This document shows, in pieces, positions 1 through 46,719 of a stretch of DNA of 46,719 bases. The stretch is from Candidatus Hatepunaea meridiana. Its GTDB lineage: Bacteria > Electryoneota > AABM5-125-24 > Hatepunaeales > Hatepunaeaceae. The notes beneath the pieces are model-generated. The model did not search any database and had not been told where the DNA came from. It saw nothing but the letters and a program-made list of their open reading frames with translations. Numbering within the stretch: the first letter of the stretch is position 1; each line of letters opens with the position of its first letter. Where the stretch lies: contig JAVCDD010000339.1 in assembly GCA_030765125.1 (NCBI GenBank), forward strand, positions 1-46,719, in the 5' to 3' direction. A program made the translations under genes and the position numbers.

Positions 1-2
1 AA

Positions 3-119
3 GTAGATGCGACACTCTTGTCGCATTATATCCCGAAGGGATATAACAAATTTACCAAGTTCTCTTTATTTCGCGGGTTTTTGATTTGACAAATTATGCG
101 ACAAAAGTGTCGCATCTAC
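3..119. repeat. 117-bp REP-pair element (GTAG/CTAC ends), copy 1
   Basis: The element begins with GTAG (3-6) and a perfect 7-bp hairpin (TGCGACA, loop CTCT, TGTCGCA). It ends with the inverted hairpin and CTAC (116-119). Its length and left interior match the 117-bp elements at 42945 and 43544. The window starts with 'aa' before GTAG, so the TAG may be the stop codon of a gene lying outside the window, as at other copies. The right hairpin supplies a spurious upstream ATG (96) for the next gene. Confidence 0.85.
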
Positions 120-131
120 TCCGGAGTTAAA

Positions 132-581
132 ATGGAAGTAATCCTGTTTCTGGATGAACTCAACAGGTTATTAGAAAATCACAATTCTCTTCCCAAACCG
201 CTTTCTGCAAGGATCGCCTCCTTGGATAATGATAGAATTGTGATTGATATAACTGCGAATATACTTCTGAAACCAACTATTCAAATGAATGTTTTTAACA
301 TTCTTATTGAAGATAAAACCTTGAAAGCGGATTTAAGTTTTAAAGGTCTGGTTGGAGCTTTAGTGAAAATCATTAGTGGCGCTTTAAAACTTATCCCAGG
401 GATAAATCTGAATACAAAGAAAATCTCATATCCGATAGATTCTCCGGTAATGAATCATCTTTCCGATGTTAATTTATCCACTGAAGACGGCAGATTAACT
501 GTAACGGTATTGCCTAAAGAGATAACTTCAGAAAACGAGGAAGCATTAGAACCAGGAGGCAACGGTGAAAATCAAGATTAG
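132..581 (+). CDS. Hypothetical protein, first of a coupled pair
   Basis: This is a roughly 149-residue soluble protein that I do not recognise. It has no signal peptide or clear membrane helix, although residues 75-100 are fairly hydrophobic with a glycine-rich stretch. The start at 132 is preferred because GGAG lies 6 nt upstream, whereas the in-frame ATG at 96 lies inside a repeat hairpin. Its last 17 bases overlap the next gene, so the two are probably co-translated. Both open with a short strand followed by a similar helical segment (FLDELNRLL and ITEINQFL), so they may be distant paralogues or partners. Function is unknown. Confidence 0.7.
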   Translation: MEVILFLDELNRLLENHNSLPKPLSARIASLDNDRIVIDITANILLKPTIQMNVFNILIEDKTLKADLSFKGLVGALVKIISGALKLIPGINLNTKKISYPIDSPVMNHLSDVNLSTEDGRLTVTVLPKEITSENEEALEPGGNGENQD

Positions 582-933
582 CATTACCGAAATAAATCAA
601 TTTCTAAAAGGTTCAGATGTTAGCCGGCACATAAATATCGAAACCACCGATGAAAAAAGCATAGCAATAACATTCGATATGCAGTTTGCGAGTTTTGAGA
701 TGAAGGTTATAGAAGTTTATAACACAGAGGGTAGAATCTGCATAAGATTAGCTCCGGATCAATTACACTCTCTATTAAGTCAGTTAAAAGTAAAAGATGA
801 ATACGTCGATCAAATTCAATTTGAAGAAGAAGCCGTTTATTATAAGCTGCCGCCTCCAGCTCTGAAAGTTATTGAAGATTGGAACTTTGTAATTGAGGAT
901 GATCTGATTACTTTGGAAGTTGTGTTTGCTTAG
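565..933 (+). CDS. Hypothetical protein, second of a coupled pair
   Basis: This 122-residue protein uses a GTG start preceded by AGGAGG (553-558) inside the end of the previous gene, which indicates translational coupling. It is acidic and predicted soluble, with alternating strand-like segments and a proline patch (LPPPAL) near residue 96. It has no recognisable domain. The pair is followed by about 740 bp of repeats, so it may not belong to the aromatic pathway that starts at 2117. Confidence 0.7.
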   Translation: MKIKISITEINQFLKGSDVSRHINIETTDEKSIAITFDMQFASFEMKVIEVYNTEGRICIRLAPDQLHSLLSQLKVKDEYVDQIQFEEEAVYYKLPPPALKVIEDWNFVIEDDLITLEVVFA

Positions 934-1014
934 GGATGTTTGTGTTTTGGTTAAATAGCGTCGAAAAGAGAAATAATCCTTCGTCATTCATGAAAAGGCA
1001 ATAATCCAAAACGC

Positions 1015-1205
1015 TGTCATTCCCGCGAAGGCGGGAATCCAGTTTAAAAGTTTACAAACACGGAATTTATATCAACACAAACGTACTATATCTACCCGCT
1101 GGGAAACAAAATGGCATCTTATTATATCGTTGAATGATATTATGATTTGGTTGGGTGCAGGGAGAAACTCTTAAACTGGATTCCCGTCTGCACGGGAATG
1201 ACAGT
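1015..1205. repeat. Inverted-repeat element of the CATTCCCGC...GCGGGAATCC type
   Basis: CTGTCATTCCCGC followed by GCGGGAATCCAGTTTAA (from 1015) is mirrored by TTAAACTGGATTCCCG and CGGGAATGACAG (about 1170-1203), giving about 30-bp terminal inverted repeats around an AT-rich core. Each end is itself a hairpin. Single copies of the same palindrome type occur at 13403-13431 and, divergent, at 31683-31712. This type of palindrome is widespread in bacteria. Confidence 0.75.
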
Positions 1206-1676
1206 GTAAGGGGAAGTTGGTTTGCCTTTGACATGGATTGGGATGTGAAATGGCGGACTCACACGTCAGGTTACGCTTCGCTTGAAACCTGACGGGAACG
1301 CTTATTGTTGCGTGACGTTTAGCACCCGCGTTACTGTCAGGTTTCAAGGACGAAGTCCGTAACCTGACAGATTTACACACACAGTTAGGCTATGCTTTAA
1401 ATGGCGGACTTGCCCGTCAGGTTTCGCTACGTTTGAAACCAGAAGGGAACGAATCAAGTATCGTTTATACACCGAGTGCTTACGGGACATTCTATCTCCC
1501 GCCGAGAGAGTATGGGATATTCCTTCCCCCTGTTCTAAGGGGTGGAATAAAAGGGGGGGCTATTGTATACCCAGGGGACGCCCTCGTCCCATGGAAAAAT
1601 ATTGAGTAAACTGAAATACCAAGTGGGGGGACGGGGATGTCCCCCTGACACGAAAACAAAAATAAGTGGAGGAAAA
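1206..1676. repeat. Repeat-filled intergenic region with GTCAGGTTTC palindromes
   Basis: No gene is supported here. GTCAGGTT...AACCTGAC units, often followed by GGGAAC, recur at about 1266-1300, 1335-1371 and 1420-1450, and again at 8950-8994. A further palindromic block (about 1572-1650) contains GGGGACGCCC and GGACGGGGATGTCC motifs. Short ORFs on either strand here are translations of the repeats. Confidence 0.6.
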
Positions 1677-2120
1677 ATGAAAAAAAAGAGTCTAACATGT
1701 CCACATTGTGGGGTTGAGTTAGTTGCAAAGGTCAAAATGGGAGATGAAATAGAGTGCACAAACTGCAGAAAGACTTTTCCCTTTGGAGCTAATATAAAAG
1801 AGTCAGGAAAAGGTTCCGTTGACTCTAAAAGCGTGTTAAGCATCAGTTCCACTGCAAATCGAGATTTCTCGACATTACTTGCAAATGGTAAATTCATTTC
1901 AACAATGGGATATATCTGGGTTGCACTTTCAGTCATTATAGGACTATATTTTGCTCAACAATTTGAAAAACCGAATCCTCTTATCTTTGGTGCAATGGCG
2001 GCTATCCTAGGTTTTGTAATCATTGCATTTGGACAACTCATTTCTTGCTTCGTTTCTATGGAGCGTGGAATACAAGACATTAAAAAGGAAATAATTAATT
2101 TGAATAAAGGAAATCAATGA
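1677..2120 (+). CDS. Zinc-ribbon protein with C-terminal membrane helices
   Basis: The 147-residue protein begins with a basic stretch and a zinc ribbon: CPHC near residue 8 and CTNC near residue 27. A linker follows, then two hydrophobic helices (about residues 76-95 and 103-125) and a charged C-terminal tail. The start at 1677 follows GGAGG; the longer frame from 1563 reads repeat sequence. It overlaps the thiolase start by 4 bp (ATGA), so the two are probably co-transcribed. A role is not evident; it may be a small membrane-anchored adaptor. Confidence 0.7.
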   Translation: MKKKSLTCPHCGVELVAKVKMGDEIECTNCRKTFPFGANIKESGKGSVDSKSVLSISSTANRDFSTLLANGKFISTMGYIWVALSVIIGLYFAQQFEKPNPLIFGAMAAILGFVIIAFGQLISCFVSMERGIQDIKKEIINLNKGNQ

Positions 2121-3310
2121 ACCTAACAGAAATCACAGCCATCTCCGCCTGCCGCACCCCTATGGGTTCCTTCGGTGGGACGTTGAAGAATATGGCTGCT
2201 TATGACATTGGCGCGGTGGCGGTTAGAGCCGCTATTGAACGCGCCGGGATTACCGGGGATCAAATTGATGACGTGATCCTCGGATCGTGCCGTCAAGCCG
2301 GGAATAAAGTCAACCCCGCACGAACCGCATCCGTCCGCGGCGGCGTGCCGAAGAGCGTCGCGGCTATCACCTTGAATATGGCCTGCCCGTCAGGGATGCG
2401 AGCTATCGCTATGGCGTCGCGGCAGATACGCCTCGGTGACGATGAAGTCGTCCTCGTCGGAGGCTTCGACTCGATGAGCACAATCCCCTTCCTGCTGAAG
2501 AACGCCCGCTGGCAGGGCTTCAAGATGGGTGATAAAACCCTCGAAGACGGCTGGTCGGATTCAATCGATCCCGTCGCCGGCGTCGGAATGGGTGGAACGG
2601 CTGAGAACCTGTACGATAAGTACAAGATTCCCCGCGAAGAACAGGATGCCTTCGCTGCCGATTCCCATGAGAAGGCTTTCAAAGCCTGGGAAAACGGCTA
2701 CTTCGACGCAGAAGTCGTACCGATAGAAGTGCCTCCCGCGCACAGGAAAGCTCAAGCTGTCACTTTCGCAAAAGATGAGACCTTCCTTTATCCGGTCAAC
2801 CTCGAAAAAATGGCAAAGCTGCCGACAGTCTTCCGCAAAGGCGGCACAGTTACAGCCGGAAACGCCTGCGGAATGTCCGACGGCGCTTGTGCACTGGTCA
2901 TCACATCCCGCGAAAAGGCACAGGAATTGGGAGCCAAGCCATTGTTTTCGCTCGTTGGTTACGCTTCTACCGCCGTCCCCAACGAAACTATGGGTGAGGG
3001 TCCCGGTTTCGTAATCCCGATGGCATTGAAAAACGCCGGTATGACGCTAGGTGATATGGACTTAATCGAGGTCAACGAAGCGTTCGCCATCCAGGTGCTC
3101 GCCAACGAAGCCGTCCTGAAATGGGATCGTTCCAAACTGAATGTCAACGGCGGCGCCATAGCGCTCGGTCACCCCACTGGTATATCCGGCGCCCGCATCG
3201 TAGTAACCCTGTACCACGCCCTTAAAACCTTCGACAAGGAATATGGCATTGCGGCTATTTGTGGAGGTGGGGGTGTTACTATGGGGATGGTTATTAAAAG
3301 AGAGAAGTAG
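2117..3310 (+). CDS. Acetyl-CoA C-acyltransferase (thiolase)
   Basis: This 397-residue protein has full thiolase length. The nucleophile is Cys90 in MACPSGM, with NEAFA near 320, GHPTG with His352, and the second catalytic Cys382 in CGGGG. It cleaves 3-oxoacyl-CoA with CoA, or condenses acyl-CoAs. In this cluster it most likely acts in the beta-oxidation steps after ring opening (pimelyl-CoA to acetyl-CoA units), which is inference from context. It opens the catabolic block and overlaps the upstream zinc-ribbon gene by 4 bp. A low-complexity repeat begins directly after its stop codon. Confidence 0.93.
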   Translation: MNLTEITAISACRTPMGSFGGTLKNMAAYDIGAVAVRAAIERAGITGDQIDDVILGSCRQAGNKVNPARTASVRGGVPKSVAAITLNMACPSGMRAIAMASRQIRLGDDEVVLVGGFDSMSTIPFLLKNARWQGFKMGDKTLEDGWSDSIDPVAGVGMGGTAENLYDKYKIPREEQDAFAADSHEKAFKAWENGYFDAEVVPIEVPPAHRKAQAVTFAKDETFLYPVNLEKMAKLPTVFRKGGTVTAGNACGMSDGACALVITSREKAQELGAKPLFSLVGYASTAVPNETMGEGPGFVIPMALKNAGMTLGDMDLIEVNEAFAIQVLANEAVLKWDRSKLNVNGGAIALGHPTGISGARIVVTLYHALKTFDKEYGIAAICGGGGVTMGMVIKREK

Positions 3311-3360
3311 TGTTGGGGTGTTGTAGTGTCGGGGTGTCGTGGTGTTGGAGTGTTGGGAAA
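3311..3360. repeat. Low-complexity GTGTTG-type repeat, left flank of a four-helix-bundle gene
   Basis: A G/T-rich run of imperfect GTGTTG, GTCGGG and GTGTCG words begins immediately after the thiolase stop. Its approximate reverse complement (CGACACCACTACACAACGACAC) lies just downstream of the next gene at 3753-3797. Together they bracket the 3377-3745 gene like inverted repeats. Confidence 0.55.
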
Positions 3361-3376
3361 CATAAGGAGTAGGGTT

Positions 3377-3745
3377 ATGTTGGTTACTCGGTTTGAGGAT
3401 TTGGAGGTTTGGCAGATTGCAAGGAATATTGCTAATTCCATCTATCAGTTGACCTATAATCAACAGTTTAGTAAAGATTTCGCTCTCAAGGATCAAGTCC
3501 GGCGTTCTGCAATTTCGATTATGGCAAATATAGCTGAAGGTTTCGGCAGTAAATCGAAGAATGAATTTATTCGATTCTTACGGTATTCAATCTCATCTGC
3601 TGCTGAAACTAAAAGCCATTTGTATTTAGCCATTGATTTGGATTACATCACTCAAGATCAATTCAATGAGTGCGCTGGTAATATCGAAACAGTAACTAAA
3701 AAAATCAAAGCCTTCATAAAACACATTAACAAAACAAAAGAATGA
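3377..3745 (+). CDS. Four-helix-bundle protein (23S rRNA intervening-sequence protein family)
   Basis: This 122-residue, all-helical protein has the family hallmarks FEDLEVWQIAR at the N-terminus, LKDQVRRSAISIMANIAEGF in the middle and SSAAETKSHLYLA later. The family includes proteins encoded in 23S rRNA intervening sequences and relatives of the Avd accessory protein of diversity-generating retroelements. Free-standing copies are common and their role is unclear. The start at 3377 has AAGGAG upstream. It is unrelated to aromatic degradation and appears to be an inserted cassette between thiolase and DUF2889. A frameshifted paralogue lies at 4494-4861. Confidence 0.85.
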   Translation: MLVTRFEDLEVWQIARNIANSIYQLTYNQQFSKDFALKDQVRRSAISIMANIAEGFGSKSKNEFIRFLRYSISSAAETKSHLYLAIDLDYITQDQFNECAGNIETVTKKIKAFIKHINKTKE

Positions 3746-3752
3746 ATCTCTA

Positions 3753-3797
3753 TACTACGACACCACTACACAACGACACTACGAAACTACGAAACTA
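3753..3797. repeat. Low-complexity ACGACAC repeat, right flank of a four-helix-bundle gene
   Basis: The words ACGACACCAC, TACACAACGACAC and TACGAAACTACG are an approximate reverse complement of the G/T-rich run at 3311-3360. The DUF2889 gene starts directly after it, with no clear Shine-Dalgarno sequence. Confidence 0.5.
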
Positions 3798-3799
3798 AA

Positions 3800-4255
3800 A
3801 TGGAAATCTACGAACGAAATATCAACGCCGCCGTATCGCGCGAAGGCAAGGATCTCATCAGAACTAAAGCTTCACTGCTGGATCTGAATCATAATATGCG
3901 GGTTGAGATACTGGTACGGGTGAGCGACAGGACTATCATAGACGCCCGCGCTGAAATGACCAAGACGCCCTTCAAAATCTGCGATCAGACAGCTCACTTC
4001 GTTGAGAACCTGATCGGGTTGAAGATCGAACGCGGGATTACGCGCAGAATTGCGGGACTTTTCGGCAGGTCGGAAGGCTGTACGCACCTGTTTGAACTCG
4101 CTGTAGAAGCGATTCGACTATCATCGAATGTTATCCTCGGCTTCGAAACCGGCGATGTAGAATGGCGGGAACGAAAGCTGTCGGATGAGGAATTTATCGA
4201 AAAGGCTAAAGGGTTTCTGGCTAATTCTTGTTTGCCGTTTAAGGTTGATTCATAA
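3800..4255 (+). CDS. DUF2889 family protein
   Basis: The 151-residue protein matches DUF2889 by its length and by the conserved centre reading roughly RIAGLFGRSEGCTHLFELA (residues 82-100), followed by a helical C-terminus. The family's molecular function is unknown to me. Its position between thiolase and the dienoyl-CoA hydratase suggests a role in the pathway, but this is inference. The start has no good ribosome binding site because repeat sequence abuts it. A TTGTGATG repeat begins at its stop codon. Confidence 0.8.
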   Translation: MEIYERNINAAVSREGKDLIRTKASLLDLNHNMRVEILVRVSDRTIIDARAEMTKTPFKICDQTAHFVENLIGLKIERGITRRIAGLFGRSEGCTHLFELAVEAIRLSSNVILGFETGDVEWRERKLSDEEFIEKAKGFLANSCLPFKVDS

Positions 4256-4485
4256 TGTTGTGATGTTGTGATGTTGTGATGTTGTAATGTTGTAATGTTG
4301 TGATTAAGAAGCAGTGATGTTGTGATTGTATAATCAGGATGTATTTGACTTATACAATTATTATCTTGACAGCACTGCATTACTAATAATGGATTCATTG
4401 AACAACATTACATATTCCAGATTATCAGAATTACAGCATCACAGAATTTAATAATTACAACATCACAACATCACAACATTAGAGG
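4254..4485. repeat. Low-complexity ATGTTGTG / CACAACAT repeats, left side of the broken four-helix-bundle gene
   Basis: ATGTTGTGATGTTGTG words run from the DUF2889 stop to about 4335. After an AT-rich segment with no gene, CATCACAAC words run from about 4430 to 4482. A further CACAACATTACAACATC run follows the broken gene at 4862-4900. The words on the two sides are reverse complements of each other. Confidence 0.6.
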
Positions 4486-4493
4486 GTAAAACC

Positions 4494-4861
4494 ATGTTGA
4501 TTACTAGCTTTGAGGATATTGAGGTCTGGCGAGTTTCGAGGGGATTAGTAAAGACTGTATATCAACTGACATACAATCAGTCGTTCCACAAAGATTATGC
4601 GTTGAAGGATCAAATCAGACGTTCAGCCATTTCGATTATGGCTAATATCGCTGAAGGTTTTGAAAGGAGATCGAATAAGGAGTTTATTCAATTTCTAAGA
4701 TATTCTGTTCATCCGCAGCAGAGACGAAAAGCCATCTTTATTTAGCTTTTGATTTAGATTACATTTCGCAAGATCAACTCGATAAATGCACAAACGAAAT
4801 CAATACTATCTCAAAACAAATCAAAGGATTTATCGGTTACCTAAGCAAAGTAAAAAAGTAG
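4494..4861 (+). pseudogene. Frameshifted four-helix-bundle protein gene
   Basis: This is a paralogue of the gene at 3377. The reading frame is intact through FLRYS (about 4710), then shifts: one base is missing compared with the intact copy near 4711-4714. In the next frame, homology continues with SSAAETKSHLYLAFDLDYISQ up to a stop at 4859-4861. The uncorrected ORF ends early at 4745 with an unrelated tail. Both copies share the same kind of flanking low-complexity repeats. A sequencing error could mimic the one-base loss. Confidence 0.8.
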
Positions 4862-4900
4862 TAATCACAACATTACAACATCACAACATTACAACATTTA
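4862..4900. repeat. Low-complexity ACAACAT repeat, right flank of the broken four-helix-bundle gene
   Basis: ATCACAACATTACAACATC words start at the stop codon of the frameshifted gene and end just before the ribosome binding region of the hydratase at 4914. They are the reverse complement of words at 4254-4310. Confidence 0.6.
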
Positions 4901-4913
4901 TAAAGAGAATAAA

Positions 4914-5681
4914 ATGAATGATAAATTTATCAAACTAGAATCTAAACCGCACCGCCTGGACATAATCATCAACAACCCACCCGTCAACATCCTGACTGGC
5001 GATGTAATGGTCGAAATGATCGAAGCGCTTAAGGATGCAGCCCGCAACAAGGATTACCGTGTTGTGGTACTGAAGGGTGAGGGTAAAGCCTGGTCTGCCG
5101 GGGCGGACGTGTCAGAACATCTGCCGGATAAATTCAGAGATATGCTCAACGTCTTCAGCAGATTGTGCGAATTGATTCGCGAATATCCGCTGCCGATTAT
5201 CGCCGCCGTGAATGGTATGTGCCTGGGCGGAGGTTGCGAAGTGGCTGCTATGTGCGACTTTATCATCGCCTCGGAAAAAGCTAAGTTCGGGCAGCCTGAG
5301 ATTAAGGTTGGTGTACTGCCTCCAGCGGCGGCTTCACATTTCGCTGATAAATACGGTCTTGCCACAGCGTTGGAAATCATCCTCACCGGCGACGTATTCG
5401 ATGCTGAAACTTCTCAGCGAATGGGGCTGGTAACTAAGTTGGTTTCTGTGGATGCTTTCGAAGAAGAGGTTGACAAATTCACAGCCAGACTGACCGGCAA
5501 CAGCCGCGAAGTACTTAGGCTGGCAAAACTGGCAACACTTAAAGGCTTTGAACTCGATCCGCGCGAAGCAATAAAGAAGGTTGACGAGATATACCGCAAC
5601 CGCCTGATGTCCACACACGATGCGGTTGAGGGATTGACTGCCTTCACTGAAAAACGAAAACCTGAATGGAAGGATGAATAA
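4914..5681 (+). CDS. dch: Probable cyclohexa-1,5-diene-1-carbonyl-CoA hydratase
   Basis: This 255-residue protein is an enoyl-CoA hydratase/isomerase (crotonase) family member. SAGAD (61-65) and GGGCE (105-109) form the oxyanion-hole region. GQPEI followed by GVLPPAAA (133-140), and a C-terminal EKRKPEW, resemble the dienoyl-CoA hydratases of anaerobic benzoate degraders (Dch/BadK/BzdW group). It would hydrate the dienoyl-CoA product of benzoyl-CoA reductase to 6-hydroxycyclohex-1-ene-1-carbonyl-CoA. The next catabolic gene encodes reductase subunit C, which supports the assignment. An ordinary enoyl-CoA hydratase remains possible. Confidence 0.75.
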   Translation: MNDKFIKLESKPHRLDIIINNPPVNILTGDVMVEMIEALKDAARNKDYRVVVLKGEGKAWSAGADVSEHLPDKFRDMLNVFSRLCELIREYPLPIIAAVNGMCLGGGCEVAAMCDFIIASEKAKFGQPEIKVGVLPPAAASHFADKYGLATALEIILTGDVFDAETSQRMGLVTKLVSVDAFEEEVDKFTARLTGNSREVLRLAKLATLKGFELDPREAIKKVDEIYRNRLMSTHDAVEGLTAFTEKRKPEWKDE

Positions 5682-5689
5682 TATCTAAC

Positions 5690-5858
5690 CACAGATTTCG
5701 CAGATTTAACAGATTAAAAAACGAGAGTGTTTATTAAATTGTAATTATTGGGTTTGGGACAAACCTGACTACTAATGAATTACATCACTACTTGGTCAAC
5801 AAAAATAAAATCTGTTTAATCTGCGTAATCTGCGGTTCAAAAAAATATAGAGGAGTTA
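5690..5858. repeat. Inverted CGCAGATTT...ATCTGCG intergenic repeat
   Basis: AACCACAGATTTCGCAGATTTAAC at about 5694-5717 is mirrored by TTTAATCTGCGTAATCTGCGG at about 5815-5835, enclosing an AT-rich core. The same words recur before or after many genes here (for example 17660/17800, 18188, 21540/21600, 44010, 46450). Confidence 0.6.
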
Positions 5859-6983
5859 ATGTTCTCACAATTCAAACATTGGTACGACAATCGTCACGAC
5901 TACGCTCGTGCGTGGAAAGAACGCACTGGCGGAAAGGTTATGGGTTGTTTTTGCAGCTACAACCCGGAAGAAATTATAGTAGCTGCCGGATGGCTGCCTA
6001 CCAGAATATTAGGCGCACACGAAGCGCAGGACGTCGCTGAAAAGCATATCTTCGGAATGTACTGCCCGTTCTGCCGGGACGTCCTGGCGCAAGGACTAAA
6101 GGGACGCCACGAGTATCTCAACGGCATCCTATTGACGCAATCCTGCATCCATTTACGTCAGGCATTCATATCCTGGAAACTACACGTACCGGTGGATTTT
6201 CAGCATTATATCTATATGCCGATGAAGGTGCAGTCACCGAGTGCTCTGCCCTATCACCGAAGCGAACTTGTCAAATTCAAGGAAGCGCTCGAAGCTTTCA
6301 ACGGCAAACCTATCACCAACGCCGACCTGGATCATGGGATTGAGGTAGTCAACGAGAACCGGAAGCTTATGCGGGATGTATACGAATACCGCAAAGCTGG
6401 TAATCTCAAATTAACCGGCACGGAAGCGATGTATATGACCGTCTCCAGCACATGGGTAGACAAGGAGGAACATTCCACCGAGATCAGGAAGGTATTGGAG
6501 CAGCTTCCCGACCGCGAAATTGATAGGGATGACACGGCTCGTTTGATGTTCATCGGCTCGGAAAACGATGATATACCATTCATCGAGTTGGTCGAGATGG
6601 TAGGCGCAACGGTTGTACAGGACGATCATTGTACCGGCACGCGCTATTTCTGGAATCTGGTTGATCCGCAGGATGATCGGATGACCGCTATTGCTGATCG
6701 ATACATCCAGCGCCCGGCATGCCCCGCGAAGGATTGGGAGAAACGTACACGCTTCGATCACATCCTCGAACTGGCACGCGAGTGGGACGTCGAGGGCGCC
6801 GTCATCATCCAGCAGAAATTCTGCGACCCGCATGAAACCGATATGGTGCCATTACGAGCGTTCCTGGACGACAACGATATCCCCAACCTGATGCTCGAAT
6901 TTGATGCAACGAATCCATTGGGACCGTTTAGAATTAGGGTAGAGGCTTTCCTTGAGATGATCGGTTCTGAAGACCTGTTTTAA
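5859..6983 (+). CDS. bcrC: Benzoyl-CoA reductase subunit C (BcrC/BzdN-like)
   Basis: The 374-residue protein belongs to the 2-hydroxyacyl-CoA dehydratase D-component family. Near the N-terminus GCFCSYNPEE (Cys30, Cys32) and YCPFCRD (Cys69, Cys72), plus Cys96 in TQSCIHLR, are candidate [4Fe-4S] and active-site residues. A late FCDPHETD motif is also typical. With subunit B it forms the module that binds benzoyl-CoA and reduces the ring. The length is close to Thauera BcrC and Azoarcus BzdN. AGGAG lies 5 nt before the ATG. It is separated from subunits B, D and A by about 7.3 kb of inserted genes. Confidence 0.88.
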   Translation: MFSQFKHWYDNRHDYARAWKERTGGKVMGCFCSYNPEEIIVAAGWLPTRILGAHEAQDVAEKHIFGMYCPFCRDVLAQGLKGRHEYLNGILLTQSCIHLRQAFISWKLHVPVDFQHYIYMPMKVQSPSALPYHRSELVKFKEALEAFNGKPITNADLDHGIEVVNENRKLMRDVYEYRKAGNLKLTGTEAMYMTVSSTWVDKEEHSTEIRKVLEQLPDREIDRDDTARLMFIGSENDDIPFIELVEMVGATVVQDDHCTGTRYFWNLVDPQDDRMTAIADRYIQRPACPAKDWEKRTRFDHILELAREWDVEGAVIIQQKFCDPHETDMVPLRAFLDDNDIPNLMLEFDATNPLGPFRIRVEAFLEMIGSEDLF

Positions 6984-6988
6984 AAACA

Positions 6989-7020
6989 TGAGGAGGGCGG
7001 ACATTCTTGTCCGCCACCTT
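6989..7020. repeat. GGCGGACA hairpin
   Basis: GGCGGACATTCTTGTCCGCC is a perfect 8-bp hairpin a few bases after the bcrC stop codon. A divergent copy follows the methyltransferase gene at about 22735-22760. It could also act as a weak terminator, but no T-run follows. Confidence 0.5.
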
Positions 7021-7081
7021 GTTAGAGCCCAATTATCAGGCTGCCAAGCCACCGCGCTTGACAGATAAAAAGAGAAAAACC

Positions 7082-7450
7082 ATGCGAAACAATCCAATCT
7101 GCTACTGGGAGTTAGCATCCCACGACGCTGACAAGTCTGTAGCTTTCTTCAAGAAAGTTTTCGGTTGGAACTTTGAATATGATACGCAAATCGGCATCCA
7201 CGAGCTTCCGGTCACTGCTGGTTCGGACGATTTTAAAGGCGGCGGGATCTTCACGCTGAAGAAAGCCAAGCTCCCTTTCCTGACCATTTACATTCGAGTT
7301 GAAGACATCGAGTCTAAAGTCAAACTGATCGAGCAGGAGGGAGGATTTATAGTTATCGAGTCATTTGAACTGCCCAGCGGGACGAAGATATGCCTGTTCA
7401 ATGAACCGTCGGGAGTGACATTTGGGATGGTTGAGTCTGCGAATAAATGA
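7082..7450 (+). CDS. VOC (glyoxalase/bleomycin resistance) family protein
   Basis: This 122-residue protein has the vicinal-oxygen-chelate layout: CYWELASHDADKSVAFFKKVFGW at the start (strand, then helix) and a late LFNEPSG with a glutamate that could bind metal. The start at 7082 is chosen because upstream in-frame sequence is repeat-derived. Members include glyoxalases, dioxygenases and resistance proteins, and the substrate cannot be read from the sequence. It is the first of several accessory genes inserted between bcrC and bcrB. Confidence 0.8.
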   Translation: MRNNPICYWELASHDADKSVAFFKKVFGWNFEYDTQIGIHELPVTAGSDDFKGGGIFTLKKAKLPFLTIYIRVEDIESKVKLIEQEGGFIVIESFELPSGTKICLFNEPSGVTFGMVESANK

Positions 7451-7550
7451 AGCCGAGTATAATGCTGGATGTGTTTTATTCGGTGAGGGAGGAATTTAAA
7501 GAGAAGTTATAGTAATGAAGAATTAACCAATCTGATTATCAGGAGTTGAA

Positions 7551-7823
7551 ATGAAAATAACTATACGCAGCCGCAACCAGATAACGCTGCCGGAGGAAAT
7601 ACTTAAAGAGCTTGATCTCTCGCAAGGTGATGACTTTATCGCTGCAATTAAGGATGGTCACCTTGAGCTTATCCCTGCAATGCTCATTCCGAAAGATGAG
7701 ACATATCTGTTTACGCCTTATTGGCAGGAAGCGATACAGCAGGCGGAAAAAGAACTAAGGGAAAATGACCTTGAAAAAGCCGATAGCGTTGATGAGATGC
7801 TGTACAAGCTGGACGAGGAATAG
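7551..7823 (+). CDS. AbrB/SpoVT-type antitoxin
   Basis: This 90-residue protein has an N-terminal swapped-hairpin AbrB domain (KITIRSRNQITLPEEILKEL, then GDDFIAAI). Its C-terminal acidic helix would bind and neutralise the toxin. It ends immediately before the RelE-type toxin gene. It probably autoregulates the pair through its AbrB domain, which is usual for this arrangement. Confidence 0.85.
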   Translation: MKITIRSRNQITLPEEILKELDLSQGDDFIAAIKDGHLELIPAMLIPKDETYLFTPYWQEAIQQAEKELRENDLEKADSVDEMLYKLDEE

Positions 7824-8090
7824 ATGCCTGTTTATTGGACCCCACGCTTCAGCCGTGATTGGAAAAAGCTCCCTACAAGAGTAAAAGAGAAAGCAAGAAA
7901 TGCAACACGACGGTTAGAAGAGGATAGGACACATCCGTCTCTAAGATTGAAGAGGATTAAGAGATTGCCAGGTTATTGGGAAATCAGAGTTGATGACGGC
8001 TATAGAATAATTCTGACGATTGAAGGTGACTCGTTTACATTTATGACCATTGGACCACACGATATATTGAACTTCTTTCAAATTATTTGA
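7824..8090 (+). CDS. RelE/ParE-type toxin
   Basis: The 88-residue basic protein has the RelE/YoeB-like fold signature: FSRDWKKLP at the start, a helix rich in Arg and Lys, then GYWEIRVDDGYRIILTI and a short C-terminal strand with HDILNFF. It would inhibit translation or gyrase when free. It abuts the antitoxin gene with no gap and ends overlapping the region where the next gene starts. Confidence 0.85.
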   Translation: MPVYWTPRFSRDWKKLPTRVKEKARNATRRLEEDRTHPSLRLKRIKRLPGYWEIRVDDGYRIILTIEGDSFTFMTIGPHDILNFFQII

Positions 8091-8092
8091 CG

Positions 8093-8563
8093 ATGCATGA
8101 TATACAATACATCGAAGGAAACGAGGAGCTATTAGACCAAATCGAGCCATTATGGCTTAAGCTCAGCGAGCATCATCAGACGGTTACGAAGTATTTCAGT
8201 TATAGCTTCTCACCCTTCACTTTCCAACGCCGGAAGGCTGTTCTCCTGAACAAGGTGCGAGGCGAGTTCATCAAGGTTGATCTCGCGAAGGACACGGATA
8301 CCGGTCGGATAGTTGGCTATTGTCTGAGCACTATTGTTGACACGGGTATTGGCAAAGAGGGTGAGGTCGAATCAATCTATATTGAACCGGAATACCGGAA
8401 CTTATTAATCGGTGACCGTCTGATGAAAAACGCTCTGGAATGGATGGATGGACATAAAGTTACGCGGAAGAAGGTGGGTGTAGTCTATGGAAACGAGAGG
8501 GTGTTTGCGTTTTATGAAAGATATGGATTTTATCCGGGGGCAACGATTTTGAGACAGGTTTAG
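8093..8563 (+). CDS. GNAT family N-acetyltransferase
   Basis: This is a 156-residue acetyltransferase. The GNAT core is visible as VGYCLSTIV, VESIYIEPEYRNLLIGDRL (acetyl-CoA loop, weakly matching RxxGxG/A) and a late FYERYGFYPG. The ATG at 8093 is preferred over the TTG at 8087, which lies inside the toxin stop region. It sits directly behind the AbrB/RelE pair and may travel with it. The substrate is unknown. Confidence 0.82.
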   Translation: MHDIQYIEGNEELLDQIEPLWLKLSEHHQTVTKYFSYSFSPFTFQRRKAVLLNKVRGEFIKVDLAKDTDTGRIVGYCLSTIVDTGIGKEGEVESIYIEPEYRNLLIGDRLMKNALEWMDGHKVTRKKVGVVYGNERVFAFYERYGFYPGATILRQV

Positions 8564-8657
8564 GAATTCTTTGTAAGAATTGATTTTAGCTTCTCTTAAA
8601 CAGAATTCTCTCAGGTGATAGCGTCTGACAGCACGAGATAAAAACAAGGATATATAA

Positions 8658-8918
8658 ATGGATTCAGAAGGAAAACCAAAGAGATTTGACCGGATTCTCG
8701 ATTGGTTGATGCCAATAATGATGTTCGTAGTCGGTATTGTATACTTTGTGAATAACGGCTTAGTATTGTTTCTAATCACTTTTATCGCTGTGGGAATTCT
8801 TTCGTTACCTCCTGTAAAAGAGAGGCTTCGACATTACCCAAAACCAGTAAGTCCTATATGTTGGGCGGTTGTTACGATTCTTATGTTGGTTTTGCTTATT
8901 CAGGTGTGTGTTAAATAG
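8658..8918 (+). CDS. Small membrane protein
   Basis: This 86-residue protein has a charged N-terminus and two or three hydrophobic helices (about residues 14-32, 34-50 and 66-84). It follows AAGGA at a good spacing. I recognise no family. The first ~20 codons and the leader are imperfectly repeated at 9119. Confidence 0.6.
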   Translation: MDSEGKPKRFDRILDWLMPIMMFVVGIVYFVNNGLVLFLITFIAVGILSLPPVKERLRHYPKPVSPICWAVVTILMLVLLIQVCVK

Positions 8919-8949
8919 ATAGTGATAGGAATTGTTGTACTGCGTTGCT

Positions 8950-9105
8950 GTCAGGTTTCAATCCCAAACCTTCCGGATAGAAACCTGACGGGAACATATA
9001 TACTATGCCAGTTGAGGGAATCTGTCACTACGTAGGGTCTACTGACAAAATGAGGGAGATATTGTAAAATATTGGAGTTTTTCAGTAGCCCCTACGTAAT
9101 AAAAC
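8950..9105. repeat. GTCAGGTTTC palindrome and GTAGGG/CCCTAC inverted pair
   Basis: A GTCAGGTTTC...GAAACCTGACGGGAAC palindrome (8950-8994) matches units in 1264-1450. It is followed by an inverted pair: ACGTAGGGTCTACTGA at about 9033 and TCAGTAGCCCCTACGTA at about 9081-9098. The latter resembles the GTAGGGGC repeats at 39692 and 45330. Confidence 0.6.
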
Positions 9106-9118
9106 AAGGATGTACAAA

Positions 9119-9214
9119 ATGGATTCACAAGAGAAACTGAAGAAGTCCAATCAGGTTCTCGGCTGGGCATTGTACATGTCGAAACCTAATAGAAAGGGTA
9201 TATCTCCTGATTAG
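9119..9214 (+). pseudogene. 5' fragment similar to the small membrane protein gene
   Basis: A 31-codon ORF starts with MDSQEKLKKSNQVLGWALYM, which aligns with MDSEGKPKRFDRILDWLMPI of the gene at 8658. The leader AAACAAGGAT is also shared. Similarity ends after about 20 codons. It looks like a duplicated, truncated gene start and is probably not functional. Confidence 0.5.
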
Positions 9215-9271
9215 ATAGAATTAATCCTGCATTAAAAAAAGGACTGGAGTTGGTTCAAAATTACAATATAA

Positions 9272-11440
9272 ATGACGACACCCACTGAACATCGCAAATT
9301 TGGTACATTCCTGGGAGTTTATACACCATCGTTACTCACCATCCTGGGAGTCATTATGTACCTCCGTTTCGGATGGATGGTGGGAAACGCCGGATTAATC
9401 CCGTCGTTGTTGATTGTAATAGTCTGTAGTCTGTTAACATTCATTACTGCTCTTTCAATTTCTACCATCGCTACCAATATGAACGTTGGAGTTGGAGGCG
9501 AATACTTCCTTCTCTCTCGCAGCCTGGGGCTCGAAATGGGTGGCGCTATCGGTGTTCCGCTTTTTTTGGCACGGACAGCATCTATAACATTGTACTCGTT
9601 CGGATTGGCAGAATCATTCAGGTTCATTTGGACCGATATCCCGGTGCCACTAATAACTGCAGTGATTATTATAATATTAACGGTTATTTCCGGTAAGAGC
9701 GCTTCGGTTGCGTTGAAAATTCAAGTGCCGTTAATGATTGGGGTGGGAATATCGATCATTGTAATGGTGATTGGAGTATTTACAAAACCGCTGCATACAC
9801 CTCAGTTATGGGGTGAATACCCTGATGCAACCGGTTTCTGGATGGTATTGGCAGTTTACTTTCCTGCGGTGACGGGTTTCAGCGCTGGTGTTGGGATGTC
9901 TGGTGATTTGAAGGATCCGGGACGTTCGATCCCGTTCGGATCGATGGCAGCAGTATTGACCGGATTCTTGCTATATATGACTATACCTGTTGTTCTCGCA
10001 TTTGCTGCGCCACCAGAAGAATTGGTCGGCAACAGCTTGATCTGGATGGACGTTGCTTTCGTCTCGATACTGATTTTGCCTGGTATGTGGGGGGCAATAT
10101 TATCCTCTAGTATAGGAAGTGTGCTCGGCGGTCCAAGGGTTCTGCAATCGCTGTCGATGGACCGGATAATGCCGGCTTTCCTGAGCAAGACAACGAAAGA
10201 TGGACAGCCGATGATAGCGACCTATATTACCGGATTGCTGGCGTTGGCATTGGTGATGATGGGTGGTTTAAATGCAGTAGCGCCTATAGTAACGATTTTC
10301 TTTCTTACACTGTACATTGCAGTAAATCTGGTTGCAGCGTTGGAATCGCTTATCGGTGATCCGTCGTTCAGACCTCGTATAAGAATCCCCTGGTTTCTCT
10401 CGTTATCAGCAGCGGTCGGAGCGACGATATTAATGTTCTTAACAAACAAGTTAGCCTGCCTGATTGCGATTGTTATGGAGATTTTAATCTGGTTATGGCT
10501 CAAGCGAAGGGCGATGCGGAGATCGTTTGGGGATCTGCGTCGAGGTTTATGGATGTCTTCAGCGCGATTAGCGTTATCAAAATTGCAAACTCTTCCAACT
10601 GATCAACGCAATTGGCGACCCGATCTCTTGCTCTTTGCCGGAGACGTCCATAAACGTCTTGAATTGGTACGGTTAGCGTTGTGGTTGGGGCAGCATAGGG
10701 GGATACTAAACGTTTGCCAGTTAATAGAGCAGAACCTCGATGAAAACAGTCGCAATCTTGATGGGATGGTGAAGGATGCTGATGAGTATATGTTGTCTAA
10801 CGGTATGGTTGCCTTTAACTCGGTTTACGTTGTCCCATCCTACGATGAGGGTGTTAGAACGGTTGTACAGGCGAATGGTATTGGTGATTTGTCACCTAAT
10901 ACGGTGATGTTCGGATGGTCGACGAAGCGGGAACGATTAATAGGACAATTGAAGCTGATTCGCCCTTTGAGCAGACTCAACAAATCGCTGCTTATTTGCA
11001 GGATTGCTCCCAAACCAACATGGGAACGGACGAAGCGCATAGATATTTGGTGGCGCGGTATGCAATATAACGGTGATATGATGCTGCTGTTCGCACATCT
11101 TCTGTCGCTCAATCCGGAATGGTATGGTAGTCACATAACTATTAAGAGTGTTGTAACCAGTGATGATTTGAAGAATAAGATGGAAGATTCTCTCCATAAA
11201 ATGATACCATCAACGCGTATAAAAGCGGAACCGAAAGTGATTGTACAGCGATCTGGTGAATCGTTCCAGGATATATTGAAGGACGAATCGAACGGAGCGG
11301 AAATCGTATTCCTCGGACTTGCCGATCCGGTTCCCGGTAAGGAAGCAGCTTACGCTGACACCTTGATTGAGATGGTTGAGAAGCTGCCGACGGTGATCTT
11401 GGTTAAGAACTCGTCGGTGTTTACCGGGAAACTAGTGTGA
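9272..11440 (+). CDS. SLC12-like cation-chloride cotransporter / APC permease
   Basis: The 722-residue protein has about 12 hydrophobic helices in residues 10-415, beginning with GTFLGVYTPSLLTILGVIMY, a motif of the cation-chloride cotransporter branch of the APC superfamily. A second helical half includes GMSGDLKDPGRSIP. A cytoplasmic C-terminal domain of about 300 residues resembles the SLC12 C-terminal regulatory domain. It probably carries ions or amino acids across the inner membrane. It is not an obvious aromatic-acid transporter and appears to be part of the inserted accessory block. Confidence 0.85.
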   Translation: MTTPTEHRKFGTFLGVYTPSLLTILGVIMYLRFGWMVGNAGLIPSLLIVIVCSLLTFITALSISTIATNMNVGVGGEYFLLSRSLGLEMGGAIGVPLFLARTASITLYSFGLAESFRFIWTDIPVPLITAVIIIILTVISGKSASVALKIQVPLMIGVGISIIVMVIGVFTKPLHTPQLWGEYPDATGFWMVLAVYFPAVTGFSAGVGMSGDLKDPGRSIPFGSMAAVLTGFLLYMTIPVVLAFAAPPEELVGNSLIWMDVAFVSILILPGMWGAILSSSIGSVLGGPRVLQSLSMDRIMPAFLSKTTKDGQPMIATYITGLLALALVMMGGLNAVAPIVTIFFLTLYIAVNLVAALESLIGDPSFRPRIRIPWFLSLSAAVGATILMFLTNKLACLIAIVMEILIWLWLKRRAMRRSFGDLRRGLWMSSARLALSKLQTLPTDQRNWRPDLLLFAGDVHKRLELVRLALWLGQHRGILNVCQLIEQNLDENSRNLDGMVKDADEYMLSNGMVAFNSVYVVPSYDEGVRTVVQANGIGDLSPNTVMFGWSTKRERLIGQLKLIRPLSRLNKSLLICRIAPKPTWERTKRIDIWWRGMQYNGDMMLLFAHLLSLNPEWYGSHITIKSVVTSDDLKNKMEDSLHKMIPSTRIKAEPKVIVQRSGESFQDILKDESNGAEIVFLGLADPVPGKEAAYADTLIEMVEKLPTVILVKNSSVFTGKLV

Positions 11441-11658
11441 AAGATAGATGGGTTTGTCAGGTGCATCACCGGTTGGCGCTCGATTGTCCTCAGACAGCTT
11501 AAACTATATGGAGTTCGTAAGATAGAAGAGACAGACATTTGTGAAAAGTAAGGCTGATTTGGTTATTGGGTTAATCCGAAAGATTAGTTCGTTTGTTATC
11601 GAAAGATTGCCAGAACAGTACCGTTAATTGAGAGTTTAATTACAAGGAAGGATTGATT
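11441..11658. other. Intergenic, no feature recognised
   Basis: About 218 bp with no supported gene. The last bases carry AAGGAAGG, the ribosome binding site of the HicB-like gene. Confidence 0.4.
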
Positions 11659-11937
11659 ATGAGCAATTACACCTGCCTTATAAAGAAAGAGGGCAAACAA
11701 TACGCATCCCTGTGTGTAGAGCTGGACGTAGCCTCTTGCGGGGATACAGCGGATGAAGCCCTTGAGGGACTTAAGGATGCTGTAGAGACGTATCTGGAAT
11801 TTATGAAAGATGAAGGGCGCGAGGATGAAATATACCGCCCCGTTCCTATGGGTGAATTGAAGGATTTTCTTTTTACGGAGCCAAGAAAGAGGGAATGCTC
11901 CTTAAAAGCTATTCCGCTTGAACTTGAATATGCTTAA
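11659..11937 (+). CDS. hicB: HicB-family antitoxin
   Basis: This 92-residue protein has the partial RNase H-like HicB fold: YTCLIKKEGKQYASLCVELD followed by GDTADEALEGLKDAVETYLE. A short C-terminal segment could act as the DNA-binding or toxin-binding tail. AAGGAAGG precedes the ATG at 11659. The stop overlaps the following HicA-like gene, giving the less usual antitoxin-first order. Confidence 0.85.
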   Translation: MSNYTCLIKKEGKQYASLCVELDVASCGDTADEALEGLKDAVETYLEFMKDEGREDEIYRPVPMGELKDFLFTEPRKRECSLKAIPLELEYA

Positions 11938-12160
11938 GAATCTCTCAAGCGAAGATGTAGCTCGGATTCTCCGCGTGATTGGCATTATCCTGAAAAGGAG
12001 AGGTAAGGAAGATGTATATACAGGGGAATACAATGGCAGGATTCGTGTCGTGATAGTGCCACGCAATAAAAGGAGTATTCCATCTGGAACTTTAAGCTCG
12101 ATATGGAGGCAAGCCGGGATTACGAAGGATGTTGCGGAAAAAATATGGCGACAGCTTTAA
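11930..12160 (+). CDS. hicA: HicA-like toxin lacking the usual histidine
   Basis: The 76-residue protein keeps the HicA double-stranded-RNA-binding-like layout: LSSEDVARILRVIGI, then RRGKEDVY, then a VVIVPRN strand and GTLSSIWRQAGI. The usual GSHxxY catalytic histidine is replaced by GKEDVY. It may be a divergent subgroup or an inactive toxin. It starts 8 bp inside hicB, consistent with coupled translation. Confidence 0.75.
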   Translation: MLKNLSSEDVARILRVIGIILKRRGKEDVYTGEYNGRIRVVIVPRNKRSIPSGTLSSIWRQAGITKDVAEKIWRQL

Positions 12161-12191
12161 CAGACAATTGAAGAAAACGCAGGAGTCTGAT

Positions 12192-12428
12192 ATGAGCAAA
12201 GAGACATTGCTCGTTGAAGCGAAGATATTCAGTGATTTCAAAAAGTTATCCCGAAACTGTAAGAAAGAAGCGGCGGATTTCATTGCCTTCCTGAAAGTAA
12301 AAGAAGAGCTTGAAGCAACTAAAGAGATCATCAATGATAAGGATTTCATGGAAAGCATAATGCGAGGCGATGAAGATTTTGAGGCCGGACGATTCAAGAA
12401 ATGGTCTGAGGTTAAGGAAGATGTATGA
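12192..12428 (+). CDS. RelB-like antitoxin
   Basis: A 78-residue acidic helical protein starting MSKETLLVEAKIFSDF and ending in a GRFKKWSEVKEDV tail typical of RelB/StbD-type antitoxins. The start at 12192 has AGGAG upstream; the longer frame from 12129 overlaps hicA. Its cognate toxin gene follows but is cut short after 25 codons (12421-12498), so the antitoxin appears to be orphaned. Confidence 0.7.
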   Translation: MSKETLLVEAKIFSDFKKLSRNCKKEAADFIAFLKVKEELEATKEIINDKDFMESIMRGDEDFEAGRFKKWSEVKEDV

Positions 12429-12498
12429 AATCTTCATATCTCATGAAGCTGAGAAACAATACACAAAATTTGACTCTAAGATTATACAAAATGGATAA
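12421..12498 (+). pseudogene. Truncated RelE-type toxin (5' fragment)
   Basis: The frame starting at 12421 reads MYEIFISHEAEKQYTKFDSK and stops after 25 codons. This matches the N-terminal strand and helix of RelE toxins. It overlaps the end of the antitoxin by 8 bp, the usual toxin-antitoxin spacing. Homology ends where the DUF5677-like gene starts (ATG at 12491), and no remainder of the toxin is found downstream. It was probably destroyed by insertion or replacement. Confidence 0.7.
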
Positions 12499-13447
12499 AA
12501 AATATAAACTCACATCATCCATAATAGAAAATGGAAGGGATTTTGGTCTATTGGTAGATTCTATATTTCTGGTTTCAGAATTTACAAAACAAACAGATAT
12601 TATTTCAATTGGAAACGACTGGTTATTAGATGCGGATATGATGTTATACAAGGCGTTCTCACACGGATGTACCATTAAACACTTAACATATGGCACTCCG
12701 ATCCCAATTTTAACTCAAGGATTAGTAGATGTATCATCAATTAACGTCCTTACAAGAGCATTGTTAGAGACCACTTTAGTGTTCTATTACTTGTTCATCA
12801 CATCAAATAATAGTGATGAGAGACAGCTAAGATATCTTAAATGGCAATTAAGCGATTTATTAAAAAGGCAATCAATGATGAAAGACTTAAGGTACTCTGG
12901 AGATGATAAGGAGGCTGTTCGAAAATCAGACGAAGTGAATGTAAAAATAATTAGAGATAAAATTAAACAGAACAAGGAGTTTAAATACCTTACAGCTAAA
13001 CAACAGAAATATGTAATTGAGAATTTTCAAGATTGGCGATTACCGTTACAGGATCATGGATATTATCCTTCATGGATTAAATTAGGTAGAGATGCTGGTT
13101 TAAACAATCACTATTCTGAATTATTTTACAACCATATTAGCAGCTATGCCCATTCTGGAAGCATGAGTATTTTACAATTGCGACAGGGCAATAAAGAATC
13201 CATAGATACATCTATAAGAACTTCTATAACGGCAACTATGGTAGCATTTGCAATGATTATTAAAGGCTTCTGGGAAATTGTTCCCATGTCCGAACAAGCT
13301 CTAAATGACCTTGAAATGCATAAAAGTTCAGTAGATATTTGGTATTCCATTGGTACAAAAGAAGATCAGGATGTTACGAAAGAATCTTCAAAAACACATA
13401 ATCTGGATTCCCGCCTGCACGGGAATGACAGCACGATAAAGAATTAA
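12491..13447 (+). CDS. DUF5677-like protein
   Basis: About 318 residues, mainly helical, with a DUF5677-like pattern: VLTRALLETTLVFYYLF in the first half and SSYAHSGSM in the second, resembling a conserved RxxxE and H pair. A different member lies at 37706. The start at 12491 is chosen because the frame upstream overlaps a truncated relE. It is AT-richer than its neighbours, which suggests transfer. The last ~20 codons are repeat-derived: a CTGGATTCCCGCC...GGGAATGACAG palindrome encodes LDSRLHGNDS, so the native C-terminus was replaced. Confidence 0.65.
   Translation: MDKKYKLTSSIIENGRDFGLLVDSIFLVSEFTKQTDIISIGNDWLLDADMMLYKAFSHGCTIKHLTYGTPIPILTQGLVDVSSINVLTRALLETTLVFYYLFITSNNSDERQLRYLKWQLSDLLKRQSMMKDLRYSGDDKEAVRKSDEVNVKIIRDKIKQNKEFKYLTAKQQKYVIENFQDWRLPLQDHGYYPSWIKLGRDAGLNNHYSELFYNHISSYAHSGSMSILQLRQGNKESIDTSIRTSITATMVAFAMIIKGFWEIVPMSEQALNDLEMHKSSVDIWYSIGTKEDQDVTKESSKTHNLDSRLHGNDSTIKN
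13403..13431. repeat. GATTCCCG / CGGGAATGACAG palindrome inside a coding end
   Basis: A single copy of the palindrome also seen at 1015 and 1170. It is read in frame as the C-terminus of the DUF5677-like protein. Confidence 0.75.
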
Positions 13448-13455
13448 TACTTAAG

Positions 13456-13508
13456 AGCTTGCTAAATTATAAACTTATAAACTTACAAACTTGCCAACTT
13501 GCTAACTA
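13456..13508. repeat. Low-complexity AAACTTACAAACTTGC repeat
   Basis: Words of the form AAACTTATAAACTT and CAAACTTGCC. A related block lies at 20692-20755 (AAGTTCGCAAGTTTGC and reverse complement), where it again fills a gap between genes. Confidence 0.55.
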
Positions 13509-13519
13509 AAGGAAAATAA

Positions 13520-13576
13520 ATGCCAAAATACCCAACAGAACAACTTAAATGCTGGAATAAGGCGAAGGAGCAATAA
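13520..13576 (+). pseudogene. Duplicated 5' fragment of bcrB
   Basis: Eighteen codons reading [18 protein letters not shown] and a stop. The first ~50 bases are nearly identical to the start of bcrB at 14262 ([18 protein letters not shown]). The stop codon overlaps the ATG of the next antitoxin (TAATG), so translation could couple into it. The 640-bp antitoxin/PIN pair lies between the fragment and intact bcrB. Confidence 0.8.
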
Positions 13577-13824
13577 TGTCAACAGCAACGATAGACAAAA
13601 TGGAACTTAAAGAGAAAATCTCATTATTGCCAGAAGAGAGAGTCAATGAAGTGAAGTCTTTTATTGATTTCATTCTGGCTCAATCTGAGATGATAAAACA
13701 AACCCCTACTAATTTGCGTGGTATCTGGAAGAATAAGGGATTTGAAAAGATTAACGATCTGGATTCCGAGCTTAAAGATTTGCGGAAAGAGATGAATGAT
13801 TCCATTTTAAAGAGGGAATTCTAA
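13576..13824 (+). CDS. Antitoxin of a PIN-domain toxin pair
   Basis: This 82-residue, helical, charged protein begins with a segment like DUF2281 antitoxins (LKEKISLLPEERVNEVKSFI). The C-terminal half is strongly charged and could wrap the toxin. Its ATG overlaps the stop of the bcrB fragment, so it may use the borrowed bcrB leader for translation. The PIN toxin starts 1 bp after its stop. Confidence 0.75.
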   Translation: MSTATIDKMELKEKISLLPEERVNEVKSFIDFILAQSEMIKQTPTNLRGIWKNKGFEKINDLDSELKDLRKEMNDSILKREF

Positions 13825-13825
13825 C

Positions 13826-14215
13826 GTGCATTATTTATTGGATACTGTCACGATAGTCCGTCACTTTACGGATAGTGGAAAAATTGGTGTAAAAGCCCGC
13901 AAACTTCTTAATGTTCAAAATGCTGATAGCGATTATTTCCACATTTCTGTGATTAGTTTGATGGAAATACTGTATCTGTCTGAAAAGAGACGAATCAAAA
14001 TAGATTTGAGAGAGACATTAGACGAAATCAATCGATCATCAATGTATTCCGTGATTGATTTAACCACTGAAATCATTGAAACTGCTTCTACAATTGATTT
14101 CTACGAGCTTCACGATAGATTGATACTTGCCACTGCGAAATGGTTGCAAGTACCTATTATTTCGAGTGATGTAATGTTCAGTGATGTCCCCGGAATTGAA
14201 GTTGTGTGGAACTGA
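13826..14215 (+). CDS. PIN-domain toxin (VapC-like)
   Basis: A 129-residue PIN nuclease with a GTG start. Acidic residues of the fold are visible: LLDTVTIV near the N-terminus (Asp6), MEILYLSE (Glu48 area), and HDRLILATAKWL with IISSDVMF near the C-terminus. It would cleave RNA. It pairs with the antitoxin just upstream and lies between the duplicated ends of bcrB. Confidence 0.85.
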   Translation: MHYLLDTVTIVRHFTDSGKIGVKARKLLNVQNADSDYFHISVISLMEILYLSEKRRIKIDLRETLDEINRSSMYSVIDLTTEIIETASTIDFYELHDRLILATAKWLQVPIISSDVMFSDVPGIEVVWN

Positions 14216-14261
14216 AAACCGAATTAAGACCATAATTAATACATACAGGTAAATAAAAACA

Positions 14262-15557
14262 ATGCCAAAATACCCAACAGAACCCTTAAAATGCTGGAAT
14301 AAAGCTAAGGAATTGCGGGATAAGTATTACCGCGATTATGCTTCCGCTCACGAACGCGGCGGACTGCGCTGGACCGGCGGCGCCTGGTCGTTCGATGCCA
14401 TCCCTGCCGGACTGGGGGACGATATCTACCCGATCACCGGCGAGCCGTATGCCGCCTCCATTGCCTTCAATAAAAAGTTCTCGCTGCGCTGCCTCGAAGC
14501 TACCGAATCCAAAGGCTGGGCGCGCGATCTGTGCAGCTATATGCGCAACTACTGGGGATCGATGTACCTCAATGAATACAACCAGGGCGGAAAATATCCC
14601 AAGCCGGACTTTGCTTTCCAGGATCATATCTGCTGCAGCCACGCTAAGTGGTATCAGCACGTCGCGGAACACGAGGATATTCCCTACTTCTGCATAGACG
14701 TCTCCGTCGGTCCGTATAAAGACCTCGATGAGGACCGATTGATGTTCGTCGTCAACCAGATGCACGAATCAATCGAATTCCTCGAAAAGGTCACCGGACG
14801 CACATACGATGACGAAAAGTTAATCGAAGCGGTCAAAAACGACTGCCGCGCAACGTCGACCTGGGCTGAAATCTGCACATTTAACAAAAACGTCCCCGCG
14901 CCGTTAGATGAAAAGTCTATGTACTCACTTTACGTCTTCAACACGCTGCAGAAATCATCTAAGGATGTCGCTGACTTTTACGATGAACTGCTCGATGAGG
15001 TAAAGGATCGCGTCGAACGCGGCATCGCGGCAGTAGCCAACGAACGCTGCCGTCTGATGTCCGACACTCAGCCGCCGTGGGGCTTCCTCAAGATATTCCG
15101 CTACCTTGAAAAGTTCGGAGCCATCTCAATAGGCAGCCTCTACACCTTCGGATTGGAAGGCATCTGGGAGGACAAACCGGACGGATCGTGGGGACCGCGC
15201 ACGACGCCTATGGATAAAGGCATCCCTATTGACACGCGCGACCAGGCGCTACGAGTACTCGCCGACTGGAACCTGTCCAAGCCGGAGTGGCAGCACTTCT
15301 ATGATCCTGACCTCAAGACCAAGATGATGTTGCGCATTGCTAAAGAGTGGAAACTTGACGGCGTGATGCTGCACATGAACCGCGGTTGCGAGGGACTGTC
15401 CTGTGGTATTGCTGAGAACCGTCTCGGCATCGCTGAAACCGGCATCCCCATAATGACCTTCGAGGGCAATATGGGCGACGAGCGCGAATTCGACGAAAGT
15501 CAGACCCAAGACCGCATCGAAGCGTTTATGGAAACGCTGGGAATCGATAAAACGTAA
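14262..15557 (+). CDS. bcrB: Benzoyl-CoA reductase subunit B (BcrB/BzdO-like)
   Basis: The 431-residue protein is a 2-hydroxyacyl-CoA dehydratase family subunit of BcrB length. Visible features are [10 protein letters not shown] (61-69), Cys77, [10 protein letters not shown] (91-100), HICCSHAKW (Cys124/125) and a late [10 protein letters not shown]. It partners with BcrC to carry the [4Fe-4S] clusters and the benzoyl-CoA site. The first 50 bases are duplicated 740 bp upstream (13520), with a toxin-antitoxin pair between. It is followed by the ATPase subunits D and A. Confidence 0.9.
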
Positions 15558-15824
15558 AAATAAATAATTCACAACAGATTTAGCAGATTAAACAGATAAG
15601 AGTTTGAGTTCAGAGTCCCGAGTTCAGAGTTCAACCTTCAGGTTGTTTTCCTTCCCGAACTAACGGAGTGGAATTTAAGCTCAAGACAACCTAAAGGTCG
15701 AACTCTGAACTCTGAACACAAGACAACCTAAAGGTTGAACTCTGAACTTTGGACTCTAAACTATTAAACTCTGTTCCCTCTGCGTTCTCTGCGGTAAAAT
15801 AAATTCAAACCGGAGTAACCTTAT
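15558..15824. repeat. Intergenic repeats: CAGATTTAGCAGATT and GAGTTCAGAGTTC words
   Basis: No gene seen. GAGTTCAGAGTTCAACC and its reverse complement GGTTGAACTCTGAAC alternate at about 15605-15760, with CTTCAGGTTG / CAACCTAAAGG between. The block therefore contains several overlapping inverted repeats. A CTCTGCG...GCGGT word precedes the next gene. Confidence 0.55.
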
Positions 15825-16604
15825 ATGATAACAGCCGGAATGGATCTGGGCGCTAAAACCATTAAGATTGTAATAATGAAAGATGGTCAGGTAATCGCCC
15901 GGGTCAAGAAACTTTCAGGATTTGAACAGGAAATCCTGGCGAAAGAAGTGATGAATGAAGCGCTTGTTCAAGCCGGGATAGAACTTGACCAGGTAGATAA
16001 AACCGTCGCAACCGGAGTCGGCAGAAAGACAGCTCCATTTGCCACCGATATAATAACCGAGGTCGGCGCAGCGGCGCGAGGCGCAATTGCCAGAAACCCA
16101 AATTTGCGCACTGTACTCGACATCGGAGCCGAGGAGGGACGCGCTATTATCGTTACACCCGAGGGACGCGTCAAGGACTTCGCTATCAACGAAAAGTGCG
16201 CCGCCGGATCGGGAACCTTTGTGGAAGCGATGGCGCGTGCTCTGGAGATCACAATCGAGGATTTCGGACCGATGTCTCTGACGTCCGATAAAGCTGTCCC
16301 GATGAATGCCCAATGCGCCGTTTTTGCAGAGAGCGAAGTCGTGTCATTACTGCACGCCCGCACTCCCAAGAACGACATCACCCGCGCCGTCTGCGACGCT
16401 ATATCCAGTCGTATCGTGTCGATGGCGCGACGCGTGTCCATTGAACCGGAGGTTATCCTGATCGGTGGGATGGCGTATAACGTCGGCTTTGTTGCTTCTA
16501 TGAAACGAACGCTCACCGAAATGGTCATTCAAGTTCCCGACAACCCGGAATTTGTAGGCGCTGAGGGAGCGGCGTGGATTGCGCACGACAAACTTGGTGG
16601 TTAA
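15825..16604 (+). CDS. bcrD: Benzoyl-CoA reductase ATPase subunit (BcrD/BzdP-like)
   Basis: A 259-residue ASKHA-fold ATPase of the BcrAD/BadFG family. The phosphate-1 loop is GMDLGAKTIK (5-14). DIGAEEGRAI (99-108) replaces the DxGGQD motif, as in the BcrD-type subunit. Cys125 (EKCAAGSG) and Cys164 (AQCAVFAE) would ligate the [4Fe-4S] cluster shared with the partner subunit. Together the two ATPases drive electrons to subunits B and C at the cost of ATP. It is slightly short for the family. Confidence 0.87.
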   Translation: MITAGMDLGAKTIKIVIMKDGQVIARVKKLSGFEQEILAKEVMNEALVQAGIELDQVDKTVATGVGRKTAPFATDIITEVGAAARGAIARNPNLRTVLDIGAEEGRAIIVTPEGRVKDFAINEKCAAGSGTFVEAMARALEITIEDFGPMSLTSDKAVPMNAQCAVFAESEVVSLLHARTPKNDITRAVCDAISSRIVSMARRVSIEPEVILIGGMAYNVGFVASMKRTLTEMVIQVPDNPEFVGAEGAAWIAHDKLGG

Positions 16605-16631
16605 ATTACGATGTTATAGAAGTTTAAAGTC

Positions 16632-16656
16632 CATCCCGATTGTTCGGGATGCTACA
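16632..16656. repeat. CATCCCGA...TCGGGATG hairpin
   Basis: CATCCCGATTGTTCGGGATG is an 8-bp stem with a 4-base loop between bcrD and bcrA. A sister hairpin, TCATCCCGAAGCTTCGGGATGA, lies at about 18161-18182. Confidence 0.55.
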
Positions 16657-16754
16657 GGCTAAGGTAATATCCCTACATGGTTGTTAAGAGTGTCTGGATG
16701 TACTAACAACGATAAAGGAACACTACTGTAAAAATGGAACAGGAGATTAACAAT

Positions 16755-17633
16755 ATGCCCCAGAAAAAAGAATTCTGGCGTTGGAAAGAATATAACTGGC
16801 ACGACGAAGATATTGATCCACATGCCGGAGAAATTATATCCGCCGGTGTCGACGTTGGGTCGGTGTCGTCGCAGGTGGTGATTATAGTCGATGGTAAATT
16901 GTACGCTTTCAGCAGTATGCGCACTGGTTCCGACTCACCGGACAGCGCGCGCAATGCAATGAGCTGGGCGCTGGAGAATACCGGTCTTGAAATTGACGAC
17001 ATCAACTTCGTGGTGGGTACAGGCTACGGACGCGTCAACGTACCGATGGCACACAAGGCTATCACCGAAATCGCATGTCATGCTCGCGGCGCAAACTTTA
17101 TGTACGGTCCCAAAGTCCGCACGATCCTCGATATGGGCGGTCAGGACTGCAAAGCGATCCGCTGCGATCATCGCGGTAAGGTAACAAACTTCCTGATGAA
17201 CGACAAATGCGCCGCGGGAACCGGTCGCGGTATGGAGGTATTCGCCGATTTGCTCCAGGTCTCCATCGAGGATGTCGGTGAACTGTCATTCAAAGTAGAT
17301 CATGAGCCCGATCCGGTTTCATCCACTTGTGTAGTATTTGCCAAGACAGAAGCTGCCGGATTATTGCGCCAGGGATGGAATAAGAATCTAGTGCTCGCTG
17401 CATATTCATCAGCGATGGCGCACCGTGTTTTCACTTTGATCGAACGTTTGGGCGTCGAACCCGAGTTTGCGATTACAGGCGGTATAGCTAAGAACATCGG
17501 TGTCGTTCACAGACTCGAGGATGAGCTCGGTATGAAAGCCCTAAGTTCTGACATCGATTCCCAGATCGCCGGTGCCCTCGGTGCTGCGCTGTTTGCCAAA
17601 GCGTTGTACGAAAAGAAGATGAAAAAGAAGTAG
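16755..17633 (+). CDS. bcrA: Benzoyl-CoA reductase ATPase subunit (BcrA/BzdQ-like)
   Basis: A roughly 292-residue BcrAD-family ATPase. It carries AGVDVGSVSSQ near the N-terminus, the DMGGQDCKAI motif, and two cluster cysteines in DKCAAGTG and STCVVFAK. An ATG at 16734 is in frame, but the ATG at 16755 has AGGAG at good spacing and is preferred. The sizes of the two ATPase subunits look closer to the Azoarcus Bzd type than to the longer Thauera BcrA. The stop TAG is also the TAG of a REP element's GTAG foot. Confidence 0.88.
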   Translation: MPQKKEFWRWKEYNWHDEDIDPHAGEIISAGVDVGSVSSQVVIIVDGKLYAFSSMRTGSDSPDSARNAMSWALENTGLEIDDINFVVGTGYGRVNVPMAHKAITEIACHARGANFMYGPKVRTILDMGGQDCKAIRCDHRGKVTNFLMNDKCAAGTGRGMEVFADLLQVSIEDVGELSFKVDHEPDPVSSTCVVFAKTEAAGLLRQGWNKNLVLAAYSSAMAHRVFTLIERLGVEPEFAITGGIAKNIGVVHRLEDELGMKALSSDIDSQIAGALGAALFAKALYEKKMKKK

Positions 17634-17779
17634 ACGCGACACTCCTGTTGCGTGGTTTTCTCTAACCGCAGATTATGCAGATTTAACAGATTTTTTCTTC
17701 AGTAGCGTAGGCGTCACCGTCATTTGAGTTTCTACACGACAAGTGACATTCACCCATGCGACAAGAGTGTCGCATCTAC
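17630..17779. repeat. REP-pair element starting on the bcrA stop codon
   Basis: GTAG (17630-17633) plus hairpin CGCGACA/TGTTGCG at the left, and inverted TGCGACA/TGTCGCA plus CTAC (17776-17779) at the right. TAG at 17631-17633 terminates bcrA. The interior differs from the 117-bp copies and includes part of a CGCAGATTATGCAG repeat whose mate is at about 17797-17818. Confidence 0.85.
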
Positions 17780-17833
17780 TAAGAGTATTAACAAAAAATC
17801 TGCGTAATCTGCGGTTAAAACAAAGGTAGAAAT

Positions 17834-18115
17834 ATGATCGCTAATTACGGTTATATGGACGGTTCGGGTGAATATTACATCTCGATAGACACCGACAAGT
17901 GCATCGATTGCTCCCATCACGGATGCGTTGACGCTTGTCCCGTCGGGATGTTCATCATTGAACCGGACGATTACGACGACGACGTGGCGTTAATCAAGCA
18001 GGAATTTCGCAAAAAAGTTAAATACGAATGCGCTCCCTGCAAGCCAGTATCAAACCGTCCCCCGCTGCCGTGCATAAAAGCCTGCACTCCGGGTGCGATT
18101 GGGCATTCTTGGTAG
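17834..18115 (+). CDS. 2[4Fe-4S] ferredoxin, probable electron donor to benzoyl-CoA reductase
   Basis: A 93-residue ferredoxin. The first cluster motif is Cys23-x2-Cys26-x4-Cys31-x3-Cys35 and the second is Cys66-x2-Cys69-x10-Cys80-x3-Cys84, so both spacings depart from the classic CxxCxxCxxxC. Ferredoxins next to class I benzoyl-CoA reductases are also atypical 2[4Fe-4S] types and pass electrons to the ATPase subunits. It lies directly between the reductase and the 820-residue flavoprotein, which fits a shuttle role. Confidence 0.85.
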   Translation: MIANYGYMDGSGEYYISIDTDKCIDCSHHGCVDACPVGMFIIEPDDYDDDVALIKQEFRKKVKYECAPCKPVSNRPPLPCIKACTPGAIGHSW

Positions 18116-18160
18116 ATTTTTTTACCGCAGAAATTAGAGGGCACAGAGTCAACTTGCTGT

Positions 18161-18182
18161 CATCCCGAAGCTTCGGGATGAC
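18161..18182. repeat. TCATCCCGAAG...CTTCGGGATGA hairpin
   Basis: A perfect palindrome of about 11-bp arms between the ferredoxin and the flavoprotein gene. Similar to the shorter one at 16634. Confidence 0.6.
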
Positions 18183-18226
18183 AGCAAAAAATCTGCGTAA
18201 TCTGCGGTTAAATAAAAGGTTTAATT

Positions 18227-20689
18227 TTGAATCAAGTTAAGCTGACTATTGACGGGAAAGAGATAACCGTTCCTGATGTGTTATCGGTTCGCAAAGCTGC
18301 CCTAAAAAACGGGATATACGTTCCCGGTCTATGCAGTCATCCCGAACTTAACCCCTTCAAACCGTTCAACTGGTTGGAGTCAATCTGGCAAGGTGAGAAA
18401 CAGATCGAGCATGATAGCTCCACTGAAAAGGAAGACGATTTCCCGCATTGCGATTTGTGTCTGGTGTCAATCAACGACGGATCACCTGAACGCGCTTGCA
18501 CTGCTAAGGTTGCTGATGGGATGGAGATAAGAACCAAAGGATCCGATCTTGTAACTGCTCGTCGTGAATCGCTGAAAAAAATCCTTGCCCATCACCCGCA
18601 TGCTTGCCTGACCTGTGCTCAGAAAGAGGGCTGCGACCGGATACAGTGCAGTATGGACGTTCCGGTTGAAGAACGATGCTGCGAGTTATTAGGACACTGT
18701 GAGATCGGCAAGGTTGCGGAATACATAGGTATCCCCAGCGGTACTCCCGCTTATCGTCCGGAAGGTCGTCCGAAAATAGACACTAATCCGCTCTTTATCC
18801 GTGATTACGAACTGTGCATCAATTGTTTGAGATGTGTTCGAATCTGCCGGGATGTACGAGAAGTGGACACACTTGGCGCCGTTGCATCGCAAGGACGAGT
18901 TTGGGTTGGATTAGCTAATTGCACGACCTTCCCGGAATCGGACTGCCGTTACTGTGGAGCTTGTATTGAGGTCTGTCCTACCGGCGCACTGCGCGATCAA
19001 CCAAGCATCGAAGTATTAGTGGACAATCAGGCGCCGTGTACTGCTCACTGTCCCTTGGGGATAGATATACCGGGTTATCTCGAACTCATCACTGACGGGA
19101 AAGATGTTGAAGCATTGGAACTCATCCGTGAACAGGCGGTTTTGCCGGGAGTGCTCGGATATGCTTGCTTCCACGGTTGCGAGGATGCCTGCCGCCGGAG
19201 CGCACTTAATGAACCGGTCGCTATTTGTGCTCTTAAACGTTACGTCAGTGATGTTGCCGGTGATAAACCGTTAGAGATAGACAAAGCGCCATCGACCGGT
19301 AAACGAATAGCGATAGTCGGGAGTGGTCCTGCCGGGTTGGCGGCGGCGGTGGATATGATTAAATGCGGACACGAGGTAACCATCTTTGAGCGTGATAACA
19401 AACTCGGTGGAATGCTCACACAGGCAATCCCCAACTTCCGACTTCCGCAAGAGGTTGTCGACCAAGACATAGAACATATCCTTAACCTGGGTTTGAAAAC
19501 CAAGCTCGGTGTTGAAATAGGAAACGACTATACTCCAGGACAATTACTAAATGATGGATTTGACGCCGTTGTCATTGCCGTAGGGCTATCTGAAGCATTA
19601 AATCTGAATGTAGAGGGCGAGGAATTAAATGGTGTTGAATTCGGGCTTGATTTCCTGCATAGAGCGAACCTTGGTGAAATCGAACAGTTAAATGGATCAG
19701 TCATCATAATAGGCGGTGGGAGTGTTGCCGTTGATACTGCTATGACTGCACGTCGGCTTGGATCTGCTAAAGTTACTATGATCTGTCTGGAGTCACCGGA
19801 TGAAATACCCGCGCACAAGGATGAACTATCCGCTGCTTTGGAAGAGGGAATAGAGATTCGTCATCGTTGGGGAGTGTTGCACATAGACGGGCAGGACAGC
19901 AAGGTCAAAGACGTTGTTCTAAAACGATGTGTGCGAGTATTCGACGATCAGGAACGGTTTGCACCGGAATATGACGACACGAAAACCACCACAATGCCGG
20001 TTGATACGCTAATCGTGTCAATCGGTCAGCGAACTCCATCTCATTTGAAAGATGTTCTAACGGATAAGCCGGGAATATTCCAGGCAGGAGACATCTTAAC
20101 CGGTCCCACATCAATAGTTGATGCAATGGCGCATGGTCGAAAGATTGCTGCGAAGGTTTGTACATATTTGGACGGAACATCACCTTCACAAGCATCGGCG
20201 GAGCGTAGAGTTGGTTCACCAAGTTTGGGAGTTATTCCCGATTTTTATAATCGCAAGGGTCAAAGACCAGAACGATTAAATCCTGATGTTCGTGTTCAGT
20301 CATTAGAACCTTATGAGCGGACTTTCTCATGTGAACAGGCAATAACGGAAGCAGAACGCTGCCTTCGCTGTCATCTGAGGGCTGAAATAGCAAAATCACC
20401 GATGCCACCCGATCCGTGGCATAAATTCACACTTGAACTAATAGAAGAAATTCCGGCAGTTGAAGGCGTTATAATTTTAGCTGATGAATCAAAACGCCCG
20501 GTAAAGATAGCCGGTTCATCCGACTTGAAAGCTTCCTTCACTGAGATTATCGAGGACGAAATCGAAGCTGACTTCTGCCGCTGGGAACTTGACCCGATGT
20601 ACACTAAACGTGAGAGCGAACTCATTCAAGCGCATTTGCAGGCTTTTGGGGAACTCCCAGGTGAAGACGAAATGGATGATTTATTTTAG
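18227..20689 (+). CDS. NuoG-like/GltD-like fusion: NAD(P)H-ferredoxin type flavoprotein
   Basis: This 820-residue fusion has four parts. The N-terminus is a plant-type [2Fe-2S] domain (Cys36, 75, 78, 91). Next is a NuoG-like histidine-cysteine [4Fe-4S] segment (HHPHACLTC, CDRIQC). Two bacterial-type [4Fe-4S] motifs follow (CINCLRCVRIC and CRYCGACIEVCP). From CTAHCPLGID onward it is a GltD-like FAD/NAD(P) oxidoreductase with GSGPAGLAAA and GGGSVAVDTA. It likely moves electrons between NAD(P)H and ferredoxin for the reductase, by inference from its neighbours. The start codon is TTG; no better start is visible. Confidence 0.85.
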   Translation: MNQVKLTIDGKEITVPDVLSVRKAALKNGIYVPGLCSHPELNPFKPFNWLESIWQGEKQIEHDSSTEKEDDFPHCDLCLVSINDGSPERACTAKVADGMEIRTKGSDLVTARRESLKKILAHHPHACLTCAQKEGCDRIQCSMDVPVEERCCELLGHCEIGKVAEYIGIPSGTPAYRPEGRPKIDTNPLFIRDYELCINCLRCVRICRDVREVDTLGAVASQGRVWVGLANCTTFPESDCRYCGACIEVCPTGALRDQPSIEVLVDNQAPCTAHCPLGIDIPGYLELITDGKDVEALELIREQAVLPGVLGYACFHGCEDACRRSALNEPVAICALKRYVSDVAGDKPLEIDKAPSTGKRIAIVGSGPAGLAAAVDMIKCGHEVTIFERDNKLGGMLTQAIPNFRLPQEVVDQDIEHILNLGLKTKLGVEIGNDYTPGQLLNDGFDAVVIAVGLSEALNLNVEGEELNGVEFGLDFLHRANLGEIEQLNGSVIIIGGGSVAVDTAMTARRLGSAKVTMICLESPDEIPAHKDELSAALEEGIEIRHRWGVLHIDGQDSKVKDVVLKRCVRVFDDQERFAPEYDDTKTTTMPVDTLIVSIGQRTPSHLKDVLTDKPGIFQAGDILTGPTSIVDAMAHGRKIAAKVCTYLDGTSPSQASAERRVGSPSLGVIPDFYNRKGQRPERLNPDVRVQSLEPYERTFSCEQAITEAERCLRCHLRAEIAKSPMPPDPWHKFTLELIEEIPAVEGVIILADESKRPVKIAGSSDLKASFTEIIEDEIEADFCRWELDPMYTKRESELIQAHLQAFGELPGEDEMDDLF

Positions 20690-20691
20690 TT

Positions 20692-20757
20692 TACAAGTTC
20701 GCAAGTTTGCATGTTGTCAAGTTTAATACTTGTAACTTGTGAACTTGCAAACTTCAT
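20692..20757. repeat. Low-complexity AAGTTCGCAAGTTTGC repeat, internally inverted
   Basis: TTACAAGTTCGCAAGTTTGC and the near-complement GTGAACTTGCAAACTTC flank a short core directly after the flavoprotein stop. Related to 13456-13508. Confidence 0.55.
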
Positions 20758-20793
20758 CCCGAACCCAAATACAGTTCTTTTATCGGAAAAACA

Positions 20794-21282
20794 ATGACCA
20801 AATCAAAAAAAGATATTTCCAACCTTATCATCCGGAATTTACGGCTGGATGACTTTGACCAGATCGTTCATATTGACAGCTTGGCGACCGGATATCCCCG
20901 CAACCACTACTTTGAGAAGAAATTCCGCCGTATACTGGGTGAGGACGCTCAGTTGCAGTTAGCAATGGTGGCTGAAATGGATAAAAAAGTGGTCGGTTTT
21001 ATTATGGGTGAGGCTAACAGCGGCGAATACGGAATCGCTGAACCGGTTGCATCTGTAGATACGCTGGGACTCGACCCTGACTATGACCGTTCTGGAATTG
21101 GCAAGGCATTACTGGATGATTACTGCTCAATGGCGGAAAAAGCGGGGATTGAACTGATGACCACGTTAGTTCCATCCGATTGGCCCAACATCATCGAGTT
21201 CTTCAAGGCAAACGATTTTCGACCTGCAGGGATCTTAGCGCTTGACCGTAAACTGAATCCGGTTGTGAAGTTTGAAGGATAG
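20794..21282 (+). CDS. GNAT family N-acetyltransferase
   Basis: This 162-residue acetyltransferase starts LIIRNLRLDDFDQIVHID. VVGFIMGEAN, SVDTLGLDPDYDRSGIGKALLDDY (acetyl-CoA loop RSGIGKAL) and FKANDFRPAG complete the GNAT fold. It overlaps the next small gene by 11 bp. GNAT genes of this kind turn up in benzoyl-CoA clusters, but the substrate is not evident here. Confidence 0.85.
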   Translation: MTKSKKDISNLIIRNLRLDDFDQIVHIDSLATGYPRNHYFEKKFRRILGEDAQLQLAMVAEMDKKVVGFIMGEANSGEYGIAEPVASVDTLGLDPDYDRSGIGKALLDDYCSMAEKAGIELMTTLVPSDWPNIIEFFKANDFRPAGILALDRKLNPVVKFEG

Positions 21283-21508
21283 CGACATTCCTCCAGCAGC
21301 CTGCGCTCCGGAGAAGGAGGGTTGGGAAACACGCTCCTTCGGGCAGGAACCACGCATTTCAGAGATGGCGGATCTATATCGCGAACTTGGCTTTGAAGTA
21401 CTGATCGAACCTTTCACGGGAGCAGAGTGCGATGGCTGTACAATTTGTTTCGAGGGTGAGGTCAAGCCAATCCTTGTGGTTTACACTCGCAAAGGAATAA
21501 ATCAGTAG
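21272..21508 (+). CDS. Small hypothetical protein with repeat-derived N-terminal insert
   Basis: This 78-residue protein uses a TTG start overlapping the acetyltransferase. The C-terminal part (ISEMADLYRELGFEVLIEPF, then CDGCTICFEG and VVYTRK) looks like a conserved small-protein family with a CxxC pair. Residues about 9-27 are encoded by a palindrome (GAAGGAG...CTCCTTC) and appear inserted in frame. Its stop TAG (21506-21508) is the TAG of a REP GTAG foot. Confidence 0.65.
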   Translation: MKDSDIPPAACAPEKEGWETRSFGQEPRISEMADLYRELGFEVLIEPFTGAECDGCTICFEGEVKPILVVYTRKGINQ

Positions 21509-21657
21509 ACGCGACACTCCTGTCGCGTGATTCTTTCATCCGCAGATTACGCAGATTGAAACAGAAATTTAAAAATCTGCGTAATCTGCGTAATCTGCGG
21601 AAGGAAAACCATGTGACAAGGCGGATGGAAACCATGCGACAAGAGTGTCGCATCTAC
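21505..21657. repeat. REP-pair element starting on a stop codon
   Basis: GTAG (21505-21508) with hairpin CGCGACA/TGTCGCG at the left. Inverted TGCGACA/TGTCGCA with CTAC (21654-21657) at the right. The interior holds inverted CGCAGATTACGCAG and CTGCGTAATCTGCG words. TAG 21506-21508 ends the small gene upstream. Confidence 0.85.
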
Positions 21658-21678
21658 TGACAATCGAACAATGAAACA

Positions 21679-22728
21679 ATGAATCAATCAGACAATCAAA
21701 CCATAAATAACCAACTCGGTGAAATAACCTTCAGAAGAAAACTGGTTCAGCAGCAGGTTGACGGGGATCAGCTATTTGAGGATGAATTCGACAAGGAGAA
21801 TATCGAAAAAATCCTGCGCGAACGGATGGATGTGACGCTGAAGCGGATGAAGGAATTGAAAGATAAGGGCACAGTATTATCGCCTTACCTTGAGATCGGC
21901 GCTGAGCGGGGGCAGAGGTCGTTGGTGATGGAGACCGATCTGAATTTGCGGGGAGCTGCAACTGATCTGTCGTTTGATATGCTGAAAAGTTGTGAGTATT
22001 ACAAGGATGTTTTCGATAAGAATATGCCGGTTCGAGTTTGCGCTGATCTGTATAATCTGCCCTTCAAGACCGGTTCAATACCCTTCGTTTTCTGTTACCA
22101 GACGCTGCATCACTTCCCCGATCAGGCGCCAATAGTCGAGGAAATCCATCGCGTTTTATCATCCGGCGGCACGTTTCTATTCGACGAAGAACCCTACAAG
22201 AAAGGATTTCACTTAAATCTATATAAAACCGACAAGGTATTCTCAGAACAACACATCGGCAGAAGCATCATCAGGAAATTCTTAGATCATTTATTCGCTG
22301 AATATGTTTGCAACGAGGAAGAGTACGATGTTATCGAGAACGATGATATTTCGACAAGCGTGTGGCGCAGAACGTTCGCCCGATTTGCCCAAAAGAACAT
22401 AAAGCTGCATTCCATCGGTTCGATATATTCTGATTTATACGGCTTTAAGTTCACATTAAATTACATCTTGAATTATCTATGGGGTGGTGACATTTCAGGC
22501 GAATGTATCAAGGCAGGTGATTTAACCGCTGTCGAGTATTCGATTACAGATGCTATGACCTGCCCGGTTTGTTTGACGAATGGCATAGAACCTGATCTGA
22601 AATGTGAATCGGATTATTATATATGTGAAAATTGTGGGATTAAGTATCCGGTGGAAGATGGTGTTGTGTTTTTGCTGAAACCGGTGACTTTGAAACAGTT
22701 GTATCCGGAAATACATGATCTATGTTAG
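21679..22728 (+). CDS. SAM-dependent methyltransferase with C-terminal zinc ribbon
   Basis: This 349-residue protein has a class I methyltransferase core: YLEIGAERG as motif I, then VRVCADLYNLPF and FVFCYQTLHHFPD, with the IHRVLSSGGTFLFDEEP helix-strand. The last ~60 residues form a Trm112-like zinc ribbon (CPVC, then CENCGIKYPVEDGVVFLL). The substrate is unknown. A low-complexity CAATGAAACAATG run precedes it, related by inversion to one after the alcohol dehydrogenase at 24070. Confidence 0.85.
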   Translation: MNQSDNQTINNQLGEITFRRKLVQQQVDGDQLFEDEFDKENIEKILRERMDVTLKRMKELKDKGTVLSPYLEIGAERGQRSLVMETDLNLRGAATDLSFDMLKSCEYYKDVFDKNMPVRVCADLYNLPFKTGSIPFVFCYQTLHHFPDQAPIVEEIHRVLSSGGTFLFDEEPYKKGFHLNLYKTDKVFSEQHIGRSIIRKFLDHLFAEYVCNEEEYDVIENDDISTSVWRRTFARFAQKNIKLHSIGSIYSDLYGFKFTLNYILNYLWGGDISGECIKAGDLTAVEYSITDAMTCPVCLTNGIEPDLKCESDYYICENCGIKYPVEDGVVFLLKPVTLKQLYPEIHDLC

Positions 22729-23028
22729 ACCGGGGAGGATGGACATTTCTATCCGCCACAATGTTATTGTAATAAAACAGAAACCATAAACCCGTTGCAT
22801 AGTGGTGAGCGGACTTCGTTTGTGTATTTAGAAGATAAGGAATTCAATTTTCACCACGAAGAGCACGAAGGACACGAGAATTAGATGTTAGTATTCAACA
22901 GATAAACAGATTGAGCAGATAGAATAGCAGATTTCTCAATTATAATAACAAGATTTCCTTCGTGATCTTTGTGCCCTTCGTAGTGAAAAAAGTCAATAAA
23001 TTTAATTTTATATATTAAGGAGTATCTA
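22729..23028. repeat. Intergenic: divergent GGCGGACA hairpin and CACGAAG inverted repeat
   Basis: No gene seen. GGATGGACATTTCTATCCGCC (about 22739-22759) resembles the hairpin at 6997. CACCACGAAGAGCACGAAGG (about 22853) pairs with CCTTCGTGATCTTTGTGCCC (about 22957), followed by CTTCGTAGTG. AAGGAG at 23017-23022 serves the next gene. Confidence 0.55.
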
Positions 23029-24066
23029 ATGAAAGCAGCAGTCTTTCACGGACCCAACCAACCTTTAAAGGTTGAGGAAGTCCCAACTCCCAGACCGGGA
23101 GCGGGAGAGATATTAGTCAAGGTCGCCGCTTGCGGTGTGTGCCACACGGATATGCACTACATCGACCACGGCGTACCGACCTTTAAGAAACCGCCGATGA
23201 TCCTGGGGCACGAGGCGTCGGGAACGGTGGCTGAATTGGGCGAAGGCGTTACTAAATGGAAGGTCGGCGACCCGGTGTTGCTGCCTGCTGTGCTGTCTTG
23301 CGGCGTATGCAGGCAATGTCGTACCGGGCGGGAGAACATCTGCCAGAATATGCAGATGTTCGGCAACCACGTCGACGGCGCTTATGCAGAGTATCTGCTT
23401 GCTCCGGCAAAAGATACGCTTGCCATCCCCGATGGAGTCCCGCTGATCGAAGGCTCAATCATCGCAGATGCAATTTCGACGCCCTTCCACGCAGTTGTCA
23501 ACCGTGCTAATGTCAAGCCGGGTGACTGGGTCGCAGTATTCGGTTGCGGTGGCGTAGGAATCAATTGCGTCCAGGTTGCTGCGGCGGTGGGAGCTTCGGT
23601 CATTGCAGTTGACCTCGTACCGGAGAAGTTGGAATTTGCCAAAATGTTAGGCGCAGAATACACCATCAATCCGGCTGAGGTTGAGAAAGGAAGGGTCGAC
23701 AAGGCTATCAAGAAGCTGATCGGCGACGGCGTGGACGTGGCTTTCGAAGCTATCGGCAACCCGAAGACCATAACAGCAGCCTACAACACTATCCGAATGG
23801 GCGGTATGTGCGTAGTCATCGGCTACACGCATCTCCCCGCCGAGATACCCGTTTCCAAGCTGATGTTCTTCGAGCAGTCGTTAGTAGGTTCGCTCGGCTG
23901 CCGCCCGGTGGATTACCCCCGCATAATCGAAATGGCGCGCATCGGCAAGATCAAAGTAAAGGAACTGGTAACCGGAAGCGTCGGCTTCGACAACATCAAC
24001 GATGCATTCGACCTGTTGCGAAATAACGATCCGAAGACATTGAGAACGGTGTTTATACCGGAATAG
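23029..24066 (+). CDS. had: Zinc alcohol dehydrogenase, probable 6-hydroxycyclohex-1-ene-1-carbonyl-CoA dehydrogenase
   Basis: The 345-residue medium-chain dehydrogenase carries the catalytic zinc motif CGVCHTD (35-41) and GHEASG, and a structural zinc loop with four cysteines (CGVCRQCRTGRENIC). Its Rossmann motif is GCGGVGINC, and an aspartate (VDLVPEKL) predicts NAD+ preference. In benzoyl-CoA pathways a member of this family oxidises the hydroxy-enoyl-CoA formed by Dch. The late GSLGCRPVDYPR region fits that group, but the assignment depends on context. Confidence 0.78.
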   Translation: MKAAVFHGPNQPLKVEEVPTPRPGAGEILVKVAACGVCHTDMHYIDHGVPTFKKPPMILGHEASGTVAELGEGVTKWKVGDPVLLPAVLSCGVCRQCRTGRENICQNMQMFGNHVDGAYAEYLLAPAKDTLAIPDGVPLIEGSIIADAISTPFHAVVNRANVKPGDWVAVFGCGGVGINCVQVAAAVGASVIAVDLVPEKLEFAKMLGAEYTINPAEVEKGRVDKAIKKLIGDGVDVAFEAIGNPKTITAAYNTIRMGGMCVVIGYTHLPAEIPVSKLMFFEQSLVGSLGCRPVDYPRIIEMARIGKIKVKELVTGSVGFDNINDAFDLLRNNDPKTLRTVFIPE

Positions 24067-24371
24067 GGTTTATTGTTTGATTGTCTCATTGTCTCATTGT
24101 TAAATTGTTACCTGGGGTCTCCAAATCTAATGGGAGAGTGCTTCGTTTTGCGAACGTAGTGAAGCAATCTTACAAGTGTCGTTTGCATAATAGATTGCTT
24201 CGTCACTTCATTCCTCGCAAAACGGGATAGGTCTAACCTGCTGTCAGGGCGCCGTCCCTGACAGCAATGCTTCGGACTATGCTGTCGACCGCGGTGGGTT
24301 TCATCCATCGCTATTCACATTCATTCCCTTCGGGAATGATTGACAAAGTAATACTATCGCGAGGAGTAGAA
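24067..24371. repeat. Intergenic: ATTGTCTCATTG words and GCTTCGTTTTGCG inverted repeat
   Basis: No gene seen. TTGATTGTCTCATTGTCTCATTG (24077-24100) follows the stop codon. GTGAAGCAATCT (about 24160) pairs with AGATTGCTTCGTCAC (about 24192), and a CTGTCAGG...CCTGACAG hairpin follows (24240-24263). GGAG at 24362 serves the next gene. Confidence 0.55.
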
Positions 24372-25868
24372 ATGAAGATTAAAAAAACCACAATTATGGC
24401 GCTGTTAACCGCCTTTACAATCGGCGCAGGTGACCTGCTCGCCCAGCCGGACTCACTCTGGTCTCGCACGTTTGGCGGTGCTGAGGATGAACGGTGCAAT
24501 GCAATGATTCAGACCTCCGACGGTGGATTCGCGCTGGCAGGTTACAGCTATTCGTTCGATAATGATGAAAGAGCGTTTTACCTTGTGAAGACCGATGAAC
24601 AAGGCGAAGCGATCTTCTCACAGACTTATAGTTGTGATGGTGGCGCAGATTGCCGTTCAATCTTACAGACAGAGGATGATGGATTTATCCTTGCTGGAAC
24701 GAAAGGATCAACAATATGGGAATTGGGATTTTACATTATCCGAACAGATGAGGATGGTGAAGTGGTGTGGTCGAGAACCTATGAAGAGGGATTCAGCGAT
24801 TGTTATTCAATCTGCCCGACCTACGACGGGGGTTATCTGCTTGCCGGTTTGGCTTATACCGGTTTCCCTGACGATATAAACGGTGATGCTGTAGTCCTAA
24901 GAATCAATGCAGACGGCGATTCACTATGGTCGCAAACCTGGGGTGGTGATGAGTTTGATTTCTTTACAAATGTTACTGCCACCTCTGACAGCGGCTATGT
25001 ATTGGTGGGGGGAACCGGATCATTCGACCTTGAATCGCTTAGTGGTTACATAGTGATGCTCGACAGTAATCTTGAAGAACAGTGGTCTTGCACCTATGAT
25101 AATAATGGATTGTATAACTCGTTCAATTCATCCGTTGAGGTTGAAAACGGGGGTTTTGCAATGGCAGGATACTGTGATGTTCCCGAGCAGGATTATTCCG
25201 ATTATCAACTGGTAAGGATCGATTCCGAAGGTGAGCTGATATGGAGGCGCAGCTTTGGTGGAGAAGAACACGAAACATGTCTATCCATCACCGAAACAAA
25301 CGACCATTGCTTCGCTCTGGCTGGAGACAGTAATTCCTTCAGTGACGAAAACAATGAAGAAGATGAAAACGAATTCGATTTCTACCTTGTGAAGTGCGAT
25401 GATGATGGTAGCGAGGTATGGTCTTGCACTTTTGGTGGTGAAGAATGGGATGGATGTTCCGCTGTCATACAGTTGAATGACGGCAGCTTTGCTCTGGCAG
25501 GATATACAAAGTCGTTCGGTGCAGGTGAATCTGATATGTGGTTAGTCAAGACAGGTCTTGATCCGGTTAGTGTGCCTCACATTACGAATCCAGCGCTCCC
25601 AAACGGTATTACTCTGCTGTCTCCATATCCCAATCCGTTCAACAACCGGATGCAGATCGGCTTCAACATTGAACAACCGGGGATGGTTTCACTTGACATC
25701 TTCGATATATCGGGGCGGTGCATCACTACTTTGTTTGAAGGTTTTACCGCATCCGGCAGCCAAACTTTGATGTGGGATGCTTCTTCAGCGTCAGCCGGGG
25801 AATACCTGATGAAGCTATCAAGTTCAAATGGTCAGATCAGGACGCAGAGGGCGGTATTATTGAAGTGA
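24372..25868 (+). CDS. Secreted repeat protein with C-terminal type IX-like sorting domain
   Basis: A 498-residue exported protein. The signal peptide is at residues 1-24 (KIKKTTIMALLTAFTIGAG, LLAQ). About seven repeats of ~50 residues follow, each with SLWSRTFGG-like and DGGFALAGY-like strands, so a propeller-like fold is likely. The last ~80 residues begin SPYPNPFNN and end in a lysine (RAVLLK), the pattern of type IX secretion-associated sorting domains. It probably reaches the cell surface. It has no evident enzymatic role in the pathway. The start at 24372 is chosen for GGAG and the signal peptide. Confidence 0.85.
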   Translation: MKIKKTTIMALLTAFTIGAGDLLAQPDSLWSRTFGGAEDERCNAMIQTSDGGFALAGYSYSFDNDERAFYLVKTDEQGEAIFSQTYSCDGGADCRSILQTEDDGFILAGTKGSTIWELGFYIIRTDEDGEVVWSRTYEEGFSDCYSICPTYDGGYLLAGLAYTGFPDDINGDAVVLRINADGDSLWSQTWGGDEFDFFTNVTATSDSGYVLVGGTGSFDLESLSGYIVMLDSNLEEQWSCTYDNNGLYNSFNSSVEVENGGFAMAGYCDVPEQDYSDYQLVRIDSEGELIWRRSFGGEEHETCLSITETNDHCFALAGDSNSFSDENNEEDENEFDFYLVKCDDDGSEVWSCTFGGEEWDGCSAVIQLNDGSFALAGYTKSFGAGESDMWLVKTGLDPVSVPHITNPALPNGITLLSPYPNPFNNRMQIGFNIEQPGMVSLDIFDISGRCITTLFEGFTASGSQTLMWDASSASAGEYLMKLSSSNGQIRTQRAVLLK

Positions 25869-25895
25869 TTACGCAATTAGGATAACTTAACAAAA

Positions 25896-25980
25896 ATGTT
25901 CTGAGTGCGCGCTTTAGCGCGTAATATCTTTAGAATGCTGGATATAGCTAACACGCGCTAAAGCGCGCACTCAGAACATA
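25896..25980. repeat. TGTTCTGAGTGCGCGCTTTAGCGC inverted-repeat element
   Basis: A left arm with GAGTGCGCGCTTTAGCGCG and a right arm CGCGCTAAAGCGCGCACTC frame a core of about 30 bp. Each arm holds its own short hairpin (GCGCTTTAGCGC). Confidence 0.75.
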
Positions 25981-25996
25981 TATTTACAAGGAAATT

Positions 25997-27148
25997 ATGA
26001 ACTTCACATTCACAGAAGAACACGAAATGATCCGCGAACTGGCGCGCAAATTCGCCAACGAGGAATTGCGCCCCCGCGCCGCCCAGGTTGATGAGGAGGG
26101 CGAAGTATCCAAAGAAGTCCTCGATATGATGGCTGAACTGGGGATGACAGGGCTGCCTTTCCCTGAGGAATACGACGGTGGCGGTTTCGACGAGACCAGC
26201 TACTGCATCCTGATGGAGGAACTCGCGCGAGGCTGTATGTCAACTGCAGTGGTGCTCGGCGGGCATGTGTCTATCGGCGCTATGGCTATATACCTTGCAG
26301 GTACCGACGAACAGAAGAAAAAATGGCTGGGACCGATGGCTCGCGGTGAAAAGTTCAGCGCATTCGCCCTGACCGAACCTCAAGCCGGTTCCGACGCCGG
26401 AGCGCTTCGAACCACAGCAGTAGATATGGGTGACCATTACCTCCTCAACGGTCAGAAAACCTTCATTACCAACGGCGGTATTTCAGACGTCTATTCAGTC
26501 TTCGCCGTTACAACCCCCGGCGCTGGAACGAGAGGTATTTCCGCTTTCATTGTCGAAGCCGATATGCCGGGTTTCTCGGCAGGGAAACCTGAGAAAAAGA
26601 TGGGCATTCGCGGCTCCCATACAACGGATCTCTTCTTTGAGGATGTTAAAGTTCCTAAAGAGAACCTGCTGGGAAAAAAGGATCGAGGATTTGTCGTGGC
26701 GATGAAAACGCTGGATGTTGGTCGCCTGTCGGTAGTATCGTTGTGCCTTGGAGTGTCTAAGGAAGCGCTTGATCTGTCAATTAAACATTCGCTGGAACGC
26801 GAGCAGTTCGGCAAACCAATCGGTAACCTGCAGGCGATAAAGTGGATGCTGGCTGATATGTCTGCGCAGGTATACGCTCTCGAATCGATGGCTTACCGAA
26901 CCGCCTGGATGTGCGATAATAACATACCGTTCACCCGTGAAGCCGCCATCTGCAAGCTGGTAGCTTCGGAGACGGTCTGTAACGTAGTTGACAATGCAGT
27001 TCAGATTCATGGCGGTATGGGTTATATGTCCGAATATCCCATCGAACGGATGTACCGCGACGCACGCATCACCCGCATCTTTGAAGGAACGAACGAGATT
27101 CAAAGACTCATAATATCGGGGAATCTTTTGAAGAAGGGGAAGTATTGA
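25997..27148 (+). CDS. Acyl-CoA dehydrogenase
   Basis: The 383-residue flavoprotein carries FALTEPQAGSDAGAL (FAD/substrate motif), TFITNGGISDVY, and a late IFEGTNEIQRL with the catalytic-base glutamate at the family position. It oxidises acyl-CoA to enoyl-CoA with electrons to ETF. In this setting it may act on a product of ring cleavage such as pimelyl-CoA or on glutaryl-CoA, which is inference. AAGGA precedes the ATG. The stop TGA is the first three bases of a 90-bp palindromic element. Confidence 0.92.
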   Translation: MNFTFTEEHEMIRELARKFANEELRPRAAQVDEEGEVSKEVLDMMAELGMTGLPFPEEYDGGGFDETSYCILMEELARGCMSTAVVLGGHVSIGAMAIYLAGTDEQKKKWLGPMARGEKFSAFALTEPQAGSDAGALRTTAVDMGDHYLLNGQKTFITNGGISDVYSVFAVTTPGAGTRGISAFIVEADMPGFSAGKPEKKMGIRGSHTTDLFFEDVKVPKENLLGKKDRGFVVAMKTLDVGRLSVVSLCLGVSKEALDLSIKHSLEREQFGKPIGNLQAIKWMLADMSAQVYALESMAYRTAWMCDNNIPFTREAAICKLVASETVCNVVDNAVQIHGGMGYMSEYPIERMYRDARITRIFEGTNEIQRLIISGNLLKKGKY

Positions 27149-27235
27149 AATATGGGGACAGTATACCTATTTTTCTATGGACTGTTGTTATTATAAAGAG
27201 TATTCATAAAATAGGTATACTGTCCCCATATTTCA
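27146..27235. repeat. 90-bp palindromic element starting on a TGA stop, copy 1
   Basis: TGAAATATGGGGACAGTATA begins at the acyl-CoA dehydrogenase stop and its exact complement ends at 27235. The terminal inverted repeats are about 28 bp, including ACCTATTTT/AAAATAGGT. The second copy at 40419-40508 has the same length and the same stop-codon placement. The core differs between copies. Confidence 0.88.
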
Positions 27236-27378
27236 CCTCGCGGTTGACAGCAATAAATCGGGTATCATAATGGTTTTTCACGTAGTAATGGAACATGCTA
27301 ATGTGGATAACTGTAAATTTATTACCGGTATTTAGAGTTAAACAGAAAAGGGACACTAATCCAAAAAGGAGACTAATA

Positions 27379-28698
27379 ATGTGGGTTGATGAACTCAGGC
27401 TTGAAAATATAAAATGTTTTAAGGCTCTATCTTTGAAACTGACTCAACGAGGTGAACCTTATAAATGGATTACAATGCTTGGTGAAAATGGCGTAGGGAA
27501 AAGTACTGCCATTCAGGCATTAGGACTTCTTATGGCGGGTCCTGACGGAGCTAAACAACTTCTTCCTAGACCTGAAGGTTGGCTTCGAGAAGAAACTGAA
27601 CCTGGGAAGATAACTGTACGTTTACATCGCGGGAAGAATGATCCTGGAATAGACAGAGTGCCAAAATCATTTGGATATACATTCTTTCTGACAGGCAACA
27701 AGAAACTCTCAATCCGCAACAAAGAATATTCTGAGCCTACAATACAGGAATCTAGCAACTCTCGATTGATATGGTTACGGAAAAATGCTTTCTCATCTGA
27801 AAGTAAAGGTTGGTTTGCAGTGGGTTACGGGGCATTTCGACGTTTAACAAGATCCAGTCAAATTATCATTCCATCATTAGAACAGCAAGCAAGGTATACT
27901 AATTTTATTACTCAATATAATGAAGATCAACCGTTATCTGCATTTGAACGATGGTTGGTGTATCTTGAATTCCGTATTGTTAAAGATAATGACCATGATG
28001 CAAAACGTTATAAGGAGCTTGGTATAGCTGCAATTAACAAAGTTCTGCCTGATGGCGTTGAATTTGATAGTATTAATTCAGAAGCAAGAATTCTATTCAG
28101 GATAGGCAACCAAAAAGTTCCCACCATCGCTTTAAGCGATGGTTATCGAAGTATTCTTGCTCTTTCTGGTGATCTTATCTGGCGGTTAATACAGGCATTT
28201 CCTGAAAGCGATGATCCATTAAAAGAAGAGGGTGTAGTTCTCATCGATGAATTAGATATTCACCTTCATCCTACTTGGCAACGAGATATTTCCTTTTGGT
28301 TGAGAGAACAATTTCCTAATCTTCAGTTCTTCGTGGCAACTCATAGTCCCTTAATTGCAGCAGGTGCAGGTGAAGACGCATTGACATTGAAATTTGACCT
28401 TATTGAAGGAGAAGCCAAGGTGAAAGAAGTTAAAAACGTGTATGCTATGAACATTGACAGAATCTTACAGAGCGAAGCTTTCAGCTTGGTTTCAACCTAT
28501 TCACCACAAACACAAAGTAAAATTGATCGATATGATACTTTAATAAGAAAGGGGAGTCAAAGAACAGAGCAGGAAGAAGAAGAATTTGGTCATCTTTCGC
28601 TTATTATGAAAGAGGCTCGTCCAATAGGTGGTCCACCTGAACCAGGATCTCTTGAAGATAAAATGGAGAAGTACATTGAAGAGCATATAGATGATTAG
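27379..28698 (+). CDS. ptuA: Septu-type ATPase (PtuA-like)
   Basis: The ~439-residue P-loop ATPase has Walker A GENGVGKST (35-43), an LSDGYRSILAL signature-like loop, Walker B GVVLIDELDIHLHP and a THSPLIAAG segment. This is the OLD/AAA_21-like architecture used by PtuA. It overlaps by 8 bp the HNH nuclease gene that completes a Septu anti-phage system. The start at 27379 follows AAAAGGAG. It is AT-richer than the catabolic genes and lies just after a palindromic element, consistent with horizontal gain. Confidence 0.87.
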   Translation: MWVDELRLENIKCFKALSLKLTQRGEPYKWITMLGENGVGKSTAIQALGLLMAGPDGAKQLLPRPEGWLREETEPGKITVRLHRGKNDPGIDRVPKSFGYTFFLTGNKKLSIRNKEYSEPTIQESSNSRLIWLRKNAFSSESKGWFAVGYGAFRRLTRSSQIIIPSLEQQARYTNFITQYNEDQPLSAFERWLVYLEFRIVKDNDHDAKRYKELGIAAINKVLPDGVEFDSINSEARILFRIGNQKVPTIALSDGYRSILALSGDLIWRLIQAFPESDDPLKEEGVVLIDELDIHLHPTWQRDISFWLREQFPNLQFFVATHSPLIAAGAGEDALTLKFDLIEGEAKVKEVKNVYAMNIDRILQSEAFSLVSTYSPQTQSKIDRYDTLIRKGSQRTEQEEEEFGHLSLIMKEARPIGGPPEPGSLEDKMEKYIEEHIDD

Positions 28699-29359
28699 AG
28701 TAACGCGTGAACCGGAACCAAACATCCTTCGAAAGAAAGCGGATGAATGGTTACTGAAGCTTAACAATGCAAGCACAAAGAAAGAAGTAAGATTAGCAAA
28801 GAATAAATATAAAAGTAAGAGTATCAAAAAGGTATTAGTGAAGATGTTTGAAGGTAAGTGTGCTTATTGTGAAAGTGATATGACTCATATAGAATATGGT
28901 CATGTTGAGCATTACCGACCAACATCAAAGTTTCCCGAGTTAACCTTTGAGTGGTCAAATCTGTTACTCGCTTGTGGTGTTTGTAATGGTTCGGCAAATA
29001 AAGGTGAGAAATTCCCTGAGGCCAATGTAGGCGGACCGATTGTCAATCCTTGCAATGACGATCCTGATTATCATTTTAAATTTGTATATGATAAAACGGC
29101 ACATCTTGCAAGTGTTTATGGTATTACTGAACGCGGTGAATTGACAGAGAATTTACTTGGTCTAAACCGTAACGAATTACGTGAACATAGGTCAAATATG
29201 ATTAAACGGATTGCATACATTGCTAAGAAATCATTAACAGATCCTCAAGCAAAGGAAATAATAGAAGAGGCAGTTAAGGACAATGCTGAATATGCTGCAT
29301 TTACAAGAACTCTGATAAGACAGTATCCGCATTTGATGGAAGAATCCAATCCAAATTAA
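28691..29359 (+). CDS. ptuB: Septu-type HNH nuclease (PtuB-like)
   Basis: A 222-residue HNH nuclease. CAYC (57-60) and CGVCN (95-99) are zinc cysteines bracketing GHVEHYRP (70-77) and WSNLLLAC, matching the TIGR02646/PtuB type. In Septu, PtuA and PtuB form a complex that acts against phage, with PtuB as the nuclease. No retron reverse transcriptase is adjacent, so this is the plain two-gene form. Confidence 0.87.
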   Translation: MIRVTREPEPNILRKKADEWLLKLNNASTKKEVRLAKNKYKSKSIKKVLVKMFEGKCAYCESDMTHIEYGHVEHYRPTSKFPELTFEWSNLLLACGVCNGSANKGEKFPEANVGGPIVNPCNDDPDYHFKFVYDKTAHLASVYGITERGELTENLLGLNRNELREHRSNMIKRIAYIAKKSLTDPQAKEIIEEAVKDNAEYAAFTRTLIRQYPHLMEESNPN

Positions 29360-29377
29360 CAAATACAATGTGATATT

Positions 29378-31177
29378 TTGATAAAAACCACTGATTTTCA
29401 AACAATCCCCCCCAAAGCTCAGGAATACATCTGCAACGGCGCCCCAAAACCAATCGCCCAGATGCTGATTGACGAGATTCCTCCGGTTGCGATCTCCTGG
29501 GGGCGAACAACCGTATTCAAAACCGGCTCCTGGCGGAACATTACGCCGCATTATATCAAGCGGCTTCCTCCCTGCAGGTCAGGCTGTCCGGTGGGGAACG
29601 ATATCGAGGGCTGGCTGGAAGCGGCAGGGGAGCGTAAATGGGACGATGCGGTCAGGCTGCTTCTTGCGGAACAACCGTTACCGGCGGTCAGCGGGAGAGT
29701 CTGCTATCATCCCTGTGAAACCGCCTGCAATCGAACGCAACTTGATGAAGCGGTCTCGATCCGCACCGTTGAACGATACCTCGGTGATCGAGCTAACCGG
29801 CTTGGAATCCTTCCCGATAAGATTGATACCAAGTCCAACACAGGAAGAATCCTCATCATTGGCTCAGGTCCGGCGGGGTTGGCTGCAGCGTGGTTGCTGG
29901 TCAGGCTTGGGCATAATGTGGAAATCCACGAAAAGGCTCCCAAGCCGGGTGGATTGCTCAGGTATGGTATTCCAGCGTATAGACTCCCCCGAAATATACT
30001 CGATAATGACCTCAAACGGATAGAGCATCTGGGCGTTATGATTAATTGCAATGCACCGCTTGATCCGAAGAATGGATTAGTGAGCCTCAAACGTAACTAC
30101 GACGCTGTCTTTCTTTCCCCGGGCGCAGCTTCGCATCGGAACAGCGGTATCGAGGGTGAAACGAGTGGCTTCGTCATCAGCGCCATTCCTTTCCTTGCGA
30201 ATGCGGCTATAGGCAGGAAACCGGATTTGGGCGCAAACGTCGCTGTCATCGGTGGCGGCAATAGCGCCGTTGACGCTGCTCGTACCGCTCTGAGAATGGG
30301 CAGCCGGGTCGTCATCCTCTACCGCCGGACACGCGCTGAAATGCCTGCTTATGAGGAGGAGGTCGAGGCTGCAATTGCGGAGGGCGTTGAAATCGAATTT
30401 CTTGTCAATCCTGTATCTATCAGCAGAAACAGCAAGGAACTTCATATACGCTGCATCCGCAACAAGTTAGGCGAACCGGATGCGAGTGGTCGCCGCCGAC
30501 CTGTGCCTGTGCCCGGCAGTGAGTTTGAAATCCCGATAAATACGGTCATTGACGCCGTCGGTGAAACGCTCGATCCGCAAGCATTGACATTGGACACTGA
30601 AGAAACCTGCTTACTTGAGCCGATTGATTTATGGGGAAGAACCGATCTCGATGGTATCTGGATCGGAGGAGATTTCGCAGAAAGAGACCGCACCGTTGCT
30701 TATGCCATCGCAACCGGCAAGCGCTCTGCTATTGCGATTGATCGTTATTTACAGGGGAATACCAACCAATTGCAGGAATCAGCGCAATTAGGCGACTCTA
30801 TCGCCGTCAGCGCAGAAGCATACATAAACGGAAATCAATACGACAACCATAATCCCGTATCATTTTCAGACCTGAACATCGCTTATCATCCATTAAAGAA
30901 ACGTTCCAGGCAGCGAGAGAGAATCCCTGATGAACGACAAAATGACTTCGACGAGATTGTTTCCGGTCTAACAGCAGCATCCATCGCTCGTGAAGCTGGA
31001 CGCTGCTTCCATTGCGGAAGCTGTGATTCCTGCGGCAACTGCCACGTCTTCTGCCCCGACGGCGCTGTTCTGCGCGACCCGAAAACTTCGAAATTATCAT
31101 TCAATCTCGATTACTGCAAAGGATGTTCTATATGCGCTACGGAATGCCCGAGAGCAGCGATAGAATTAAAGAAATGA
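29378..31177 (+). CDS. GltD-like flavoprotein with C-terminal 2[4Fe-4S] ferredoxin domain
   Basis: The 599-residue protein starts with a GltD-type cysteine region (PPCRSGCPVGNDIEGW, CYHPCETACNR). A two-dinucleotide fold follows (GSGPAGLAAAW, GGGNSAVDAA). It ends in a ferredoxin domain with CGSCDSCGNCHVFCP and CKGCSICATECP. It probably links NAD(P)H to ferredoxin or to the 2-oxoacid oxidoreductase encoded next, and the ferredoxin part could replace a separate delta subunit. Similar flavoproteins occur with 2-oxoglutarate and phenylglyoxylate oxidoreductases of aromatic degraders. The TTG start has a poor ribosome binding site and is uncertain. Confidence 0.83.
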   Translation: MIKTTDFQTIPPKAQEYICNGAPKPIAQMLIDEIPPVAISWGRTTVFKTGSWRNITPHYIKRLPPCRSGCPVGNDIEGWLEAAGERKWDDAVRLLLAEQPLPAVSGRVCYHPCETACNRTQLDEAVSIRTVERYLGDRANRLGILPDKIDTKSNTGRILIIGSGPAGLAAAWLLVRLGHNVEIHEKAPKPGGLLRYGIPAYRLPRNILDNDLKRIEHLGVMINCNAPLDPKNGLVSLKRNYDAVFLSPGAASHRNSGIEGETSGFVISAIPFLANAAIGRKPDLGANVAVIGGGNSAVDAARTALRMGSRVVILYRRTRAEMPAYEEEVEAAIAEGVEIEFLVNPVSISRNSKELHIRCIRNKLGEPDASGRRRPVPVPGSEFEIPINTVIDAVGETLDPQALTLDTEETCLLEPIDLWGRTDLDGIWIGGDFAERDRTVAYAIATGKRSAIAIDRYLQGNTNQLQESAQLGDSIAVSAEAYINGNQYDNHNPVSFSDLNIAYHPLKKRSRQRERIPDERQNDFDEIVSGLTAASIAREAGRCFHCGSCDSCGNCHVFCPDGAVLRDPKTSKLSFNLDYCKGCSICATECPRAAIELKK

Positions 31178-31187
31178 AGGAGTCCTG

Positions 31188-31282
31188 ATGAACCGGAGTG
31201 GCGAAGCTTGCTTCGGTCTTTGCGAACCGGAGTGCTGAAGCTTGCTTCGGCAGGCGCAAGCAAGCTTGCGCACTCCGGCACA
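31188..31282. repeat. CCGGAGTG...CACTCCGG palindrome after a displaced ribosome binding site
   Basis: AAGGAG and an ATG (31188) lie 10 bp after the flavoprotein stop, but the ATG opens only a 16-codon frame made of repeat. The repeat has CCGGAGTG...GAAGCTTGC units and a larger palindrome at about 31226-31279. The ribosome binding site may once have served the next operon gene. Confidence 0.5.
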
Positions 31283-31308
31283 ATCTATACAATAGAAGGT
31301 TAACAATT

Positions 31309-31551
31309 ATGATCTGTCAGAATTGTGGCAAGGAAGGGGTGATAGTGCAGCTCGTGACCGAAAACGTTGGCAAGGGTGAAAAACTACCGGTAATCGAAGA
31401 CATACCGCTGATTCAGTGTCAGAACTGCGGTGAGAGCTACTACACCGCTAAGACGCTGCACGAGTTGGAGGAACTGCTCGCAGGGATAACGGATAACAAC
31501 CTGCAGAATGAATACGACATTGGGAAGGCTGTTGGCAGGGAAAGCTGGTAA
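31309..31551 (+). CDS. YgiT-type zinc-finger protein
   Basis: An 80-residue protein with CQNCGKEG at the N-terminus and CQNCGESYY around residue 46, the two halves of a YgiT zinc finger, followed by a short helix (TLHELEELL). Such proteins are usually antitoxins, for example the N-terminus of MqsA or partners of DUF4258 toxins. No toxin gene is adjacent, so it appears orphaned. AGAAGG precedes the ATG. Confidence 0.75.
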   Translation: MICQNCGKEGVIVQLVTENVGKGEKLPVIEDIPLIQCQNCGESYYTAKTLHELEELLAGITDNNLQNEYDIGKAVGRESW

Positions 31552-31682
31552 CGAGGGCGCTTACATCCCTGACAGCGGTGCTGGAGTGGGTGATGGTGTT
31601 GTTGGAAGAGCAAGCAAGTAAGCAAGGGGATATCGGGGAAAATAATGAGGTTGTCACAAATTGTGACAACCTCGAACGTCGA

Positions 31683-31712
31683 TGTCATTCCAGACTTGAT
31701 CTGGAATCCAGA
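31683..31712. repeat. GTCATTCCAGA...TCTGGAATCCAG palindrome
   Basis: A single hairpin of the CATTCC...GGAATCC type just before the nuclease gene. It is a divergent relative of the one at 1015. Confidence 0.55.
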
Positions 31713-31738
31713 GAATTCTTTATGTGAAAGAGGATGAC

Positions 31739-32779
31739 ATGAATCGTGCAAATCAAAGCGTAGTTGATAGGTTGCAACAAGCCAAATCAAAGATGCTTAA
31801 TAATAGAGATCTAATGCAAAGCATTGTTCAACCAAAAGATGAAGTAATTGATAGATATAGTGAATTGTTTAATGTTAAAAGAATAGAATCTCTTACAAAG
31901 GAAGAATTTCAGCGATTCCTGCATTTTAAGAATAATCGTCATTGGACAGGTTTGTATAGATCGCAAGCGAAAATATGTAAAGATATGGATCAACTACGTG
32001 AGGCTTTGAAGGTGCTTTTAAATGTCAATTTAGAAATAGATAAACGAATTGACAGAGTAAATCGAATGGTTGATGGAATGGGGCGAGCGATAATGTCTGC
32101 AATCCTCCTTATTACAGAACCTCATAATTATGGTGTTTGGAATAATACATCAGAAGGTGGATTGAAACAATTGGGAGTTTGGCCTGACTTTGAGAGAGGT
32201 GATTCGCTGGGTAAAAAGTACCTCAGAATTAATGGCATATTAAAAGAGCTGGCTAAAACAATCGATGTTGATTTATGGACACTCGATTCAATCTGGTGGG
32301 CAATTAGAACCTCACCGACTGAAGATATTGAATACTTAGAAGCTATTGATAGGATTGAGCCGGAAGCAGAACTTCGTTCGAGTTTCAGTTTTGGTTTAGA
32401 AAAGTATTTACATGAATTCTTAGTTGATAATTGGGAACTTACAGAACTGTCCGAAGAATGGGATATTTATAGTGAAGAGGGAAATGATAAAGCAGGTTAT
32501 AAATATCCATGTGGAAGTTGGGAAATAGATATTTTAGCAAAACATAAAACTGAAAACCGATGGCTTGTAATCGAATTGAAACGGAATCAAACCAGCGATG
32601 CAACCGCGGGTCAAATTCTGCGCTATATGGGTTGGGTGAGGAAAGAATTGGCTGAACCCAAAGATAAGGTTGAGGGACTAATCATTGCTAAACAAATTGA
32701 TAAAAAACTACAGTATGCCATTTCAGAAGTTCCGGGAGTAAAGTTCAGAGGATATAAGGTCAGTTTTTCTTTAGATTAA
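31739..32779 (+). CDS. NucS-like (restriction-endonuclease-fold) protein
   Basis: About 346 residues. The C-terminal ~120 residues match the NucS/PD-(D/E)XK-like nuclease domain: SWEIDILAKHK (Asp), WLVIELKRNQTSDATAGQIL (E-x-K), LRYMGWVRKEL. The N-terminal ~220 residues are helical and unrecognised and may sense or bind a target. A GTG at 31724 is in frame, but the ATG at 31739 has AGAGG upstream. AT-rich composition and position after Septu suggest a defence role, which is inference. Confidence 0.75.
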   Translation: MNRANQSVVDRLQQAKSKMLNNRDLMQSIVQPKDEVIDRYSELFNVKRIESLTKEEFQRFLHFKNNRHWTGLYRSQAKICKDMDQLREALKVLLNVNLEIDKRIDRVNRMVDGMGRAIMSAILLITEPHNYGVWNNTSEGGLKQLGVWPDFERGDSLGKKYLRINGILKELAKTIDVDLWTLDSIWWAIRTSPTEDIEYLEAIDRIEPEAELRSSFSFGLEKYLHEFLVDNWELTELSEEWDIYSEEGNDKAGYKYPCGSWEIDILAKHKTENRWLVIELKRNQTSDATAGQILRYMGWVRKELAEPKDKVEGLIIAKQIDKKLQYAISEVPGVKFRGYKVSFSLD

Positions 32780-32841
32780 CACTATACTATTAGTCCTTAT
32801 ATTTTTCTGGTTTCATAATTTCGTTGGAATGATGAAATAAT

Positions 32842-33012
32842 ATGCAAAAAGTCATTACAGCAAACCACACTGTTAGTCAGATGGTTGCGGTATTAAGCGA
32901 TGGCCCTAAACAAGTAAACCCAACGCAAAGGCATTGGGCTTACTTCAAGCGGCCAAGGGGATTTTACACCCACCAGTCGCACACTCGCGGCTGTCTTGGT
33001 CGTATATGTTAA
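32842..33012 (+). pseudogene. 5' fragment similar to the oxidoreductase alpha gene, fused to unrelated sequence
   Basis: MQKVITANHTVSQMVAVL at 32842 aligns with MKKVITGNHAVSHAVKAA, the start of the alpha gene at 33121. Homology ends after about 18 codons. The frame then reads through a GC-rich structured block to a stop at 33010. It is likely a decayed or duplicated gene start. Confidence 0.6.
32895..33005. other. GC-rich block with two strong hairpins
   Basis: AAGTAAACCCAACGC and GCATTGGGCTTACTT form a 15-bp stem with two non-Watson-Crick positions and loop AAAG (about 32908-32941). CAGTCGC and GCGGCTG form a second hairpin (about 32974-32993). The block is GC-richer than its surroundings. 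It could be a structured RNA, a mobile-element end or a repeat. I cannot tell which. Confidence 0.45.
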
Positions 33013-33120
33013 TATAGCACATTTATAATATATACGCAAGTGATATTTGTCAATTTGTGAAAAAACCAGAGTTTCAATCTTTGTGTTTCCTTCTGATATT
33101 TAGAACTAATGTAGGATTAT
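33013..33120. other. AT-rich leader, no feature recognised
   Basis: About 108 bp of AT-rich sequence between the hairpin block and the alpha gene. GTAGGA lies just before the start codon and is a weak ribosome binding site. Confidence 0.4.
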
Positions 33121-34272
33121 ATGAAAAAAGTAATCACCGGAAATCACGCCGTCAGCCATGCGGTTAAGGCGGCACGTGTCGACGTAATCGCCGCATACCC
33201 GATCACGCCCCAGACCAGCGTTGTCGAGGAATTGTCCGAGATGTGTGCGCGAGGGGAGTTGACGGCGCAGTTCATTCATTCTGAAGCCGAGCACTCCTCG
33301 ATGTCCGCTTGCATCGGCGCGGCTATGACCGGGGCGAGAGCGTTCACTGCCACATCCAGCCAGGGTTTGGCTCACATGTGCGAGATGCTGCACTGGGCGG
33401 CGGGAGGACGCGTGCCGGTAGTAATGGCTGAGGTCAACCGCAGCCTTGCTCCACCGTGGACGATATTCACCGACCAGCAGGACAGCCTGTCGCAGCGTGA
33501 TACAGGCTGGATGCAATTTTACTGCCGCGACAATCAAGAGGTGTTCGACACGACGCTGCTGTGCTTCAAGATCGCCGAGCGCGTATCCGTTCCTGCGATG
33601 ATGATCCTCGATGCTTTCGTCCTGTCCCACACCTACGAAGCGATCGACATCACCGATCAGGCAATTGTAGACGAGTTCCTCCCAACCCGCGAGCCTGCTT
33701 TCAAGCTCGATACAAAAAAACCACAAGCATTCGGCGGGATGATGAACGTTGACTGCTGGATGGAATCGCGCTATCATCTCCAAAAAGCAATGGAAGCGGT
33801 TCCCGCCATTGTAAAGGAAGAGACTGCCAATTGGGAGCGTCTGACCGGACGAAAATACCAGGCGTTGCAGCCTTACCGAATGGAGGATGCAAAGTATGCG
33901 ATAACCTGCGCCGGTACTGCATCCTGGACGGCGACTCTGGCAGTTGACATCCTGCGCGACAAGGGCATCCCCGTCGGATCAATCGGCTTATGGATGTTCA
34001 GACCGTTCCCGGTTGACGAACTACGCCGATTAACACAAGGGTTAGATCGTCTGATCGTCGTAGATCGCTCCTGTTCCTATGGTCACGGTGGCATCTTCGC
34101 TCAGGAGATACGGTCAGCGCTTTATGACACGCCGGAGAAGGTCAATATTACAGGTATTATCGCCGGTCTGGGAGGAAGGGAGATCACGGCTGAAGGATTG
34201 GCGAGGGAAGTTGAGGATGTTATCGGTAATGGGGGTGATGAGTTGATTAGGTGGATGGAAGTTAAGGTTTGA
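33121..34272 (+). CDS. 2-oxoacid:ferredoxin oxidoreductase, alpha subunit (PorA/PadG type)
   Basis: The 383-residue protein has PITPQT (27-32), ATSSQGLAHM and DAFVLSHTYE, as in PorA-type alpha subunits, and a domain II segment near SIGLWMFRPFP. There is no fused gamma domain. With the beta subunit at 38748 it oxidises a 2-oxoacid with CoA and reduces ferredoxin. In this cluster the substrate could be pyruvate, 2-oxoglutarate or phenylglyoxylate; the last would deliver benzoyl-CoA directly. The 5' end is imperfectly duplicated at 32842. Confidence 0.87.
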   Translation: MKKVITGNHAVSHAVKAARVDVIAAYPITPQTSVVEELSEMCARGELTAQFIHSEAEHSSMSACIGAAMTGARAFTATSSQGLAHMCEMLHWAAGGRVPVVMAEVNRSLAPPWTIFTDQQDSLSQRDTGWMQFYCRDNQEVFDTTLLCFKIAERVSVPAMMILDAFVLSHTYEAIDITDQAIVDEFLPTREPAFKLDTKKPQAFGGMMNVDCWMESRYHLQKAMEAVPAIVKEETANWERLTGRKYQALQPYRMEDAKYAITCAGTASWTATLAVDILRDKGIPVGSIGLWMFRPFPVDELRRLTQGLDRLIVVDRSCSYGHGGIFAQEIRSALYDTPEKVNITGIIAGLGGREITAEGLAREVEDVIGNGGDELIRWMEVKV

Positions 34273-34403
34273 TTTACATTGTTTCATTGTCTCATTGTTA
34301 AATTGTAAATCTGTTTAATCCGTTTAATCTGCTGTGAATCTTGTCTTTGCCAACTCCATTCACAGCAGATTAAGCAGATTAAACGGATAAAAAGAGGAGA
34401 AAA

Positions 34404-34868
34404 ATGAGGTCACTGACCTACAAATATCGCGGCGCTCGTGCAACAATAATTCTTCACGAACGAGAGATGCGGCGCTTCCTGAATATCTGGCGGGAAGCGA
34501 AGGGAAAAGGGATTATACTTCCTGTAACCGATGATTCTTCTTATAAATCACTTGAAGCATTATTGCATCATGTATTGAGGGCTTCGCGAGGATACATTAT
34601 CTGGATGTGCCAGGTATTAAACCTCCCCGATCTTGAAATACGTAAGACGCCGGGAACTGATACTATCGAAGCCGAAGCAGACGATTATCTCGAGTATCTA
34701 CTCGAGCGCTGGAAGTTCCCTTTGGTTGACATAACTGAGGAACAAGCCCACATTCCGACATACACCTCGCGCTGGAAGGTGGAATACTGCATAGACTCAA
34801 TGCTCGAACACGCGGTTATGCACCCGATACGGCATAGTTTTCAGTTGGAAGAGTTGATAGCCTCGTAG
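34404..34868 (+). CDS. DinB-like four-helix protein
   Basis: A 154-residue helical protein with LHHVLRASRGYIIWM near the middle and LEHAVMHPIRHSFQLEEL near the end. The spaced histidines (HH, then HxxxHxxxH) fit the metal-binding triad of the DinB/YfiT superfamily. The function in this context is unknown. AGAGGAG precedes the ATG. The stop TAG (34866-34868) is the TAG of a REP GTAG foot. Confidence 0.7.
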   Translation: MRSLTYKYRGARATIILHEREMRRFLNIWREAKGKGIILPVTDDSSYKSLEALLHHVLRASRGYIIWMCQVLNLPDLEIRKTPGTDTIEAEADDYLEYLLERWKFPLVDITEEQAHIPTYTSRWKVEYCIDSMLEHAVMHPIRHSFQLEELIAS

Positions 34869-35149
34869 CCCGGCTTCTCCGAAGCCGGGGAAGGAGCCGC
34901 AGGTCAATCGACAATGATTCCCGGCTGGGATAATAACAATAATTCCCGGCTGGGATAATAACAATAATTCCCGGCTGGGATAATTAACAATAATTCCCGG
35001 CTGGGATAATTAACAATAATTCCCGGCTGGGATAATTAACAATAATTCCCGGCTGGGATAATTAACAATAATTCCCGGCTGGGATAATTAACGATAATCC
35101 CCGGCTGGGATAATAACAATGATCCCCGGCTTCGGAGAAGCCGGGCTAC
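34865..35149. repeat. REP pair of the GTAGCCCGGCTTC family with eight ~25-bp tandem units (block A)
   Basis: GTAG (34865-34868) plus hairpin CCCGGCTTC/GAAGCCGGG opens the block, and the inverted copy ending in CTAC (35146-35149) closes it. Between them are eight tandem units of 25-26 bp with core CCCGGCTGGG and AATAATT spacers. The units look derived from half of the REP. The block ends 33 bp before the RAYT start. Confidence 0.88.
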
Positions 35150-35181
35150 GTGTTCTGAAACCAAATAATTCTAATTCTACT

Positions 35182-35874
35182 ATGGTAAGATATAGACGTG
35201 CAAAAGTCGACAATCCTGAAGCTTTATATTTCATTACTTATGTCACCAAAGATCGAAAGCATTATTTCCGACAGAGTGATGATTTTGTAAAGCAATGGAA
35301 ATCATGGATAAATATTGCCAAGGATCATAATGCGGAGTTGTTTGCCTTTGTTTTTATCAGTGAACATAGTCATATTATCCTTAAGCAAGGTGATACATCC
35401 TTTTCCAAATTGATGCATCTTTTTAAAAGGCGAATGAATTATCTTTTCTTTCCACGTAACCCGGTTTTCCCGAATGACATAACACGTAGCCCGGCTTCTC
35501 CGAAGCCGGGGATTTTGGGAGGGAATGACAAGAAGCCGGGATTGTCGGTGTTGAATGACAAGAAGCCGGGATTGTCGGTGTTGAATGACAAGGATTCCCC
35601 GGTTTCGGAGAAACCGGGCTACGTGAAGCCAAGCAAAATATCACAACGAAAAACCACATTATGGCAAAGCAGGTTTTGGGAGCATATGATACGTGACGAT
35701 GGAGACTTACGAAGACATGTTGAATATATTCACTTCAATCCGGTAAAACACGGATTAGTTAAAAGCCCATGGGATTATCCTTATTCAAGCTTCAAATTAT
35801 TTGTTGAACAAGGTCTCTATACTGCCGATTGGGCAAGTGATATCGAATTAGATTTAGCTGGTGAACCATTATAA
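35182..35874 (+). CDS. REP-associated tyrosine transposase with an internal REP insertion
   Basis: A ~230-residue Y1/IS200-like transposase (RAYT). The metal motif is EHSHIILK (HxH), and the tyrosine region is HVEYIHFNPVKHGLV preceded by WQSRFWEHMIRDD. Residues about 93-153 are not conserved: they are encoded by a REP pair plus two 30-bp tandem units (35486-35622) and read in frame as RSPASPKPG, NDKKPGLSVL and VSEKPGYV. The start at 35182 is chosen to exclude repeat-encoded residues. Whether the interrupted protein is active is unknown. Confidence 0.85.
   Translation: MVRYRRAKVDNPEALYFITYVTKDRKHYFRQSDDFVKQWKSWINIAKDHNAELFAFVFISEHSHIILKQGDTSFSKLMHLFKRRMNYLFFPRNPVFPNDITRSPASPKPGILGGNDKKPGLSVLNDKKPGLSVLNDKDSPVSEKPGYVKPSKISQRKTTLWQSRFWEHMIRDDGDLRRHVEYIHFNPVKHGLVKSPWDYPYSSFKLFVEQGLYTADWASDIELDLAGEPL
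35486..35622. repeat. REP pair inside the RAYT gene (block B)
   Basis: GTAG (35486-35489) with CCCGGCTTC/GAAGCCGGG at the left, and the inverted form CCCCGGTTTCGGAG...CTAC (to 35622) at the right. Between are units of GAATGACAAGAAGCCGGGAT. It lies wholly within the coding frame without creating a stop, because the frame reads CGT-AGC across GTAG. Confidence 0.88.
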
Positions 35875-36282
35875 ATTACCGCTTCGTATGCTTATAAAAC
35901 GGACAATGCCCAACTTCGTAACCCGGCTTTGTAGCCCGGCTTCGTAGCCCGGCTTCTCCGAAGCCGGGGATGTTTGTTAAACCGACAATGCCCTGACACT
36001 TGTTAAACCAACAACATGGGGAATGCTTGTTAAACCAACAACATGGGGGTTACTTGTTAAACCAACAACGATCAGGGGGTTACTTGTTAAACCAACAACA
36101 CGGGGGTTACTTGTTAAACCAACAACATGGGGGTTACTTGTTAAACCAACAACATGGGGATTACTTGTTAAACCAACAACATGGGGGTTACTTGTTAAAC
36201 CAACAACGATCAGTGGAATGCTTGTTAAACCGACACCCCCCGGCTTCGGAGAAGCCGGGCTACGAGTGAATACGGAGAAAAA
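35875..36282. repeat. REP pair with about ten 27-bp tandem units (block C)
   Basis: No gene is supported. Degenerate GTAACCCGG and GTAGCCCGG feet (35918, 35931) precede a full REP (35944-35969). About ten units of CTTGTTAAACCAACAACATG plus GGGGTTA follow (about 35970-36230), two of them with an extra GATCAG. The inverted REP ends in CTAC at 36260-36263. Long ORFs across it on both strands merely translate the repeat. Confidence 0.85.
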
Positions 36283-37695
36283 ATGACCCAAAAACTAATC
36301 CAAATAACGATCACAATTCTGCTTATTTCTTCAGCGCTTTGCTGGGCGGAACAAAAAGTCTTCACTCAAACGGTAAGGTATGTAATGGGTGAAAACGAGT
36401 CCCGCCAGGAACTCCGCGAACTTGCCACCCTCGAAGCCAAACGGCAGATACTTGAGCAGGTTGGCGTATATATCGAAAGCACGACTGAACTGAAGCAGCG
36501 TATCACGGAAAGCAAAACTGAATTTCAGGATGAAACTGAGTATAAGAAGGAAATACTGGCGATCACCGCAGGCGTAACGAACACCGAAATAGACGCGGAA
36601 GTGTGGAAGGAAGAAGCCGGTGTTTTCGTCCTCTATCTGACCTGCAGGATCAGCGTCGATACGGAAGATGTCAACCGTAAAATACAAGAGCTTGTTCAAG
36701 ACCGGCGAAAGCTTGACGATAGGAAGATGCTTCAGGATGAGGTGACTCGACTGCAAAGTGATATGGTGGAACTCAGACAACGGTTAGAACTTGCAGAGGC
36801 TTCACAGGTCAAGGAGATAAAACAGCAACGCAACAGTCTAAGTGATAAGTTTTCGGCAACGGAATGGTTTGAAAAGGGGCTTGCAACCGATGATATTGAT
36901 AAAGCAATCGAGTATTACTCTTATGCCATCGAGCAGAAGCCTGACTGGAGTCGGACTTATTACAACCGTGGAACTGTTTATGTGAAAAAAGGTGACTACG
37001 ACCATGCTATATCCGATTTCAATAGAGCCATTCAGATTGACCCAAACCTTGCCATGGCTTATTACAACCGTGGAACTGTTTATGTGAAAAAAGGTGACTA
37101 CGACCTTGCAATAACCGATTACAATAGAGCAATTCTGATTGACCCAAACGATGTTGCAACTTATTGCAACCGTGGAAGTGCATATGTAGATAAAGGTGAC
37201 TACGACCAAGCAATAGTCGATTACAATAGAGCAATTCAAATTGATCCAAACGGTGCTATAGTGTATTACAACCGTGGAAATGCATATAAGAACAAAGGTG
37301 ACTACGACCAAGCAATAGTCGATTACAATAGTGCAATTCAGATTGACCCAAACTATGCCGATGCTTACAACAACCGGGGAATTGCATATTGTAGCAAAGG
37401 TGACTATGACAATGCTATCGCTGATTACAATAGAGAAATTCAAATTAATCCAAACGATGCCCAAGCTTACAGTTCTCGAGGACTTGCATATTGTAGCAAA
37501 GGCAACTACGACCTTGCTATGACTGATTTCAGTAAAGCCATTCAGATTGATCCAAACGATGCCAGTGCTTATTACTGCCGAGGTTTAGCATATTGGTATG
37601 GGTTAAAAGACAAAATCAACGCCCGTCGGAGCTTTCAGAAGGCAAAGGAATTGGGGCTTCCTGAAGCACAGAAAGAGTTGGACAAATTACGTTAG
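36283..37695 (+). CDS. Exported TPR-repeat protein
   Basis: The 470-residue protein has an N-terminal signal (about residues 1-22, IQITITILLISSALCWA). A ~130-residue domain with an ELATLEAKRQILEQVGVYIES helix follows, resembling domains of LPP20-like envelope proteins, then a coiled coil (about 130-180). The rest is about eight TPR motifs, each with YYNRGxxYxxKGDYDxAIxDYNRAIQIDPN. The repeats are also highly similar in DNA, indicating recent duplication. It probably scaffolds proteins in the periplasm. Confidence 0.85.
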   Translation: MTQKLIQITITILLISSALCWAEQKVFTQTVRYVMGENESRQELRELATLEAKRQILEQVGVYIESTTELKQRITESKTEFQDETEYKKEILAITAGVTNTEIDAEVWKEEAGVFVLYLTCRISVDTEDVNRKIQELVQDRRKLDDRKMLQDEVTRLQSDMVELRQRLELAEASQVKEIKQQRNSLSDKFSATEWFEKGLATDDIDKAIEYYSYAIEQKPDWSRTYYNRGTVYVKKGDYDHAISDFNRAIQIDPNLAMAYYNRGTVYVKKGDYDLAITDYNRAILIDPNDVATYCNRGSAYVDKGDYDQAIVDYNRAIQIDPNGAIVYYNRGNAYKNKGDYDQAIVDYNSAIQIDPNYADAYNNRGIAYCSKGDYDNAIADYNREIQINPNDAQAYSSRGLAYCSKGNYDLAMTDFSKAIQIDPNDASAYYCRGLAYWYGLKDKINARRSFQKAKELGLPEAQKELDKLR

Positions 37696-37705
37696 GTGAA
37701 AACAG

Positions 37706-38605
37706 ATGTGTGAAGAATCTCTCAAAGGAATTTTAGAGCGTGATCTAGCTGTGGTTTTGCTGAAACCTCATGTTGAAAAACCGATCAAAGGGCTTGAAAT
37801 CGAAATCAATTATGCTACACATCTATTGGGTCGTCTATCAAAAACATGTAAGGATATCTACTCCAAACCACCTTTATTACTCCTTCGACATATAATTGAA
37901 ATGGTTGATGCAATTTCGGTTATGATATCAAACTCCGTTGTTATTCCTACAAGGTTATTACTGCGTAGTGAGTTTGAAGCGCTTATGTCAATTTTATACA
38001 TATTGCAAGATCGTTCTACTTATGAATTTCGATCTAAGAGTTTTCACTATTTTGCGTGGAAGACAAGATTGAGGAACACAAGAATTATTCGGGATTTGCA
38101 AGTTGACAACAGAGTAAATCCTGAACATAGAGATATGGCGGTGTGGTTAGACCAACATTTTAATCTGGATGATGATATTACTGTTCTTGAGAAGCTTCTT
38201 TCAAGTCCTAAATATACTGATATTAAAAATGAGGTTAGCAAGAATGCTAAAAATTGGTTTTCTCTAAGAGGAGGTCCAAACAATCTGGAATTTCTTGCAG
38301 ATTGTGTTGGACAAAGGACTCAATATCAATTATTATATCGTAAGTGGTCGAAGGGAACCCATGCTGTTGAACTTGATGATCAGATTACACTTGAAGATGA
38401 AATTGAGACCATCAGACCGCTAAGAGATGGTACTGAGTTTAATGGAAATATAGAATTGGCGCACTACTTTTTGTTGATGGCAATGTATGAACTTATTAAG
38501 TATTATCGACCAGACGAAAAAGAAGTCTTTTACCGGAATAAACTAGCACAATTATCTGATGATAAAAAAAAGAGCTTGAAAGCTTTTAGTGCAAAGTATA
38601 ATTAA
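37706..38605 (+). CDS. DUF5677-like protein
   Basis: A 299-residue, AT-rich, helical protein with the DUF5677-like pattern IPTRLLLRSEFEALMSILYI in the first half and YRKWSKGTHAVELD in the second. It is distantly related to the gene at 12491. It starts 10 bp after the TPR gene. The function is unknown. Its composition suggests recent acquisition. Confidence 0.7.
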   Translation: MCEESLKGILERDLAVVLLKPHVEKPIKGLEIEINYATHLLGRLSKTCKDIYSKPPLLLLRHIIEMVDAISVMISNSVVIPTRLLLRSEFEALMSILYILQDRSTYEFRSKSFHYFAWKTRLRNTRIIRDLQVDNRVNPEHRDMAVWLDQHFNLDDDITVLEKLLSSPKYTDIKNEVSKNAKNWFSLRGGPNNLEFLADCVGQRTQYQLLYRKWSKGTHAVELDDQITLEDEIETIRPLRDGTEFNGNIELAHYFLLMAMYELIKYYRPDEKEVFYRNKLAQLSDDKKKSLKAFSAKYN

Positions 38606-38747
38606 TAAAGAACAGGATTCACGCAATCGTTGAATGACAAGCAAGAGAGTATTTTGAATTCCTACAAAACAAACTTACTAATAACAATTGAATTGGCTGA
38701 TAAGATTGTCCGCCTCACCAGTATATTGAGATAACAAAGTAAAACAG

Positions 38748-39635
38748 ATGACAAAAAACAACCCCCAAGGCTTCCAAGCCTTAGACGACCCAAACGAAAT
38801 AATGTCCCCCGGTCACCTCGCCTGCCCCGGCTGCGGCGCTGCGCTGAGCTTGAGGCTGGCGGTGAAGCTGCTCGCTCCGGATTGCATCTTCGTCATTCCG
38901 GCTTGCTGTATGGCGGTTATTGACGGACCGTTTCCGGTTTCATCGCTGGGCGTTCCGCTCTATCATACCGCTTTTCCTTCGACAGCTTCGACGGCTGCGG
39001 GGATAACTGCGGGGCTGCGTTCGCAGGGTGACCGCAAGACGCTGGTCGTCGGGTGGGCTGGCGATGGGGGGACGTTTGACATCGGGATGGCGGCGGTGTC
39101 GGCTTCGGCTGCAAGGAATGACGATTATCTCTTCGTCTGCTACGACAACGAAGCCTATATGAACACCGGCGTCCAGCAGTCGTCCGCTACTCCGCCGGGC
39201 GCCTGGACAACAACTACGCCGGTCGGTTATCCGAAGACGCGTCCCAAGAAGGACATCCTCGCATTGATGCGCGCGCACGATATACCGTACATCGCGTCCG
39301 CATCGGCGGCTTATCCGGACGATTTCGCTCGCAAGTTCCAGACCGCCCGCCGGATAAAGGGCTTCCGGTTCATTCATCTGTTCTGTTCCTGCCCGCCGGG
39401 ACACAAATCGCTCGAAACCGACACGATCCGCATCAGCCGTCTCGCAGTAGAGACGCGCCTGTTCCCGCTATACGAAGTCCGCAAAGGCAAACTGACCATC
39501 ACCGTCGACCCGAAGCGTCGCTCTATCGAGGAATACCTCGGATTGCAAAGACGTTTTTCGCATTTGACCGACGCAGAAATACGCGGTATCAAACGGCAGG
39601 TGGATAAGCGGTGGAAAGGATTGAAAACTTCGTAG
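38748..39635 (+). CDS. 2-oxoacid:ferredoxin oxidoreductase, beta subunit (PorB/PadI type)
   Basis: The 295-residue TPP-binding subunit carries ACPGCG (25-30) and further cysteines (Cys53/54, CSCPPGH near 212) for a [4Fe-4S] cluster. The TPP/Mg motif is GDGGTFDIG (105-113) to YDNEAYMNTG (132-141). It completes the alpha subunit at 33121, from which it is separated by 4.5 kb of inserts. No gamma subunit gene is present in the window. The stop TAG is the TAG of a REP GTAG foot. Confidence 0.88.
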   Translation: MTKNNPQGFQALDDPNEIMSPGHLACPGCGAALSLRLAVKLLAPDCIFVIPACCMAVIDGPFPVSSLGVPLYHTAFPSTASTAAGITAGLRSQGDRKTLVVGWAGDGGTFDIGMAAVSASAARNDDYLFVCYDNEAYMNTGVQQSSATPPGAWTTTTPVGYPKTRPKKDILALMRAHDIPYIASASAAYPDDFARKFQTARRIKGFRFIHLFCSCPPGHKSLETDTIRISRLAVETRLFPLYEVRKGKLTITVDPKRRSIEEYLGLQRRFSHLTDAEIRGIKRQVDKRWKGLKTS

Positions 39636-39657
39636 CCCGGCTTCTCCGAAGCCGGGG
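39632..39657. repeat. Single REP of the GTAGCCCGGCTTC family on the beta-subunit stop codon
   Basis: GTAG (39632-39635), hairpin CCCGGCTTC-TCC-GAAGCCGGG. TAG 39633-39635 is the stop of the upstream gene. No inverted partner is nearby. Confidence 0.85.
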
Positions 39658-39689
39658 AATCTGAATCTGCTGTGAACGAATTTTTCCCA

Positions 39690-39764
39690 CGCGTAGGGGC
39701 TGATTTATCACGCCCCTTCTATATCGCTAAGTAACCGGGACTCGATAAATCGGCCCCTACGCGG
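39690..39764. repeat. GCGTAGGGGCTGATTTAT inverted-repeat element
   Basis: GCGTAGGGGCTGATTTATCA, with its own GGGC/GCCC hairpin, is mirrored by GATAAATCGGCCCCTACGCG. The left half recurs in frame inside the molybdenum subunit gene at 45327. Confidence 0.75.
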
Positions 39765-39827
39765 TTGGGTTGAATGTGCTACGGGTTGAATTCACAACAG
39801 ATTAAACGGATTAAATAGATATTAAAA

Positions 39828-40421
39828 ATGAAAGCGTCTAACATACCCGCTCTAATCTTATCCGGTGGACTTTCGAAACGGATGGGATTCCCGAAACTGT
39901 TGCTTGCTCGTAATGGAGTTCCTGTCGTTAAGACCATGATTGGAAGGTTACGGAATTGCGGATGGCAGCCGGTTGGTATTGTGATTTCTGATTTAACACT
40001 GAAGAGCTTTATCGAGAGTCATCTTCCCGATGTTTCGATTATCGTAAATCCTGCTCCGGAACGCGGGATGATTAGCTCGCTTAGATTAGGACTTGATTGG
40101 GCGGGGGATGATATGAAGGGATTGCTCGCACTGCCTATCGATCATCCGTTGATCGCGGAAGAAACGCTGTCAACGCTGTATTCTTATGTATCTTCGGAAA
40201 GAGTCATCATACCAACGTTCAACGGCAGGCGCGGTCATCCGACCTGGTGGGGGAGAGCCGCATGGGATAGACTTAAATCCTCCGATGCAGATAACGGCGC
40301 GAGGGAAATCTTAAAGGACGGAACGGTTATAATCAAAGAAATACCCGTTAACGACAGCGCAGTTCTTTTGAACGTCAATACTCCTGAAGTAGCGGCAGAA
40401 TTTAATTTAACCCGTTATTGA
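39828..40421 (+). CDS. mocA: Molybdenum cofactor cytidylyltransferase (MocA-like)
   Basis: The 197-residue nucleotidyltransferase has LSGGLSKRMGFPKLLL (11-26) as the NTP-binding loop, ALPIDHPLI as the acidic metal motif and GRRGHPTWWG as the MocA GHP motif. It would attach CMP to molybdopterin for the xanthine dehydrogenase-type hydroxylase encoded downstream. The stop TGA starts the second 90-bp palindromic element. Confidence 0.87.
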   Translation: MKASNIPALILSGGLSKRMGFPKLLLARNGVPVVKTMIGRLRNCGWQPVGIVISDLTLKSFIESHLPDVSIIVNPAPERGMISSLRLGLDWAGDDMKGLLALPIDHPLIAEETLSTLYSYVSSERVIIPTFNGRRGHPTWWGRAAWDRLKSSDADNGAREILKDGTVIIKEIPVNDSAVLLNVNTPEVAAEFNLTRY

Positions 40422-40508
40422 AATCTGGGGACAGTATACCTATTTTAACTTATGTCTTTGAAAAGCTTCAGACTATTAATAAAATAGGTATACTGTCCCC
40501 AGATTTCA
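40419..40508. repeat. 90-bp palindromic element starting on a TGA stop, copy 2
   Basis: TGAAATCTGGGGACAGTATA begins on the mocA stop, and the exact complement ends at 40508. Same length, ends and placement as 27146-27235; only the ~30-bp core differs. Confidence 0.9.
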
Positions 40509-40531
40509 AAAACGCGTAAATGTAAACAACA

Positions 40532-41329
40532 ATGAAAAATGAAAGCCCAAATAAAAATCCTCTAATAGAAGCCGCTCACCGTATCGAATCCGGCAAACGG
40601 TTCTGTCTGGTTACAATCATCGAATCGTCCGGTTCCACGCCGCTTAAAGAAGGCGCGCGGATGATAGTTGATCCTTCCGGTGAGATAGTCGGTTCAGTTG
40701 GTGGTGGAACCATTGAACGGCTGTCCATCGAGAAAGCTCTGGAAGCATTGACCACAAAACGGATTGAGAAGCTTGAGTTCAACCTGAATGACAGGGAAGA
40801 CAGTCAGACCGGAATGGTATGTGGTGGAAATGTAAAGCTGTTGATCGAGCCGATAGGCATCGCGCCACGATTGTTCCTATTCGGCGCCGGTCATGTAGCT
40901 CAACCGACGGCACGGCTTGCCGGTGAAGTCGGATTCAACGTTATAATCCACGACTCGCGTCCCGAATGGGCAAACAAGGAACGATTTCCTTCGATGACTA
41001 TTAAAACCGGAGATATTGAAGAATTAGCTATGCAACTTGATTCGACAGCAGACGATTTTATAGTAATAATGACTTACAGTCATAAGGAAGATTATAAAAT
41101 TGCTAAACAGGCAATACGCAAGCCGTTTTTTTATCTGGGCATTATTGGCAGTAAAAGGAAAGCAACTGATATCAAGAACAAATTAGCCAAAGATGGGTTT
41201 ACAGAAGAAGAGATATCTCGTATAACCTCTCCAATCGGTCTGGACATAGGTTCTCACACCCCCTCAGAGATCGCTGTTTCGGTGACCGCCCAGTTGATCT
41301 CCGAACGGAGGCGGTGGGAAAAAGTTTAG
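40532..41329 (+). CDS. xdhC: XdhC/CoxI family molybdoenzyme maturation factor
   Basis: A 265-residue protein. The N-terminal XdhC domain is marked by GSVGGGTIE and MVCGGNVKLLIEP. The C-terminal Rossmann-like domain has LFGAGHVAQP and IGLDIGSHTPSEIAVS. Such proteins bind and sulfurate the molybdenum cofactor and hand it to xanthine dehydrogenase-family enzymes. It sits between mocA and the hydroxylase subunits, as expected. Confidence 0.9.
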   Translation: MKNESPNKNPLIEAAHRIESGKRFCLVTIIESSGSTPLKEGARMIVDPSGEIVGSVGGGTIERLSIEKALEALTTKRIEKLEFNLNDREDSQTGMVCGGNVKLLIEPIGIAPRLFLFGAGHVAQPTARLAGEVGFNVIIHDSRPEWANKERFPSMTIKTGDIEELAMQLDSTADDFIVIMTYSHKEDYKIAKQAIRKPFFYLGIIGSKRKATDIKNKLAKDGFTEEEISRITSPIGLDIGSHTPSEIAVSVTAQLISERRRWEKV

Positions 41330-41509
41330 AGTCCACGCTTTAGCGTGTTTTCAAAAGTTTAGAGTCCAGCCTTCAGGCTGTTTTCTATCTGCTCAAATAT
41401 CTGCTTAATCCGTTTAATCTGCTGTGAATTTTATCCTCGCCAAATTCCATTCACAGCAGATTAACCAGATTGAGCAGACAAAATAACAGATTATGCAAAT
41501 TTAACAAAA
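41330..41509. repeat. Intergenic CTTTAGCGTG / CTTCAGGCTG and TTAATCTGCTGTGAAT repeats
   Basis: GAGTCCACGCTTTAGCGTG and GAGTCCAGCCTTCAGGCTG are two small hairpins with a shared leader. TAATCTGCTGTGAATTTTATC (about 41415) pairs with ATTCACAGCAGATTAA (about 41449). A related pair occurs at 34310-34390. Confidence 0.55.
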
Positions 41510-42478
41510 ATGATTCTACCAAAATTCGATTATTTCGCTCCGCGCAGCCTCGTTGATGCAACAAACTGGCTGGCGGAGCATAAAAATGAAAGTGCAAAAG
41601 TATTAGCCGGTGGAACGGACTTGCTGGTCAACCTGCGTGGTAAGATCATCCCGGATGGTCACCGCCCTCGCTGCCAGCAGCACCACGTCGGACCGTGGCA
41701 GGCGCGTCATCTTGTCGTGGAGAAACCTCATTGGTTGATGGCATTGTCGCGCATTCCGGAATTGCAGGACATTACGGTTAAAGGCAATCAGATTCACATT
41801 GGTGCTATGGTCACGCATTCGCAGCTTGAGTCTTCTGATGTGATCCGCGAAAAACTAACCGGACTAAGCGATGCAGCATCGGTTCTCGGTTCACCCCTCT
41901 GTCGAAATCGAGGTACTTACGGAGGCAATCTTTGCAACGCCCGACCAGCTTCGGATACATCCATTCCAACGATGGCATTGCAGGGAAAACTCGTGCTTGT
42001 ATCGAAGCGCAGGCAGCGTATCGTCAACCATACTGATTTCGTCATCGGTCCCGGGGAATCAATCATCGAACCGGATGAAATACTTAAGGAAATCATTTTC
42101 ACAATCCCAGATAATCCGATGTCAAGCGCCTACATCAAGCTCGCTAACCGCAAAGCATTGGAAATTGCCGTTGTAGGCGCAGCGGCGGTAGTTATCTTTG
42201 ACTCGGACAAGGAGACCATATTAAACGCACGGATCGCGTTGGCAGCGGTTGCACCGACTCCGTTGCTCGTTCCTGAAGCCGGTGATTATCTGAAAGACCG
42301 CAAACTTACGCTTGAGACCGCATCCGAAGCGGCGCGAATATCATCCCAAGCTGCCCGCCCGATCACTGACCATCGCGGCAGAGCGGATTACCGTAAGCTG
42401 ATGATTGAAGTCCTCGTCAGGCGAGCTTTAATGCGTTGTCGAGACAGGATTTCAAGAACCGTTGAGAAGGCATTATAA
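41510..42478 (+). CDS. Molybdenum hydroxylase FAD subunit (HcrB/XdhB-like) with an unusual insertion
   Basis: The 322-residue protein carries FAD-binding motifs VLAGGTDLL (31-39) and RNRGTYGGNLCNARPASDT (132-150). About 25 extra residues at roughly 48-75 (DGHRPRCQQ... EKPHWLM) separate GKII from LSRIPEL, where family members have only a few. The DNA there holds a CCACG...CGTGG palindrome, so it may be repeat-derived. It lacks the long cysteine-rich loop after TYGGN that carries the extra [4Fe-4S] cluster of classical 4-hydroxybenzoyl-CoA reductase. It overlaps the next gene by 1 bp. Confidence 0.85.
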   Translation: MILPKFDYFAPRSLVDATNWLAEHKNESAKVLAGGTDLLVNLRGKIIPDGHRPRCQQHHVGPWQARHLVVEKPHWLMALSRIPELQDITVKGNQIHIGAMVTHSQLESSDVIREKLTGLSDAASVLGSPLCRNRGTYGGNLCNARPASDTSIPTMALQGKLVLVSKRRQRIVNHTDFVIGPGESIIEPDEILKEIIFTIPDNPMSSAYIKLANRKALEIAVVGAAAVVIFDSDKETILNARIALAAVAPTPLLVPEAGDYLKDRKLTLETASEAARISSQAARPITDHRGRADYRKLMIEVLVRRALMRCRDRISRTVEKAL

Positions 42479-42948
42479 TGAAAAAACTAATCAACCTGAC
42501 CATCAACGGACTATCTTATGAAGTGGCAGTTGAACCGCGTCAAACATTGGCGGAACTGCTCAGGTATGACCTCGGCTTAACCGGCACCAAGATCGGCTGT
42601 GGTATCGGGGATTGTGGAGCGTGTACAGTCCTGCTCGATGGTGTCCCTGTCTTCTCCTGTTTGACGTTGGCAATGGAAGCGGACGGCTGCGACGTGCTCA
42701 CGATTGAGGGTGTTGCAGATAACGGGAAGCTGCATCCTATCCAACAAGCGTTTGTGGACATCGGCGCTATCCAATGCGGCTTTTGCACACCCGGAATGGT
42801 ATTGAATACCTTGGCGCTGTTGAGGAAAAATCCCCACCCGACCGAAGCCGAAATCAGGAGAGCATTATCGGGGAATTTATGCAGATGTACCGGATATCAG
42901 AAGATTGTGGAAGCAGTGCAGGAAGCGGCAATCACAATGACCAAGTAG
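42478..42948 (+). CDS. hcrC: Molybdenum hydroxylase 2Fe-2S subunit (HcrC-like)
   Basis: The 156-residue protein has both cluster motifs of the family: Cys41, 46, 49 and 61 (GCGIGDCGACT) for the plant-type cluster, and Cys100, 103, 135 and 137 (QCGFCTPG, CRCTGY) for the second. It links the Mo and FAD subunits. The stop TAG (42946-42948) is the TAG of a REP GTAG foot, followed by a RAYT cassette that separates it from the Mo subunit. The substrate is probably 4-hydroxybenzoyl-CoA, by context. Confidence 0.88.
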   Translation: MKKLINLTINGLSYEVAVEPRQTLAELLRYDLGLTGTKIGCGIGDCGACTVLLDGVPVFSCLTLAMEADGCDVLTIEGVADNGKLHPIQQAFVDIGAIQCGFCTPGMVLNTLALLRKNPHPTEAEIRRALSGNLCRCTGYQKIVEAVQEAAITMTK

Positions 42949-43061
42949 ATGCGACACTCTTGTCGCATGATATCCCGAAGGGATATAACAACGTTTACCA
43001 TTTATTCATTGAATCCATTTAACGGATTACGCGGATTATGCGACAGGAGTGTCGCATCTAC
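42945..43061. repeat. 117-bp REP-pair element, left border of the RAYT cassette
   Basis: GTAG (42945-42948) plus TGCGACA/TGTCGCA hairpin at the left; inverted hairpin and CTAC (43058-43061) at the right. TAG 42946-42948 ends the 2Fe-2S subunit gene. The element is the near-perfect reverse complement of 43544-43660. Confidence 0.92.
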
Positions 43062-43071
43062 TGAGAAAATA

Positions 43072-43539
43072 ATGATTACTCAAAGGCTTAAGATACGTCA
43101 GAACAATCTACCTCATTGGCAACAGGGTGGTTGTGTATATTATATCACTTTCCGTTCAATTCGGGAGAGATTGACAGAAAGTGCATTGGATAGAATTAAG
43201 GATGTTATCCTTCACGATCATAATCGCAAGTATAGACTATACATAACGGTTATAATGCCGGATCATGTTCATATAATACTACAACCTCTTGAAATGAAAA
43301 CTGGTGTGTGGTTTGATTTAGCAGGCATTCTAAAAACAATCAAAGGAGTTAGCGCCAGACGGATTAATGAGGTTTTAAGAACCCGCGGAACGGTTTGGCA
43401 AAAGGAAAGTTATGACAGGATTATTCGAAATGATGAAGAATTAATTGAGAAATGGAATTATATGCTTAGAAACCCGGAAGATGAGGGTCTTATTAAACCA
43501 AGTGAAGAGTATAAATTCATTATTATACCTCCCAATTAA
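43072..43539 (+). CDS. REP-associated tyrosine transposase (RAYT)
   Basis: A 155-residue Y1/IS200-like transposase. PDHVHIILQP gives the HxH metal motif; the helix with the likely catalytic tyrosine is EKWNYMLRNP, and VWQKESYDRIIRND is the typical preceding motif. The longer frame from 42949 translates the repeat, so the ATG at 43072 is chosen. It is bordered by two inverted 117-bp REP-pair elements and probably recognises their GTAG-hairpin ends, as RAYTs do for REPs in enterobacteria. Confidence 0.9.
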   Translation: MITQRLKIRQNNLPHWQQGGCVYYITFRSIRERLTESALDRIKDVILHDHNRKYRLYITVIMPDHVHIILQPLEMKTGVWFDLAGILKTIKGVSARRINEVLRTRGTVWQKESYDRIIRNDEELIEKWNYMLRNPEDEGLIKPSEEYKFIIIPPN

Positions 43540-43543
43540 CCCA

Positions 43544-43660
43544 GTAGATGCGACACTCTTGTCGCATAGTCCACGTAATCCGTTAAATGGATTCAATGAA
43601 TAAATAGTAAACGTAATTATATCCCTTCGGGATATCATGCGACAGGAGTGTCGCATCTAC
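43544..43660. repeat. 117-bp REP-pair element, right border of the RAYT cassette
   Basis: Same ends and length as 42945-43061 but in opposite orientation, with only a handful of mismatches by eye. Internal ATATCCCTTCGGGATAT is a further small hairpin shared with copies 1 and 2. Confidence 0.92.
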
Positions 43661-43682
43661 TGAAATAAAAAAAGGTATTATT

Positions 43683-43970
43683 ATGCCCAATGGAGCAGCA
43701 GGTGGCGCTGCAGTCGCCGCTCAACAAATTGCAGAGGCAATCAAAGCATCCGGTGCGATTGTCAAAGTAGAGACATCCGATTTCGAAGCTATTCTTTCCA
43801 AGAGTGAAAGCCCTCTGGTTGTTATGGCGGAAGGCGGATTGTTTTCAACGAATTATCAATATCTCACTGGATACAAAGGTTTAGTGTTCTTCACAAAATC
43901 TTCCACGCCGTTGGAATTGCATTATCGTGTTGAGTTGGTTACGGCAAAGAAGATATGGATTCCGGGATAG
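43683..43970 (+). CDS. Small conserved hypothetical protein
   Basis: A 95-residue protein that starts with an alanine/glycine-rich helix (GAAGGAAVAAQQIAEAIKASG). It continues with VKVETSDFEAIL, SPLVVMAEGGLF, NYQYLTGYKGLVFFTKS and a C-terminal AKKIWIPG. It has no cysteines or membrane helix beyond the Ala-rich start. It looks like a real small-protein family but I cannot name a function. It lies between the RAYT cassette and the Mo subunit gene. Confidence 0.7.
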   Translation: MPNGAAGGAAVAAQQIAEAIKASGAIVKVETSDFEAILSKSESPLVVMAEGGLFSTNYQYLTGYKGLVFFTKSSTPLELHYRVELVTAKKIWIPG

Positions 43971-43977
43971 GGATTTA

Positions 43978-44002
43978 GTAGATGCGACACTCTTGTCGCA
44001 TG
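43978..44002. repeat. Single REP of the GTAGATGCGACA family
   Basis: GTAG (43978-43981) and the TGCGACA-CTCT-TGTCGCA hairpin, with no inverted partner. An AACCGCAGATTACGCAG word follows and runs to the next start codon. Confidence 0.8.
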
Positions 44003-44036
44003 CTTTTAACCGCAGATTACGCAGATTTAACAGATT

Positions 44037-46445
44037 ATGAAATACAAAATCTTAAATACCCGCGCTCCCCGTGTTGACGCTGTTGACAAAGTCACCGGCA
44101 AGGCGCAATATACCGATGACCTGAAGCGTCCGGGGATGCTGTGGTGCGCTATCCTGCATAGCCCGCTGGCACATGCCAGGATACTCAATATCGACACATC
44201 AAAGGCTGAAAACCTACCCGGTGTCAAGGCAATTATCACTGGCAAGGAAGCCGGTACCGTTATTTACGGCGTATCACCCGCTCGTTATGATGAGAATATA
44301 CTCTGCATTGATAAGGTGCGCTACGTTGGTGATGAAGTAGCTGCTGTGGCGGCTGTCGATATTGATACCGCCCTCGAAGCTGTCTCGCTGATTGAGGTTG
44401 ACTACGAGGAACTTCCTCCTGTGCTCGATGGGCTTCGAGCGATGGATGAAGATATGCCGCAAATCCACGAGAAGTATAAACGAAATACTTGCGCTGAGGT
44501 GCACTGGAACTTCGGTGATTGCGATGCTGCCGAGAAGGAAGCCGATTACATCCGCACTGATAAGCTGACATCTAAGATGCAGGATGGGGCTTTCATTGAG
44601 CCACAGGCGATTCTGGCTGAGTTTGACGCCTCCGGTCGGTTGAATATGTTCAGTTCCACGCAGGCGCCGCATTATGTCCAACGCACCCTCGCAATGGCGC
44701 TTAAACTGCCGATTGAGAAGGTACGCGTAGTTAAACCTGCCGTCGGAGGAGGATTCGGTCCGAAAGCATCCTGTTCGACCGCTGAGTTGGTAACCTGCCT
44801 GTTAGCGCGGAAGACGGGAAGACCGGTCAAGATGACTTTCGACCGCGAACAGGTGTTTCTGCACTCGCGAGCCCGGCATCAATTCTGGCACACGATGACT
44901 ACCGGCGTTAAGAAAGACGGAACGCTGCTCTTCCTGCGACATAATTGTGTCCTGGACGGAGGCGCTTATGCAAGCTTCGGAATTGCCACGGTCTACTATG
45001 CCGGATCGTTGTTGGGAGGTCCTTACCGGCTTAAAAATATGACCTACGATGGTTGCCGCGTGGTAACCAATAAACCCGCAAGTGGCGCTCAACGTGGACA
45101 CGGCGCCGTTATTGCACGCGCCCTGTTTGAAACGCAGCTCGACCAAATTGCCATCGAAATCGGAATGGATCCGATTGAACTCAGGCTCAAGAATGTAATG
45201 GGCGCAGGTGAAACGACCTGTAATGAACTATATATGTCAAGCCTGGGAATGCGAGAATGCATCGAGGAGGTCAGGGACGCTACTAATTGGACAGAAGTCT
45301 GGCAACGAAATCAAAATCAAAAATCTCGCGTAGGGGCTGATTTATCACGCCCCGTTCCTCATAAATCCAACATCCTCACTAAAAAATCCCGCGGTATCGG
45401 TGTTTCCAGCGGCTTCTTTGTGTCGGGCGCCGGTTATTCAATCTATCGTTCCGACACCTTCCACGCCACAGTCGTAACCAAGGTCAACGAGGTGGGCGGT
45501 TCCGTCATAGTTGAATCGGGAGCCGCAGACATCGGGCAGGGATCGGATACCGTTCTGGCGATGATTACGGCAGAAGTGCTTGGTATTCCTATGTCCGATG
45601 TGAAAGTCATCTCCGGCGACAGCGATCTGTCCGTTGACCTGGGCGCCTATTCCAGCCGGACTACGCTTATGATGGGACACGCTGCCAAGGGTGCGGCGGA
45701 GTCGGCGCGGGATCAGATTCTATCTGTCATTGCTGAGCGAACCGGTGTTTCTCAACATGATCTGTTTATGGAGGATGGTTATATAAAATGCAAAAACGAT
45801 TTGTTTGACTTCCAACCATTGCGAGACGAATATATATGGGAACACCGCGGGTTTACTGACTTGCCGGATGAACCGTTCCTGACTTTCCGGGAAGCCTCGC
45901 GTATTGCATTTCTCAAGCGTGGAACTATCATTGGAACGGGCAAATACCGCCCGCCCAAGTTAGGTGGATCGTTCAAGGGTGCAACCGTCGGAACGTCGCC
46001 GGCATTCGGATGCTCGGCGCAGGTTGCTGAGGTCGAGGTTGATCTTGAGACCGGCGAGGTGACCGTCCTGAAAGTAACCGGCGCGCACGATTGCGGCTTC
46101 GCCATCAACCGCACGCAGGTCGAAGGACAAATGCAGGGAGCAATATCAATGGGAATGGGGGAAGCGTTGATGGAGGAAATCCAATACGATAATTGCGGCA
46201 ACATAGTAAACGCCAACCTCGCCGAATACAAGATACCAACCGCACTTGATATGCCGCCGTTGGAATCCATCATAGTCGAAACCATCGAACCAAACGGACC
46301 CTTCGGCGCCAAAGAGGTCGGCGAAGGCGCCATTATGCCGACGATACCTGCTATTTTGAATGCTATTTATGATGCGACGGGGGTGAGGATTAGGGAGCTT
46401 CCGGCTACGCCGGAGAGGGTTTTGATGGGATTGAGGGAAGATTGA
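44037..46445 (+). CDS. hcrA: Molybdenum hydroxylase large subunit (4-hydroxybenzoyl-CoA reductase HcrA-like)
   Basis: The 802-residue protein is a xanthine dehydrogenase-family Mo subunit: GGGFGPK (237-243), GAQRGHG (350-356), GAYSSRTTLMMG later, and a C-terminal GAKEVGEG with the catalytic glutamate near 763. With the FAD and 2Fe-2S subunits it would reductively remove the para-hydroxyl of 4-hydroxybenzoyl-CoA, feeding benzoyl-CoA reductase; another hydroxylation is possible. Residues about 430-444 (SRVGADLSRP) are encoded by a REP-like repeat inserted in frame. It lacks a clear ribosome binding site because a repeat word abuts the ATG. Confidence 0.88.
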   Translation: MKYKILNTRAPRVDAVDKVTGKAQYTDDLKRPGMLWCAILHSPLAHARILNIDTSKAENLPGVKAIITGKEAGTVIYGVSPARYDENILCIDKVRYVGDEVAAVAAVDIDTALEAVSLIEVDYEELPPVLDGLRAMDEDMPQIHEKYKRNTCAEVHWNFGDCDAAEKEADYIRTDKLTSKMQDGAFIEPQAILAEFDASGRLNMFSSTQAPHYVQRTLAMALKLPIEKVRVVKPAVGGGFGPKASCSTAELVTCLLARKTGRPVKMTFDREQVFLHSRARHQFWHTMTTGVKKDGTLLFLRHNCVLDGGAYASFGIATVYYAGSLLGGPYRLKNMTYDGCRVVTNKPASGAQRGHGAVIARALFETQLDQIAIEIGMDPIELRLKNVMGAGETTCNELYMSSLGMRECIEEVRDATNWTEVWQRNQNQKSRVGADLSRPVPHKSNILTKKSRGIGVSSGFFVSGAGYSIYRSDTFHATVVTKVNEVGGSVIVESGAADIGQGSDTVLAMITAEVLGIPMSDVKVISGDSDLSVDLGAYSSRTTLMMGHAAKGAAESARDQILSVIAERTGVSQHDLFMEDGYIKCKNDLFDFQPLRDEYIWEHRGFTDLPDEPFLTFREASRIAFLKRGTIIGTGKYRPPKLGGSFKGATVGTSPAFGCSAQVAEVEVDLETGEVTVLKVTGAHDCGFAINRTQVEGQMQGAISMGMGEALMEEIQYDNCGNIVNANLAEYKIPTALDMPPLESIIVETIEPNGPFGAKEVGEGAIMPTIPAILNAIYDATGVRIRELPATPERVLMGLRED
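45327..45368. repeat. GTAGGGGCTGATTTATCACGCCCC repeat inside hcrA
   Basis: GCGTAGGGGCTGATTTATCA followed by CGCCCC matches the left half of 39690-39764. It is read as SRVGADLSRPV, at a point between conserved segments of the Mo subunit. Confidence 0.8.
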
Positions 46446-46719
46446 ATAACTGTCCGCAGATTACGCAGATCTTTTACTAACGTTATCTGCTTAATCTGTT
46501 TAATCTGTTATGAATCTTATCCTCGTCTATAACCATACACAACAGATTAAGCAAATAGAATAACAGATTATACGATTATACAAATTTAGTAGATAGTGTC
46601 TGACCGAAAAGCCTTCAAGTCAAGCAGTAAATGACTTAAGGCATATATTTAATCTTGAAGATTTTGCTGTTTGTTCATTGAAATACTTACATAACATGTT
46701 TAAAGCTTGTTATTTCACG
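46446..46719. repeat. Terminal intergenic region with CGCAGATTACGCAG and TTAATCTGTT words
   Basis: No gene is supported in the last 274 bp. CCGCAGATTACGCAG follows the hcrA stop. TTAATCTGTTTAATCTGTTATG (about 46491) pairs with CATACACAACAGATTAAG (about 46534). The rest is AT-rich. Confidence 0.5.

Follow-up and report, generated by a model that had tools for sequence, protein, structure and literature searches.

A REP block of presumed cognate family carried in frame by a RAYT gene of Candidatus Hatepunaea meridiana

Read from its sequence, the RAYT (REP-associated tyrosine transposase) gene reported here is a transposase gene into which a REP dimer block of its presumed cognate family is inserted in frame. 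The most probable explanation is a tolerated self-insertion, with the REP block keeping the frame and surviving in one permissive loop of the protein. The gene lies within the window, the whole stretch of 46,719 nucleotides that was analyzed, and the features on which the argument relies are the following:

34864..35150, no strand assigned: block A, made of a REP, a 26-bp tandem spacer and an inverted REP; the first TAG of the block is the stop of the upstream ORF 34404-34868
35182..35874, plus strand: RAYT of 230 aa, with HSH at residues 62-64 and Tyr 182, identified by NF047646, Pfam Y1_Tnp and 4er8, by sequence and fold
35454..35480, plus strand: degenerate REP (CGTAACCCGGTTTTCCCG...) of repeat family D5 at the left edge of the insert, opposite the REP of the G008 relic when read by eye
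35455..35646, plus strand: insert of 64 codons (residues 92-155) in the alpha3-beta4 loop, missing from uninterrupted homologues, pLDDT mostly <50
35486..35510, plus strand: sense REP of block B, an exact copy, read RSPASPKPG
35523..35592, plus strand: spacer of block B, 2.3 copies of 30-bp tandem units
35598..35622, minus strand: inverted REP of block B, a TTTC variant, read SPVSEKPGYV
35915..36264, no strand assigned: block C, just downstream of the RAYT, with two or three REP heads, a 27-bp tandem spacer and an inverted REP

The transposase and its REP family

The ORF at 35182-35874 matches the NCBIfam model NF047646 (REP_Tyr_transpos) with 117.5 bits (cut-off, 80), the match being split into two stretches, and is also matched by Pfam Y1_Tnp. 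A profile built from 51 relatives finds E. coli TnpAREP (PDB code: 4er8) at 3.7e-63, and the same entry is the top match in a structure search with the predicted RAYT structure. H62, H64, and Y182, invariant in 51 of 51 aligned relatives, are all present in the window RAYT, whose set of catalytic motifs is complete and whose C-terminal part is preserved, free of stops and frameshifts. The insert-bearing enzyme may be active. Also, a second, distant RAYT-like gene is found in the window at 43168-43407 (L003), scoring under the NF047646 cut-off.

REPs in inverted orientation are located on both sides of the gene (blocks A and C), which is the arrangement by which RAYTs are recognized, and the REP core matches in both blocks, confirming the initial annotation of a transposase between REP blocks of one family. 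Blocks A, B, and C follow a common plan of REP, tandem spacer, and inverted REP, their REPs being paired as inverted dimers of the BIME or REPIN type and their spacer units being different. The core GTAGCCCGGCTTC occurs eight times in the window at ≤1 mismatch, against 0.02 in shuffles, and seven of these occurrences fall in the three blocks around and inside the RAYT. In the whole genome, the 25-base REP has 68 copies at ≤3 mismatches (control pattern, 0), with C as the base preceding GTAG in 56 of them. With a GTAG head followed by a GC-rich palindrome and many genomic copies, the repeats constitute a GTAG REP family. By association, this family is likely the cognate of the window RAYT: the RAYT from G001, uninterrupted though frameshifted near its start, has the window's REP type on both flanks, and GTAGCCCGG-type REPs adjoin those of G016 and G029. 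The RAYT itself may have made the insertion.

At three places (window 34865, window 39632, and L010:1501), the TAG of a REP is the stop codon of an upstream ORF, considering only upstream open frames of ≥150 codons. Octamer tandem arrays (ACTACGAC, ATGTTGTG, and similar), some of them open in frame, are present at window 3310-4898 and on another contig (L009:1-258).

The insert, its frame, and its predicted structure

Whole-genome searches indicate that query residues 1-91 and 155-227 adjoin in relatives such as those of G016 and G029, and alignment with uninterrupted homologues sets the edges of the insert at residues 92-155 (64 codons), after the HxH (H62, H64) and before the Tyr motif (Y182). 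Thus, the alignment proposed beforehand as a check gave clean edges, and coordinates and alignment agree with the claim that block B of the same family sits between the two motifs. The frame stays open, as had been annotated, since GTAG is read as CGT-AGC, in the context (ACA) CGT-AGC-CCG, from which the translation RSPASPKPG is obtained; read from the sequence, the alternative open frame of the sense REP gives VARLLRSR, and the third frame is a stop. The evidence supports an insertion of the presumed REP of this gene, and the observation named beforehand as its refutation did not turn up, as no homologue examined carries the 64-residue segment without REPs. A conserved extra domain was considered and discarded because the segment is made of repeats and is missing from the uninterrupted homologues. 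The openness of the insert is not taken as proof of selection because block C is likewise open in two reading frames.

An AlphaFold2 prediction, obtained from the window protein aligned with genome-collection proteins, gives the core pLDDT values of 93-98, whereas most of residues 97-145 stay under 50, with the insert positioned between helix 74-89 and strand 166-170. Modeling, the second check that had been suggested, hence yields a low-confidence surface loop within a confident core. According to this model, the insert is predicted to be a surface loop, yet near the DNA-binding face, its Pro/Ser/Gly-rich peptide is probably disordered, and the HUH-Tyr core would stay folded despite it. REP contacts in E. 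coli TnpAREP involve helix alpha3 and the surroundings of beta4 (PMC8266576), and the profile alignment indicates that the alpha3-beta4 loop is minimal in this enzyme. The insert-bearing loop would be neutral; against this, by analogy with the E. coli enzyme, a loop between two REP-contacting regions may not be neutral, and the very stable mRNA fold of the block could lower expression.

The RAYT of G008, which belongs to another genus of the same family, is 59% identical over the first part and reads KRRMNYGFQ-RSPASPMPG, having a REP in the same orientation and frame as the window and about one codon away; by eye, this REP lies opposite the degenerate REP, whereas the automatic DNA alignment paired it with the intact REP instead. 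The Tyr region is lost in this copy, which is then a relic. The values of dN (0.24) and dS (about 1.7, near saturation) for the first 89 codons indicate that the divergence took place mostly under constraint. From the sequences, an old insertion shared by G008 and the window is plausible, the possible alternative being independent insertions in one permissive loop. In the gene neighborhood, only the RAYT and generic repeat proteins match, giving no synteny support for orthology.

The G008 copy, with a REP near the same site and its Tyr region lost, could represent the later stage of a process in which the insert killed the RAYT, the frame of the window copy being open by luck or recency. In line with this, the tandem units are identical within block B, and therefore part of the block is recent; moreover, such repeats are often open by chance, as in block C. 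Nonetheless, inactivation seems unlikely to us, given the intact motifs and C-terminal part of the window copy, its predicted folded core, and the comparable insert tolerated by MurG (see below). Even less credible is an assembly artefact, in which repeats would have made the assembler join parts of different loci. The genome is a draft in 382 contigs with many REPs, and the block contains tandem repeats, but the genome contains no second close RAYT from which the other half could derive, the frame is kept, a REP occupies almost the same codon position in the separate assembly of G008, and five other RAYTs show the same arrangement.

In-frame palindromes in other genes and in other RAYTs

The window case had been treated as singular, which does not hold: six such genes, this one included, were found in the genome, and the RAYTs of this kind likewise number at least six. 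The five other in-frame genes and the other RAYTs with their own palindrome rule out uniqueness. Requiring that a host ORF extends ≥60 codons on both sides of the REP, 10 of the 68 REPs sit in six genuine-looking ORFs, namely the window RAYT and five other genes; one further hit, to an ORF opposite a PfkB gene, was judged spurious and discounted. One of these genes encodes a dnaE-type polymerase (contig C115), being a second copy, with the main copy on C322 scoring 1285 bits. Another is murG on C308, the only murG found, where the profile match continues from position 234 to position 234 across a 141-base gap. The remaining three encode large secreted-type proteins, the ends of which are of the secretion-tail or FlgD-like type. 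Walled bacteria cannot do without MurG. Since its only copy found carries a REP, an insert of this kind need not inactivate the host protein.

Regarding the frames, five of five sense copies in genes are read in the SPxSPKPG frame, and those in antisense give PGFGEAGL (3) or PASEKPGY (2), never RLRRSRA. The bias of the sense copies has a probability of ~0.03 if both open frames are equally likely, with small numbers, and this frame usage would fit the survival of flexible, soluble peptides. Together, murG and the other genes with in-frame REPs show that palindromic repeats can give rise to new stretches of protein, which are probably disordered. The REP-carrying murG (G000 C308, L168:186-2534) also contains, in frame (NHGGLTA), two copies and a partial third of a second palindromic family, GCTGTCAACCACGGCGGGTTGACAGC, which has 101 genomic copies at ≤3 mismatches (control, 0).

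Among 94 RAYTs, the HxH and WQ motifs are 33-55 apart in all but four, in which the distance is 58, 62, 77, and 99, and these four longest loops are exactly the four that share a palindrome with the DNA flanking the gene. Besides the window, they correspond to RAYTs from Phycisphaerae (L058), Nitrospirales (L081), and Betaproteobacteria (L087), and in these three the shared palindrome is an antisense GTAG-tagged REP that also has copies immediately before and after the gene. In the nearest uninterrupted relatives of the loop cases, the palindrome is absent. The alpha3-beta4 loop varies naturally in length, and most of the 94 RAYTs lack a flanking REP there. A wider set of 179 RAYTs, 40 of which were added later and partly chosen for long or partial profile matches, adds two cases in the same loop from the window's phylum, L237 (three in-frame copies) and L258, both with palindromes that lack GTAG. 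Altogether, a single loop, accounting for about one sixth of the domain, holds six of the seven palindromic RAYT cases, and chance sharing of ≥17 bases, estimated from sequence lengths, would be rare, amounting to about 0.03 over the whole set. Internal hairpins shared with the flanks are found in 9 of 179 RAYT domains and in 28 of 509 neighboring stop-to-stop ORFs, a crude control usable as a rough guide, since it includes many spurious ORFs and counts the window and L124 RAYT ORFs again. Without enrichment over the neighboring ORFs, specific targeting of RAYT genes is unsupported, and therefore the concentration in one loop is best explained by protein tolerance.

Other palindromes and repeats were observed at these loci. 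In L237 (1093-1947, the RAYT ORF of G038), the loop copies are GHVKNEDTCRR, HVRNEDTCRR, and one degenerate copy, and further in-frame copies of the palindrome lie close to where the open frame begins. In L243 (1224-1949), the palindrome CAGGTCTCCTGACCTG is in frame in a different RAYT loop, with a related copy near the N terminus. In L124, L079, L067, and L257, the DNA next to the gene contains repeats of parts of the rayt gene end, similar to BIME-captured ends (PMC2817692). L243, for its different loop, and L124 and L079, for their duplicated rayt segments, were left out of the loop-case count. Viral contigs yielded one locus and plasmids 23 records, and a phylum-wide search from G186 covered 3 genomes.

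The recurrence of a RAYT's own REP in the same loop across several phyla, together with the position of the insert between the REP-contacting alpha3 and beta4 and an RNA fold of the block of -84.5 kcal/mol (z -4.8), could be taken as a sign of regulation. An internal REP hairpin, in mRNA or ssDNA, or a loop near the DNA-binding face would limit the expression or activity of the RAYT and provide feedback on REP spread. This appears improbable, given that genes without such a role carry the same inserts, RAYTs are not enriched for internal repeats, most RAYTs have no insert, and any inverted REP pair is expected to fold stably. With similarly little probability, RAYTs of several phyla would have repeatedly gained their own REP in the loop for self-limiting REP spread, the gene of the enzyme being a target in its own right and the hairpin damping expression or activity. 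Hence, from the three possibilities considered in the initial annotation (a tolerated loop, a regulated enzyme, or an inactivated one), the tolerated loop is best supported, and inactivation is unsupported for the window copy. The tolerated loop is favored because the predicted disordered insert sits in a confident core, the motifs are kept, the loop is variable in length, and murG and other genes have similar inserts. Under tolerance, REPs would arise both close to the RAYT and at other places in the genome, those breaking the frame or the core would be lost, leaving survivors in the alpha3-beta4 loop, and the insert would be retained as a tolerated passenger, not as a switch.

Comparison with known systems

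RAYTs are regarded as domesticated enzymes that maintain REPs in genomes, yet REP movement is poorly understood. Having a REP in the enzyme's own conserved gene, in one loop and in unrelated lineages, provides natural insertions in which the states before and after can be compared; moreover, the tolerance of this loop to long inserts, as suggested here, bears on how the enzyme recognizes REPs.

The window RAYT shares with TnpAREP (NF047646; PDB code: 4er8) the HUH and Tyr motifs, the fold, and the flanking GTAG REPs and differs from it in that its alpha3-beta4 loop contains a 64-residue insert formed by its own REP block. Intragenic REPs are already known, whereas REPs inside the coding region of a RAYT itself had no description in the literature searched, which consisted mostly of journals accessible without subscription. 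For example, the main text of Di Nocera et al. 2013 (PMC3733652) describes GTAG and CGTC REPs as in-frame palindromes in protein genes, as dimers or clusters, supplying stop codons, and with DNA polymerase genes among their targets. The genome studied here resembles that account in its in-frame dimers, its polymerase gene, and its REP stop codons. The RPEs of Rickettsia are also palindromes inserted in frame in protein genes. In contrast to the RPEs and to the REPs of PMC3733652, whose main text reports no RAYT target, the host gene here is the RAYT itself, and the same loop is involved in several lineages.

With REPINs (Bertels and Rainey 2011, PMC3116915), in the consulted text of which no intragenic cases were found, the window blocks have in common the inverted REP pair as a unit, but their spacers hold tandem arrays. 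Finally, BIMEs in which the 3' end of rayt has been captured (Nunvar et al. 2010, PMC2817692) are, like the present case, an instance of the REP machinery acting on rayt, and L124 and L079 resemble such duplications. However, in those BIMEs the rayt end joins the BIME, whereas here the REP block lies in frame inside the coding region.
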